IMG/VR virus record: IMGVR_UViG_3300044712_001180
Location: 1 to 38,144 of that record
Length of the DNA: 38,144 nt
DNA from: a virus
Reading direction: 5' to 3' (one strand)
A model generated the notes under the pieces. That model worked only from the letters and a program-made list of their open reading frames with translations, ran no database searches and was not told the DNA's origin. Below, piece by piece: positions 1-38,144 of the stretch. Numbering within the stretch: the first letter of the stretch is position 1; every line of letters starts with the position of its first letter. The translations under genes were made by a program, and so were the position numbers.

Positions 1-126
1 CTATTTTCAGGTCTAAACACAAATCGCCCTAAATACAGCTTGCCCGCCCCCAAGTAACTGCTTTGCTTGGTTTGGGGCGGGTCGAATTACCCGACATGCC
101 TACTGGGGCTATAGTGCGCCCCCCGC
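1..126. repeat. Terminal direct repeat, left copy
   Basis: These 126 bases recur without a mismatch at 37993-38118. The two copies diverge exactly where the C-rich octamer repeat begins. Such an end-to-end repeat is what an assembler leaves when a circular or terminally redundant genome is linearised at an arbitrary point. The unique length would then be about 37,992 bp. A true short terminal repeat of the packaged DNA is the alternative. Confidence 0.9.
43..81. other. GC-rich hairpin within the terminal repeat
   Basis: CCCGCCCC at 43-50 is complementary to GGGGCGGG at 74-81, and CAAG at 51-54 can pair with CTTG at 66-69, giving a long hairpin. A second, mutually exclusive hairpin, CGGGT(78-82)/ACCCG(89-93), follows directly. 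Together with the octamer repeat next door this is a candidate for an origin, a packaging signal or a transcription terminator. The sequence alone does not decide. Confidence 0.45.
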
Positions 127-153
127 CCCCCCGCCCCCCCGCCCCCCCGCCCC
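118..153. repeat. GCCCCCCC octamer tandem repeat (G-quadruplex-prone)
   Basis: Single G residues at 125, 133, 141 and 149 are each followed by runs of C7, the last run being C4. This makes an 8-bp tandem repeat. The lower strand therefore carries four runs of seven or more G, a textbook G-quadruplex sequence, and the upper strand can form an i-motif. The assembly breaks here. Copy number is uncertain because sequencers handle such tracts badly. Confidence 0.8.
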
Positions 154-154
154 T

Positions 155-179
155 GTAGTAACTACCACTTACTACTTTT
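155..179 (+). terminator. Possible rightward terminator hairpin
   Basis: GTAGTA at 155-160 pairs with TACTAC at 170-175 across a 9-nt loop and is followed by TTTTAG. The stem is short and AT-rich, so it would be a weak intrinsic terminator. In the circular genome it lies after the last rightward micro-ORF (stop codon at position 57 of this copy) and before the structured region. Confidence 0.35.
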
Positions 180-227
180 AGGGGGTGGGGCGAACGTAGT
201 GAGGCCCCTATTGGCTTAATTTAGTTA

Positions 228-760
228 CAGCGTGCAAGGCTGAGCCATTCGGGTTTCAGCGTATGCCCACACCTCACCCCTTGGCAGGAGAGAGATGCGG
301 GAGCATGTAAGGCACGCCAAACTGGGAAGCTGTAGAGGCCGCATCCGTGCAACAGTCCCCACGGCATCATCTCATTTCAAGGGTGCGGTCTTAGCGCAGT
401 TGCACGGCACTCACCCATGCCCACTCTGCAAGCTGGCTGCATGGCGATGGAGTTAAGCGCGGTTGGTAAGCAAAAGCAGCGTTGAGGGAACGGCCTGGCC
501 TTTGGACGGACAGGGCAGAAACCGCCTTACATTTCAGCCCTTATCGGGCACGGCTTCCATGCTATTCAGGCGGGTTGCCCGGTTGGCTTCTGCCGGCTGG
601 CAGGTGCGGGACGCCATAGACTGAACACATTACCTCAACGCTGCGCTCGCCCTTTCGTTGGTCAGGCCGCGCACCGTTAAATTGATCGTGGCAGGGCTCC
701 CTGTTAGGGTGGCCGCTCACGGTTGCAAGCTTTTCTGTGGGCGATGCGCCCCACGTCCCT
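228..760. ncRNA. Candidate large structured non-coding RNA
   Basis: No convincing gene lies in this stretch, but it is full of perfect inverted repeats. One set is nested five deep: 457-462/667-672 (6 bp), 476-487/633-644 (12 bp), 514-520/588-594 (7 bp), 522-527/568-573 (6 bp) and 537-540/546-549 (4 bp). To its left are 294-300/339-345 (7 bp), 345-353/399-407 (9 bp), 415-420/439-444 (6 bp) and a bulged hairpin 239-260. To its right are hairpins 692-703 and 737-754. Nested long-range pairing in an otherwise gene-packed phage is typical of ornate phage RNAs such as GOLLD or ROOL, but I do not recognise a known family. The strand is undecided: there is no clear promoter or U-tract. The lower strand would be the 3-prime extension of the HNH transcript. 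Exact ends are unknown. Confidence 0.55.
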
Positions 761-784
761 TGATTTGCTGTGCTGTCTCTGTAA

Positions 785-1255
785 TTAAACATGAGTCCAA
801 GCAGTCCGATTGATTACCTTGTGAACCGTGACGCGGGCCAAGCCCAAGCTACGGGCGAGGGCGGATTGAGATATGCCACCCAGCGCGTATCTTTTCCTTA
901 TCTCCATAACGGTCTCGGAGTTTAGAACCCGCTTCCAATGGCTGTCGCCACGGGGAAGCTTGGCCCGCCCCTTGCGCCACATGTCCTTAGTGTTTTCGCC
1001 CTTGGTGCCCAGGAACAGGTGATCGGGATTAACGCAGCCGCGATTATCGCATTTGTGACAGACGCATTGCCCGTCTGGAATGGGGCCGTGCTTTAGCCAG
1101 TAACTTATGCGGTGAGCCCGATAAGCTCGGTTCTCGGCATTGAAATCACCATACCCGCGCCACGTTTTACCCGCCTGCCATTCCCAGCAATCATCCCTAC
1201 CCTTAATGACAACACGCGACCAAAACTTGGCGGCATCAATCTTGTTTGGATTCAT
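785..1255 (-). CDS. HNH homing-type endonuclease
   Basis: This 156-residue protein matches the HNH_3 homing nuclease pattern. It has an N-terminal WEW segment, His49, a CHKC knuckle (66-69), and CVNPDH (74-79), which carries the catalytic Asn/His and further zinc ligands. Residues about 115-150 form a predicted helix-turn-helix (SQSALARSLGLARVTVHKVI) like the NUMOD modules that aid DNA recognition. It would make a nick or double-strand break in DNA and may be a free-standing mobile gene. It lies between two hairpins and the structured RNA region and is separated from the upstream operon by a terminator, so it is probably expressed on its own. Confidence 0.85.
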   Translation of the reverse strand: MNPNKIDAAKFWSRVVIKGRDDCWEWQAGKTWRGYGDFNAENRAYRAHRISYWLKHGPIPDGQCVCHKCDNRGCVNPDHLFLGTKGENTKDMWRKGRAKLPRGDSHWKRVLNSETVMEIRKRYALGGISQSALARSLGLARVTVHKVINRTAWTHV

Positions 1256-1289
1256 ATTTAATTTCAGAGAAAGAACAACAGGCCCAAAG

Positions 1290-1326
1290 AAGAAGCCCGG
1301 CCAGTACGAGTGAACTCGGGCTTCTT
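1290..1326 (-). terminator. Perfect 10-bp stem in the HNH leader
   Basis: AAGAAGCCCG at 1290-1299 is an exact inverted copy of CGGGCTTCTT at 1317-1326. Read leftward, the stem ends in TTCTTCTTT, which makes a plausible intrinsic terminator or attenuator about 35 bases before the HNH start. A competing hairpin CGAGT/ACTCG (1307-1318) shares its inner arm. Read rightward it has few T residues after it. Confidence 0.5.
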
Positions 1327-1385
1327 AGAAGTGGGTTGCCCCCCTCCAAATAGGACTAGCTGTTGTACTGAGCACCCCCACCGTA

Positions 1386-1400
1386 GTTCTAACAGTTAGA
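1386..1400. promoter_or_regulatory. TCTAACAGTTAGA palindrome, copy 1
   Basis: The 13-bp palindrome (6-bp arms, 1-bp spacer) at 1388-1400 is identical to that at 9464-9476. GTTCTAAC at 1386-1393 also occurs at 36326-36333 and 37783-37790. It lies between two operons, just beyond a terminator. I read it as an operator or promoter element. Confidence 0.4.
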
Positions 1401-1410
1401 CCTGGGCAAG

Positions 1411-1439
1411 AAAAAAGTGGGCTTTAGGCTAACTTTTTT
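1411..1439 (-). terminator. Bidirectional terminator at the end of the leftward operon
   Basis: AAAAAAGT at 1411-1418 pairs with ACTTTTTT at 1432-1439. Both strands therefore have a stem flanked by A and T runs. It overlaps the stop codon of the 1429-1635 gene and most likely ends the leftward operon that begins near 2983-3316. Confidence 0.65.
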
Positions 1440-1635
1440 CGGGGGTGGGGGCAGCTATGGCGGTAATGTCGGCATCTGACGGATACCCGTTGGCGTCCAC
1501 GCGATTAACGAAATCCACCGTTTTGATTACCCATGTTACCCCGCGTGCGGTGAAAATATCGCCGGGATTAATGTCTTTTCTTCCGCAGGTGTTCAAGCTG
1601 GCCGTCATAAATGGCGGTTTATCTTCTTGGTTCAT
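1429..1635 (-). CDS. Hypothetical small protein
   Basis: This 68-residue protein of unknown function is last in the leftward operon. Its central part (GDIFTARGVTWVIKTVDFV) looks like a small beta-rich fold. It overlaps the upstream gene by an ATGA junction, which suggests translational coupling. The terminator covers its last codons. No motif allows a function to be assigned. Confidence 0.65.
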   Translation of the reverse strand: MNQEDKPPFMTASLNTCGRKDINPGDIFTARGVTWVIKTVDFVNRVDANGYPSDADITAIAAPTPEKS

Positions 1636-1925
1636 AGTGATTCGCCCCCTTCGCCCCTCTTGGCCCTTGGGGTGGGGCGGTTAAATTTTTCGCACAGCTT
1701 TGAGAGAACACCCCGCCTATATTGAAGCGCGGCCACGGCGGCATCAACCGCGTTCTTTTCTTTGAGAATAAGCCAATCAACGGCCGCGTCTTTCGTGTCA
1801 AAGTAACAGCCCCAATCAGAATTTTTGGCCTCCCTCTTTCCATTGGAAAAGACAACAAAGCTGCCTGTTTCGCGTTCTATCTCTACGGCGAAAACATCGC
1901 CAAACCTTGCCCGATACTTTTTCAT
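1632..1925 (-). CDS. Hypothetical protein
   Basis: A 97-residue protein. The N-terminal half alternates charged and hydrophobic residues (KKYRARFGDVFAVEIERET), suggesting a beta sheet. The second half is helical and ends in a basic tail. It is coupled by a 4-base overlap to the gene downstream and lies 3 bases from the gene upstream. I see no recognisable family. Confidence 0.7.
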   Translation of the reverse strand: MKKYRARFGDVFAVEIERETGSFVVFSNGKREAKNSDWGCYFDTKDAAVDWLILKEKNAVDAAVAALQYRRGVLSKLCEKFNRPTPRAKRGEGGESL

Positions 1926-1928
1926 GGC

Positions 1929-2225
1929 TTATTCGCCCCCCTTAGTGGCTGAGGCGAGGGCGGCACGGTTGCGCTCAATCTGCTCATTAACAAATGAGGC
2001 CTTGGTATAGTGCGGCCCGTCTTTCAACAGGTCGGCAACCATTAGGAGCATCCGGGTATTGGCCTCCATCGCCCCCACCAGCGCGGCTATGGTTGCCTTG
2101 TCTTGGGCGAGTTCGCCTTTCAGCTTATTGTGTTGGGCAGAGAGGCGCATAAAGTCGGCGTGAGGGTCGCCCCCCGCTGCGACTGGCGAACTGTCTTGAG
2201 GTTTAACTGAGGGATTTTTGTTCAT
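1929..2225 (-). CDS. Hypothetical helical protein
   Basis: A 98-residue protein with a polar N-terminus and a long heptad-like helix in the middle (residues about 28-65), probably a coiled coil. Function is unknown. The start follows a C-rich leader ending AACCATCCCC rather than a Shine-Dalgarno motif. The 2983 gene has the same leader, which supports both starts. Confidence 0.7.
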   Translation of the reverse strand: MNKNPSVKPQDSSPVAAGGDPHADFMRLSAQHNKLKGELAQDKATIAALVGAMEANTRMLLMVADLLKDGPHYTKASFVNEQIERNRAALASATKGGE

Positions 2226-2246
2226 GGGGATGGTTATTGGGTTGGG

Positions 2247-2822
2247 TTAGACTGCCTGTAGGGTGAGGGGTTGATCTACTTGGCCCCACTGTTGGGCCAT
2301 TGCGGATGCTATGCCGGATAGGGTCTTGCTGCGCTCTTTCCAGCGGGTGGGGCTGGGCGGCATCTTATGCACGCGGGCCTCCCGCCCGGAAACGATATTA
2401 GTCGGGACCAGCTTGGGCAGTCCCTTTAGCCAGAGGCACGTTGCCTTGACCTCGCCATGCCCAAATTGCCAAGGCTGGATAATCTGGTCGGGCTTGCGCC
2501 ATACCGTGGACAAGCGACCAATCGGGTTTTCAACGGCAACCCTGTCTGCGTATGGTTCAAATTGGCGGGCAAACGCTATGGCGTCCCGCTGTTCCGCCTC
2601 TCGCCCCGCCCACCATCTTGCCCCCGAAACGGCAAGGTGCGTGCAGGGCGGGTGGGCGACTATCAAATCCCAGCACCCGTCTAGCACGCGATCTACTGGG
2701 CATTGATAGTGCTGGCCCGGTATTTCGGTGGGAAGCAAATCGCAGCTCCATGCGTCATGTCCGCGCTGGGCAAATGCCTCACGGACCACCCCGCTAAACT
2801 CACATGCAATCAGGACGCGCAT
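2247..2822 (-). CDS. C5 cytosine DNA methyltransferase-like protein
   Basis: This 191-residue protein belongs to the short phage relatives of C5-cytosine methyltransferases. The N-terminus MRVLIACEFSGVV is the cofactor-binding strand and loop, AHPPC (56-60) is motif IV with the catalytic cysteine Cys60, and VENP (97-100) is motif VI. It is far shorter than classical enzymes and lacks an obvious target-recognition domain, so activity and specificity are unclear. A role in marking phage DNA against restriction is an inference. The start overlaps the upstream gene by 13 bases. Confidence 0.8.
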   Translation of the reverse strand: MRVLIACEFSGVVREAFAQRGHDAWSCDLLPTEIPGQHYQCPVDRVLDGCWDLIVAHPPCTHLAVSGARWWAGREAEQRDAIAFARQFEPYADRVAVENPIGRLSTVWRKPDQIIQPWQFGHGEVKATCLWLKGLPKLVPTNIVSGREARVHKMPPSPTRWKERSKTLSGIASAMAQQWGQVDQPLTLQAV

Positions 2823-2983
2823 GTGAGCTTGGCAACCAAAGCGGCCTTTATCTCATTGCGCCGCCCTGCCAGAAATCCGGCCCACTTACGGGCAAGCTCG
2901 GGGTTGTGGTGGCGCAGTTCCTTGGCAGAAAGATAAACGGGGCGCAGCCCGGCCTCTTTGCGTAGTTGAGTAAGCGATTTCAT
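2810..2983 (-). CDS. Small basic hypothetical protein
   Basis: A 57-residue, Lys/Arg-rich, mostly helical protein (LSAKELRHHNPELARKWAGF). The start is set by the leader AATAACCATCCCCACA directly before ATG, the same leader as for the 2225 gene. It runs 13 bases into the methyltransferase homologue. It may be a small DNA- or partner-binding protein; no family is recognised. Confidence 0.6.
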   Translation of the reverse strand: MKSLTQLRKEAGLRPVYLSAKELRHHNPELARKWAGFLAGRRNEIKAALVAKLTCAS

Positions 2984-3115
2984 TGTGGGGATGGTTATTT
3001 ATGTGGGATGGTTTGGGCGGGATTGCCCTTTCGATAGAGAGAGGCTGCAACCCCAAGCCGCCAACCGCAACCCGAAACCGATTACAACGCCCCACCTGTT
3101 TATAACGGCTCTAAC

Positions 3116-3316
3116 CTACTTCCCGAAGGGATGGCGGGACGCCCGCTCGCACCGTAGCTGCTCCTTAAAACCCTCCCCACAGGCCCAGCAACGGTCATGG
3201 CTGACCTTGATGTTGTGGGAGCGGCAGAAGGCTAGCCCCTCGCCATGATCTTCGCACCACGGGCACAGGACTGCCGTCATAGATTGGGCATCTATGGAGA
3301 TAAAGCAGCGGGGCAT
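3116..3316 (-). CDS. Zinc-ribbon-like small protein
   Basis: A 66-residue protein with ligand pairs CPWC and CWAC plus a further Cys and His between them, consistent with one or two zinc-binding knuckles. I chose the ATG at 3316 because it begins just before a compact fold; an upstream extension to 3406 is possible. It is divergent from the rightward operon that starts at 3428. A nucleic-acid or protein adaptor role is a guess. Confidence 0.55.
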   Translation of the reverse strand: MPRCFISIDAQSMTAVLCPWCEDHGEGLAFCRSHNIKVSHDRCWACGEGFKEQLRCERASRHPFGK

Positions 3317-3427
3317 TTCACTTTGCACGCCCCAATGTAACACCGATTCGCCCCGCCCGCCATTACAAGTAGGGGTAACTTTAGTATTGCCTATAGGGTA
3401 TAACACCTAGAACAATGCAGGGGCAAC
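3317..3427 (+). promoter_or_regulatory. Divergent intergenic region with likely rightward promoter
   Basis: This is the start of the long rightward region. TATAAC at 3399-3404 makes a plausible -10 box 24 bases before the ATG at 3428. There is no good TTGACA match at the right distance. CTATAGGGTATAAC (3391-3404) and nearby CTAGAAC resemble elements in the other control regions of this genome. Confidence 0.35.
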
Positions 3428-3682
3428 ATGAAAACCGCCGATAAAATGCAATGGATTCTCGTGCAGCGGTGTCGGGCATACGACGCCATTAGCACCCTGG
3501 CTAACGCCAAAAAGAAGATTGGGGGCGAATACGACGAACGCCTCCGCAAGTGTAAGGATTACGCCGAGTCTCTTAGGATTAAGCAAAGCGACCCGGAGCA
3601 AATGGAAATGTTTGATTTCGCCTCCCTGCTGTCACCCGAAATTGACCGATTGTTGGACGCACCCACACATGGGCTGGATTGA
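3428..3682 (+). CDS. Hypothetical protein, first gene of the rightward operon
   Basis: An 84-residue, highly charged helical protein. Its position right after the divergent promoter region and its 1-base stop/start overlap with the next gene make it the head of a coupled operon. No motif is recognised. An early or middle accessory role is possible. Confidence 0.7.
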   Translation: MKTADKMQWILVQRCRAYDAISTLANAKKKIGGEYDERLRKCKDYAESLRIKQSDPEQMEMFDFASLLSPEIDRLLDAPTHGLD

Positions 3683-4104
3683 TGCACACGCAGCAGTTGA
3701 GCATTAACCAGCAAGACCACTCCCACGAGGTAGAGCGGAGCGAAGAAGCCGCAATAGTCGGGGAGATTGCCCGCCACTTCCTAGACCTACGGGAAGCAAC
3801 GTCTGCTTATCGCGCCTCCCTCCTAATCACAAAGCTGCATTGCTTGGGGCAGGTTCACCCCGAGGCTCTTTGGCTGGTTCTCTCCCTTCTGACGGGCGAC
3901 TTGTCAGAGATCACCCGCTCATATTCTGACATGGGGAAGGAACACGCAAAATCAAAACAAGCTGTGGAACAAGAGAGGTCTAGAGCAATGGAGGGAATCT
4001 CCCGTCACTTCCCCCACCTAGCCAAAGCCGTAATTGAGCTTCGCCACATCACCGCCCAAATCGGCCCAAAGAAATTCACCGTGGAAATTACCAGAGAGCT
4101 ATGA
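3682..4104 (+). CDS. Putative helix-turn-helix regulator
   Basis: A 140-residue all-helical protein. Residues about 80-120 (DLSEITRSYSDMGKEHAKSK, then AVEQERSRAMEGI) read like a sigma-70 region-4 type helix-turn-helix in which a recognition helix is followed by a long helix. From its place at the head of the late region I infer a transcription regulator. The ATG at 3682 overlaps the previous stop (TGATG), which favours it over the TTG at 3679. Confidence 0.55.
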   Translation: MHTQQLSINQQDHSHEVERSEEAAIVGEIARHFLDLREATSAYRASLLITKLHCLGQVHPEALWLVLSLLTGDLSEITRSYSDMGKEHAKSKQAVEQERSRAMEGISRHFPHLAKAVIELRHITAQIGPKKFTVEITREL

Positions 4105-4625
4105 CCATTGCAGAACTATACGCTGAGCGTTGCAAGAAACCCGAGCAGGATGCCGACATTTGGGAACACCTGCCCACCCTGCGCACTTATGCCGAGAAGG
4201 TAAGGCATATTACTGAATTTGGGGTGAGGACCGGCAACAGCACAACGGGCTTGCTCATGGGGCTTTCCCGCTTTGGCGGGGAAATGGTCAGTTATGAAAT
4301 TGAGGGGCAGCGTTACCACCCACCGAAAATTCCCGGTGTAACCTGGGCGTGGCATCAGGCAGACACGGCGAAACTGGAATCAATCGCCCCCACCGAACTT
4401 CTTTTCATTGATTCATGCCATGAGACAGACCACGTTAAGAAGGAGCTTCGCTTCGCCCCCCTTGTCAGCAAATACATCATCTTCCATGACACGGCCCTAG
4501 ATTGGCCCGGCGGGGATAGGGTGAGGGTAGCGCGGGACGCCTTCCTGTTGGCTAATCCTGAATGGATTCTGCAATGCGAGTGGCAGAACTGCAATGGCCT
4601 GTCTGTTTTGGAGAGAATCAAATGA
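4101..4625 (+). CDS. Class I SAM-dependent methyltransferase-like protein
   Basis: A 174-residue protein with the Rossmann features of the CmcI/Methyltransf_24 group: ITEFGVRTGNST is the glycine-rich cofactor loop, LLFIDSCHETDH is the acidic strand with Asp and His, and IIFHDT closes the sheet. Relatives O-methylate sugars or small molecules, so DNA is a less likely substrate. It is coupled to genes on both sides by 4-base overlaps and lies just before the radical SAM gene. That suggests a shared modification pathway, perhaps of a glycan. The substrate is unknown. Confidence 0.7.
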   Translation: MTIAELYAERCKKPEQDADIWEHLPTLRTYAEKVRHITEFGVRTGNSTTGLLMGLSRFGGEMVSYEIEGQRYHPPKIPGVTWAWHQADTAKLESIAPTELLFIDSCHETDHVKKELRFAPLVSKYIIFHDTALDWPGGDRVRVARDAFLLANPEWILQCEWQNCNGLSVLERIK

Positions 4626-4807
4626 AGCCGGGCGACAAAGTAATCAGACCGGGCAAACCAGACGAGGTTTTCACCGTAGAGCCTGACGGGTTCTTTGCCG
4701 TTCGGCACTACGGCCCACCGGGCTTTAACCATGTGGATAAAAAATGGTATCTGAATTGCGAGATACTAGACTTGGCATTGGCCAAGGTTGAATTTGTAAC
4801 CCCCTAA
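4622..4807 (+). CDS. Hypothetical small beta-rich protein
   Basis: A 61-residue protein beginning MKPGDKVIRPGKPDEVFTV, which reads like a small SH3-type barrel. The start is fixed by an ATGA overlap with the methyltransferase gene. It ends 4 bases before the radical SAM gene and may be an accessory to either neighbour. Confidence 0.65.
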   Translation: MKPGDKVIRPGKPDEVFTVEPDGFFAVRHYGPPGFNHVDKKWYLNCEILDLALAKVEFVTP

Positions 4808-4811
4808 ACTT

Positions 4812-6152
4812 ATGCGCGTACTCTTTTCAAACCCCCCCTGGTGGTCCGTTGGTGATCGGGGCGAGGTAAGGGCGGGCATCCGTGCCGGTAGTCGCTGGCC
4901 CTTCACCGTCCCTACGAACAGCCGCCCAGACCTTCCCGCATACGGGGAATACCTCCCTGCCCCGCAATTTATGATGTTCGCCGCTTCATGGGCGCAACGC
5001 GCCTTTCCCAACGCAGAAGTGGTGATGCGCGATTCACTGGCTAGGCGCGAAAGCTACGCCACCTATCTAGAACATATCGCCGGGTACAAATATGATTATA
5101 TCATTCTAGAGACGGCCACCCCCTCGTGGGAGCATGACAGGCACGTAATCAAGCTGATTGGTGAAGCCGCCCCCAAGTCTAAAATCATCGTGGTCGGCAC
5201 CATCACCACCACCCACGGCAAGGAAATCACAGACCTGGGCCATGCCGCAATCCTTGGTGAGTATGAGAAAGGGGTTGTGCGGGCGATCAACGGAGAGTGG
5301 GGAATCGTTAAGCACGACCTGCTAACCCTGGAGGAAATGAACGGTGCGCCCTACCCGATGTATGATGAGAAGTTCGCCCTGACCTATTACGACGCCTGCC
5401 CCTCGGGACAATTGCAGCCGGAGCTAACGGTGTGGACTAGCCGGGGCTGCCCGTATAAATGCTGCTTCTGTGCCTGGCCAGCCGTGATGACCAATAACGA
5501 CCCGGATGGAAACTCCCCCCGCAAGGTCCGCTACTATACCCCGGAATATGTTGAGGGCTGGATTCGTGCCCGCCTGGTCAAAAACCCCTTCATCAAGTCG
5601 GTCCGGCTCGATGATGATACCCAAAATCTAGGCGACAAGCACACTATCAGAATCGCCCAAGCCATGAAGCGCATTGGCCTCCCCTGGTCTGCCATGTGCC
5701 GAGCCGATACCGTTAAACTGGAAACGTGGAACATTATGCAGGATGCCGGCTGCTTCGGGGTGAAGATCGGCATGGAGTCGGGTAGTCAGGAAGTGATTGA
5801 TAAGATCATCAACAAGAGGCTGGACCTGGCTGACATTGAATCGCGCATTCTGCCCTACCTGAAAGGCATTGGCCTAAAGGTGCATACTACTTGGACAGTT
5901 GGCCTCCCCGGAGAAACGCCCCCCCAATCAAATGAAACATTGAGGATGATTGAGCGGTTATACAGCAAGGGGCTTCACCAGACCCATCAGCTAAGTGGGA
6001 CTGCCACGATTGAAGGAACGCCGATGGACAAGATAGCCAGAGGCGAGAAGCTAAAGGCTTACCCCGGTGCATCCAATGAAGGGCTCACCATTACGGGCGA
6101 TGGACAGGCCAAGATAGAGGCTATGGCTCGCGCCCTCCCGCCCCCACAATGA
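4812..6152 (+). CDS. B12-binding-type radical SAM protein
   Basis: At 446 residues this is one of the larger cargo proteins. The N-terminal ~190 residues have the order of a cobalamin-binding Rossmann domain (YDYIILETATPSW, then KIIVVGTITTTHG), although the classical DxHxxG cobalamin motif is not seen. The radical SAM domain follows, with CPYKCCFC giving the CX3CX2C cluster ligands Cys213, Cys217 and Cys220. GMESGSQEVIDKI and TWTVGLPGET are further hallmarks of the family. Such enzymes use a 4Fe-4S cluster to make a 5-deoxyadenosyl radical and methylate or rearrange unreactive carbons in lipids, tetrapyrroles, peptides or antibiotics. A phage copy between a methyltransferase and structural genes is unusual. 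The substrate cannot be inferred. Confidence 0.85.
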   Translation: MRVLFSNPPWWSVGDRGEVRAGIRAGSRWPFTVPTNSRPDLPAYGEYLPAPQFMMFAASWAQRAFPNAEVVMRDSLARRESYATYLEHIAGYKYDYIILETATPSWEHDRHVIKLIGEAAPKSKIIVVGTITTTHGKEITDLGHAAILGEYEKGVVRAINGEWGIVKHDLLTLEEMNGAPYPMYDEKFALTYYDACPSGQLQPELTVWTSRGCPYKCCFCAWPAVMTNNDPDGNSPRKVRYYTPEYVEGWIRARLVKNPFIKSVRLDDDTQNLGDKHTIRIAQAMKRIGLPWSAMCRADTVKLETWNIMQDAGCFGVKIGMESGSQEVIDKIINKRLDLADIESRILPYLKGIGLKVHTTWTVGLPGETPPQSNETLRMIERLYSKGLHQTHQLSGTATIEGTPMDKIARGEKLKAYPGASNEGLTITGDGQAKIEAMARALPPPQ

Positions 6153-6391
6153 CCTACACAGACTACAACCAAGTCCCGTTGGGGCTATACGTTATGCGTG
6201 CCCGCCACGAATCAGCCAACGGCCAGCCCATCCTGCACCTCAGACTAAAGACCAATGATGGCCCTTGGTATGACGCCCCAAGCGTGCCCACCCACAGCCA
6301 AGGAGTAAAAGGCTATGACGAGTTCTGGCAATGGGCCGTGGCCAGCCTCCCCGTTTGGGAATATCCAACAGAGATTAAGGCCGCATTGTAA
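6149..6391 (+). CDS. Hypothetical protein
   Basis: An 80-residue, aromatic-rich protein of unknown fold. It is coupled to the radical SAM gene by a 4-base overlap, so it could be a small partner of that enzyme. Nothing in its sequence shows this directly. Confidence 0.65.
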   Translation: MTYTDYNQVPLGLYVMRARHESANGQPILHLRLKTNDGPWYDAPSVPTHSQGVKGYDEFWQWAVASLPVWEYPTEIKAAL

Positions 6392-6401
6392 CGCAAATAA
6401 C

Positions 6402-7091
6402 ATGGGCTACCGAGGAAATTACACCTGTTCACTGGATTGGCCCCTTATCGCTAGGCTATACGCTGCCGGTAATGGGACTAAAGCCATTGCCAAGATTGCG
6501 GAGGGTAGCCAAGCCGCCATTAGGCAGGGATTGATAAAGCGCGGCCTGTACCAATTTGGGCAAAACAGGAAGGCTAACGCTATTGGCCCATGGGTTGGCT
6601 ATGTCCAGGCCGAGATCGCCCCGCAAATCGAACAGGAACGCCAGCATCAGGCATGGTGGCGGCAGTCTTACCCCACGCCTAGGGTTCGCCCCCCCAAGGA
6701 GTATTACGCTAGGGTGGCTAAGGCCCGGTATTGGCGGGTTAAGGATAGCCCTGAATACAAGGCCAAGCGGTTCGCCCGCGCCCAACTAAGGCGCATCAAG
6801 AGACAGGCAATGGGCTATGCAAAGACCTGCCGCACCCATCAATACCTAGGCTGCACCTATCAGGAAGCAGCAGACCACATTGCCAAGCAACTCCCGCCCC
6901 ACTGGACATGGCAGAACTATGGAAAGGAATGGGAGATAGACCATATCAAGCAGCTATCGGATGGCGACCTAACCAACCCAGCACACATCAAGCAGGTATG
7001 TCATTACACAAATCTTAGGCCCCTGGCCGTGAGGGATAACAGAACAAGAGAGTGGGGCCAGTATGCAGGCAGGCAACGCGTTAGTGCCTGA
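6402..7091 (+). CDS. HNH endonuclease next to the terminase
   Basis: A 229-residue protein. The C-terminal part has the pattern of an HNH homing-like nuclease: WTWQNYGKEWEIDHI places the catalytic His in a DHI motif, and HYTNLRPLAVRDN supplies the Asn and the final ligand region. The N-terminus contains a resolvase-like helix-turn-helix (IARLYAAGNGTKAIAKIAEG). HNH proteins directly before terminase genes assist cos cleavage in several phages, so a packaging role is possible. The ATG at 6402 is chosen because the longer frame to 6315 would overlap the previous gene heavily. Confidence 0.75.
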   Translation: MGYRGNYTCSLDWPLIARLYAAGNGTKAIAKIAEGSQAAIRQGLIKRGLYQFGQNRKANAIGPWVGYVQAEIAPQIEQERQHQAWWRQSYPTPRVRPPKEYYARVAKARYWRVKDSPEYKAKRFARAQLRRIKRQAMGYAKTCRTHQYLGCTYQEAADHIAKQLPPHWTWQNYGKEWEIDHIKQLSDGDLTNPAHIKQVCHYTNLRPLAVRDNRTREWGQYAGRQRVSA

Positions 7092-7205
7092 CATACAGCA
7101 ACATGAGGAAGTCTACTTAACGAAATGGTGGGCAGCGGTGTTGGCGTCCCGCGTCCTTCTTGAGTGAAAGACTAAATTAGTTAGGTTTACATTCAGTCGG
7201 TCTTA
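7092..7205 (+). promoter_or_regulatory. Intergenic region before the terminase (possible late promoter or cos)
   Basis: This is the largest gap in the first half of the late region. It contains TTGAGT (7160-7165), 16 bases, then TAGGTT, a weak promoter match. In lambda-like phages the cos site lies immediately before the small terminase gene, so this is where I would look for it. No repeats strong enough to prove it are visible. Confidence 0.3.
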
Positions 7206-7682
7206 ATGAACGAAACAAAGCAGACATGGAAGGCGGTTTACGAAGCTACCGGATTCAGCCACACGGCGGTCAGGGAGTGGCGGAAGCTGCCCGGTGCCCC
7301 CGAAGGCCCGGACCCTGTTGCATGGGTCAAGTTCATTGATGACAACCAGCTTGGAAACGCAGGAAACCGGGTTTCGGCAGATCGGGAGCATTGGCTTACC
7401 GAGCAGGCCCAATATAGGGCAAAGCTGCTGGAAATTGAGCACAAGCGGGCGGTGGGGGAAATTGTAATGAAGGTGGACTTGGATGCCAGGGACGCCCGGA
7501 TTGCTGGGGCGCAAAAGGCTGCGCTCTATGAAATCCTGACCACGGAGCTACCCGTAAAATCAGAGGGTAAAAGCGCGGGGGAGATACGGGTTTTGAACCG
7601 GGAGGCGGCAGACCGCATCTGCGTCATCATGCAGGAGCGGCTTTCAGATTGGGCGACAAAGGAAGATGAAGAACAATCTTGA
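7206..7682 (+). CDS. Terminase small subunit (Nu1-like)
   Basis: A 158-residue protein. The N-terminus (WKAVYEATGFSHTAVREWRK) is a winged-helix or helix-turn-helix DNA-binding segment like that of lambda Nu1, followed by a helical assembly region rich in Lys and Glu. It would recognise the packaging site and recruit the large subunit encoded next, which starts 17 bases inside this gene. Assignment rests on the DNA-binding motif and position more than on strong similarity. Confidence 0.75.
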   Translation: MNETKQTWKAVYEATGFSHTAVREWRKLPGAPEGPDPVAWVKFIDDNQLGNAGNRVSADREHWLTEQAQYRAKLLEIEHKRAVGEIVMKVDLDARDARIAGAQKAALYEILTTELPVKSEGKSAGEIRVLNREAADRICVIMQERLSDWATKEDEEQS

Positions 7683-9468
7683 GCCATCTGCGGCGGTTAT
7701 ATCGCTTTGGGCACCGATGGACTCCCGGCCCATGCACGAATGGGCGGCGGGGCTGAGGCTGCCGAGGGGCTATGCCATACCGGGGGCGTTCTCTACGGCA
7801 ACGACGCGCTACATGGAGCCGGTAATGGCGGCCATACAAGACGAGCGGGTTAGGGAGGTAACGGTCTGCAAGGCCATCCAAACCGGGGGCACGCTATGCG
7901 CCGCAGAAATCCCTATTGCCTATTTCGCGGCCAACGCACCGGGGCCGATCATGTGGACCCAGCAATCCGACAAGGCGGTTAAGGAACACAGCAAGGGACG
8001 GTTCAACGCCTTTATCAGAAAGGTGCCCCAGGTTAAGGCCATCCTGCCGCCCGGTAGGCATGACATGACCACAACCGAAATTTACTTCGGTGATTTTTAC
8101 ATCCTGATAAATGCGGCCAACATTAACAGCCTTCAATCAAAGTCCATCCGGTATAAGTTCAATACGGAGTGCTGGCTTTGGGGGCAGGGTTTGTTGAAGC
8201 AGGCGAGGGGGCGCGTCAGCAAGTTTGAGGAGGTGGGAACGTCAAAGATCGTGAACGAATCTCAGGCCAGTTTTGAGAAGGATGATTTCCACAAGGCGTA
8301 TATGGACGGGCATCAGGCGGTTTGGGCGGTTAAGTGCCTCGGGTGCGGCGTTTATTCCCCGTTGGAATTTTTCGGGCGGGACGCCAGCGATCCGGAAAAG
8401 AAAGCCTGTGTGATATGGAGTCAGGACGCGAGAAAGCGGGACGGGTCTTGGGACGTAGCGCGGGCGGCTAGCACGGCTAGGTGGGCTTGCCCAAAGTGCG
8501 GCCACGAACACGCAGATACACCCAGGACAAAGGCACTATGGAACGCAGACGGTCAGTATATCACCCTTAACCCAACCGCCCCGATAACCCATAGGTCGTT
8601 TAGATGGACCGCGCTTGTTAGCCGCCCAATGAGTGCGCTTGTCACAGAATTTCTTAACGCAATGGCAGCGGCTAAAATCGGGCTAACGAAAGACCTGATG
8701 GAATTTAAGATGCAGCGACTTGCCCTGTTCTGGTCGGACGATGACACGAGTGAGAAAATCCTTCTGCGCGGTTCTGGCTACACGCTGGCCGGTCTTGACC
8801 CGAAAGCGAAGATAGAGAACGAGGCCAACAGGTTTGTAACCATTGACCGGCAGAGGGACCACTTCTGGATTTCTGTTAGGGCATGGCGGCGGGATGGGTC
8901 CAGCAGGTTGCTATATTTCTCTAGGGTAACCACCCCTGAACAGTGTGAGGAAATCCGCCTACAGTATGGGGTGGAGGAGCAACTATGCTTTGAGGATGCG
9001 GGTTACTTCCCCGAGGGCGTTTATACCGACTGCGCGAAGTACGGGTGGACCGCCCTAAAGGGCAGCGGCGACAATTACTTCACGGTGGAAAAGAACGGGG
9101 CGAAGATCAAAAGGCTTTGGTCTAATGCCTCTATGGTGCAGCATAACGGGAAGATGCTCCCCCTGTTCCATTGGGCGAGCGACCCGATAAAGGATGTTTT
9201 GTATAATTTGCGGAGCGGGAAAGGGGCAACCTGGGAAACCCCGGATGACATTGGGGGCGAGTATCCAAACCAGCTCAGCGGTGACGCCAAGAAACCGTTC
9301 CTGAATAAAAAGAGTGGGCGGCAGGAATGGCGGTGGCAGCGGCGGCACGCGAACCACGCGCATGATTTGGAGGCCATGCAAGTTTGCGTGGCAATGATGT
9401 TGGGCATTTTGGTTCCCCCCGATGTTAAGGAAGAAACAGACTTGCCAAAGGACGGGGAGAAGGTCTAA
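7666..9468 (+). CDS. Terminase large subunit (GpA family)
   Basis: A 600-residue protein, close to the length of lambda gpA. The N-terminal ATPase has a variant Walker A, KAIQTGGT (69-76). The middle carries two CxxC pairs (CLGC and CPKC) as in other GpA-type proteins. The C-terminal part holds the acidic nuclease region, including FEDAGYFPEG. It powers DNA translocation into the prohead and cuts the concatemer. The GpA family is generally tied to cos-type packaging, which suggests cohesive ends. Its stop codon lies within a TCTAACAGTTAGA palindrome. Confidence 0.9.
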   Translation: MKNNLEPSAAVISLWAPMDSRPMHEWAAGLRLPRGYAIPGAFSTATTRYMEPVMAAIQDERVREVTVCKAIQTGGTLCAAEIPIAYFAANAPGPIMWTQQSDKAVKEHSKGRFNAFIRKVPQVKAILPPGRHDMTTTEIYFGDFYILINAANINSLQSKSIRYKFNTECWLWGQGLLKQARGRVSKFEEVGTSKIVNESQASFEKDDFHKAYMDGHQAVWAVKCLGCGVYSPLEFFGRDASDPEKKACVIWSQDARKRDGSWDVARAASTARWACPKCGHEHADTPRTKALWNADGQYITLNPTAPITHRSFRWTALVSRPMSALVTEFLNAMAAAKIGLTKDLMEFKMQRLALFWSDDDTSEKILLRGSGYTLAGLDPKAKIENEANRFVTIDRQRDHFWISVRAWRRDGSSRLLYFSRVTTPEQCEEIRLQYGVEEQLCFEDAGYFPEGVYTDCAKYGWTALKGSGDNYFTVEKNGAKIKRLWSNASMVQHNGKMLPLFHWASDPIKDVLYNLRSGKGATWETPDDIGGEYPNQLSGDAKKPFLNKKSGRQEWRWQRRHANHAHDLEAMQVCVAMMLGILVPPDVKEETDLPKDGEKV

Positions 9469-9476
9469 CAGTTAGA
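9464..9476. promoter_or_regulatory. TCTAACAGTTAGA palindrome, copy 2
   Basis: This is identical to the copy at 1388-1400. It covers the terminase stop codon and sits 8 bases before the ATG at 9484. An operator, promoter or RNA-level signal for the cargo block that follows is possible. Confidence 0.4.
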
Positions 9477-9483
9477 GCACAAC

Positions 9484-9720
9484 ATGGGAACAGATAAGAA
9501 GCGACTGGACTTTATCCAAAAGCAAGAGGCCATTCTTAGCTTTGCGTCAGCCGAGCGCGGCACGGACAGACAGTGGCGGTGTTGGGTTCCGGCAATGCGG
9601 TTTTCGTCTCCTGACATTAGGGAGAGGTCTGAGCGTATCGGATATGGACGCACGGCAAGGGGCGCAATTCAGGCGTGCATGGCTGACTCCGGTTTGGTTG
9701 TGCCGTTTTTCCAAACATGA
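9484..9720 (+). CDS. Hypothetical small protein
   Basis: A 78-residue protein of unknown family containing WVPAMRFSSPDIRERSER. Its position directly after the terminase and its 4-base overlap with the methyltransferase gene place it at the head of the cargo block rather than in the packaging machinery. Confidence 0.65.
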   Translation: MGTDKKRLDFIQKQEAILSFASAERGTDRQWRCWVPAMRFSSPDIRERSERIGYGRTARGAIQACMADSGLVVPFFQT

Positions 9721-10379
9721 CCAACCCCGATAAAATCACGGCAGCAATCGAGGCGTTATCTAACGACCCCACCTATGCGCCCCAATGGCAGAAGATAGCT
9801 GACCGTGTGCCCGGTTGGTCTAGGGGCAATCATTACCTTTTCTTCAAGGCGGTAATGCAGGCGATGCCCGAGCTTAAAAGCATCCTGATTCTCGGGGTGT
9901 ATTTGGGGCGGGACATTTGCTTTATGCTGGATGCGGCGGGGAATCGCCCCCTGCAAGTGGTCGGGGTGGACAAGTTCAATGCGGATCCGTGCGATGATTG
10001 GCCCGCAGAAAAGCGGGGCATGACATGGCAGGAGGCTTTCCACTGTGAGCCGCCCAACATTACCAACGCCATTAACAATATCAATGCCCAGCCCCCGCAC
10101 GATGTTTTGCTAGTGGAATCAGATGACGCGGCATGGTTGCCCACGGCAACGGGCAGCTATGATCTAATCTATGTGGACACTTCGCATGACAAGGCAACGT
10201 GCCTGCGACAGTTCGCCCAAGTCAAGAAGCTGTGCCACCCCGGAACCATCATTGCCGGGGATGACTATGAGAACCTAGAGCCTACTTGGGGGGTTAAAGA
10301 TGCGGTGGCAGAAGCCTTCAGGTCACATCAGGTTTTAGCTAACACAATTTGGTGGGCCGGGGTGGATGATTACAAATGA
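9717..10379 (+). CDS. Class I SAM-dependent methyltransferase
   Basis: A 220-residue protein with a complete Methyltransf_24-like order: ILILGVYLGRDIC (cofactor loop), VVGVDKF (acidic residue after strand 2), YDLIYVDTSHDKATC (Asp/His), and GTIIAGDDYENL (metal-binding acidic pair seen in cephalosporin hydroxylase-like enzymes). Such enzymes methylate sugar hydroxyls or related small groups. The neighbouring glycosyltransferase-like gene suggests that a glycan is modified. It is coupled to both neighbours by overlaps. Confidence 0.75.
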   Translation: MTNPDKITAAIEALSNDPTYAPQWQKIADRVPGWSRGNHYLFFKAVMQAMPELKSILILGVYLGRDICFMLDAAGNRPLQVVGVDKFNADPCDDWPAEKRGMTWQEAFHCEPPNITNAINNINAQPPHDVLLVESDDAAWLPTATGSYDLIYVDTSHDKATCLRQFAQVKKLCHPGTIIAGDDYENLEPTWGVKDAVAEAFRSHQVLANTIWWAGVDDYK

Positions 10380-10609
10380 TAGACAACACATACCCCGGCC
10401 TTCCCCGCGACGGAAAGGGAAACGTGGTAATCAAGGCATGGATACCCAAACACAAAATGAGCAAAATATCTCGCCCCGTTAAACACGCCAACTTCATCAT
10501 TTGCGTTCTTATCTCCCCGGTGGTCGGCCTAATCGTCGCCCTGTTTGAATTGTTCACCCAGCCCTTCAAGTGGATAGCCTACGCCCACAAGGTGATTTAC
10601 CGCAGATGA
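10376..10609 (+). CDS. Small membrane protein
   Basis: A 77-residue protein with one strongly hydrophobic stretch (FIICVLISPVVGLIVALFEL, about residues 40-59), flanked by basic residues on both sides, so a single transmembrane helix with a positive N-terminal side is likely. It lies between the methyltransferase and the glycosyltransferase-like gene with 4-base overlaps and could anchor them to the membrane. Function is unknown. Confidence 0.65.
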   Translation: MIDNTYPGLPRDGKGNVVIKAWIPKHKMSKISRPVKHANFIICVLISPVVGLIVALFELFTQPFKWIAYAHKVIYRR

Positions 10610-11307
10610 AAACAGCAATCATCCTGTCCGGTGCTATGCGGTCCTTTGATCGCTGTTTGCCCAACCTGCAATGGTATGTTTTCCGCCACTTCCCCGGGGC
10701 CAAGTTCTATATCGCCACAGAGGACGACGAGGATGCACACAAGGCAGACCTGTTGTCGGGGGCCATTGTGCGCAAGGTCAAGCAACCCGAGATGATTTTG
10801 CCCCACGGTTGCCCCCCAACCTGGACGGCGGGCCAGCCCTACATGCATGAAAGCTATTTTATCAGCGTCCCCCCATCGCATGTCATGGGTCAGTTGTGGA
10901 TGCTGCGGGAGGGGTGGCGGGTGTATGAAGATGCCAACGAACCGGCTGATTTAATTATCAGGTGCAGGCCGGATTTGTGGTTTCATTCGTTTAAGTTCCC
11001 GCAAGACTGGCCAGCATGGAGAAATAACCGGTCCCGCGTTCCTTGCTGGGGGAAGTTTGGTGGAATCAATGACCGCTTCGCCCTACTTCGCCCCGATGCG
11101 GCGAAGTCCTACTATTCCACTTATGACCGGCTGGGCGACTTCATTGCCAAGGGTGCCCCGATGCACCCCGAGTCGCTTGTCCATCATTCCCTGCAATTTG
11201 ACGGTTGCAGCATAGATGACTCCATGCACGCGATCTTCTCCACCCTGAGAAAGAGCGGGGAGTTTCGCCCCCCTGAGATTACCGCCGTGGATATGTTGGG
11301 CCGTTGA
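10606..11307 (+). CDS. Glycosyltransferase-like protein
   Basis: A 233-residue protein beginning KTAIILSGAMRSFDRCLPN. The motif LIIRCRPDLWF and the later GINDRFALLRPD are typical of a poorly studied family of putative glycosyltransferases found in capsular or phage modification loci. The start at 10606 overlaps the preceding stop (ATGA), which is more economical than the upstream start at 10570. It probably acts together with the methyltransferase two genes upstream. Donor and acceptor are unknown. Confidence 0.65.
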   Translation: MKTAIILSGAMRSFDRCLPNLQWYVFRHFPGAKFYIATEDDEDAHKADLLSGAIVRKVKQPEMILPHGCPPTWTAGQPYMHESYFISVPPSHVMGQLWMLREGWRVYEDANEPADLIIRCRPDLWFHSFKFPQDWPAWRNNRSRVPCWGKFGGINDRFALLRPDAAKSYYSTYDRLGDFIAKGAPMHPESLVHHSLQFDGCSIDDSMHAIFSTLRKSGEFRPPEITAVDMLGR

Positions 11308-11353
11308 CTTAGCTCCTTAGCATGGTGCGGGGGTTCACCCTGTTCCATGTTGT

Positions 11354-11390
11354 AACCCCCGTTGGCGCAAGCTGGCGGGGGTTCTCTTTT
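11354..11390 (+). terminator. Intrinsic terminator after the cargo block
   Basis: AACCCCCG (11354-11361) pairs with CGGGGGTT (11376-11383). The stem continues inward with G-T and G-C pairs to a GCAA tetraloop, and TCTTTT follows at once. It separates the methyltransferase/glycosyltransferase genes from the head genes, so the latter may need their own promoter or antitermination. Confidence 0.75.
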
Positions 11391-11417
11391 GCCCCGTTGA
11401 CCCGGCCCGTAGGGGTA

Positions 11418-11693
11418 ATGGTCCGAGAACTTGCAAACATACTAATCAGGCAGGCGAACAAGACCCAAAACGCACGGAACTACTTGGATGCCCTAGTAAC
11501 GGCGCAATATACCACCGTGGCGGCACAAGGTGGCGTTATTGTATCCACTACCGTCAACGGCAAATCCGTGACGTTCCAGGCGATGCCGGGAACCACCGTG
11601 GCCGATGTGATGCGGGCGGCAGAGCTGGCCCTGCAATCGCTTGAAGCGGGGCTGTCTCGGGTGCCCGGCCAAACCTACGCCCTCTTTCGATGA
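11418..11693 (+). CDS. gpW-like head-tail joining protein
   Basis: A 91-residue protein in the place of lambda W, between the large terminase and the portal. The pattern of N-terminal helices, a beta hairpin (TTVNGKSVTFQAM) and a final helix (TVADVMRAAELALQSLE) matches the alpha-beta fold of gpW, which completes filled heads. I chose the ATG at 11418 because the longer frame from 11322 would run through the terminator hairpin. It overlaps the portal gene by 4 bases. Confidence 0.65.
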   Translation: MVRELANILIRQANKTQNARNYLDALVTAQYTTVAAQGGVIVSTTVNGKSVTFQAMPGTTVADVMRAAELALQSLEAGLSRVPGQTYALFR

Positions 11694-13159
11694 ACAAAGT
11701 TCAAAAGCAGGTAGCCAAGTGGCTGGGCCTTTCCTATTTGGTGGACGCCGCCAACTGGCAGCACATTTACCGCCGCCCCCTAGAGCCAAAGTCAATCAAC
11801 ACGATTGCTGCGGAGGTTAATCAATCCGACTGGCATCAGCTTCTAAGCGATTCGCGCAGGCTGTATTGCAACCTTGGGCCGGTTACGGGGGCGATTGATG
11901 ATAAGGCAACCTACGCCGTTGGGCGGGCGTGGAACGCCAAATTCACTGGGGAAGATAAGGAGTGGGGCAAGAAAGCCGAGGCATGGGTCAATGAAATGTG
12001 GTATCCGATGGCGGATATTCGGGGGTCAATGTACGATTTTAAGACGGACCTTTTCCTTTCTTCGGTTTGCACCGACAGGGACGGGGAAATCTACATTTAC
12101 CTGACCGAAAGTGACGATGGCTGGCCGCAAATCCAGTTGTTCCCGGCCCACATGGTTGGTGATCGGGATAACCCGAAAGACTACGTAGAGGCTGGCCCGT
12201 ACAAGGGGCTGCGCATCACGCAGGGCGTGGTAACAAATGAGTACGGCAGGCCGGTGGCGTACAAGCTACTTGGGCCTAAGCCCGATGAAGATAAATTCAT
12301 TTCGGCCCTAGACCTTATCCAGATTTATGACCCGCGCTGGCCCGACCAGGTGCGGGGATTCCCGGTGTTCATGCACGCCCTCCTTGATTTGAAGGATTTG
12401 CGGCAGGTTCAGGGATACGAAAAGATGGCCGCGCTGCTCATGTCCAGCGTGGGGCTGATTGAGCATAACGAATTGGGTGCGCCCGACCCCGGCGACCCGA
12501 TGAACCTGCTTACCAAGAACATTACCCAACTTCCGGGGCAGGTGCCTACTGTTACTTCACAGGACTACATGGGCGGAACGGCCCGATTCTTCCGGGCGGG
12601 CAGCGGGAGCAAGCTGGAACAACTGAAGTCAGACCGCCCCGGCGACCCGGTGAATAAATTTATGGACCGGCTGATTCGCAATGCCTGCGTGGGGGCGGGC
12701 TGGCCCTACGAACTTACATGGGACGCATCCGCATTAGGCGGGGCCAACGTCCGTCTTTTGATTGCCAAAGCCATGCGGGCGGTGGAGGACCGGCAAGACC
12801 TGTTGCGACCCGTGGCCAAGCGGATTGTGGGCTATGCGGTAGCCAAGGCTATCAAGTCGGGGCTGCTCCCTGAATCCCCCGAGTGGTACAAGTGGCGTTT
12901 CACCATGCCCGCCCGAATGACGGCGGATTATGGCCGGGAGGCTGCGGCAGACCGGGACGACTACAAGGCCGGGCTTATCAACATGGGGGATATTCTGGCC
13001 GAGGAAGGCAAGGATTTGGACACCCACATTTCTGAGCGGCACGAGGAAAACGAAAAGCTCCGTGCTGCCGGGCTTACCTTTGAGGGTTCGCAACTTGAAG
13101 CAGAAAAACCGGATGACGATGAACCGGAGGCCGATGCCCCCGTTGTTACGCGTCGTTGA
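11690..13159 (+). CDS. Portal protein (lambda type)
   Basis: A 489-residue protein with the character of the phage_portal_2 family. The early region (SINTIAAEVNQSDWHQLLSD) and the central stretch with WPDQVRGFPVFMHALLDLKD correspond to the conserved clip and stem regions. An acidic, disordered tail (EAEKPDDDEPEADAP) ends the chain. Twelve copies form the ring through which DNA passes. It sits between the gpW-like protein and the protease/scaffold, as B does in lambda. Confidence 0.9.
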   Translation: MNKVQKQVAKWLGLSYLVDAANWQHIYRRPLEPKSINTIAAEVNQSDWHQLLSDSRRLYCNLGPVTGAIDDKATYAVGRAWNAKFTGEDKEWGKKAEAWVNEMWYPMADIRGSMYDFKTDLFLSSVCTDRDGEIYIYLTESDDGWPQIQLFPAHMVGDRDNPKDYVEAGPYKGLRITQGVVTNEYGRPVAYKLLGPKPDEDKFISALDLIQIYDPRWPDQVRGFPVFMHALLDLKDLRQVQGYEKMAALLMSSVGLIEHNELGAPDPGDPMNLLTKNITQLPGQVPTVTSQDYMGGTARFFRAGSGSKLEQLKSDRPGDPVNKFMDRLIRNACVGAGWPYELTWDASALGGANVRLLIAKAMRAVEDRQDLLRPVAKRIVGYAVAKAIKSGLLPESPEWYKWRFTMPARMTADYGREAAADRDDYKAGLINMGDILAEEGKDLDTHISERHEENEKLRAAGLTFEGSQLEAEKPDDDEPEADAPVVTRR

Positions 13160-13176
13160 CCCACCGCACAAATAGA

Positions 13177-14220
13177 ATGAACACCGATTCCGACCACATT
13201 TGCTTTGAGCAAATCGAGTTTGCCGCCGTCACCGATAAGGGACTGAGCGATGTTTCTATCCTGACAATGGGGGAGGCCGGTGGGCACGGCATGATCGTGG
13301 ACGAAACCACCATTGAACAGTTTATGAAGCTGTCCATGGGCAAGACGATTCCCGCCTATCTGACCCATGCGGGGGCGGTGGATGAAGCGGGACGCCCCAA
13401 AGACAGGCTGGGCAAGGAAATCGGCATGTTCTCAGGCTTCTATCGGGACGGCAATAAGGTCCGCGCCAAGAATTTCCAGTTCCTAGAGGCTTTCAAGACG
13501 GCGGAACCCAAGACCCACGCAACCCTTTTGGAAATGGCCCGCAACTTTGCCGACAAGCTGGGCATTTCCCCGGTCCTGCGGCATGCAAAGGCTTGGATTA
13601 TGGGCGATGGCAAGGAGGTGCCCGCCAAAGACGGGGTGCGCCCCGTGGAAGCCCTCAACGCCTTCCCGTCCATGCGCCTCTCGGGGCTGCTTTCCTGTGA
13701 TTTCGTCCAGCAACCTGCCGCCAATGTCGGGCTTTTTGAAGCCAAGGTTGACCCTAAACCCAATACTGAAACCACCATGACCGCCGAAACCATTCTCCTT
13801 AGCAAGCACACCGAGGAAATCACCGTCCTCTCGACCCAGCACAAAGACGCGATTGCCGCGCTTGAAACCAAGCACAAAGAGGCCGTTACCGCCCTAGAGG
13901 CGAAGGCTAACGAGGCCATTGCCCAGCTCGCCAAGGCGACTGAGGACAATAAGGGGCTGACCGCCGCCCTCGCCGCCAAGACGCACGAGGCCGAGGAATC
14001 GGCCAAGTACGACATGCGCAAGGCCGGGGGCGAAGCCCTCCAGGTCGCGCTGGAGTCCCGCCAGAGCAAGCTTCCCGCCCCCGCCTCCACCGATGCGGGC
14101 AAGTGGGCTCAGTATGCCGAGCTTTGCGAGGCCGTTAAAGACGGCGCGGGCAACGTGATCGCCCACAAGGATACGCCCGACTCACAGAAGTTCGCGGCCC
14201 TCTATCTCTCCCGCAAGTAA
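13177..14220 (+). CDS. Prohead protease fused to scaffold
   Basis: A 347-residue protein in the position of lambda C/Nu3. Residues about 1-200 resemble head maturation proteases of the Mu-I/GpO type: TIPAYLTHAGAV with a candidate catalytic His64, KEIGMFSGFYRDGNKVRA, and the conserved end LLSCDFVQQPAANVGLFE. Residues about 205-300 form a long Ala/Lys/Glu coiled coil, the usual scaffold. The ATG at 13177 is preferred to the TTG at 13156, which lies on the portal stop. The exact protease class is not certain. Confidence 0.75.
   Translation: MNTDSDHICFEQIEFAAVTDKGLSDVSILTMGEAGGHGMIVDETTIEQFMKLSMGKTIPAYLTHAGAVDEAGRPKDRLGKEIGMFSGFYRDGNKVRAKNFQFLEAFKTAEPKTHATLLEMARNFADKLGISPVLRHAKAWIMGDGKEVPAKDGVRPVEALNAFPSMRLSGLLSCDFVQQPAANVGLFEAKVDPKPNTETTMTAETILLSKHTEEITVLSTQHKDAIAALETKHKEAVTALEAKANEAIAQLAKATEDNKGLTAALAAKTHEAEESAKYDMRKAGGEALQVALESRQSKLPAPASTDAGKWAQYAELCEAVKDGAGNVIAHKDTPDSQKFAALYLSRK
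13777..14220 (+). CDS. Possible scaffold-only product from an internal start
   Basis: An in-frame ATG at 13777 falls exactly at the junction between the protease part and the coiled coil. It is preceded by ACCACC, much like the CCACCACA leader of the capsid gene. A 147-residue scaffold made alone would mirror Nu3 within lambda C. This is inference from position and leader; the full-length product could serve alone. Confidence 0.4.
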   Translation: MTAETILLSKHTEEITVLSTQHKDAIAALETKHKEAVTALEAKANEAIAQLAKATEDNKGLTAALAAKTHEAEESAKYDMRKAGGEALQVALESRQSKLPAPASTDAGKWAQYAELCEAVKDGAGNVIAHKDTPDSQKFAALYLSRK

Positions 14221-14253
14221 GTCTAACTTTTAAAACTCTAACTACCCACCACA

Positions 14254-15135
14254 ATGGCTAATGCTCTCAATGGTGTTTTCGCCACCCGAATCGCGAAACT
14301 TTCGCTGGATGCGCTGCTCACCACGCCGCTTCCCGTTACCTCTTTCTGGACGGATTTCTCTGCCGAGGTTGCCGACTATGGCAACGCGGTCACGACCCGC
14401 TACCCGAACTCCCTGACGGTTTCCAACTTCCTTTCGGCCAAGACGCCGATTGATTCCAACACCGTCAGTCGGACGATTACCCTCAACAAGTATATCGGCG
14501 TTCCGGTGCAGTTCACGGACCACGAAATGACGTTTAGTGACGTGCGCCTGACGGACCTGTTTATCAAGCCCGCGATTACCGCGCTGTTTGAGAACGTCAT
14601 GGCCGAAATGCTGGCCCTCGTGACCGTTGCGAGCTTCTCCAGCAACCAGGTTCTTGCCGCTGCGAACTTCACCGCCGCCAATATCGCGCTCCTTGATCGC
14701 GTGCAGACCGTGCTGAAGGTTCCCGCCGCGCCGCGCCACATCATCGCGCCGCCGACCTACACGGAAGTTCTGAAGAAGGACTCCGCCCTTCAGGCCGCTT
14801 ACGCCTATGGCGAGGGTGCCACGATTCGCACGGGTGTCATTCCGAAGGTATATAACTATCAGGTTCACGAGTGGAACGGGACCATCCCGACCACGAACAA
14901 CCTAGCTGCTATCGCCTACGCGCCGCAGGCCCTCTGCTTGGCGATTCGCCCGCCCGTCCAGCCCCGTTCGTGGTACGGCGAGGTGCGCAACATCACCGAC
15001 CCGAGCACGGGCCTTACGATTCAGTTCCGCGATTACTACGACGGCACGACCCAGCGCACCGAGTGGTGCTTCTTCTTCGGCGTGTCCATCGGCAACCCCG
15101 GAAACCTGACCCGTATCTGCAACGTTGCGGAGTAA
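14254..15135 (+). CDS. Major capsid protein (P22-coat-like)
   Basis: A 293-residue protein in the capsid position after the scaffold. The N-terminal region (TPLPVTSFWTDFSAEVADYG) and the segment KYIGVPVQFTDHEMTFSDV are typical of the P22 coat protein group with the HK97 fold. The C-terminus (RDYYDGTTQRTEWCFFFGVS) supplies the P-domain strands. It lacks a long N-terminal extension, as expected when a separate scaffold is used. A leader CTAACTACCCACCACA precedes the ATG, and a strong terminator follows, as for a highly expressed gene. Confidence 0.88.
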   Translation: MANALNGVFATRIAKLSLDALLTTPLPVTSFWTDFSAEVADYGNAVTTRYPNSLTVSNFLSAKTPIDSNTVSRTITLNKYIGVPVQFTDHEMTFSDVRLTDLFIKPAITALFENVMAEMLALVTVASFSSNQVLAAANFTAANIALLDRVQTVLKVPAAPRHIIAPPTYTEVLKKDSALQAAYAYGEGATIRTGVIPKVYNYQVHEWNGTIPTTNNLAAIAYAPQALCLAIRPPVQPRSWYGEVRNITDPSTGLTIQFRDYYDGTTQRTEWCFFFGVSIGNPGNLTRICNVAE

Positions 15136-15169
15136 TCTCACCGGCTGGCAGTAGCCGTTTCGCTTCACG

Positions 15170-15197
15170 ACCCACCGGACTGCCCCCGGTGGGTTTC
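15170..15197 (+). terminator. Intrinsic terminator after the capsid gene
   Basis: ACCCACCGG (15170-15178) and CCGGTGGGT (15186-15194) form a perfect 9-bp stem with a 7-nt loop, followed by TTCCTTT. It would trim or attenuate the abundant capsid transcript before the glycosyltransferase gene that starts at 15212. Confidence 0.75.
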
Positions 15198-15211
15198 CTT
15201 TACCACACAAC

Positions 15212-16120
15212 ATGGAAACAAAACAAGAAACCACCGGGGCTGACGCGCCCCTTCCCGTTATTCGTGATAGCCGCATCTGCCTTGCCATGCCCGTTTATGG
15301 CAAGATTGATGTGCCCTTTGTGCAATGCCTGATGGCGATGTGCCAGAGTTCCACCCTGATTCAAATGTGGGACTTCCTGCCGGGGGATTCCCTCGTGAAC
15401 CGGGCCAGAAACAACCTGGCGAAACGATTCCTGGACGGATACCAAGGCATTGATGGAGCCGGGAACAAGGTCACGGTCAAACACGACTGGATGCTGTTTC
15501 TGGACACGGATTTAATCTTCCGGCCAGAGGACGTGCAGAAGGTCTATGATTTGGGGATGAAGCACGGCCCCGGCGTCTATGCGGGGGTGTATCCCATCAA
15601 GCAACTGAAGCCCAAGATCGTGTTTAACAACATGCCCAATTGCGTGCCCGATGCTGAAGGCATTGTGGAGGTGCGGGAGGCGGGAACCGGCTTTATGCTC
15701 ATCCACCGGGAGGTGTTTGAGAAGATGATTGAGAAGTACGGCGATGAGATCAAGTATTCCGTGGACATGGGGGATGCGAACGCCCCAGCCACCTACAGTT
15801 ATGATTTCTTCAGTGTTGGGGTGTGGGAGGACACGGACTTCAAGCCCCACCGCAAACGGTTTCTGTCAGAGGATTGGTACTTCTGCCAGCGTTGGCGCAA
15901 GATGGGCGGCAAGATTCTCATGCACACCCGCACGAGCTGCAACCATATCGGGACATTCAACTATCCAGGCGACCCGAAGGCGGTCATGGAGGCGGCAGAG
16001 TTCTACAAGAAGGGGTTTGATATGATGGCCAACGCCACAAAGCCCACGGTGGTAAAGGTCGGCCCGCCCGACAAATACGAACCCAAACCGGAGGCCGCAC
16101 CCGTTGCCGTAGCGGTCTAA
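15212..16120 (+). CDS. GT-A fold glycosyltransferase
   Basis: A 302-residue protein of the phage glycosyltransferase family with a GT2-like core. ICLAMPVYGKIDVPF starts the nucleotide-binding domain, SLVNRARNNLA is a conserved loop, FLDTDLIF (96-103) contains the DXD metal site at Asp98 and Asp100, and FLSEDWYFCQRWRKMGG carries the ED catalytic region. NHIGTF ends the core, and a Pro/Ala-rich tail follows. Placement between the capsid and connector genes suggests that a virion component, perhaps the capsid, is glycosylated. This is not proven by sequence. Confidence 0.8.
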   Translation: METKQETTGADAPLPVIRDSRICLAMPVYGKIDVPFVQCLMAMCQSSTLIQMWDFLPGDSLVNRARNNLAKRFLDGYQGIDGAGNKVTVKHDWMLFLDTDLIFRPEDVQKVYDLGMKHGPGVYAGVYPIKQLKPKIVFNNMPNCVPDAEGIVEVREAGTGFMLIHREVFEKMIEKYGDEIKYSVDMGDANAPATYSYDFFSVGVWEDTDFKPHRKRFLSEDWYFCQRWRKMGGKILMHTRTSCNHIGTFNYPGDPKAVMEAAEFYKKGFDMMANATKPTVVKVGPPDKYEPKPEAAPVAVAV

Positions 16121-16123
16121 GGT

Positions 16124-16465
16124 ATGGGCTTTTTTGAGGTAGCACAGGCCGGGCAAACATTCTCCGAAGGTACGTCTATCTTCGGGGAATCCTTCACCTA
16201 TACAGCACCCAACGGGGGGGCGACTACGGCAGCTATGGTCGGGGTAATGAACCAGGTAGAAATCGAGTATCAGTTTGACGAGTTCTCTACCAAGAAGGTT
16301 ACAGGGCTTACTGTTGTTTCCAGCAAAAGCCAGTGGGGGGCGGTGGTCCCGGCAGATCGCGGCATTATCACCTATGGCAGCGTTACATACCAGATAGAGA
16401 AGGTGGATGGAACCTCTACGGCGGGGGAGCCTGCTTATGGGCTTACCTGCAAAAAGCTGACCTAG
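16124..16465 (+). CDS. Putative head-tail connector (FII-like)
   Basis: A 113-residue beta-rich protein. Its size and position after the capsid block match lambda FII (117 residues), which joins the tail to the filled head. No diagnostic motif is visible, so synteny carries the call. The stop TAG shares its last base with a GTG start of the next gene. Confidence 0.5.
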   Translation: MGFFEVAQAGQTFSEGTSIFGESFTYTAPNGGATTAAMVGVMNQVEIEYQFDEFSTKKVTGLTVVSSKSQWGAVVPADRGIITYGSVTYQIEKVDGTSTAGEPAYGLTCKKLT

Positions 16466-17259
16466 TGCAAGCCAGCGTTGAAGTGAACACGGTTGCGTTT
16501 GAGGCCGCAATGCAGCGACTTCGTGACGGGGTTAGGCGTGGTATTATTGACCCGCAGTATGGGACATTGCCCGTGCAGGCGCGGCTATTGGCGCAACGCT
16601 GTCAGGACTTCACCCCTCCCCGCAATGTCGGGCAGGGAAAGGCGGCGGTAGCGCGGGACATTACCACGATTTTTCGCCCGCTTTCTGCATCCACCTTTGA
16701 GGACAAAAACCTAAAGAAGATTATTCGCACGGATAACCGCCCGGCATGGGATAAAGTTGCACAGAACTTCAAGGGTTCTCACAACCTGCAAAATACCAAA
16801 GCAATCGGGTTTAGCTCCGACTGGCACACGACAAACAGAATCAGCCGTGGACGCGGGCGCGGACTTAGCGGAAAGAAGGGCGGAAAGCGCAAAGACAACC
16901 TTGGCGTTGTAACCCTTGGGCCGGAGGGTCGGAGAACGCGGCAATACCTGGCGATCATCAAGAAGCGGGTGGGGTGGGCTAGGGCGGGGTGGAATCCCGG
17001 CATTACCGGATTTGGTGGAACCGTCACCCAGCCGTGGATTAGTCGGCATGGCCGTGGACGCGGGTGGTATCAGAACGGAACCGCATCGCCGGAGCCATTC
17101 GTTAGGGTGGGCAATGACACGGGATGGGCCAAATACAATCAGGGCGAGGGGGACAGAATCCTAAAGAACGCGATAGTTGCACGCGCCCGAGATATGCAAC
17201 ATTACTTCTTTCAGAAGATGCGCGTGGCCGCAGCTACGGCGCAAGGCGCACCCGCATAA
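16465..17259 (+). CDS. Putative tail-completion protein (gpZ/HK97-gp10-like)
   Basis: A 264-residue very basic protein with a Gly/Arg/Lys-rich middle (RISRGRGRGLSGKKGGKRK). The position corresponds to lambda Z or HK97 gp10, which finish the tail at the neck. The start is the GTG in TAGTG at 16463-16467; the first ATG (16510) would remove a likely helix. Its last 26 bases overlap the converging ligase gene. Basic content could also suit DNA contact in the neck. Confidence 0.5.
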   Translation: MQASVEVNTVAFEAAMQRLRDGVRRGIIDPQYGTLPVQARLLAQRCQDFTPPRNVGQGKAAVARDITTIFRPLSASTFEDKNLKKIIRTDNRPAWDKVAQNFKGSHNLQNTKAIGFSSDWHTTNRISRGRGRGLSGKKGGKRKDNLGVVTLGPEGRRTRQYLAIIKKRVGWARAGWNPGITGFGGTVTQPWISRHGRGRGWYQNGTASPEPFVRVGNDTGWAKYNQGEGDRILKNAIVARARDMQHYFFQKMRVAAATAQGAPA

Positions 17260-17860
17260 ACCGGGCATTGCGGGGCAGCCCATTCCTTGTCAGACCGTCA
17301 AAAGTAAAGGTGATTAGTTCCCCGATGGCTGGCGGGTTGGCGCGATCACGGGCAGACAGCCCAACAGACAGGGCAAACCGCTTCCCGGCCCGTTCTAGGA
17401 GCAGGGAGCCAATGCCGAGATTGCGCCCGCTTCCCTTGGTATAACCGACTACCACAGCCTCCGTATCCTGTAGGGGCTTTAGTTTAAGCATCTGGCCTGT
17501 TTTGGGGCACTTTAAGACCACCCCTTCACCACCGCCAGCAACTACCTTATCCATGTAATCACTGGCCTCCTCGGGGCTAGAAACGGCAAAGGCGGGGATT
17601 GTGGCGTGGGGGATGAACTCCACCCCGTCCCAGCGCGGGTCATTGGCCGACCAAGTAAGGCACGCCTGCACCCGCTCTAGCCCGTCTTTGTGCCATATTT
17701 CCCCCTCACCGTCAGGCTTGCCCGCGGTCAGGGAAGCGGGGGCGACAATCACGCGCCACTCTTTGTTAAACAAAACCCCGTTAGACCAACGGGCAAAAAC
17801 ACCGTCTAGCTTTTCGCCGACGAGCCACCCGCTGACGTTCTGACCGGAGTAAAATTCCAT
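17234..17860 (-). CDS. Minimal ATP-dependent DNA ligase, antisense in the tail operon
   Basis: A 208-residue protein carrying the nucleotidyltransferase motifs: motif I KLDG with nucleophile Lys17, motif III in DGEGE (50-54), motif IV EGVVLK (112-117) and motif V LKLKP (125-129). An OB-fold follows (GYTKGSGRNLGIGSLLLE). It lacks any N-terminal DNA-binding domain and is shorter than typical LigE enzymes (about 250 residues). It would seal nicks in duplex DNA during replication or repair. It is the only clear gene of DNA metabolism inside the structural block and runs against it, with its own promoter, so it was probably inserted as an independent unit. Confidence 0.88.
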   Translation of the reverse strand: MEFYSGQNVSGWLVGEKLDGVFARWSNGVLFNKEWRVIVAPASLTAGKPDGEGEIWHKDGLERVQACLTWSANDPRWDGVEFIPHATIPAFAVSSPEEASDYMDKVVAGGGEGVVLKCPKTGQMLKLKPLQDTEAVVVGYTKGSGRNLGIGSLLLERAGKRFALSVGLSARDRANPPAIGELITFTFDGLTRNGLPRNARFMRVRLAP

Positions 17861-17865
17861 GACCC

Positions 17866-17894
17866 AATATACCCGCCCGCCACTTACAATACAA
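17866..17894 (-). promoter_or_regulatory. Sigma-70-like promoter of the ligase, near leaderless
   Basis: On the lower strand TTGTAT (17889-17894) and TATATT (17866-17871) are separated by exactly 17 bases. Only five bases lie between the -10 box and the ATG at 17860, so transcription would begin at or beside the start codon. This would give a leaderless messenger. Confidence 0.5.
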
Positions 17895-17933
17895 CGCTGG
17901 GCTTTATACCGTTGACACTACCCCTTTTTACAG

Positions 17934-18461
17934 ATGCCCGCGCCAAACATCGCCTATCTGTACGACTTTGAAACCGCCTTTGAGGGGGCTTTGCGTAACT
18001 ACTTTTTGAATGTGAATGTGGGGGGCTTTACCTTCCCCCAGGTTCTCACCCCGCAAACCAATGCGGTAACGGCCAATTTCCAGACCACCCCCCGGTTGCA
18101 GATCAGGGCCGGGAGTACGGGGCTGGCCGCATCTGGTTCAGGGGTGCAGGAAACCGCCGTTACCTTGGCCAACGTAGCGACCAACTACTACAGCTATTAC
18201 ACCCTTGGGGTAACGCTGGACGTTATCACCTCCCGCCAGAATACCAGCCAATCCCACGGATTGTTAAGGGGTGCAGCCCGGCAGGGGATGCTCAGTTATA
18301 CGGCATCCATGAACACCAACACGCTGCCTTACTATGAAGTTACCCTGGTTACCCCCGGCAGCACCACCCAAGCCATAGACGGGGACAATGACGAGATCAT
18401 CACTTCCTTGGCCTACTCTATTGATTTTTGGATTAACCCCACGGTGTACCCCAACAGTTAG
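17934..18461 (+). CDS. Putative tail terminator (gpU-like)
   Basis: A 175-residue protein. It starts with a helix (IAYLYDFETAFEGALRNYF) and continues as a beta-rich fold, the arrangement of tail terminator proteins. The gene occupies the U position between the neck proteins and the presumed tube gene. Assignment is by order and general fold only. Confidence 0.45.
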   Translation: MPAPNIAYLYDFETAFEGALRNYFLNVNVGGFTFPQVLTPQTNAVTANFQTTPRLQIRAGSTGLAASGSGVQETAVTLANVATNYYSYYTLGVTLDVITSRQNTSQSHGLLRGAARQGMLSYTASMNTNTLPYYEVTLVTPGSTTQAIDGDNDEIITSLAYSIDFWINPTVYPNS

Positions 18462-18502
18462 TTGACCCATTTCCCATTTGTAACCTCTAACCATTTTTAA
18501 CC

Positions 18503-18868
18503 GTGCCATACTCAGACGGAACATTTCCCTCAGGCTCACCCACGCTTTCAACGGGGGCTGGGACGTACAAATGCAATTCATTCACGGTAGCCCGCGCCGC
18601 CGAGACTGTCCCGATTGTGGATGAGAATGGCGCGGCCTCGGGTGCGCTTCAGTTCCTAGGGTTCACCACCGGCACCGCCGAGGTGCAGTTTGCCAATTCT
18701 GCCGTCCTAGAGCCCACTACCGCCGCCGAGAACAGCACTAGGGGCGTTTTCCTTAACGTGAACATTCAGAATGTTCTGACTAGCTGCTTCATCACGGATT
18801 CAACGGTTTCCAAGCCACAGCGCGGACCCTGGACGGCCTCGGTTAGCTGGCAAGCCAAGATCAATTAA
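18503..18868 (+). CDS. Putative major tail tube protein
   Basis: A 121-residue, mostly beta protein (SFTVARAAETVPIVDENG, ALQFLGFTTGTAEVQF). The position just before the chaperone and tape measure suggests the tube protein, although it is short for that role. The start is GTG at 18503 after a leader containing CTCTAACC. A minor tube or decoration protein is the alternative. Confidence 0.5.
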   Translation: MPYSDGTFPSGSPTLSTGAGTYKCNSFTVARAAETVPIVDENGAASGALQFLGFTTGTAEVQFANSAVLEPTTAAENSTRGVFLNVNIQNVLTSCFITDSTVSKPQRGPWTASVSWQAKIN

Positions 18869-18894
18869 ACTGGCCATAGGGCCGACTAGCCCAA

Positions 18895-19530
18895 ATGGTC
18901 ACACTACAGACAGTAGAAATTCCCGGTTATCGGGAGGCGGTTAAGAGGGAGGCGCAAGTAAGGGACACGGCCTTTCTGGACGGCCTGGAGGTCGTTTGCG
19001 GGGTGGAGGTGGTCCCGCTATCCCTTCGCCGACTTATCTGGCTGGAACAGGCCCACAATGGCTTTGTTGTGCCGTGGATATGGGAGGGTGACGCGGAGAT
19101 TTTCGCCCATGCCGTGCAGTTCCTTTATTTCCTGAGGCCCGACTATTCGCCCCCGAAGTCTGCAAAGGAATCCTTTTGGCAATCATTCAAATCGGGGCTG
19201 AAAGAACAACTGTTTATCAACCGCATGGCGCGGGGTGATCGGAACGAGATTTTGAAAGAGCTAAACGCATGGATTAAAGACGCCTTCATGGATGCGCCGA
19301 ACACGGGGAGCGGCGGCGTTATGTCTGCACCATACGCAAGCTATCCGGCCCACATCCTAGACCTGTTTGCAGAGGCCGGGCTAACCCTGACCTATAACGA
19401 AATTATGGACATGCCTCTTTCTAGGCTTTGGCAGCATTGGCGGCTTTCGGCCCGTCGCCTGCGGGACGTTACGCTAACCAATCCTTCAGACGACTTGGCC
19501 ACAAAAGTAATTGCCGGGAGGGTTGCGTAA
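18895..19530 (+). CDS. Putative tail assembly chaperone
   Basis: A 211-residue helical protein with many aromatic residues (RLIWLEQAHNGFVVPW, FLYFLRPDYSPPKSAKESFW). Position directly before the tape measure gene, with a TAATG stop/start overlap, is that of the G/GT chaperones. I see no clear slippery site or second frame, so it may be a single, already fused product. Confidence 0.5.
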   Translation: MVTLQTVEIPGYREAVKREAQVRDTAFLDGLEVVCGVEVVPLSLRRLIWLEQAHNGFVVPWIWEGDAEIFAHAVQFLYFLRPDYSPPKSAKESFWQSFKSGLKEQLFINRMARGDRNEILKELNAWIKDAFMDAPNTGSGGVMSAPYASYPAHILDLFAEAGLTLTYNEIMDMPLSRLWQHWRLSARRLRDVTLTNPSDDLATKVIAGRVA

Positions 19531-20465
19531 TGGCCATCGGAATTGAATTTCTTTTGAAGGCGAACACTGCTGCTTTTACGCAGGGGCTTGCGCGTATAGA
19601 GAACGCCACCGGAAAACTCCAAAAGGGGTTAATGAACAAGTTTGAGGGGCGCGACTTGGCGCGTGGTTTAACTACGGCCCTTGGCCTTAGCGTGGACAAG
19701 ATCGCGGACAAGTTCGCCCGCCTCTGGACCGGCGTAACAGAAGATGCTGAAAAAGCCTTTGAGCGCATGGTTCAACTGTCCAACGAGCTTACAGACCTGA
19801 CAATCAAGACGGGCACGGACAGGCTGACCGATGAACAGAAGCTAAAGAAAGAACTGATAGACCAGGGCCGGATTGAAAAGCGGTTGGCCGAAAACAAGGG
19901 CAAGACCCAAGACGAAATTAACGAGCGTTACGAGCTGACCAAGAAGCTGATTCTCTCTCAGAACGAGGCCAAAAAAATACAGAACGCCCTAGACGAAAAG
20001 GCGTCTAAGAACAGCTCTAGCCGCAGCGAAATACGAGACCAGGTTACGGGGCTGAGGGATGCTGACGCAAAGGCAGATTACGAGTTCAAGAAAGACCAGA
20101 ACGAGAAATACAACCGGGCCGAGGATGCGCTTCTAAAGAAGTTCGCTCCGTCTGTTGAGCAGCTTGCCGGAATGAGCGCGGGCGGATTTGCCGCCGTGGA
20201 TGACCCGCGCTTAATAGCCAAACAGATTCTACAGAAAGAGGGGTTTGCCGCACAAGCCGCCGCACGCGGAGACATTACGAGCGCGGTTGATCTTGGGCGC
20301 GAGGCCAGAACCATGCGTGAGTCCCTTCAATTCGTAACCGGCTCCGGCGAAGCATTGACATCGGCCACCGCAGAAAAGGCATTTGCCTCTGCCCTCACCG
20401 TGACAAACGAAAAACTAGACCTGCTTACGGATGCCGTTGGCGGGGTGATAAAGGCGACACCCTAA
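19530..20465 (+). CDS. Short tape measure protein
   Basis: A 311-residue protein. The N-terminus (IEFLLKANTAAFTQGLARIE) is characteristic of tape measures. Most of the rest is charged coiled coil (about 90-210). There is no hydrophobic membrane segment. The start at 19530 overlaps the previous stop; the longer frame to 19428 is not needed. By the usual scaling of about 0.15 nm per residue the tail would be under 50 nm, very short for a siphovirus. A non-tape coiled-coil tail protein is the alternative. Confidence 0.6.
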   Translation: MAIGIEFLLKANTAAFTQGLARIENATGKLQKGLMNKFEGRDLARGLTTALGLSVDKIADKFARLWTGVTEDAEKAFERMVQLSNELTDLTIKTGTDRLTDEQKLKKELIDQGRIEKRLAENKGKTQDEINERYELTKKLILSQNEAKKIQNALDEKASKNSSSRSEIRDQVTGLRDADAKADYEFKKDQNEKYNRAEDALLKKFAPSVEQLAGMSAGGFAAVDDPRLIAKQILQKEGFAAQAAARGDITSAVDLGREARTMRESLQFVTGSGEALTSATAEKAFASALTVTNEKLDLLTDAVGGVIKATP

Positions 20466-20468
20466 CCC

Positions 20469-21122
20469 ATGCCAAACTTAGGCTACATAGATTCCCCCTC
20501 TGCTAATTGGGCCACGGCCTTTCTGGTTGAAAACGTGGTTAGCTTCCCGCTTTCCGACAAGCCCGGCAACGAGAATATCAAGCAGTATGACCTGACCTTT
20601 GTGCAGGCGGCAAACGTGTTCACCTATGCCAACCTTGGGACCAATAGCGCACTAGCCCCCAATGCCTACTTGGTGGAGCAATCGCCCCTGCAAAAAATCG
20701 GGGCGGGAATCATTCGCTACTCCCGCACCTATTGCGAGGTGCCGGTCCAGTATTACGACTTTGAACAGGTGTTCTATAGTTACCCCGGCAAGTCCAGCGG
20801 GACGGGCGTAACCTATTCACGGTATGGGGCGCGGAAGCCCATTACGGTTCCTAAGCTGGCAACGGTGAATCATTTCTTCACCCTTAACGCCAACATACCC
20901 ACCGCCAACGTGCAGACCGTTACGATTGTTACGGGGAATATCATGGCGAACAACCCGCAGCCGGTGGACTGGATTGGCGAACTAAGCGGGCAGGACAATA
21001 GCAACACCGTGCCCAACGCCGACCCCTCCCCCTGGATTATGTCCAGCGACCCGGTGCGGTGGAAGGGAACCATTTGGGAGATCGTCACCAAGACCGTTAC
21101 GCAGCCCAACGCCTTTGCCTAG
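20469..21122 (+). CDS. Putative distal tail/baseplate protein
   Basis: A 217-residue protein rich in Tyr, Asn and Thr, predicted beta. It follows the tape measure directly, where distal tail and baseplate hub proteins are encoded. Segments such as RYSRTYCEVPVQYYDFEQVF show alternating hydrophobic strands. No family could be named. Confidence 0.5.
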   Translation: MPNLGYIDSPSANWATAFLVENVVSFPLSDKPGNENIKQYDLTFVQAANVFTYANLGTNSALAPNAYLVEQSPLQKIGAGIIRYSRTYCEVPVQYYDFEQVFYSYPGKSSGTGVTYSRYGARKPITVPKLATVNHFFTLNANIPTANVQTVTIVTGNIMANNPQPVDWIGELSGQDNSNTVPNADPSPWIMSSDPVRWKGTIWEIVTKTVTQPNAFA

Positions 21123-21125
21123 TCC

Positions 21126-21461
21126 ATGCCATCCATTGTTGCAAACATTGCCAGAATCGAGGTTGGCGGGGAATCGCTTGTCAGCGCGGCGAAGGCAAAC
21201 GAACTGATTGATGCGATCAACGCCCTGCGGTGCGCGACGATTGCCCCAAGCGTGAACGTAGGTGTTGTGAACTGTTCGTCCAGCCAAGTCATCTATGACT
21301 TTGCCCTCTTTGATAACCGATTGAAGGCGGTGGAATCTGGAATGACCAGCAGCAACACAAATATCACAAACATAGAGAACCGGCTGGCAAACGTCACAAT
21401 TAACGGGTCCGGCACATGCTCGGGTAACAACATTTCAATCACCGTTAATATTAACATCTAA
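21126..21461 (+). CDS. Putative fibre/trimerisation protein
   Basis: A 111-residue protein that starts with a helix, has a short coiled coil (DNRLKAVESGMTSSNTNITN) and ends in a Thr/Asn-rich beta tail. That layout is common in small fibre or baseplate adaptor proteins. The last base of its stop is the first of the next ATG. Confidence 0.45.
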   Translation: MPSIVANIARIEVGGESLVSAAKANELIDAINALRCATIAPSVNVGVVNCSSSQVIYDFALFDNRLKAVESGMTSSNTNITNIENRLANVTINGSGTCSGNNISITVNINI

Positions 21462-22303
21462 TGGCCTCGGCAAGTACCACGTTCACGGCGACGGCTTGCA
21501 CGAACTGTTGCGGCATTGAGATTTCATGCACCGGCATGGAGTGCAGGACGCGGGGCGGCACGGCCAGCCTGTGCGGTTACAGTGAGTGGACGGGCTACGA
21601 AAGCACGCCCCCGAAGAAATACCGGACGCTTTCGCAGGGTGGGCACTATCGCTTTCGCAGATACACGGACGGCACATGCGCCACCCCTCTCGGAGACGCT
21701 GATACGGTTTGCACATGGACCGGCACCTGCACCTATAACTCGTCCACCTGTGCCGTTACAGAGGGCGGAATCCAGAACTGCGGCGGGGCAGATGCAACAA
21801 ACTGCGGCAACCTAGGCGGCGACTTCGGGGCGGGCAGCGCAGACTGCACAACCACGTCCACGGACCTAGATGCCATCGTTACGGGAACCTGCCGGACCAA
21901 CGGCCTTGGCACGGGAAAATATATCGAGGCAGATCAATATGCCCACCTGACCGTTGAGGACACGGAATCGGATGCCATTACGCGCCTCCTTGCTGGGGCT
22001 GGGGGCACTTGGTCTGGATGGTCTGCCGGGAGCAGCACAACCTGCTTGGCCCGTTGGCAGAACCGCACAAGCGGATTTAACCTGGTTTATCAAGAGGCCC
22101 AATGGCGGCTGGTTTTCACCGGACTTGCGGCCTCCACCGCCTATGCCGTGCAGGTAAAAATGTATCGCCGGACCTACGGGACGGGCGGATATACGCTTTA
22201 TCAGACCCAAACCGCCCAAGGCACAAGCGACGGGTCGGGAAACCTTACCCTGTCGGGCGATGTGCCCAACGCATACGGTTACGAGACTTACGCCTCTTGC
22301 TGA
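21461..22303 (+). CDS. Cysteine-rich virion protein
   Basis: A 280-residue protein with 16 cysteines, 14 in the first ~150 residues (CTNCCGIEISCTGMEC at the N-terminus) and one as the final residue. The second half is a Gly/Thr/Ser-rich beta domain. Such cysteine density suggests disulfides or metal clusters in an exposed tail part, perhaps a receptor-binding or adhesion module. No known domain is recognised. Neighbours are tail proteins. Confidence 0.6.
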   Translation: MASASTTFTATACTNCCGIEISCTGMECRTRGGTASLCGYSEWTGYESTPPKKYRTLSQGGHYRFRRYTDGTCATPLGDADTVCTWTGTCTYNSSTCAVTEGGIQNCGGADATNCGNLGGDFGAGSADCTTTSTDLDAIVTGTCRTNGLGTGKYIEADQYAHLTVEDTESDAITRLLAGAGGTWSGWSAGSSTTCLARWQNRTSGFNLVYQEAQWRLVFTGLAASTAYAVQVKMYRRTYGTGGYTLYQTQTAQGTSDGSGNLTLSGDVPNAYGYETYASC

Positions 22304-22665
22304 TGACAAAGATTATTTCAATCGTCACCCACGCCCCGCACCTCGACTTGCCCCCGCCGATGTCGGAGCCTATGCCCCCAAACTACACCCCGCCACCCAT
22401 CAGGAAGTTTGTCCGGTTATTGCGTGCCCTCAAGGAGTGGCAGCGGCAGGGGAGGCCATTAACCCCAAAGAGGGAAAGGGAAAAGCGGACGGCGGCCTGC
22501 GAAGCGTGCGAGCTGTTTCGGCCCGAAGGTAATTGGGGGTTTGGGGAGTGCGGTGCCCCCGGCTGCGGTTGCACCAACTTCAAGCGGTGGCTGGCCACGG
22601 AGAAGTGCCCCCACCCAAACGGGTCCAGATGGCCCGTCAACACGGTTGACAAAGCGGCCAATTAA
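22303..22665 (+). CDS. Small zinc-ribbon tail-region protein
   Basis: A 120-residue protein with a Pro-rich N-terminus and a C-terminal knuckle CEAC - about 14 residues - CGAPGCGC, ending KCPHPNGSRWP. The pattern CxxC...CgC...K...CP..W is known from small proteins encoded beside tail fibre genes of many phages, and their job is unsettled. The start at 22303 is fixed by a TGATG overlap. Confidence 0.6.
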   Translation: MTKIISIVTHAPHLDLPPPMSEPMPPNYTPPPIRKFVRLLRALKEWQRQGRPLTPKREREKRTAACEACELFRPEGNWGFGECGAPGCGCTNFKRWLATEKCPHPNGSRWPVNTVDKAAN

Positions 22666-22668
22666 CAA

Positions 22669-23019
22669 ATGGCCGGAGCTTATCAAGAGGTGCCCTTAGG
22701 GCGGGATTACTCTTTCACGAGTAACGTAGCCACGCGCCTAGTCGAAGTGGGTAACAATCTTTCCGGGGCCACCCTGTATTTCATGGCGAAGCAGTACCCG
22801 GACACCGACCTAAACGCTGCGGCGATCGTCTCCGTAACCCCCACGGCCAACACCACAACCAACGTAATTACGGTTACAATCCCAAGGGTGAACACCGCCC
22901 TGACCCAAACCTTCCCCCAACTCTTTTGGGAGATTTCCATGCTATCGGCTAACAACCTGTCTTACACGCTGGACCAGGGGCTGATGGCGATCACCCAACC
23001 CGTGAGGTTACAGGCATGA
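22669..23019 (+). CDS. Putative baseplate/fibre N-terminal-domain protein
   Basis: A 116-residue beta-sandwich-like protein (GRDYSFTSNVATRLVEVGNN, ATLYFMAKQYPDTDL). It resembles the small BppU-type N-domains that attach fibres to baseplates, in size and in the opening G-x-D-x-x-F pattern. The match is weak. It is coupled to the next micro-gene by a 4-base overlap. Confidence 0.45.
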   Translation: MAGAYQEVPLGRDYSFTSNVATRLVEVGNNLSGATLYFMAKQYPDTDLNAAAIVSVTPTANTTTNVITVTIPRVNTALTQTFPQLFWEISMLSANNLSYTLDQGLMAITQPVRLQA

Positions 23020-23180
23020 GCGGAACCGCCCAAATCATAGACGCCAACGGCGTGAGCTACGTCACAACCGCCAACCCCATGCCGGTTGTCTCGGTTCCGC
23101 CCAGCGGCAACCAGCCCGCCTATTGGGACTCCGAAACCTCCATTTCAATCACCACACCGCTTCCCATAAAGTCCTCCTAA
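23016..23180 (+). CDS. 54-residue protein with a PLPV-type motif
   Basis: This small gene begins within the previous stop (ATGA). Its sequence DANGVSYVTTANPMPVV aligns with the N-terminus of the next protein (SATGIDYVSAATPLPVV), and it repeats the idea near its end with TTPLPIK. Such PLPV segments are recurrent in phage fibre assemblies and may be docking strands. It is likely a small structural adaptor. Confidence 0.55.
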   Translation: MSGTAQIIDANGVSYVTTANPMPVVSVPPSGNQPAYWDSETSISITTPLPIKSS

Positions 23181-23192
23181 CCAAATTTTGTC

Positions 23193-23693
23193 ATGCAATT
23201 CAAATCTGCCACAGGCATTGACTACGTTTCTGCCGCCACGCCGCTTCCCGTTGTTCTAAACGGTGTCACCACCAACAGCGATGCCGCAGCCGGGCAGGTG
23301 GGGGAGTATATTTCTGCCAGCCTCGCCCAAGCATCCGCAACATCACTGACGGATTCCACCCCGGTTAATTTAACCAGCATCTCCCTTACAGCGGGCGATT
23401 GGGATGTGGATGGGGCACTCTATTACAACCCGGCCAACACCACACAGACCACCTTGTTTTCGGGTGGTGTCAGCACCACAAGCGCAACCCTGCCGTCATC
23501 TAACGGAATTGGCGGTAAGGCACTCGACCAAATTGCGCGCACCTCCACGGGGTCCGGTCCATCGGCCTATGCCGTGCCAACCACCCGCCTGTCTCTGGCC
23601 GTGACCACCACGGTCTATCTGGTGGCACAGGCCAACTTCACCGTCTCCACCGCCACTGCGTTTGGCCAGATTCGCGCTCGCCGGGTGAGGTAA
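23193..23693 (+). CDS. Putative receptor-binding/head-fibre beta protein
   Basis: A 166-residue protein. The N-terminal strand carries the PLPV motif. The rest is Thr/Ser/Ala-rich jelly-roll-like sequence ending TAFGQIRARRVR, an ending common in small phage fibre-tip proteins with a TNF/C1q-like fold. It lies directly before the tailspike gene, which fits a receptor-binding or tip protein. Confidence 0.55.
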   Translation: MQFKSATGIDYVSAATPLPVVLNGVTTNSDAAAGQVGEYISASLAQASATSLTDSTPVNLTSISLTAGDWDVDGALYYNPANTTQTTLFSGGVSTTSATLPSSNGIGGKALDQIARTSTGSGPSAYAVPTTRLSLAVTTTVYLVAQANFTVSTATAFGQIRARRVR

Positions 23694-23701
23694 CGCACCC
23701 A

Positions 23702-24553
23702 ATGGAAACGGTAAAGGCATCATGGTTCGGCCCCAAGGGGGATGACGTAGCAGACGACGCCGCCGCGCTTCAGGCTGTCATAACCTTTGCCGAGAACTCC
23801 ACGGCTGGCTACAGCCCTGTTTTGGAGTTGGGGTGCAGGACGTACAAGATTGGCACCACCCTAAACATTCGGCGGTGTTCCATTAGGGGGAATGGGGCCA
23901 AGCTGAGATACACCGGCACCGGCAGCGCAATCAAGGTGAGCGGGACCAATGCCGGATTGCATGTGGTTCTATCTGATTTTCAGTTGGCCAAAGACCTCCC
24001 CGCCACCCCGCCCCTTGCCATCAACACCCTGACGGGCACCGGCATAGAGTTTGAACTGGCGGCATGGTTCAAGGTGGACAACGTGGAGGTCAACAGGTTC
24101 GGGGTGGGCATGTCGTTTGTGGACTCAAGATACGCCACCATCATAGGCCCAATCATCAGTGCTTGCGGAATAGGGATGCGCTTTTCGGCGGGCAACACGG
24201 CATCTTCCTACATGACCCATACGAAGGTTTTCGGCGGGACCATCACCGCCGCCAACTCAACCTTCAGTTCCTTTGTCGGGGGCAGGGGGGTTCTAATTGA
24301 GAACCCGTATAACAAGAGCGTGGATGGGATTGCGTTCTATGGCACGGCCCTTGAGGGGGTTTATGAAAGGAAACTGTTGGTGGGGGAAAACGTGCGCTGG
24401 TGCGCCTTCAATGACATTTATTGGGATTACTCCAACGGTGGGACGGACATAGAAATGGCCTCCGGTTCATCCTATAACACCATTAGGGGCGGGAGCGCGT
24501 TAAACCTGATGGTGGTTAATGATGCGGGGCTAAACAATAAGGTGTATCAATGA
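23702..24553 (+). CDS. Tailspike, pectate-lyase-like beta-helix
   Basis: A 283-residue protein beginning FGPKGDDVADDAAALQAVI, the signature start of pectate-lyase-3/tailspike beta-helices. The body shows repeated short strands with Gly/Asn turns (GTGIEFELAAWFKVDNVEVN, GIGMRFSAG). It probably binds and may cleave surface polysaccharide. It is short for a tailspike, and active-site acids cannot be assigned from sequence alone. Its stop overlaps the start of the lipoprotein gene. Confidence 0.7.
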   Translation: METVKASWFGPKGDDVADDAAALQAVITFAENSTAGYSPVLELGCRTYKIGTTLNIRRCSIRGNGAKLRYTGTGSAIKVSGTNAGLHVVLSDFQLAKDLPATPPLAINTLTGTGIEFELAAWFKVDNVEVNRFGVGMSFVDSRYATIIGPIISACGIGMRFSAGNTASSYMTHTKVFGGTITAANSTFSSFVGGRGVLIENPYNKSVDGIAFYGTALEGVYERKLLVGENVRWCAFNDIYWDYSNGGTDIEMASGSSYNTIRGGSALNLMVVNDAGLNNKVYQ

Positions 24554-25182
24554 AATGGCTGGCCCCAATCCTCTGTTGTCTATTCCTGACGGGGTGCGGG
24601 ATGCTACCGGCTAGAATCAAGGCGGGGCCGGTAAGCGTTACGGGGGTCAAAGACGCGGGCAAACCGGCTACGCTGGCCACAAGTGAAGCGGGGACGGTCA
24701 TCCCCCTCCCCGAAGGTTCCAGGGTCACAGTTACCAAATATGAGCCTGTAGCAGCCACTCCAATGGCCCCGGCCCAACCCGCCAAGGAGGTAACAGAGAT
24801 TGCCCCCAGCGGCCCGACTGAATACCACAAGACAGAAAGCACGGTTAAGGCCGATACCGGCACAGTGGACACCAGCGTTAGGAAGCACCAGATAGACGTT
24901 GAAGATCGGCGTTGGCTTCTTTGGGCGGCTATCGTTTGCGGCATTGCCGGGGTGGTTCTTAAGTCCATGCTGCCGGGGTGGGGCGGGCTGTCTAACGGCC
25001 TCCTTATCGGTGCGGCCCTTGCGTTTGGGGCGTGGAAACTGTCAGACATTCCCGCGTGGATATGGGCGGCAGTAATCATCGTAATGGTTGCGATGGCCGC
25101 AGGTTACAAACGGGCCGAATGGGACAAAGACGGCGACGGCGTGCCCGACTTTCTACAGAAACCTAAACAGCCCCCGCAATGA
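24550..25182 (+). CDS. Lipoprotein with three membrane segments and a calcium-type loop
   Basis: A 210-residue protein. It begins with a lipoprotein signal peptide (MKWLAPILCCLFLTGC, lipidated Cys16). A Pro/Thr-rich periplasmic stretch follows, then three hydrophobic segments (about 118-139, 145-162 and 168-186). The tail has DKDGDGVPD (192-200), the DxDxDG calcium loop of EF-hand or thrombospondin type-3 repeats. The place after the tailspike and before holin-like genes suggests a lysis or envelope role, perhaps spanin-like or superinfection exclusion. No family with this combination is known to me. Confidence 0.6.
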   Translation: MKWLAPILCCLFLTGCGMLPARIKAGPVSVTGVKDAGKPATLATSEAGTVIPLPEGSRVTVTKYEPVAATPMAPAQPAKEVTEIAPSGPTEYHKTESTVKADTGTVDTSVRKHQIDVEDRRWLLWAAIVCGIAGVVLKSMLPGWGGLSNGLLIGAALAFGAWKLSDIPAWIWAAVIIVMVAMAAGYKRAEWDKDGDGVPDFLQKPKQPPQ

Positions 25183-25696
25183 TCTTATTCTTCCGGCTTC
25201 TGCGGGTGTTATTGTTCTGCTCCGTGCGGGTGGCCCACTTGCAATTCTCTTTGGAGTATCCGGCGTCATTGTTAATGCGCTCTATGCTGTGCCCGTCTGG
25301 CCTTGGTCCCATGTCGTCCAAAAAGTTCTGAAACGATGAAGCCCACCGATCATCAACCGTTATTCCGCGACCTCCGTAGTTTTCCCAAGACCGCGACCGT
25401 GGATTTCTGCACCGGGACAGCATCCCCTTCCATGTCGTATATTCAGGGGTCCACCGCCCGTTACCCGTTCCGCCATGCTTTACTGCCCTAACCTTATTCA
25501 GTTCTGCGTGCAGGCACCCGCAAGAAGCGGAATCCCCCGCCTTAAGCGCATCCTCCCTGCGGGCAACCACGTTTCCGCAATCACAAACGCACACCCAATA
25601 CTTTCTGTATCCCTGCCTGAACATTGTTCTAGTTGTAAGACGGCCATATTTCATATGCCAAAATGGTTGTGGATTCGGGTCGTGCTTGCAACACAT
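25163..25696 (-). CDS. Homing-endonuclease-like protein (paralogue of the 33992 gene)
   Basis: A 177-residue protein from the ATG at 25696; a TTG start at 25753 is also open. The N-terminal zinc-like part has CVCDCGN and CGCLH. The core WKGMLSRCRNP, YGGRGITVDDRW and SIERINNDAGYSKENCKWAT belongs to a widespread group of phage HNH-type homing proteins. It runs against the late operon and overlaps the lipoprotein 3-prime end by 20 bases, as expected of an inserted mobile gene. Confidence 0.75.
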   Translation of the reverse strand: MCCKHDPNPQPFWHMKYGRLTTRTMFRQGYRKYWVCVCDCGNVVARREDALKAGDSASCGCLHAELNKVRAVKHGGTGNGRWTPEYTTWKGMLSRCRNPRSRSWENYGGRGITVDDRWASSFQNFLDDMGPRPDGHSIERINNDAGYSKENCKWATRTEQNNNTRRSRKNKIIAGAV

Positions 25697-25792
25697 TTGG
25701 GGCACAATCGGGGCTTGTATGAGCCGGTCCCGAACGATAAACCTCCGTCCCAAACGTAAACCTTTTTCTAGGCTAATTTACTGTTTACCCTT

Positions 25793-26041
25793 ATGCAATC
25801 TCCCTCCCTATTTTCGGGCATGGCGGCCCAAATCGAGTCCCTAAGCAACTCCCTAAGACCCTCTATTGCCACGGTGGTAACTGCCGCCGGGACGGTGGGG
25901 AACGTGGCGGTTTGGCAGGAAGCAATCAAGGGGTGGGCCGCGTTTGTGACTGTTCTAATCAGCGTGCCCACGGCCATAGTTGTGCTGTTTTATTGGCTTT
26001 TCAAACTGAGGCGGGAGTGGTTAGATCGGAATCGCCCATGA
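25793..26041 (+). CDS. Holin-like membrane protein
   Basis: An 82-residue protein with one clear transmembrane segment (AAFVTVLISVPTAIVVLFYW) and a weaker one before it, followed by a charged tail KLRREWLDRNRP. Size, topology and location after the tail genes suit a holin. No endolysin is adjacent, so this remains tentative. It is coupled to the next micro-gene by ATGA. Confidence 0.5.
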   Translation: MQSPSLFSGMAAQIESLSNSLRPSIATVVTAAGTVGNVAVWQEAIKGWAAFVTVLISVPTAIVVLFYWLFKLRREWLDRNRP

Positions 26042-26130
26042 CGACCTTTGTTTTAGCCATCGTATTTATTCCCCTGCTTTATTGGGGCGGCTTGAAGCTA
26101 AAGCGCAAAATAGATAGAAACACAAAATGA
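26038..26130 (+). CDS. 30-residue single-pass membrane peptide
   Basis: The peptide has a hydrophobic helix (TTFVLAIVFIPLLYWGGL) and a basic tail (KLKRKIDRNTK). It overlaps the holin-like gene and the next gene by ATGA junctions at both ends, which supports translation. A lysis accessory (antiholin or pinholin-like) is possible. Confidence 0.5.
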   Translation: MTTFVLAIVFIPLLYWGGLKLKRKIDRNTK

Positions 26131-26396
26131 AGCTGTCAGAACACACCCGGAATGTATTGACTGCGACAAACGACAACAAGGCATCTGCCATGAATAAACT
26201 GATCGGGACATACTATTTGGTTGAAGGTGACCGCCACCTAGAGATTCGGGAGGCCCGCGCCAGGGAACTTATCGCCGCATGTTATGGCCACGGCCAACAC
26301 AAATCCTATCCTGGGTGGGATAAGGCCACTCTATCGCTTGGGACAAATCAATTCCTGCTGTTTGAGGAGGCCAGAATGGCGGAAGTCGCCCCATGA
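26127..26396 (+). CDS. Hypothetical protein in the lysis block
   Basis: An 89-residue soluble protein (ARARELIAACYGHGQHKSYP, LSLGTNQFLLFEEAR). No lysozyme, amidase or peptidase motif is visible. It is coupled to membrane peptides on both sides, so a lysis-related role is an inference from context. Confidence 0.55.
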   Translation: MKLSEHTRNVLTATNDNKASAMNKLIGTYYLVEGDRHLEIREARARELIAACYGHGQHKSYPGWDKATLSLGTNQFLLFEEARMAEVAP

Positions 26397-26488
26397 CTGT
26401 AGCGACCCGCAGAGAACTAGCTGCCCTAGTGTTGGCCCTTGGCTTCGCTGGCTTTCTGGCGTGGGTGATTCTAATCGCCTTGACCTAG
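26393..26488 (+). CDS. 31-residue membrane peptide
   Basis: The short N-terminus TVATRRELA precedes a hydrophobic helix (ALVLALGFAGFLAWVILIAL) that ends the chain. The start overlaps the previous stop by ATGA. It is the second single-pass micro-protein of this block. Confidence 0.5.
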   Translation: MTVATRRELAALVLALGFAGFLAWVILIALT

Positions 26489-26559
26489 TGGGGTGGGGTA
26501 TGGGGCCAGAGGATGAAGATGAACCTGAGATAATGGACAGCGATGTTGTCCGCATGTAA
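26488..26559 (+). CDS. Possible 23-residue acidic micro-protein
   Basis: A GTG overlaps the previous TAG (TAGTG), the same junction as at 16463-16467, and opens a frame with a GPEDEDEPE stretch. It is the last frame before the terminator hairpin. Its small size leaves little support; an ATG at 26500 is an alternative start. Confidence 0.25.
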   Translation: MGWGMGPEDEDEPEIMDSDVVRM

Positions 26560-26565
26560 TGAAGT

Positions 26566-26598
26566 AGCCCGGTCTAACCACCCCTGATTAGCCGGGCT
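26566..26598. terminator. Hairpin between the converging operons
   Basis: AGCCCGG (26566-26572) pairs with CCGGGCT (26592-26598), and CTAA (26574-26577) with TTAG (26588-26591) inside it, leaving a 10-nt loop. There is no T-run. It lies just beyond the last late frame and is the best candidate to stop rightward transcription. A smaller stem CCCAC/GTGGG follows at 26636-26650. Confidence 0.55.
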
Positions 26599-26673
26599 CG
26601 CCTTCCCGTCGCCCCATCCCTGAAGCTAAGGCCAACCCACCAATAGTGGGCGTGCGGCGTATGGGGGAGATTA

Positions 26674-26690
26674 CCTAGAGCATGTCTAGG
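26674..26690. other. CCTAGA/TCTAGG inverted repeat
   Basis: Perfect 6-bp arms with a 5-nt spacer lie in the gap between the two operons. It could be part of a leftward terminator (AT-rich stretch at 26701-26711) or a protein site. The related CCTAG core occurs in the operator at 36368-36387. Confidence 0.3.
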
Positions 26691-26708
26691 GGTTGTCAAA
26701 CCCTATTT

Positions 26709-26969
26709 TTACGCCCCCTTCCGCCTGTACCAGACGGCCCTAACCAGCCTGCCGTCCCGCACCACCTGTCCCTCAAAGCGTTCCAGCAGGCCCGCCCTGA
26801 CCCCCGCCTTGGCCCTTTTAATGGCCGTGGTGGGGAAAAGGCCCCATAGGGTGGTAAGTTCATCCAGTGACTTCCAGCCTTGGCCTGTGGGGCGTTTCTC
26901 CGCCTTGGCAGACAATGCCACCGAAAAACCCGACCAGAAATCAGTAGGTTTTGTAAGAGCTTGGGGCAT
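26709..26969 (-). CDS. Winged-helix-like small protein
   Basis: An 86-residue protein, last in the leftward operon. The second half (SLDELTTLWGLFPTTAIKRA, then AGLLERFEGQVVRDGR and AVWYRRKG) reads as helix-turn-helix plus wing, a DNA-binding fold. The ATG at 26969 is chosen over the frame to 27023; it still overlaps the phosphoesterase gene by 29 bases. Possibly a repressor or origin-binding factor. Confidence 0.55.
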   Translation of the reverse strand: MPQALTKPTDFWSGFSVALSAKAEKRPTGQGWKSLDELTTLWGLFPTTAIKRAKAGVRAGLLERFEGQVVRDGRLVRAVWYRRKGA

Positions 26970-27681
26970 GGAATTTATCGTTGATTCTGATGGTTTGGTG
27001 AAGCTGGTAGGTGCCGTCCTCAAAGAGCAGGCCCGAGGCCCAGCCGTTGCGGTGGCGAAGCTTGTTCGGCTGATGCTGGTTGTAGCTCATGTCCGTTTTG
27101 CAGATGCAGGCGATGGAGCGGGCTTCCTTTGGCCCCTGGTCTGATTCAACCGGGTAGCTTTCGGCGGTGTGGATATGCCCCAAGATCACCTGACCATAGA
27201 TGGCGGCATGGCGGGAGAGGGCGTTTTTGCCCGAGGTGTACCCGTGAACCATCTTCATTTCCCCCACCCGCAGGATACCAAGGCGGGCGTCGTAGGGCAG
27301 CATGGAGGCCCGCGATTGCCTGACTACGGCCTCCAACCGCTTAACGGCATCCGTGGCGTAGTCCCGCAGGACGCCGGAGCAGGACTCCCGAAACTTATAG
27401 ATTCGCTCATCATGGTTCCCCCGGAGGAAGTGGTTCACCTTCCCGCCGTCAAAGAAGCGGCGCATGAAGTCCGTTCCCATAGCCCAATCATCGGCCAGCG
27501 ATTCGGCCTTTTCGTCATCGGTTGCCCCCCGGCGAAGGTTGCGGAAATCCCAGTTGTCCCCGAGGTGGAAACGGTGGGTGGGCTTGAAGTCATCCATGAA
27601 GGCGAAAAGGGCTTTCTCGGTGACGGGGCAGATTTGATCGCCGTGCGGGTCGCCCATGATGATGAACTTTTCAGCCTTCAT
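26941..27681 (-). CDS. Calcineurin-like metallophosphoesterase
   Basis: A 246-residue protein with all five blocks of the family: GDPHGD (Asp11, His13), GDNWD (Asp42), GNHDE (Asn89, His90), His146 and GHIH (169-171). Two metal ions would be bound. Relatives include phosphodiesterases acting on nucleotides, 2-3-cyclic ends or DNA (SbcD-like). The lack of accessory domains leaves the substrate open. It is coupled to the upstream micro-gene by ATGA. Confidence 0.85.
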   Translation of the reverse strand: MKAEKFIIMGDPHGDQICPVTEKALFAFMDDFKPTHRFHLGDNWDFRNLRRGATDDEKAESLADDWAMGTDFMRRFFDGGKVNHFLRGNHDERIYKFRESCSGVLRDYATDAVKRLEAVVRQSRASMLPYDARLGILRVGEMKMVHGYTSGKNALSRHAAIYGQVILGHIHTAESYPVESDQGPKEARSIACICKTDMSYNQHQPNKLRHRNGWASGLLFEDGTYQLHQTIRINDKFHAPSSYKTY

Positions 27682-27791
27682 TTCTTGTGCTTTTTCTTGT
27701 TGGCCCGCTTAACTACGGCCTTGGGTTTGAGCAAGTTCCTGCGCCACATACCAGAAAGGTCGGGCCATTTGACTAGCTGGGGCGTTTTCAT
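27678..27791 (-). CDS. 37-residue basic micro-protein
   Basis: It starts MKTPQLVKWPDLSG and ends in a Lys/Arg-rich tail (KRANKKKHKK). ATGA overlaps tie it to the genes on both sides, which is the reason for accepting such a short frame. Nucleic-acid binding is a guess from charge. Confidence 0.5.
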   Translation of the reverse strand: MKTPQLVKWPDLSGMWRRNLLKPKAVVKRANKKKHKK

Positions 27792-27907
27792 GGTTTTAGC
27801 CCCTTTGCAATTCGGGCTAGGCAACGCTTACAAACAAACCAGCGGGTTTGGCCCCTGGCCCGCCACTTGGCGGCGGTGCGAATATAAACACAGACAGGGG
27901 TTTTCAT
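27788..27907 (-). CDS. 39-residue basic micro-protein with CxxC
   Basis: The frame opens MKTPVCVYIRTAAKW and has FVCKRC, one CxxC pair. It shares its first four residues with the next micro-gene, hinting at a shared leader or a small duplication. ATGA overlaps occur at both ends. Confidence 0.5.
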   Translation of the reverse strand: MKTPVCVYIRTAAKWRARGQTRWFVCKRCLARIAKGLKP

Positions 27908-28164
27908 TCTAGGGAGTAGTGGGGCGTTCCGGTTTTAGAGCAGTAATCCAAAATTGCTTCTTCCTCGGTCCAACCCGTGCCATGCGTCATGACGCCGTCT
28001 ATGGCTATGACATAGCAGACCCACGGGCGAACATCCTCCCCGGTTTCTGGCGATTCACCCCCCTCAGAAAGCTCAATATCATAGTGGGTATCTAGGTTGT
28101 GCTTGCGGAGCCACCGAAGTTTTGGGCTAAGCGATTCGGGCAGGTCGTCAAATAGGGTGTTCAT
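27904..28164 (-). CDS. Hypothetical acidic protein
   Basis: An 86-residue acidic protein (HYDIELSEGGESPETGEDV) with a following beta segment (PWVCYVIAIDGVMTHGTGWT). Function is unknown. It is coupled on both sides by ATGA. Confidence 0.65.
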   Translation of the reverse strand: MNTLFDDLPESLSPKLRWLRKHNLDTHYDIELSEGGESPETGEDVRPWVCYVIAIDGVMTHGTGWTEEEAILDYCSKTGTPHYSLE

Positions 28165-28454
28165 GGCGCGGGGCGATTAAGCCGAATCTTTATGCAAATG
28201 GCGGGGTGGTTACTTTGGCCGTAGCAATCAGACCAACCGGGAAGGGATTGGGGGTCTTTGCAGACGGTTACGGACTCAATGACCCCCGATAGACGCTCAT
28301 ACTTTCCGTAACCCTTGGACAGCGTGACGGGCCTCCCCGCGTAGCAATTCTTTTCATTCCACGACCGCCAATACATGCGGTATTCCGTGTCCTTTGTGCC
28401 CGCCTTGAATTGCTCAAAGTAGGCAGTCTTTAGCGGGATGAATAGGGGCGTCAT
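28161..28454 (-). CDS. ASCH/PUA-like domain protein
   Basis: A 97-residue protein with PLKTAYFEQFKAGTKDTEYR, then AGRPVTLSKGYGKYERLSGV, the layout of ASCH domains (beta barrel related to PUA), where a K-x-x-E-x-R helix is followed by the barrel. Such proteins bind RNA or modified bases. The ATG at 28454 overlaps the previous stop; an earlier ATG (28478) is less economical. Confidence 0.65.
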   Translation of the reverse strand: MTPLFIPLKTAYFEQFKAGTKDTEYRMYWRSWNEKNCYAGRPVTLSKGYGKYERLSGVIESVTVCKDPQSLPGWSDCYGQSNHPAICIKIRLNRPAP

Positions 28455-28882
28455 GGTGATACAGGGGCGAGTTTCCATTCGCCCTTTTCTTTGGTTACTA
28501 CGGTAAAGGAAATGAAGGGGAACAGGCGGGCGGCTACCCGTATCTTCACCTTGGCATCCTCCCTGAAAAACCCCTTGGTTTCGTGGGCGTGCAGCTTGCC
28601 GTCTTGGGTGAGGAAAAAGAAATCAGGGGTATAGCGGCAGTCATCGGCCAGTTTCAGGGTGATGTTTTGCGCCCCCACCCAGGCGTGCCCGTCAGCCTGC
28701 AACTTCGCCCACCAAGCGGCCTCTGTCTTGTTCATCTTGGCAACGTCTTTGGATGGGACTACAGAGAGCATTGGGGCGGGCGTTTCATAAGGTTTGAAAG
28801 AGTGGGTGCCTACGTTGTGGCCCGGATTAACTAGCTGGGCCTGTAGGGCGGGGGGCAGGTCGGTGAGGCGAAAGGCCTTCAC
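28451..28882 (-). CDS. PD-(D/E)XK endonuclease (DUF1064-like)
   Basis: A 143-residue protein. NKTEAAWW gives the first acidic residue (Glu54), YTPDFFF the central Asp87, and HETKG the Glu101-x-Lys103 of the PD-(D/E)XK fold. KVKIRVAARLFPFISFTVV completes the core. Family members in phages are thought to act as resolvase-like or recombination nucleases. It fits the DNA-processing genes around it. Confidence 0.75.
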   Translation of the reverse strand: MKAFRLTDLPPALQAQLVNPGHNVGTHSFKPYETPAPMLSVVPSKDVAKMNKTEAAWWAKLQADGHAWVGAQNITLKLADDCRYTPDFFFLTQDGKLHAHETKGFFREDAKVKIRVAARLFPFISFTVVTKEKGEWKLAPVSP

Positions 28883-28891
28883 GGGGCGGGC

Positions 28892-29140
28892 TTACGCACA
28901 GGGTCGCTCGTTTATCCCCACCTTGCGCAACGCCTCCGGTTCAATGCTTATCCAGTGAACGCGGTGGGCGCGAAACGGGCCGCGCCAATGAACGTGCCAC
29001 GCCCGCATAAGGAGTCCGTTGATATGTCGCACCGTTCCCGGCACAACGCCCCGCTCAAAGCTTTCCCAAGAGCCACCAGCAAACCAGCTTTCGCGTGAAT
29101 ACTCAGGCCCGGCCCCTTCCTCTCTATGTATTGTTTTCAT
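28892..29140 (-). CDS. Hypothetical protein
   Basis: An 82-residue, His/Trp/Arg-rich protein (MRAWHVHWRGPFRAHRVHWI). The ATG at 29140 overlaps the previous stop; a TTG at 29149 is possible but unlikely. No family is recognised. Confidence 0.6.
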   Translation of the reverse strand: MKTIHREEGAGPEYSRESWFAGGSWESFERGVVPGTVRHINGLLMRAWHVHWRGPFRAHRVHWISIEPEALRKVGINERPCA

Positions 29141-29319
29141 AAATTCCAAATCAGTGTTTCGTATTTGTTGATCTTCACCACCCGATAGGGGCGGTAGTTA
29201 ATAATTGGGTTAGTAATAGGTATAGTTGTTAGAGGTGGGGGCAAACCTATCTTTGGTTTCTTGCTAGAAGTTACTTTGGTTTGGGGCGGGGCGAGGGGAG
29301 AACCAAAGAGGTCGTTCAT
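29137..29319 (-). CDS. Hypothetical proline-rich small protein
   Basis: A 60-residue protein. The N-terminus MNDLFGSPLAPPQTK resembles short PCNA/clamp-binding-type peptides only superficially. The rest is Pro/Ile-rich with a Tyr/Lys tail. AT content is higher than in its neighbours around 29200-29260. ATGA overlaps support translation. Confidence 0.55.
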   Translation of the reverse strand: MNDLFGSPLAPPQTKVTSSKKPKIGLPPPLTTIPITNPIINYRPYRVVKINKYETLIWNL

Positions 29320-29984
29320 GTGAATTGTAATACTTCTTGGCCCATGCGACGGGCGGCGATTTCGCAGTAGCGTTCCTCCCGCTCTATCATGGTGCATTTA
29401 CGGCCAAGGTCTTTGCAGGCGCGGCCCGTGGTCCCGCTGCCGGCGAATGGGTCGAGCACGGTGTGGGCGTCGGGGAAGAATGAGAGGCACCAGAGCATAA
29501 GGGCAAGCGGTTTTTGAGTTGGATGCTCTCTGTCGGGTTCCTTTGCCAAAAGGCCATTGCCCGAATATCTAAGCATCTTTACGGAAACCCCGGAAAGCGT
29601 TGTCCACGCAAGCTCTGCGTCCGAGTAGGTTGGCATCGTGTTTTCTTTGTCCCAAACAAGCCAGCGCGGGCGGGGTGGCAGAACATCAGAAAAATAGTTC
29701 CCGCCCCATATAATGCAATCGTCGATGTTTTCCGTGATTGAATCGAACACGGCCCTTTCCGGCTTTACGGAATCCCACCCGCCAACGTATTGCCTCGGCG
29801 CACGCGCAATGTTGTTTCCAAATCCGTCCACCCCGCCCGCGTTTCTTCCGGCGTCCTGTTTAATCCCATAGGGTGGGTCCGTCAGCAGCAAATCGAACCG
29901 CCCCAACAGCGGAACAATCTCACGACAGTCCCCATGATACAGTGTCACCGCATCATCTTGATAGTATGGCTTGGGCAAACTCAT
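29316..29984 (-). CDS. DNA N6-adenine/N4-cytosine methyltransferase (beta class)
   Basis: A 222-residue protein. LLLTDPPYG (motif IV, DPPY 36-39) comes before the cofactor motif VLDPFAGSGTTGRAC, the order of the beta class. HPTQKPLAL lies between them, as in solitary phage and cell-cycle-type enzymes. It would methylate exocyclic amino groups in a short DNA sequence, probably to evade restriction. No partner restriction gene is visible. Confidence 0.88.
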   Translation of the reverse strand: MSLPKPYYQDDAVTLYHGDCREIVPLLGRFDLLLTDPPYGIKQDAGRNAGGVDGFGNNIARAPRQYVGGWDSVKPERAVFDSITENIDDCIIWGGNYFSDVLPPRPRWLVWDKENTMPTYSDAELAWTTLSGVSVKMLRYSGNGLLAKEPDREHPTQKPLALMLWCLSFFPDAHTVLDPFAGSGTTGRACKDLGRKCTMIEREERYCEIAARRMGQEVLQFT

Positions 29985-30307
29985 CCGTAAATCCTCCCCG
30001 TTGGTTCCCCATAGGTTCCCCCCGGCCTGCGGTAAGGAATCTTGGGCGGTTTGGTATAGATAAAATCCCTGCCCGTCCTGTGGTCACTTTGGGTAAGGTT
30101 CCCGACACCCTCAGCATCCCCTCTGAGGTTGGTAGGACTCGTTGGAACGGGCAGGGAAAGGTCTTGGGCGGGGCGTTCCGCTGCTTTCTTGGCGGCGGTG
30201 GCGTGCCTGCGCTTCATGCTGGCTACGGTTACGGTGGGCGGGGTGGGGGGCTTCGCCAAACCCATCCTGATTGCCCACTGGACGGCATCTCTGTTATTTA
30301 CGCTCAT
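29981..30307 (-). CDS. Hypothetical basic protein
   Basis: A 108-residue protein. An N-terminal helix (SVNNRDAVQWAIRMGLA) is followed by a Pro/Arg/Thr-rich, likely disordered region. The ATG at 30307 overlaps the previous stop; the frame to 30382 is a shadow. No family is recognised. Confidence 0.6.
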   Translation of the reverse strand: MSVNNRDAVQWAIRMGLAKPPTPPTVTVASMKRRHATAAKKAAERPAQDLSLPVPTSPTNLRGDAEGVGNLTQSDHRTGRDFIYTKPPKIPYRRPGGTYGEPTGRIYG

Positions 30308-30555
30308 TGGTTCAAAAGGATTTCCCTGGTTGTCTCGACGTAGTTGTTCCACCCGCAGTCCCGCGCCCGCTCCATATGCCAACAGACATAGGGTTGGCCC
30401 GCTTCATCTGTTTTCCTTTGGGCGGTTTTATGGTAATCGGGGCAGGTGCAATAATGTTCCAGCCAGTCCACGTAGTAGGGCGGTTGGTCGGGTTTGGTGC
30501 GGGACTTAACATAAAAGCAAAGGGGGCGTCCCTGAATGGGGGTGACGGTGTTCAT
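30304..30555 (-). CDS. SWIM-type zinc-finger protein
   Basis: An 83-residue protein with YCTCPDY and YVCWHMERA, giving the C-x-C-xn-C-x-H ligands (Cys36, Cys38, Cys58, His60) of a SWIM finger. The fold binds DNA or other proteins and is common in recombination cofactors. It is coupled by ATGA to genes on both sides. Confidence 0.65.
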   Translation of the reverse strand: MNTVTPIQGRPLCFYVKSRTKPDQPPYYVDWLEHYCTCPDYHKTAQRKTDEAGQPYVCWHMERARDCGWNNYVETTREILLNQ

Positions 30556-31097
30556 GCTTGTTTCATCCTTTGTAAGACTTCCCGCCTAGTGTCCGGGCCA
30601 AGGTCTAGCCAATGCTTATCCCTGATGCCGTCATTGGATAACTGGTAAAGGTTTTGCAGGACCGGCCTCCACCCGCTCGGCTCAACGTAAATGTCATTGG
30701 CTTCGCTTTTGGTTCTCGGCCCGCCCCCCAGGTGGCTCCACCATTTAGCCAGGGCCGGGCAGGTAAGGGGCCAGTCCTTATGATCGCGCTTGTATCGTTC
30801 GGCCCGCAGGTTAATTTCCTCCACCGTCAGGCCGGGGCAGACCGTCATTATTTCGGCTAGGGCATTGGCGGCAGACCGGAAGGCGGGTTTGGTGGTGGTG
30901 GCCGGGTCGCCCCCACAGGCTGAAACCAATGCGTCTAACAGGACATTGCGCTTGCGGGGCACAGGGACGGGCTTTTGCGCCACCCCGCGCCCCAACTCCG
31001 CATCCAGGCACCCAATTACCTCCTCCTTGGTTAGCCGCCTCCCTAGTGCCTTAGAACTGGCACAGAGGGCATTGTAAAGGGATAGGCCGGTGGTCAT
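30552..31097 (-). CDS. Putative replication organiser (helicase-loader-like)
   Basis: A 181-residue protein. An N-terminal helical part (LTKEEVIGCLDAELGRG) leads to CPGLTVEEINLRAERYKRDH and DWPLTCPALAKWWSHLGGG, a pattern seen at the C-terminus of phage replication initiators or organisers. The ATG at 31097 follows the C-rich leader CGCCCCACCCCC; the longer frame to 31328 overlaps another gene. The replication role is inference. Confidence 0.5.
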   Translation of the reverse strand: MTTGLSLYNALCASSKALGRRLTKEEVIGCLDAELGRGVAQKPVPVPRKRNVLLDALVSACGGDPATTTKPAFRSAANALAEIMTVCPGLTVEEINLRAERYKRDHKDWPLTCPALAKWWSHLGGGPRTKSEANDIYVEPSGWRPVLQNLYQLSNDGIRDKHWLDLGPDTRREVLQRMKQA

Positions 31098-31110
31098 GGG
31101 GGTGGGGCGG

Positions 31111-31521
31111 TTATTTGTCCAAACCGCAGCGTTTCCGAAGGTTGACAATTGCCGCCCCTGTTTGGGTAAGTTCATCGGGGGTGTTGTGATTAAACACCCT
31201 GATTCGCCCCAAATCCTCCCGGTTCTGTGCGTCCCGGTAGGCGAGGGCGGCTTTCCACGCTGGCCATGTATTGCATTTAGGGCTATCTGCGTTGCCTTCC
31301 CACCAGCAGACATATTCGGCATAATCAATTTGCTCCTGTGTCTGTTCCTTGGGGGGTGGGGCGGGGAGAACTGAAGGCTTCCAGTGAGTCCAGACTAGCG
31401 TTGAAAGAGAGTGGTAGTGGCATGGCGCGCCCCCGTCCCTCCAATACCAAACGGGACAGTCTGCGTCGGTCGGCTTCCGCTCGCTCATCTTAATCCAGCC
31501 ATCGTTTTCTTGTGTGTTCAT
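31111..31521 (-). CDS. DUF551-like protein
   Basis: A 136-residue protein. GWIKMSERKPTDADCPVWYW matches the opening of DUF551-type phage proteins, with a later WTHWKP strand. Function of that family is not known. It is a common early-region accessory in tailed phages. Confidence 0.65.
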   Translation of the reverse strand: MNTQENDGWIKMSERKPTDADCPVWYWRDGGAPCHYHSLSTLVWTHWKPSVLPAPPPKEQTQEQIDYAEYVCWWEGNADSPKCNTWPAWKAALAYRDAQNREDLGRIRVFNHNTPDELTQTGAAIVNLRKRCGLDK

Positions 31522-31528
31522 AAATAAG

Positions 31529-31951
31529 TTAGATAAGCACTCCGATTCTACGGGCTTCGCTTTGGTTGTCTTTTACCCAGTTGTGTTCGGGGCGACTCGC
31601 GGCCAACCAATAGCGTTCATCTAGCAGGCGGATGCCGTGCCGTTGGTTTGTGTGGTGAATTTCGGTGGAGGGGGGAACGTGGTGATAGCCAACCACCCCG
31701 CACCCATTGTCCCAATCTATGGGAATCATGCCGTCATGCTCAAAGGCGTCCGCTTCGTTATAGGCGTTCTTTGCCAGCCAAATCTGGCACCACGGATGTT
31801 CCTTTAGAAACCCCGGACGCCTGCGCCTATAGATGGCTAGTTCCTTGGCGCGTTTGGGCGACACCGGGCGAATCCGCTTCTTTGCCTTGGGGCGTTTCGC
31901 CCCCACCTTGAAGCAGTTGCCAGTGGCCTTGATTTGGGCGGATAGGTTCAT
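31529..31951 (-). CDS. HNH nuclease-like protein
   Basis: A 140-residue protein. A basic N-terminus (KRPKAKKRIRPVSPKRAKEL) precedes HPWC, then EIHHTNQRHG with the catalytic-type histidines and SRPEHNWVKDNQSEARRIG, the typical end of a phage HNH/NinG-related group. It may process recombination or packaging intermediates. The cysteine ligands are incomplete. Confidence 0.7.
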   Translation of the reverse strand: MNLSAQIKATGNCFKVGAKRPKAKKRIRPVSPKRAKELAIYRRRRPGFLKEHPWCQIWLAKNAYNEADAFEHDGMIPIDWDNGCGVVGYHHVPPSTEIHHTNQRHGIRLLDERYWLAASRPEHNWVKDNQSEARRIGVLI

Positions 31952-32151
31952 TTAGCGTCTTGGTGTGTCTCGTGATAAATCCTGTTCAGTAGGTGCATCC
32001 TGGCTTCCTCTCGGCTCATGGTGCGGCGGTAGGGCCACGGCCAAGAGTGTTCGGCCCCAATGGTGCGGCGTTCGTGCTTCAGCCAAGCTTCATCAACGAG
32101 CCGTTGATCGTATTCCTGTTGCGTTTCAGTCCAGCCCTTGAGGTTGCTCAT
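31948..32151 (-). CDS. Hypothetical small protein
   Basis: A 67-residue charged, helical protein (SNLKGWTETQQEYDQRLVDE) with Trp/His-rich middle. The ATG at 32151 overlaps the upstream stop. No family is recognised. Confidence 0.6.
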   Translation of the reverse strand: MSNLKGWTETQQEYDQRLVDEAWLKHERRTIGAEHSWPWPYRRTMSREEARMHLLNRIYHETHQDAK

Positions 32152-32342
32152 GGCTGGGCCTCCGCTTCGGCCCAAGCGTTATCCAGTTCCGCCTTTAGGT
32201 CTTTGATTTCACGGCGTAGCTCTACCACCTCTGCCTTTAGCTGGTGTTCATCTAGGCCCTCAACGGCCTCCCATTCGGCCTGAACTTCGGCAGAGTGCAT
32301 CCACGATGCGCACGCCCCCCTTCCACAGATTTTACAGCTCAT
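32148..32342 (-). CDS. Zinc-knuckle coiled-coil protein
   Basis: A 64-residue protein beginning MSCKICGRGACASWMH, a CxxC - Cys - His knuckle, followed by a long acidic coiled coil (LKAEVVELRREIKDLKAELD). It would dimerise. It may be an adaptor for the nuclease or replication proteins encoded nearby. Confidence 0.65.
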   Translation of the reverse strand: MSCKICGRGACASWMHSAEVQAEWEAVEGLDEHQLKAEVVELRREIKDLKAELDNAWAEAEAQP

Positions 32343-32584
32343 GGCTGGGCGAGCTTGTAATAGCTCTTGTAGGGGCGGCTGGAACGGTCCACCCGGTTAA
32401 TGATCGAAACGCCCCGCCTGCGGAGTGAACTAATTCTTGAATGCACCGCCATAGAACCGCTGATTTCATAGAGGCGGGGCATGGGAACCTCCCGCCCAAG
32501 ATTGGCCTGTAGATATCCAAGAATTACGTCCTCCTGGGATTCGCCCGCCTCAAGTATGGCGTGTTCCATCTGTGATGTGTTCAT
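32339..32584 (-). CDS. Winged-helix DNA-binding protein
   Basis: An 81-residue protein with VPMPRLYEISGSMAVHSRIS as helix-turn-helix and RRRGVSIINRVDRSSRPYKS as wing. This is the compact winged-helix layout of small phage regulators. The start follows ACCTCTATCCC, one of the C-rich leaders. Confidence 0.65.
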   Translation of the reverse strand: MNTSQMEHAILEAGESQEDVILGYLQANLGREVPMPRLYEISGSMAVHSRISSLRRRGVSIINRVDRSSRPYKSYYKLAQP

Positions 32585-32602
32585 GGGATAGAGGTATAGA
32601 AG

Positions 32603-33262
32603 TTAGAACGGCACGTCATCATCATGGGCAGACATGGCCTCGGCAGATGAAATGTTGTATTTCTCCTCATCGGTGAGGGCGTGGTTTTTCCGCTGGGGGT
32701 TCACGCTCTCGGAATACTCCTCTGAATTTTTGATCTTGTTCTGAATCCATTCAGGCATGGAGGGCGGGAAGGTGATGGGGCCGTCCGAGGGCAGGTCATA
32801 GACCATAATCTCATTCTCGGGCTGCATGGCCTTGGTTCCCTTGGCCAACGGGACAATTGAAATCACGTTGGCATAGGTCTTGGTCCCGTCCTTTGAGGGG
32901 CGGTGTGCGACGTTGAGCTGGCAGTTTTTGCCAACCAGATTGCCAACCTCAAATTCCTGCGCCTCCTCTGCCGTGAAGGGACGGCCACGCCAGGATTCAA
33001 GCTCCTTGCGCAAGTTGCTCTTGGTCCCGGTTGAGAGGGTGTATTCCTTGGAAATGACGCGGGGCAGGTCTTTGATCGCCCCCGTCTGGTCTTTGAAGTC
33101 TCCCCGCTCGTGGGGCAGCTCCCAAATCAGGAGAACCTTGCGGGACGGGGCGTACATGGTGCTTGGCTGGGTGCCAAGGTCAATGACGGCATAGCAGACG
33201 CCGTGATGGATTCCGGCAGGGACGGGGGTAAAATCGCCCCCCTTGGATGTGGCTTTAGGCAT
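32603..33262 (-). CDS. Single-stranded DNA-binding-like protein
   Basis: A 219-residue protein with an OB-fold-like core (VPAGIHHGVCYAVIDLGTQ, CQLNVAHRPSKDGTKTYANV) and an acidic C-terminal tip DDDVPF, which mimics the DDDIPF tail of bacterial SSB used to recruit partners. It resembles a phage family adjacent to recombination genes. It would protect single strands during replication. Confidence 0.75.
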   Translation of the reverse strand: MPKATSKGGDFTPVPAGIHHGVCYAVIDLGTQPSTMYAPSRKVLLIWELPHERGDFKDQTGAIKDLPRVISKEYTLSTGTKSNLRKELESWRGRPFTAEEAQEFEVGNLVGKNCQLNVAHRPSKDGTKTYANVISIVPLAKGTKAMQPENEIMVYDLPSDGPITFPPSMPEWIQNKIKNSEEYSESVNPQRKNHALTDEEKYNISSAEAMSAHDDDVPF

Positions 33263-33266
33263 GTTG

Positions 33267-33422
33267 TTATTTAGTTTTGGTTGCTAGTTTCTTGATAAAG
33301 TTGTCTATGCGCTCCCAAATGGTCAGGCGTGGGGGCAGCAGCCACTTGATGGCGTCTAGGTGGGTCTGCGCCTGCCCCAAGTGATACCAAAGCTGGGACA
33401 GCTTCTTGTCGTAATCACTCAT
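33267..33422 (-). CDS. 51-residue micro-protein
   Basis: It opens SDYDKKLSQLWYHLGQAQTH and has an amphipathic helix and a basic end (KKLATKTK). The start is given by an ATGA overlap. It is 4 bases from the SSB-like gene. Function is unknown. Confidence 0.55.
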   Translation of the reverse strand: MSDYDKKLSQLWYHLGQAQTHLDAIKWLLPPRLTIWERIDNFIKKLATKTK

Positions 33423-33589
33423 GGGGTTGTAAACAGCCCCGCATATTTGATGGTAATAACCTCGGGGCACTCCTTTGTCCTGTTCTTTACGCGGAGCAAA
33501 ACCCCGGCATACAACAATGCCCGCTTCCTGTTCATCGGCTCGGTTTTAATGCCAAGCGAACTCTCTACGGTGAATTTCCTGTATTTCAT
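33419..33589 (-). CDS. 56-residue micro-protein
   Basis: A basic beta-rich frame (KYRKFTVESSLGIKTEPMNR) from the ATG at 33589, preceded by CAAGGAATT, one of the few purine-rich leaders here. A GTG at 33661 would give an 80-residue form overlapping the next gene. Confidence 0.45.
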   Translation of the reverse strand: MKYRKFTVESSLGIKTEPMNRKRALLYAGVLLRVKNRTKECPEVITIKYAGLFTTP

Positions 33590-33600
33590 AATTCCTTGGT

Positions 33601-33684
33601 TCAGGCGACATGCGCCCAGGTTGATTTTGTGAATTGCCCATAAATATAGACGGGCCTCCACGTTTCTTTTGCTGTCGTGTTCAT
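33601..33684 (-). CDS. 27-residue micro-ORF in the coupled chain
   Basis: A very short frame (NTTAKETWRPVYIYGQFTK...) accepted only because its ATG overlaps the previous stop exactly as in the rest of the chain. It could instead be a leader that sets the level of the next gene. Confidence 0.35.
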   Translation of the reverse strand: MNTTAKETWRPVYIYGQFTKSTWAHVA

Positions 33685-33899
33685 AGCTCTTTTGCGGTTC
33701 CCCTCCATTGCGGGCGTTTCAGTCTTTCCAACTCCATAGCAACCTCTTTAGGGTCGGATGGGTTGAGGGTGATCGGCCTGCCGTCTGTGTGGTGCGCCTC
33801 GTGAATCTCAGCCAGTCGGTCCAGGTCATTTTCTGACAAGGTGGGGGGCGGCACCCCTTGGTTGGCTTGCGCCAGCAATTCCTGGGTGGTCGGTTTCAT
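33681..33899 (-). CDS. Hypothetical acidic protein
   Basis: A 72-residue helical protein (TLSENDLDRLAEIHEAHHTD, EVAMELERLKRPQWRG). It overlaps the membrane peptide gene upstream by ATGA. No family is recognised. Confidence 0.6.
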   Translation of the reverse strand: MKPTTQELLAQANQGVPPPTLSENDLDRLAEIHEAHHTDGRPITLNPSDPKEVAMELERLKRPQWRGTAKEL

Positions 33900-33985
33900 A
33901 GCGGGAAGGATTTAAAGAGAATCGCCACCACCAGCAGGCAGAGGGCGAAGCACAGGAAGGTAACTAGCTTTTCGATGGGTTTCAT
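33896..33985 (-). CDS. 29-residue membrane peptide
   Basis: KPIEKLVTFLCFALCLLVVA followed by ILFKSFPL is a single hydrophobic helix with a positive N-terminus. It begins 6 bases after the HNH-like gene stop and overlaps the next ATG. Confidence 0.45.
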   Translation of the reverse strand: MKPIEKLVTFLCFALCLLVVAILFKSFPL

Positions 33986-33991
33986 GGGGTG

Positions 33992-34468
33992 TTAAGCTGC
34001 TTTACGGTGTTTCTGGACGGGCCGCTCGATGGCGTCCTCTGCGGACCAGCCATACCAAACGTAGCGGAAATATAGCGTGCGGCGTGGAATCCCGCGCTCC
34101 TCGGCCCAATCCGCTAGGGGCTTGGTAACACCGCGATGGGTAATAAAGGTCGTATCGCGCTTGTTCCTGTCGTTTTGCTTGCGCGTGGCCCACCGGCAGT
34201 TGCCCGGCTCGTAGTTGCCGTTTGTGTCTATCCGATCAATCACGCGGCCAGCCGGAACATGGCCCATGTCGGCAAGGAAGTTGGGAAAGGACATCCAGCG
34301 TTCGCATACCTGGATGCCGCGCCCGCCGTAAAACTCGTAACCGCACGCGCTCGGATTGTGGCACCGCTGAATCATTGCTCGCCAACGGCTGTAGGTTAGT
34401 GATTGGCTAAGGCCGTGGATGGTTCTCTTGGCTCTTTCTCTGCCCGTGGCTGGATTTATGACGCTCAT
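33992..34468 (-). CDS. Homing-endonuclease-like protein with HTH (paralogue of the 25163 gene)
   Basis: A 158-residue protein. The core (WRAMIQRCHNP, YGGRGIQVCERW, NFLADMGHVPAGRVIDRID, PGNCRWAT) aligns along its length with the 25163 protein. The C-terminus (KPLADWAEERGIPRRTLYFR) is a helix-turn-helix. It lacks the N-terminal cysteine part of its paralogue. It is likely a mobile DNA-cutting or recombination protein that entered the early operon. Confidence 0.75.
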   Translation of the reverse strand: MSVINPATGRERAKRTIHGLSQSLTYSRWRAMIQRCHNPSACGYEFYGGRGIQVCERWMSFPNFLADMGHVPAGRVIDRIDTNGNYEPGNCRWATRKQNDRNKRDTTFITHRGVTKPLADWAEERGIPRRTLYFRYVWYGWSAEDAIERPVQKHRKAA

Positions 34469-34552
34469 GTTATAGGTGGTAGGGCTATAGATGTTAGAAC
34501 TGTTATAACTTGTTGGGGTCTCACAATATACGTTATTTCGCAGGTGGCTCTT
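34469..34552 (-). promoter_or_regulatory. Intergenic region with likely leftward promoter
   Basis: GTTATAAC (34502-34509), CTATAG and GTTAGAAC (34493-34500) lie before the 34468 start. Read leftward, CTAACA, 17 bases, then TATAAC adjacent to the ATG makes a tentative promoter that would give an almost leaderless message. It breaks the otherwise tight early operon into two parts. Confidence 0.35.
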
Positions 34553-34819
34553 TTAGGCCAACAGGTCTCTGCGTAGTACCGAGGCGGGACTAACTTGGCC
34601 CTTCCGTCTCGGGGCATGAACCTGGAACGCCGACAGCGAAGCAAGGGCCGGGAAGAAATTCTTCGCGGGGATTTTGCCGAACTGTGAAGTTACAATTTTC
34701 ATTACCTCGTTAGCGGAGTTGCCATTGGCACCGATGCTATGAAAGTCTGCTATCCTTTCTATTCCGGCGCGAGTTAGATGGTCCGTCTTGAATTTGAACT
34801 GGGGTGATCCTAGAGACAT
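34553..34819 (-). CDS. Hypothetical protein overlapping the upstream gene
   Basis: An 88-residue protein (LTRAGIERIADFHSIGANG, IPAKNFFPALASLSAFQVHA) from the ATG at 34819. It overlaps the 3-prime end of the 34737-35174 gene by 83 bases in another frame; a GTG at 34912 would extend this. Either one frame is not real at its end, or a frameshift joins them. Confidence 0.4.
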   Translation of the reverse strand: MSLGSPQFKFKTDHLTRAGIERIADFHSIGANGNSANEVMKIVTSQFGKIPAKNFFPALASLSAFQVHAPRRKGQVSPASVLRRDLLA

Positions 34820-35174
34820 ATTCAGGTGGGAAACCAACTTGTAAGAGGAGCGACATAAGATCGGCACGAGTATGCCAGGAAATCCTGTCCCTCCGAAAAG
34901 ATTCGAGGCCACGGCAGGCGGATAGATATTGCGTCAGGGCATCATGGTATTGGGCGGGAACCTCCTCGCCGCCTATAGTCATTTCTGCCAGCACGGCCTG
35001 CATACGGTCAAGGTAGTCCATGAGCGGGCGGCTGTTTGTGAAGCAGCGCAAATCCCGAAAATAGCAGCGAAGCTCCACCCGATTGATCGAGTAGTTATCG
35101 CGCCCCCCCTCTCCATCCAGAACTTGCTGGGTGGGGGTGTCTGAGTAGGTGCGGCCCTTGCGCTGAATCTTCAT
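34737..35174 (-). CDS. Hypothetical protein
   Basis: A 145-residue helical protein (RPLMDYLDRMQAVLAEMTIG, ALTQYLSACRGLESFRRDRI). The start is set by an ATGA overlap. The final ~25 residues become Ser/Arg-rich and lie opposite the start of the next frame, so the true C-terminus is uncertain. Confidence 0.55.
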   Translation of the reverse strand: MKIQRKGRTYSDTPTQQVLDGEGGRDNYSINRVELRCYFRDLRCFTNSRPLMDYLDRMQAVLAEMTIGGEEVPAQYHDALTQYLSACRGLESFRRDRISWHTRADLMSLLLQVGFPPEYVSRITPVQIQDGPSNSRRNRKDSRLS

Positions 35175-35389
35175 GGGTGTTTGGTCGGGCGGTTGTACCA
35201 ACGCACAAACTTATCGAATGTCGCCCTCGGCAGAATAACTTCTCCTGTTGCCGCCTCGCCCGGTTTCTGGGAAACAATGCTTACCGTGCGGGCGTCTATA
35301 CAAATCCAGTGATCTTTAGTGTGACATCCGTCCGTTCTGAGCGAGCAGATGGCGTCTAGCGTTTTGGCGGTTCTTGGTGAGTGCTTCAT
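35171..35389 (-). CDS. Hypothetical protein
   Basis: A 72-residue protein with CSLRTDGCHTKDHWICIDAR and TGEVILPRATFDKFVRWYN, suggesting a small beta fold. It starts after the C-rich leader GCCCCGCCCCATCCC. Function is unknown. Confidence 0.6.
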   Translation of the reverse strand: MKHSPRTAKTLDAICSLRTDGCHTKDHWICIDARTVSIVSQKPGEAATGEVILPRATFDKFVRWYNRPTKHP

Positions 35390-35407
35390 GGGATGGGGCG
35401 GGGCGAA

Positions 35408-35602
35408 TCAGAACCCGCTAAACTTCCTGGTGCCCTTCTTGTCCACAGATGAAACAGAATTGGCAAAGTCGCAAAGTATTCTGCGGTTCATGGCTGAATA
35501 GCCAACGGCAACTGGCTTCTGCGCCTTGCCTGCGGCAACTATAATTGCCCGGTAGCTGGCCGGGATGGTGGTCTGGGCTGGAACCATTTTCTCTTTCTTC
35601 AT
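35408..35602 (-). CDS. Hypothetical small protein
   Basis: A 64-residue basic protein (IPASYRAIIVAAGKAQKPVA). It starts 3 bases after the stop of the upstream gene. No family is recognised. Confidence 0.6.
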   Translation of the reverse strand: MKKEKMVPAQTTIPASYRAIIVAAGKAQKPVAVGYSAMNRRILCDFANSVSSVDKKGTRKFSGF

Positions 35603-35605
35603 GGG

Positions 35606-36280
35606 TTAAGGGGTGGGGCGGTTGCGGGCGGCGCACTTGGCGCAGTAATAACCCTTGGGCGTGCCGTGCTCACACACATCAGCTAGTGGCATGTCTCGCA
35701 TGTATTCGGGCAACGGTGGAAACGGGTCATCTATTTCCGATTTGCCTGCCATAGCTGCGTCAATGGCAGTCCTTACTCCACCGCGATAGTGAATCTTTTT
35801 GGCGCGACTGTGAAGGCCGTAAGAGAACACGAACGGCATGGGGTCAGGCGACTCGGGAGCGTGAATCGCACGGCCTGACGAGTATGTTGATTGTTGGTCC
35901 AACCAATCCAGTCGTTCCCCGTCCTTCTTGGCCTCCGCCAGTTGGGCGCGGAGGGCGTCGAGGAGGCCACCAATGTCGGCGGGCATCACGTTCAGTATCT
36001 TGTTGCACGCCTCAACCGCATCCACTTGAGCCGAACCGTAAGATGCCAAGCAATTCGCGTTCCTTGACTGAACCAGCACAACGCGCATTTCAGTCCAGAG
36101 TGTGCGGAGGGCTTCGTTTTCCTTCCGCGCCTCGGCCAGTTGTCGCGCCAGCTTATCGGCACAGGATTCCTCTAGTTCGATTTCTCCACCGTGGCAACGG
36201 CGACAATAGCACAGGCCGTTTTCATCGTTAAGCAAATCGTGGTCATCAGCAAAGAGCTTGTGTGGTGTGCTATCTTTCAT
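35606..36280 (-). CDS. Zinc-knuckle/coiled-coil protein, first gene of the early operon
   Basis: A 224-residue protein. CYCRRCHGGE near the N-terminus and CEHGTPKGYYCAKC at the C-terminus are CxC/CxxC-type knuckles, and a coiled coil (DKLARQLAEARKENEALRTL) lies between. The short phrase ERLDWLDQQ followed by a basic region is common in poorly characterised phage ead/Ea22-like proteins. It is the first leftward gene after the divergent control region. Confidence 0.65.
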   Translation of the reverse strand: MKDSTPHKLFADDHDLLNDENGLCYCRRCHGGEIELEESCADKLARQLAEARKENEALRTLWTEMRVVLVQSRNANCLASYGSAQVDAVEACNKILNVMPADIGGLLDALRAQLAEAKKDGERLDWLDQQSTYSSGRAIHAPESPDPMPFVFSYGLHSRAKKIHYRGGVRTAIDAAMAGKSEIDDPFPPLPEYMRDMPLADVCEHGTPKGYYCAKCAARNRPTP

Positions 36281-36441
36281 GGGGTGAAAAACGGGGTGTG
36301 GGCTAGAATGGCTAGAGACTGTATAGTTCTAACATCACCTGTCCAGCCTATTTCTTATTATTTTTTATATACCTAGAAATAGGTATAGCGCACCCCTGTT
36401 AGATATGGTATGTTCCAACTGTTAGGCAACCCATCATCCCC
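36281..36441. promoter_or_regulatory. Divergent control region of the early operons
   Basis: The most AT-rich part of the genome lies here (TTTCTTATTATTTTTTATAT, 36351-36370). It holds a direct repeat GGCTAGA (36301-36307 and 36310-36316), GTTCTAAC (36326-36333), the operator-like palindrome 36368-36387, and two CTGTTAG half-sites (36396-36402 and 36419-36425). These features suit a regulated pair of divergent promoters. I cannot assign exact -35/-10 boxes. Confidence 0.6.
36368..36387. promoter_or_regulatory. TATACCTA-GAAA-TAGGTATA operator
   Basis: Perfect 8-bp arms with a 4-nt spacer form a 20-bp dyad, the size of a dimeric repressor site. It sits midway between the divergent genes. The winged-helix proteins of this phage are candidate binders. 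Confidence 0.55.
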
Positions 36442-36810
36442 ATGATAACCATTGAAAGAGACACGATCAACATGACCGCCGTGGTTCACGAAACCAAGGC
36501 GGCGTATTTGATTCAGCGCGGCGAGAACGAAGCCGCCAACAGCGGTAGAGCTTACAGTCAGAGCTATTACCTGGGACTTATTATTGATTACTGGCTGAAG
36601 GCGGGTGCGCCGCCCCTTACCGCAACTGACATTGTTACACCCGTTCCGGTCTTTGAGAAAAAGAGCAGGTTCAAGCGGAAATACCGCCAGCTTGATGCGG
36701 TCAGGCCCGATCATCGGGCACAGGCTGCAAAGGCCGAGGCTGCTGCAACAGAGGCCGAACAGCTCCGTAGCACAGCCACGCCGTCCCCTGCCACGCCTTC
36801 ACAACCGTAA
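36442..36810 (+). CDS. Hypothetical protein beside the control region
   Basis: A 122-residue protein. The N-terminal part (AYLIQRGENEAANSGRAYSQ, SYYLGLIIDYWLKAG) is helical, followed by a basic linker (KKSRFKRKYRQLD) and an Ala/Pro/Thr-rich tail. It may be a DNA-binding early regulator because of position and charge. The leader CCCATCATCCCC precedes ATG. Its end converges with and overlaps the next gene by 110 bases. Confidence 0.6.
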   Translation: MITIERDTINMTAVVHETKAAYLIQRGENEAANSGRAYSQSYYLGLIIDYWLKAGAPPLTATDIVTPVPVFEKKSRFKRKYRQLDAVRPDHRAQAAKAEAAATEAEQLRSTATPSPATPSQP

Positions 36811-37066
36811 TCCAGCGCATCGCCCCGCCCGCCATGAGCTGCATATAGGTAAGCGGGATTGATTCGTCATCATTGGCCAGCCAATGCCGCAACCTGGCTA
36901 CGTCCCCCGGCTCCATGAACTCCTCATATTTAGTCCCCAAGCATCGGGGCACATCAGCGGCAAGGTGCCCATCCCAATTGGCGCAGGCTAGGGCGGTGCC
37001 ATCAGTTTGCATCACGGCTACTTTCAAGCCTAATGCTGCCGCCTCTTTGAAAGCTTTGCGCCACAT
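36701..37066 (-). CDS. PAS-like domain protein
   Basis: A 121-residue protein. LKVAVMQTDGTALACANWDG, then YEEFMEPGDVARLRHWLAND and MRWITVVKAWQGTAWLC follow the strand-helix-strand order of a PAS fold. It stands alone, with no output domain, and would sense a ligand or bind a partner. It overlaps the 3-prime end of the converging gene, which is unusual here. Confidence 0.6.
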   Translation of the reverse strand: MWRKAFKEAAALGLKVAVMQTDGTALACANWDGHLAADVPRCLGTKYEEFMEPGDVARLRHWLANDDESIPLTYMQLMAGGAMRWITVVKAWQGTAWLCYGAVRPLLQQPRPLQPVPDDRA

Positions 37067-37078
37067 ATCAATTTCCCC

Positions 37079-37474
37079 ATGAAAACCAACACAGACAAAA
37101 CAATAGCGGCCTCATTGCTTGAAGTTCGCCAAGAAATCGCCCGCTTGCAACAGTTGGCAACCGCCTATGAAAAGGTATTGGAAATCCAGAAATCAGGTGC
37201 GGCCCCCAAAGTGAAGGCAGGCAAACCCGCCCCCAAGGAAGTGAAGCAGAAGAAGGGCAAACGCCCCAAGGCCCCCACCGGCACACTGGAAAGGGCGATT
37301 AGTGAAGTGCTGGATGGTGATGGGAAGCTGACGGGCGGGGAAATCCTGGCCGCGCTCCGCACCAACAATTACAAGTATTCCCTAAACAACCTTGGGCCGA
37401 CCCTGACAAAGCTAAGTGAGAAGGGGAAGATCGTGCTGGAGGGTGACAAATACGGCTTGCCGGTGGCAAAATGA
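37079..37474 (+). CDS. Coiled-coil, Lys-rich-linker, winged-helix protein
   Basis: A 131-residue protein in three parts: a coiled coil (LLEVRQEIARLQQLATAYEK), a Lys/Pro/Ala-rich linker like histone-H1 tails, and a winged helix (LTGGEILAALRTNNYKYSLN, then NLGPTLTKLSEKGKIV). It should bind DNA as a dimer. It could be a nucleoid-like or regulatory protein. The divergent neighbour starts 12 bases away. Confidence 0.65.
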   Translation: MKTNTDKTIAASLLEVRQEIARLQQLATAYEKVLEIQKSGAAPKVKAGKPAPKEVKQKKGKRPKAPTGTLERAISEVLDGDGKLTGGEILAALRTNNYKYSLNNLGPTLTKLSEKGKIVLEGDKYGLPVAK

Positions 37475-37581
37475 AAAGACCGCGAAAGCCCGCAACCTAT
37501 CAATCGGGGAAGCGGGCAAAGTCTAATATGGTCAAGGCGATGGCGGCAATCCTACGCGCCAAGAAACAAAAACGCATTTAG
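37471..37581 (+). CDS. 36-residue very basic micro-protein
   Basis: MKRPRKPATYQSGKRAKSNM and the ending RAKKQKRI make this almost all Lys/Arg/Ala. It is coupled by ATGA to the winged-helix gene, and the two probably act on nucleic acid together. Confidence 0.55.
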   Translation: MKRPRKPATYQSGKRAKSNMVKAMAAILRAKKQKRI

Positions 37582-37587
37582 CCATGT

Positions 37588-37779
37588 CTAACGCATTGTG
37601 GACAAAACAAACAGAGCCACAAGACAGACAACAAGGCTAACCCCGATGGAAGCTATCCATGAAGCAATGTCGTTTGGGTCTCGAAGGGTTTCTCGCCACG
37701 ACCAAAACAATGCCAAAAGAATCAGGATGGCTAACAACCCGGCGGCCACGGCACCGATAAGCACGGTCAATATATACAT
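37588..37779 (-). CDS. Two-helix membrane protein
   Basis: A 63-residue protein with two hydrophobic segments (AVAAGLLAILILLALFWSW and ASWIASIGVSLVVCLVALFV) joined by a charged loop (RETLRDPND). The hairpin topology is that of class II holins, but the place is far from the late genes, so superinfection exclusion is as likely. GTTAGAAC lies 4 bases before the start. Confidence 0.6.
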   Translation of the reverse strand: MYILTVLIGAVAAGLLAILILLALFWSWRETLRDPNDIASWIASIGVSLVVCLVALFVLSTMR

Positions 37780-37822
37780 ATTGTTCTAACAAACAGAAAT
37801 CGCCACGCTACGCAACAAACTA

Positions 37823-37912
37823 ATGCCCAAATATAGCTTGCCTGTAATTAGTGGGCGTGAATTAGATAATCGGCGGCAACCGCAAATGTGGATTAGCATA
37901 GCTTTATTGTGA
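37823..37912 (+). CDS. 29-residue micro-ORF (PKYSLP type)
   Basis: The frame MPKYSLPVISGRELDNRR... ends in TGATG, sharing a base with the next ATG. The shared PKYSLP segment in the following frame and the coupling give it some support. Function is unknown. Confidence 0.35.
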   Translation: MPKYSLPVISGRELDNRRQPQMWISIALL

Positions 37913-38049
37913 TGAATAAGAAAAAACGTGTAAGATTTGTTTCTGGGCTTCTGAAACTGCGCACAGCCACGTTTGGGCGCCCTGTTTGCCGTCTATTTTC
38001 AGGTCTAAACACAAATCGCCCTAAATACAGCTTGCCCGCCCCCAAGTAA
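37912..38049 (+). CDS. 45-residue basic micro-ORF crossing the contig join
   Basis: MNKKKRVRFVSGLLKLRTAT leads to NRPKYSLPAPK at the end. The last 57 bases lie in the terminal repeat, so in the circular genome this frame runs from the right end across the join (its stop is also at 55-57). It repeats the PKYSLP segment of the frame before it. Confidence 0.4.
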   Translation: MNKKKRVRFVSGLLKLRTATFGRPVCRLFSGLNTNRPKYSLPAPK

Positions 38050-38118
38050 CTGCTTTGCTTGGTTTGGGGCGGGTCGAATTACCCGACATGCCTACTGGGG
38101 CTATAGTGCGCCCCCCGC
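37993..38118. repeat. Terminal direct repeat, right copy
   Basis: Identical to 1-126. Whether the repeat is only an assembly overlap or a real redundancy cannot be told from one contig. Confidence 0.9.
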
Positions 38119-38144
38119 GGGGCGGGGCGGGGGGGGGGGCGGGC
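38119..38144. other. G-rich tail that does not match the left end
   Basis: After the repeat the left end continues in C7 octamers, whereas this tail continues in G-runs, roughly the reverse complement of the octamer block. A fold-back read or polymerase slippage in the G/C tract is the simplest explanation. A real inverted arrangement of the repeat is less likely. Confidence 0.6.

What the first reader, a model, noticed from the sequence alone, without database searches (positions are those of the whole stretch)
228..760. Large structured RNA candidate in the only sizeable non-coding region
Seen: at least ten perfect inverted repeats, including a five-level nest (457-462/667-672, 476-487/633-644, 514-520/588-594, 522-527/568-573, 537-540/546-549) and a 9-bp stem 345-353/399-407. 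Every other gap in this compact genome is under 370 bases. Known: some phages encode ornate RNAs of 500-800 nt (GOLLD, ROOL). Inference: this is a new or divergent member, or an RNA linked to the adjacent HNH gene.
Basis: partly seen in the sequence, partly recalled or inferred. Interest (0 to 1): 0.85.

Follow-up and report, generated by a model that had tools for sequence, protein, structure and literature searches.

The report
Orphan large structured phage RNA candidate
In the only long gene-free stretch of an unnamed virus of bacteria, one DNA strand would make a ~585-letter RNA that folds far better than chance and resembles no known RNA family, so it may be a new large virus RNA, although this rests on a single sequence and has no relatives to confirm it.

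Summary
The quoted inverted repeats all exist. Their number is ordinary (39 arms of 6 bp or more; shuffles 37±6), but the longest arms exceed chance. The region is non-coding, matches no Rfam family, and has no homologue in any collection I could search.

The + strand and the exact 228-760 interval fold no better than shuffles. The minus strand over 178-762 folds as a closed unit: z = -3.2, 1 of 500 shuffles as good. None of 107 equal windows elsewhere in the genome was as extreme (minimum -2.9). It contains a five-way-junction domain (476-644) and a Y-shaped domain (203-340). A 9-bp complementarity links a hairpin loop of the first to a junction strand of the second; 0 of 250 shuffles gave one that long. 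DNA energy parameters give nothing significant. A genuine ROOL RNA run through the same tests scored only z = -1.4.

Best reading: a lineage-specific large structured RNA, transcribed leftward just downstream of an HNH gene, working like GOLLD or ROOL but not a member of either family. The HNH link is not supported by the HNH gene's relatives. Covariation and transcription could not be tested, so the RNA remains a good candidate and is not proven.

The parts
178..762 (-). Candidate large structured RNA (~585 nt), 5' end near 762, 3' end near 178
   Evidence: z=-3.21, 1 of 500 shuffles; + strand z=-0.31; 0 of 107 background windows reach z<=-3.3; low ensemble diversity 0.142 vs 0.244 in shuffles
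747..760 (-). 5' arm of terminal closing helices (760-757 and 754-747), pairing with 183-180 and 192-185
   Evidence: pair probabilities 0.94 and 0.97
180..192 (-). 3' arm of terminal closing helices
476..644 (-). Five-way-junction domain closed by the 12-bp helix 644-633/487-476
   Evidence: z=-5.08, 0 of 200 shuffles, boundaries chosen after the fact; MFE frequency 0.15; 12-bp helix probability 1.00
203..340 (-). Y-shaped domain: long interrupted stem ending in a three-way junction
   Evidence: z=-4.38, 0 of 200; window 185-344(-) z=-4.85 is the most extreme of about 2,500 windows in an unbiased scan
524..532 (-). Hairpin-loop side of candidate pseudoknot (AUGUAAGGC)
   Evidence: 9 bp complementary to 313-305; 0 of 250 shuffles have such a loop-to-unpaired match of >=9
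305..313 (-). Junction-strand side of candidate pseudoknot (GCCUUACAU; CUUAC 311-307 unpaired in the secondary structure)
345..407 (-). Hairpin with 9-bp stem 407-399/353-345
   Evidence: probability 0.87 in the 160-785 fold but 0.00 in the 200-785 fold, so uncertain
785..1255 (-). HNH endonuclease gene (HNH_3, resolvase-like HTH), immediately upstream on the same strand
120..155 (.). (C7G)x4 tract; G-rich on the minus strand just 3' of the candidate RNA
   Evidence: sequence
1..126 (.). Contig-end overlap, identical to 37993-38118 (circular map about 37.99 kb)

Best explanation
The minus strand of 178-762 encodes a large structured RNA, transcribed leftward either as the 3' part of the HNH operon transcript or from an unrecognised promoter. 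Its two ends pair with each other (747-760 with 180-192). Inside are a five-way-junction domain (476-644) and a Y-shaped domain (203-340). A 9-bp contact between a hairpin loop (532-524) and the Y junction (313-305) would lock the two domains together, or join two copies. I infer that it acts as an RNA in its own right during infection, as a stable scaffold in the manner of the ornate phage RNAs GOLLD and ROOL. Shown: non-coding status, strand-specific folding beyond chance, and the long loop-junction complementarity. Inferred: transcription, tertiary or quaternary assembly, and function.
For: Minus 178-762 z=-3.21 with 1 of 500 shuffles as good, + strand z=-0.31. Every shifted 585-nt window has the minus strand lower than the plus strand. 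None of 107 equal windows elsewhere in the genome reaches -3.3, minimum -2.91. Subdomains z=-4.4 and -5.1, 0 of 200 each; the 185-344 window is the most extreme of about 2,500 scanned. Low ensemble diversity on the minus strand, 2.5-5% of shuffles as low. The 9-bp loop-junction complementarity occurs in 0 of 250 shuffles and in 1 of 107 other windows. DNA parameters give no significant fold (z=-1.62 and -0.78), so the signal depends on RNA pairing including G-U. A genuine ROOL RNA gives only z=-1.40 sense and -0.02 antisense in the same test.
Against: No homologue found in viral contigs, bacterial genomes, phage or plasmid records, or in the relatives, so there is no covariation and no conservation. 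Domain boundaries were chosen after looking. 228-760 as given is not significant. No sigma-70 promoter on the minus strand upstream and no intrinsic terminator at the 3' end. A single genome with a long non-coding gap could show this by chance.
Confidence: 0.45

Rival explanations
1. A cis-acting structured transcript at a replication origin. A minus-strand RNA folds, polymerase then runs into the (C7G)x4 tract at 155-120, the G-rich RNA stays hybridised to the C-rich template, and the R-loop primes replication next to the AT-rich stretch at about 37780-37990, in the way ColE1 RNA II is known to work (own knowledge).
For: Structured RNA followed by a G-rich run on the same strand and an AT-rich stretch beyond it. 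Four copies of an ATCGCC-N8-AGCTTGC-like element occur only in this intergenic zone, although as enrichment this is weak (about 7% of shuffles).
Against: Cumulative GC skew is near its maximum here, not its minimum, though gene orientation confounds it. The nearest relatives lack the C tract and the RNA at this position. No initiator gene was recognised nearby.
Confidence: 0.18
2. Not a functional RNA: a non-coding spacer (decayed insert or recombination scar) whose fold is a chance extreme in G+C-rich sequence.
For: No homologue anywhere; closely related phages have unrelated sequence there; inverted-repeat count ordinary; significance depends on boundaries.
Against: Strand asymmetry, two separate significant domains and a 9-bp loop-junction match together are improbable by chance.
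Confidence: 0.22
3. The RNA belongs to the HNH gene: a regulatory 3' UTR, an OMEGA/HEARO-type guide, or the relic of an HNH-bearing intron.
For: Same strand, starts about 23 nt after the HNH stop codon.
Against: The HNH protein is 156 aa and its matches are only HNH and HTH families, none with the RuvC part of IscB/IsrB. No HEARO, group I or group II match even at E<=10. HNH relatives L003 and L004 have no large gap beside the gene. No flanking gene appears split.
Confidence: 0.1

Closest known systems
ROOL RNA (RF03087)
   Same: Large (574-position Rfam model; 520-659 nt examples), phage/prophage/plasmid borne, multi-branched with a pseudoknot, no recognised protein partner (PMC12286853, PMC5643018)
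   Different: No sequence or covariance-model match; no adjacent tRNA; oligomer unknown
GOLLD RNA (RF02032)
   Same: Large ornate RNA with kissing loops, encoded by phages and bacteria (PMC12286853)
   Different: No model match; no tRNA within or beside it; shorter than typical GOLLD
HEARO / OMEGA RNA
   Same: Structured RNA next to an HNH-encoding gene
   Different: No Rfam match; lies 3' of a small HNH protein with no RuvC domain match
ColE1 RNA II
   Same: A structured RNA of about 550 nt followed by a G-rich/C-rich hybrid region (own knowledge)
   Different: No sequence match and no demonstrated replication role

Membership tests
ROOL | Match to the Rfam covariance model RF03087 | tested here: not met
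   No match at E<=10; positive control rings with 130.4 bits in L. salivarius pMP118
ROOL | Often near tRNA islands | tested here: not met
   No tRNA in the window; this is a tendency, not a strict requirement
ROOL | RNA-only octameric cage | not testable with these tools
   Needs native gel, mass photometry or cryo-EM
GOLLD | Match to the Rfam covariance model RF02032 | tested here: not met
HEARO/OMEGA RNA | Partner protein IscB/IsrB with RuvC (and HNH) domains | tested here: not met
   Neighbour has HNH_3 and a weak HTH match only
Group I or group II intron | Conserved catalytic core detectable by Rfam models | tested here: not met
   No match at E<=10 over 1-1600, both strands
Large structured non-coding RNA (general kind) | Folding beyond dinucleotide-shuffled controls on one strand | tested here: met
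   Minus 178-762 z=-3.2, 1 of 500; plus strand not
Large structured non-coding RNA (general kind) | Covariation in homologues | not testable with these tools
   No homologues found in the collections searched
Large structured non-coding RNA (general kind) | Discrete transcript | not testable with these tools
   Needs RNA-seq or Northern blot

The most novel reading that the evidence does not exclude
A new class of large ornate phage RNA of about 585 nt, unrelated in sequence to GOLLD, ROOL, OLE or HEARO, built from a five-way-junction domain and a Y-shaped domain locked by a 9-bp loop-junction pseudoknot.
Probability: 0.4. Interest if true: 0.75.

Novelty: new variant of a known kind. Interest (0 to 1): 0.55.

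Why it matters
Only a few large ornate RNAs are known from phages, and GOLLD and ROOL turned out to form RNA-only cages of unknown function (PMC12286853). Another unrelated RNA of similar size and complexity, in a compact 38-kb phage, would suggest that such RNAs arise repeatedly in phages. It would also give a small, easily synthesised test case.

Tried and rejected
Rfam at gathering and relaxed thresholds: only chance hits to unrelated families. Protein coding or decayed gene: no period-3 signal, no family or homologue. Homologous DNA in the nearest phages: only short matches. The 65-91 match lies in a coding gene of G001/G010. The 281-298 match to L034:8983-9000 is in the opposite orientation relative to gene order and was judged chance. 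The 590-nt gap of G001 (L034:8456-9043) is not structured as a whole (z=-0.9), and G010 shares it only up to 8534. The single-sequence model R1 'hits' at L048:14455-14653 are a (GCGTAT)n coding repeat. Model R2 found only chance hits. Iteron-like ATCGCC-N8-AGCTTGC: about 7% of shuffles do as well. DNA cruciform or ssDNA structure: DNA-parameter folds not significant. Capsid-based scans gave only one further relative, L053, and no bacterial genome.

Full report
WHAT THE WINDOW IS. The 38,144-base record is a virus contig with a lambda gpA-type terminase, portal and major head protein. Bases 1-126 repeat at 37993-38118, and both contig ends fall in or near a (C7G)x4 tract. The map is therefore circular at about 37.99 kb, and the gene-free zone runs from about 37475 through the ends to 784. 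The HNH gene 785-1255 (-) points into this zone from one side, and the gene 37079-37474 (+) points into it from the other.

THE OBSERVATION. The quoted inverted repeats are exact. Their number is not above chance; only the longest arms are (12 bp at 476-487/633-644; two of 9 bp).

WHY THE INTERVAL MATTERED. Folding a longer stretch of the minus strand shows that 228 cuts through the 3' arms of several helices: 340-333/210-203, 330-327/217-214, 323-320/226-223 and the terminal helices 760-757/183-180 and 754-747/192-185, all with probability 0.94-0.98. Over 178-762 the minus strand gives z=-3.32 (0 of 80) and -3.21 with 500 shuffles (1 as good), against -0.31 for the plus strand. For windows of the same length shifted by up to 80 bases the minus strand is always below the plus strand, with z from -1.0 to -3.0 against -0.6 to +1.4. 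Of 107 windows of the same length elsewhere in the genome, both strands, none reaches -3.3; the minimum is -2.91. The signal is specific to RNA parameters: with DNA parameters z is -1.62 and -0.78. The minus strand also has a well-defined ensemble: mean pair distance per base is 0.142, against 0.244 in shuffles and 0.352 on the plus strand.

ANATOMY. Two domains carry the signal. 476-644 (minus) is a long stem opened by the perfect 12-bp helix and ending in a five-way junction with four hairpin arms; z=-5.08, 0 of 200 shuffles, and the best structure alone takes 15% of the ensemble. 200-342 (minus) is a long interrupted stem ending in a three-way junction; z=-4.38, 0 of 200. These boundaries were chosen after looking, so the z-scores are somewhat inflated. 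In an unbiased scan of 160-nt windows, 185-344 (minus) was nevertheless the most extreme of about 2,500 (z=-4.85). The third long inverted repeat, 305-313/524-532, cannot form in a nested fold with the 12-bp helix. In the predicted secondary structure one side sits in an 8-nt hairpin loop of the first domain and the other covers the unpaired 5-nt strand CUUAC of the three-way junction. A complementarity of 9 bp or more seeded in two unpaired stretches occurs in 0 of 250 shuffles (1.2% have 8) and in 1 of 107 other windows. This is the pattern expected of a pseudoknot or of an intermolecular kissing contact. The hairpin 345-353/399-407 is less certain: its probability changes from 0.87 to 0.00 with the interval folded.

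CONTROLS. The experimentally abundant ROOL RNA of Ligilactobacillus salivarius (PMC5643018; L054:1864-2406, found by Rfam with 130.4 bits) scores z=-1.40 on its sense strand and -0.02 antisense with the same script. The candidate therefore exceeds a proven ornate RNA in this test, and the test separates sense from antisense in the expected direction.

RELATIVES. Three phages share the terminase or radical SAM neighbourhood: G001 and G010 (about 62% terminase identity, 78% capsid) and G009. None has DNA or model similarity to 178-762. G001 has a gap of about 590 nt at a comparable place, but it is not structured as a whole, and G010 has unrelated sequence there. Scans of viral contigs and bacterial genomes using stop-free frames of the region as search handles, an exact 18-base pattern, and phage and plasmid records gave nothing. 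Covariation, the decisive test, is therefore not available. Conservation is neither shown nor excluded, because no close relative of this phage is held. Rejected false leads are listed in the field for them.

HOW IT MOST LIKELY WORKS. I favour a trans-acting large RNA made from the leftward HNH-side transcript (no sigma-70 promoter was recognised). Its paired ends and a long loop-junction contact would give it a compact shape. In size and style it resembles ROOL and GOLLD, which assemble as RNA-only cages stabilised by kissing loops and pseudoknots (PMC12286853). It does not meet their sequence definition, so it is not filed under them. The main rival with real content is an R-loop-primed origin, because the G-rich tract lies directly 3' of the RNA and an AT-rich stretch follows; GC skew does not favour it. 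Chance remains possible, since one genome and one region are involved. The HNH link is weakest: relatives of that gene have no such gap, and no domain of an RNA-guided nuclease was found.

VERDICT. A genuine structured RNA is more likely than not (about 0.7 in my judgement). That it is a functional ornate RNA of a new class is about 0.4. Interest 0.55, held down by the lack of any homologue or expression evidence.

Noticed in passing
window 1-126 and 37993-38118; 120-155: The contig ends overlap by 126 bases and both break near a (C7G)x4 tract, so the genome is circularly closed; the G-rich last ~26 bases look like an assembly artefact.
   Followed up: partly
window 17234-17860 (-): A 208-aa protein with a DNA-ligase OB-like domain (PF14743) but no ligase catalytic-domain match, on the opposite strand inside the structural gene cluster; a 31% identical homologue lies in G009.
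   Followed up: partly
window 4812-6152 (+): A radical SAM / B12-binding-like gene about 1.5 kb upstream of the terminase, conserved at 65-83% in all near relatives found; its role in a phage is unclear.
   Followed up: partly
window 1648(-), 31210(-), 35400(+); L034:12761(-), 17059(-); L050:459(-): A G-rich motif GGGGCGAATC, often preceded by another G run, recurs in these phages; it may be a regulatory or binding site.
   Followed up: no
window 26801-26920 (+): Most extreme 120-nt fold in the genome scan (z=-4.93), near the end of the rightward genes; possibly a strong hairpin or terminator.
   Followed up: no
L048:14455-14653: A (GCGTAT)n-type hexamer array within an open frame (poly Ala-Tyr/Ala-Asp) in phage G010; it mimics RNA-model hits.
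   Followed up: yes
L034:8534: G001 and G010 are 99.8% identical over 2.7 kb and then diverge abruptly inside the intergenic region downstream of the HNH cluster, which suggests a recombination point.
   Followed up: partly
window 23-43, 428-448, 725-745, about 37822-37842: Four copies of an ATCGCC-N8-AGCTTGC-like element in both orientations occur only in the intergenic zone; borderline against shuffles (about 7%).
   Followed up: partly
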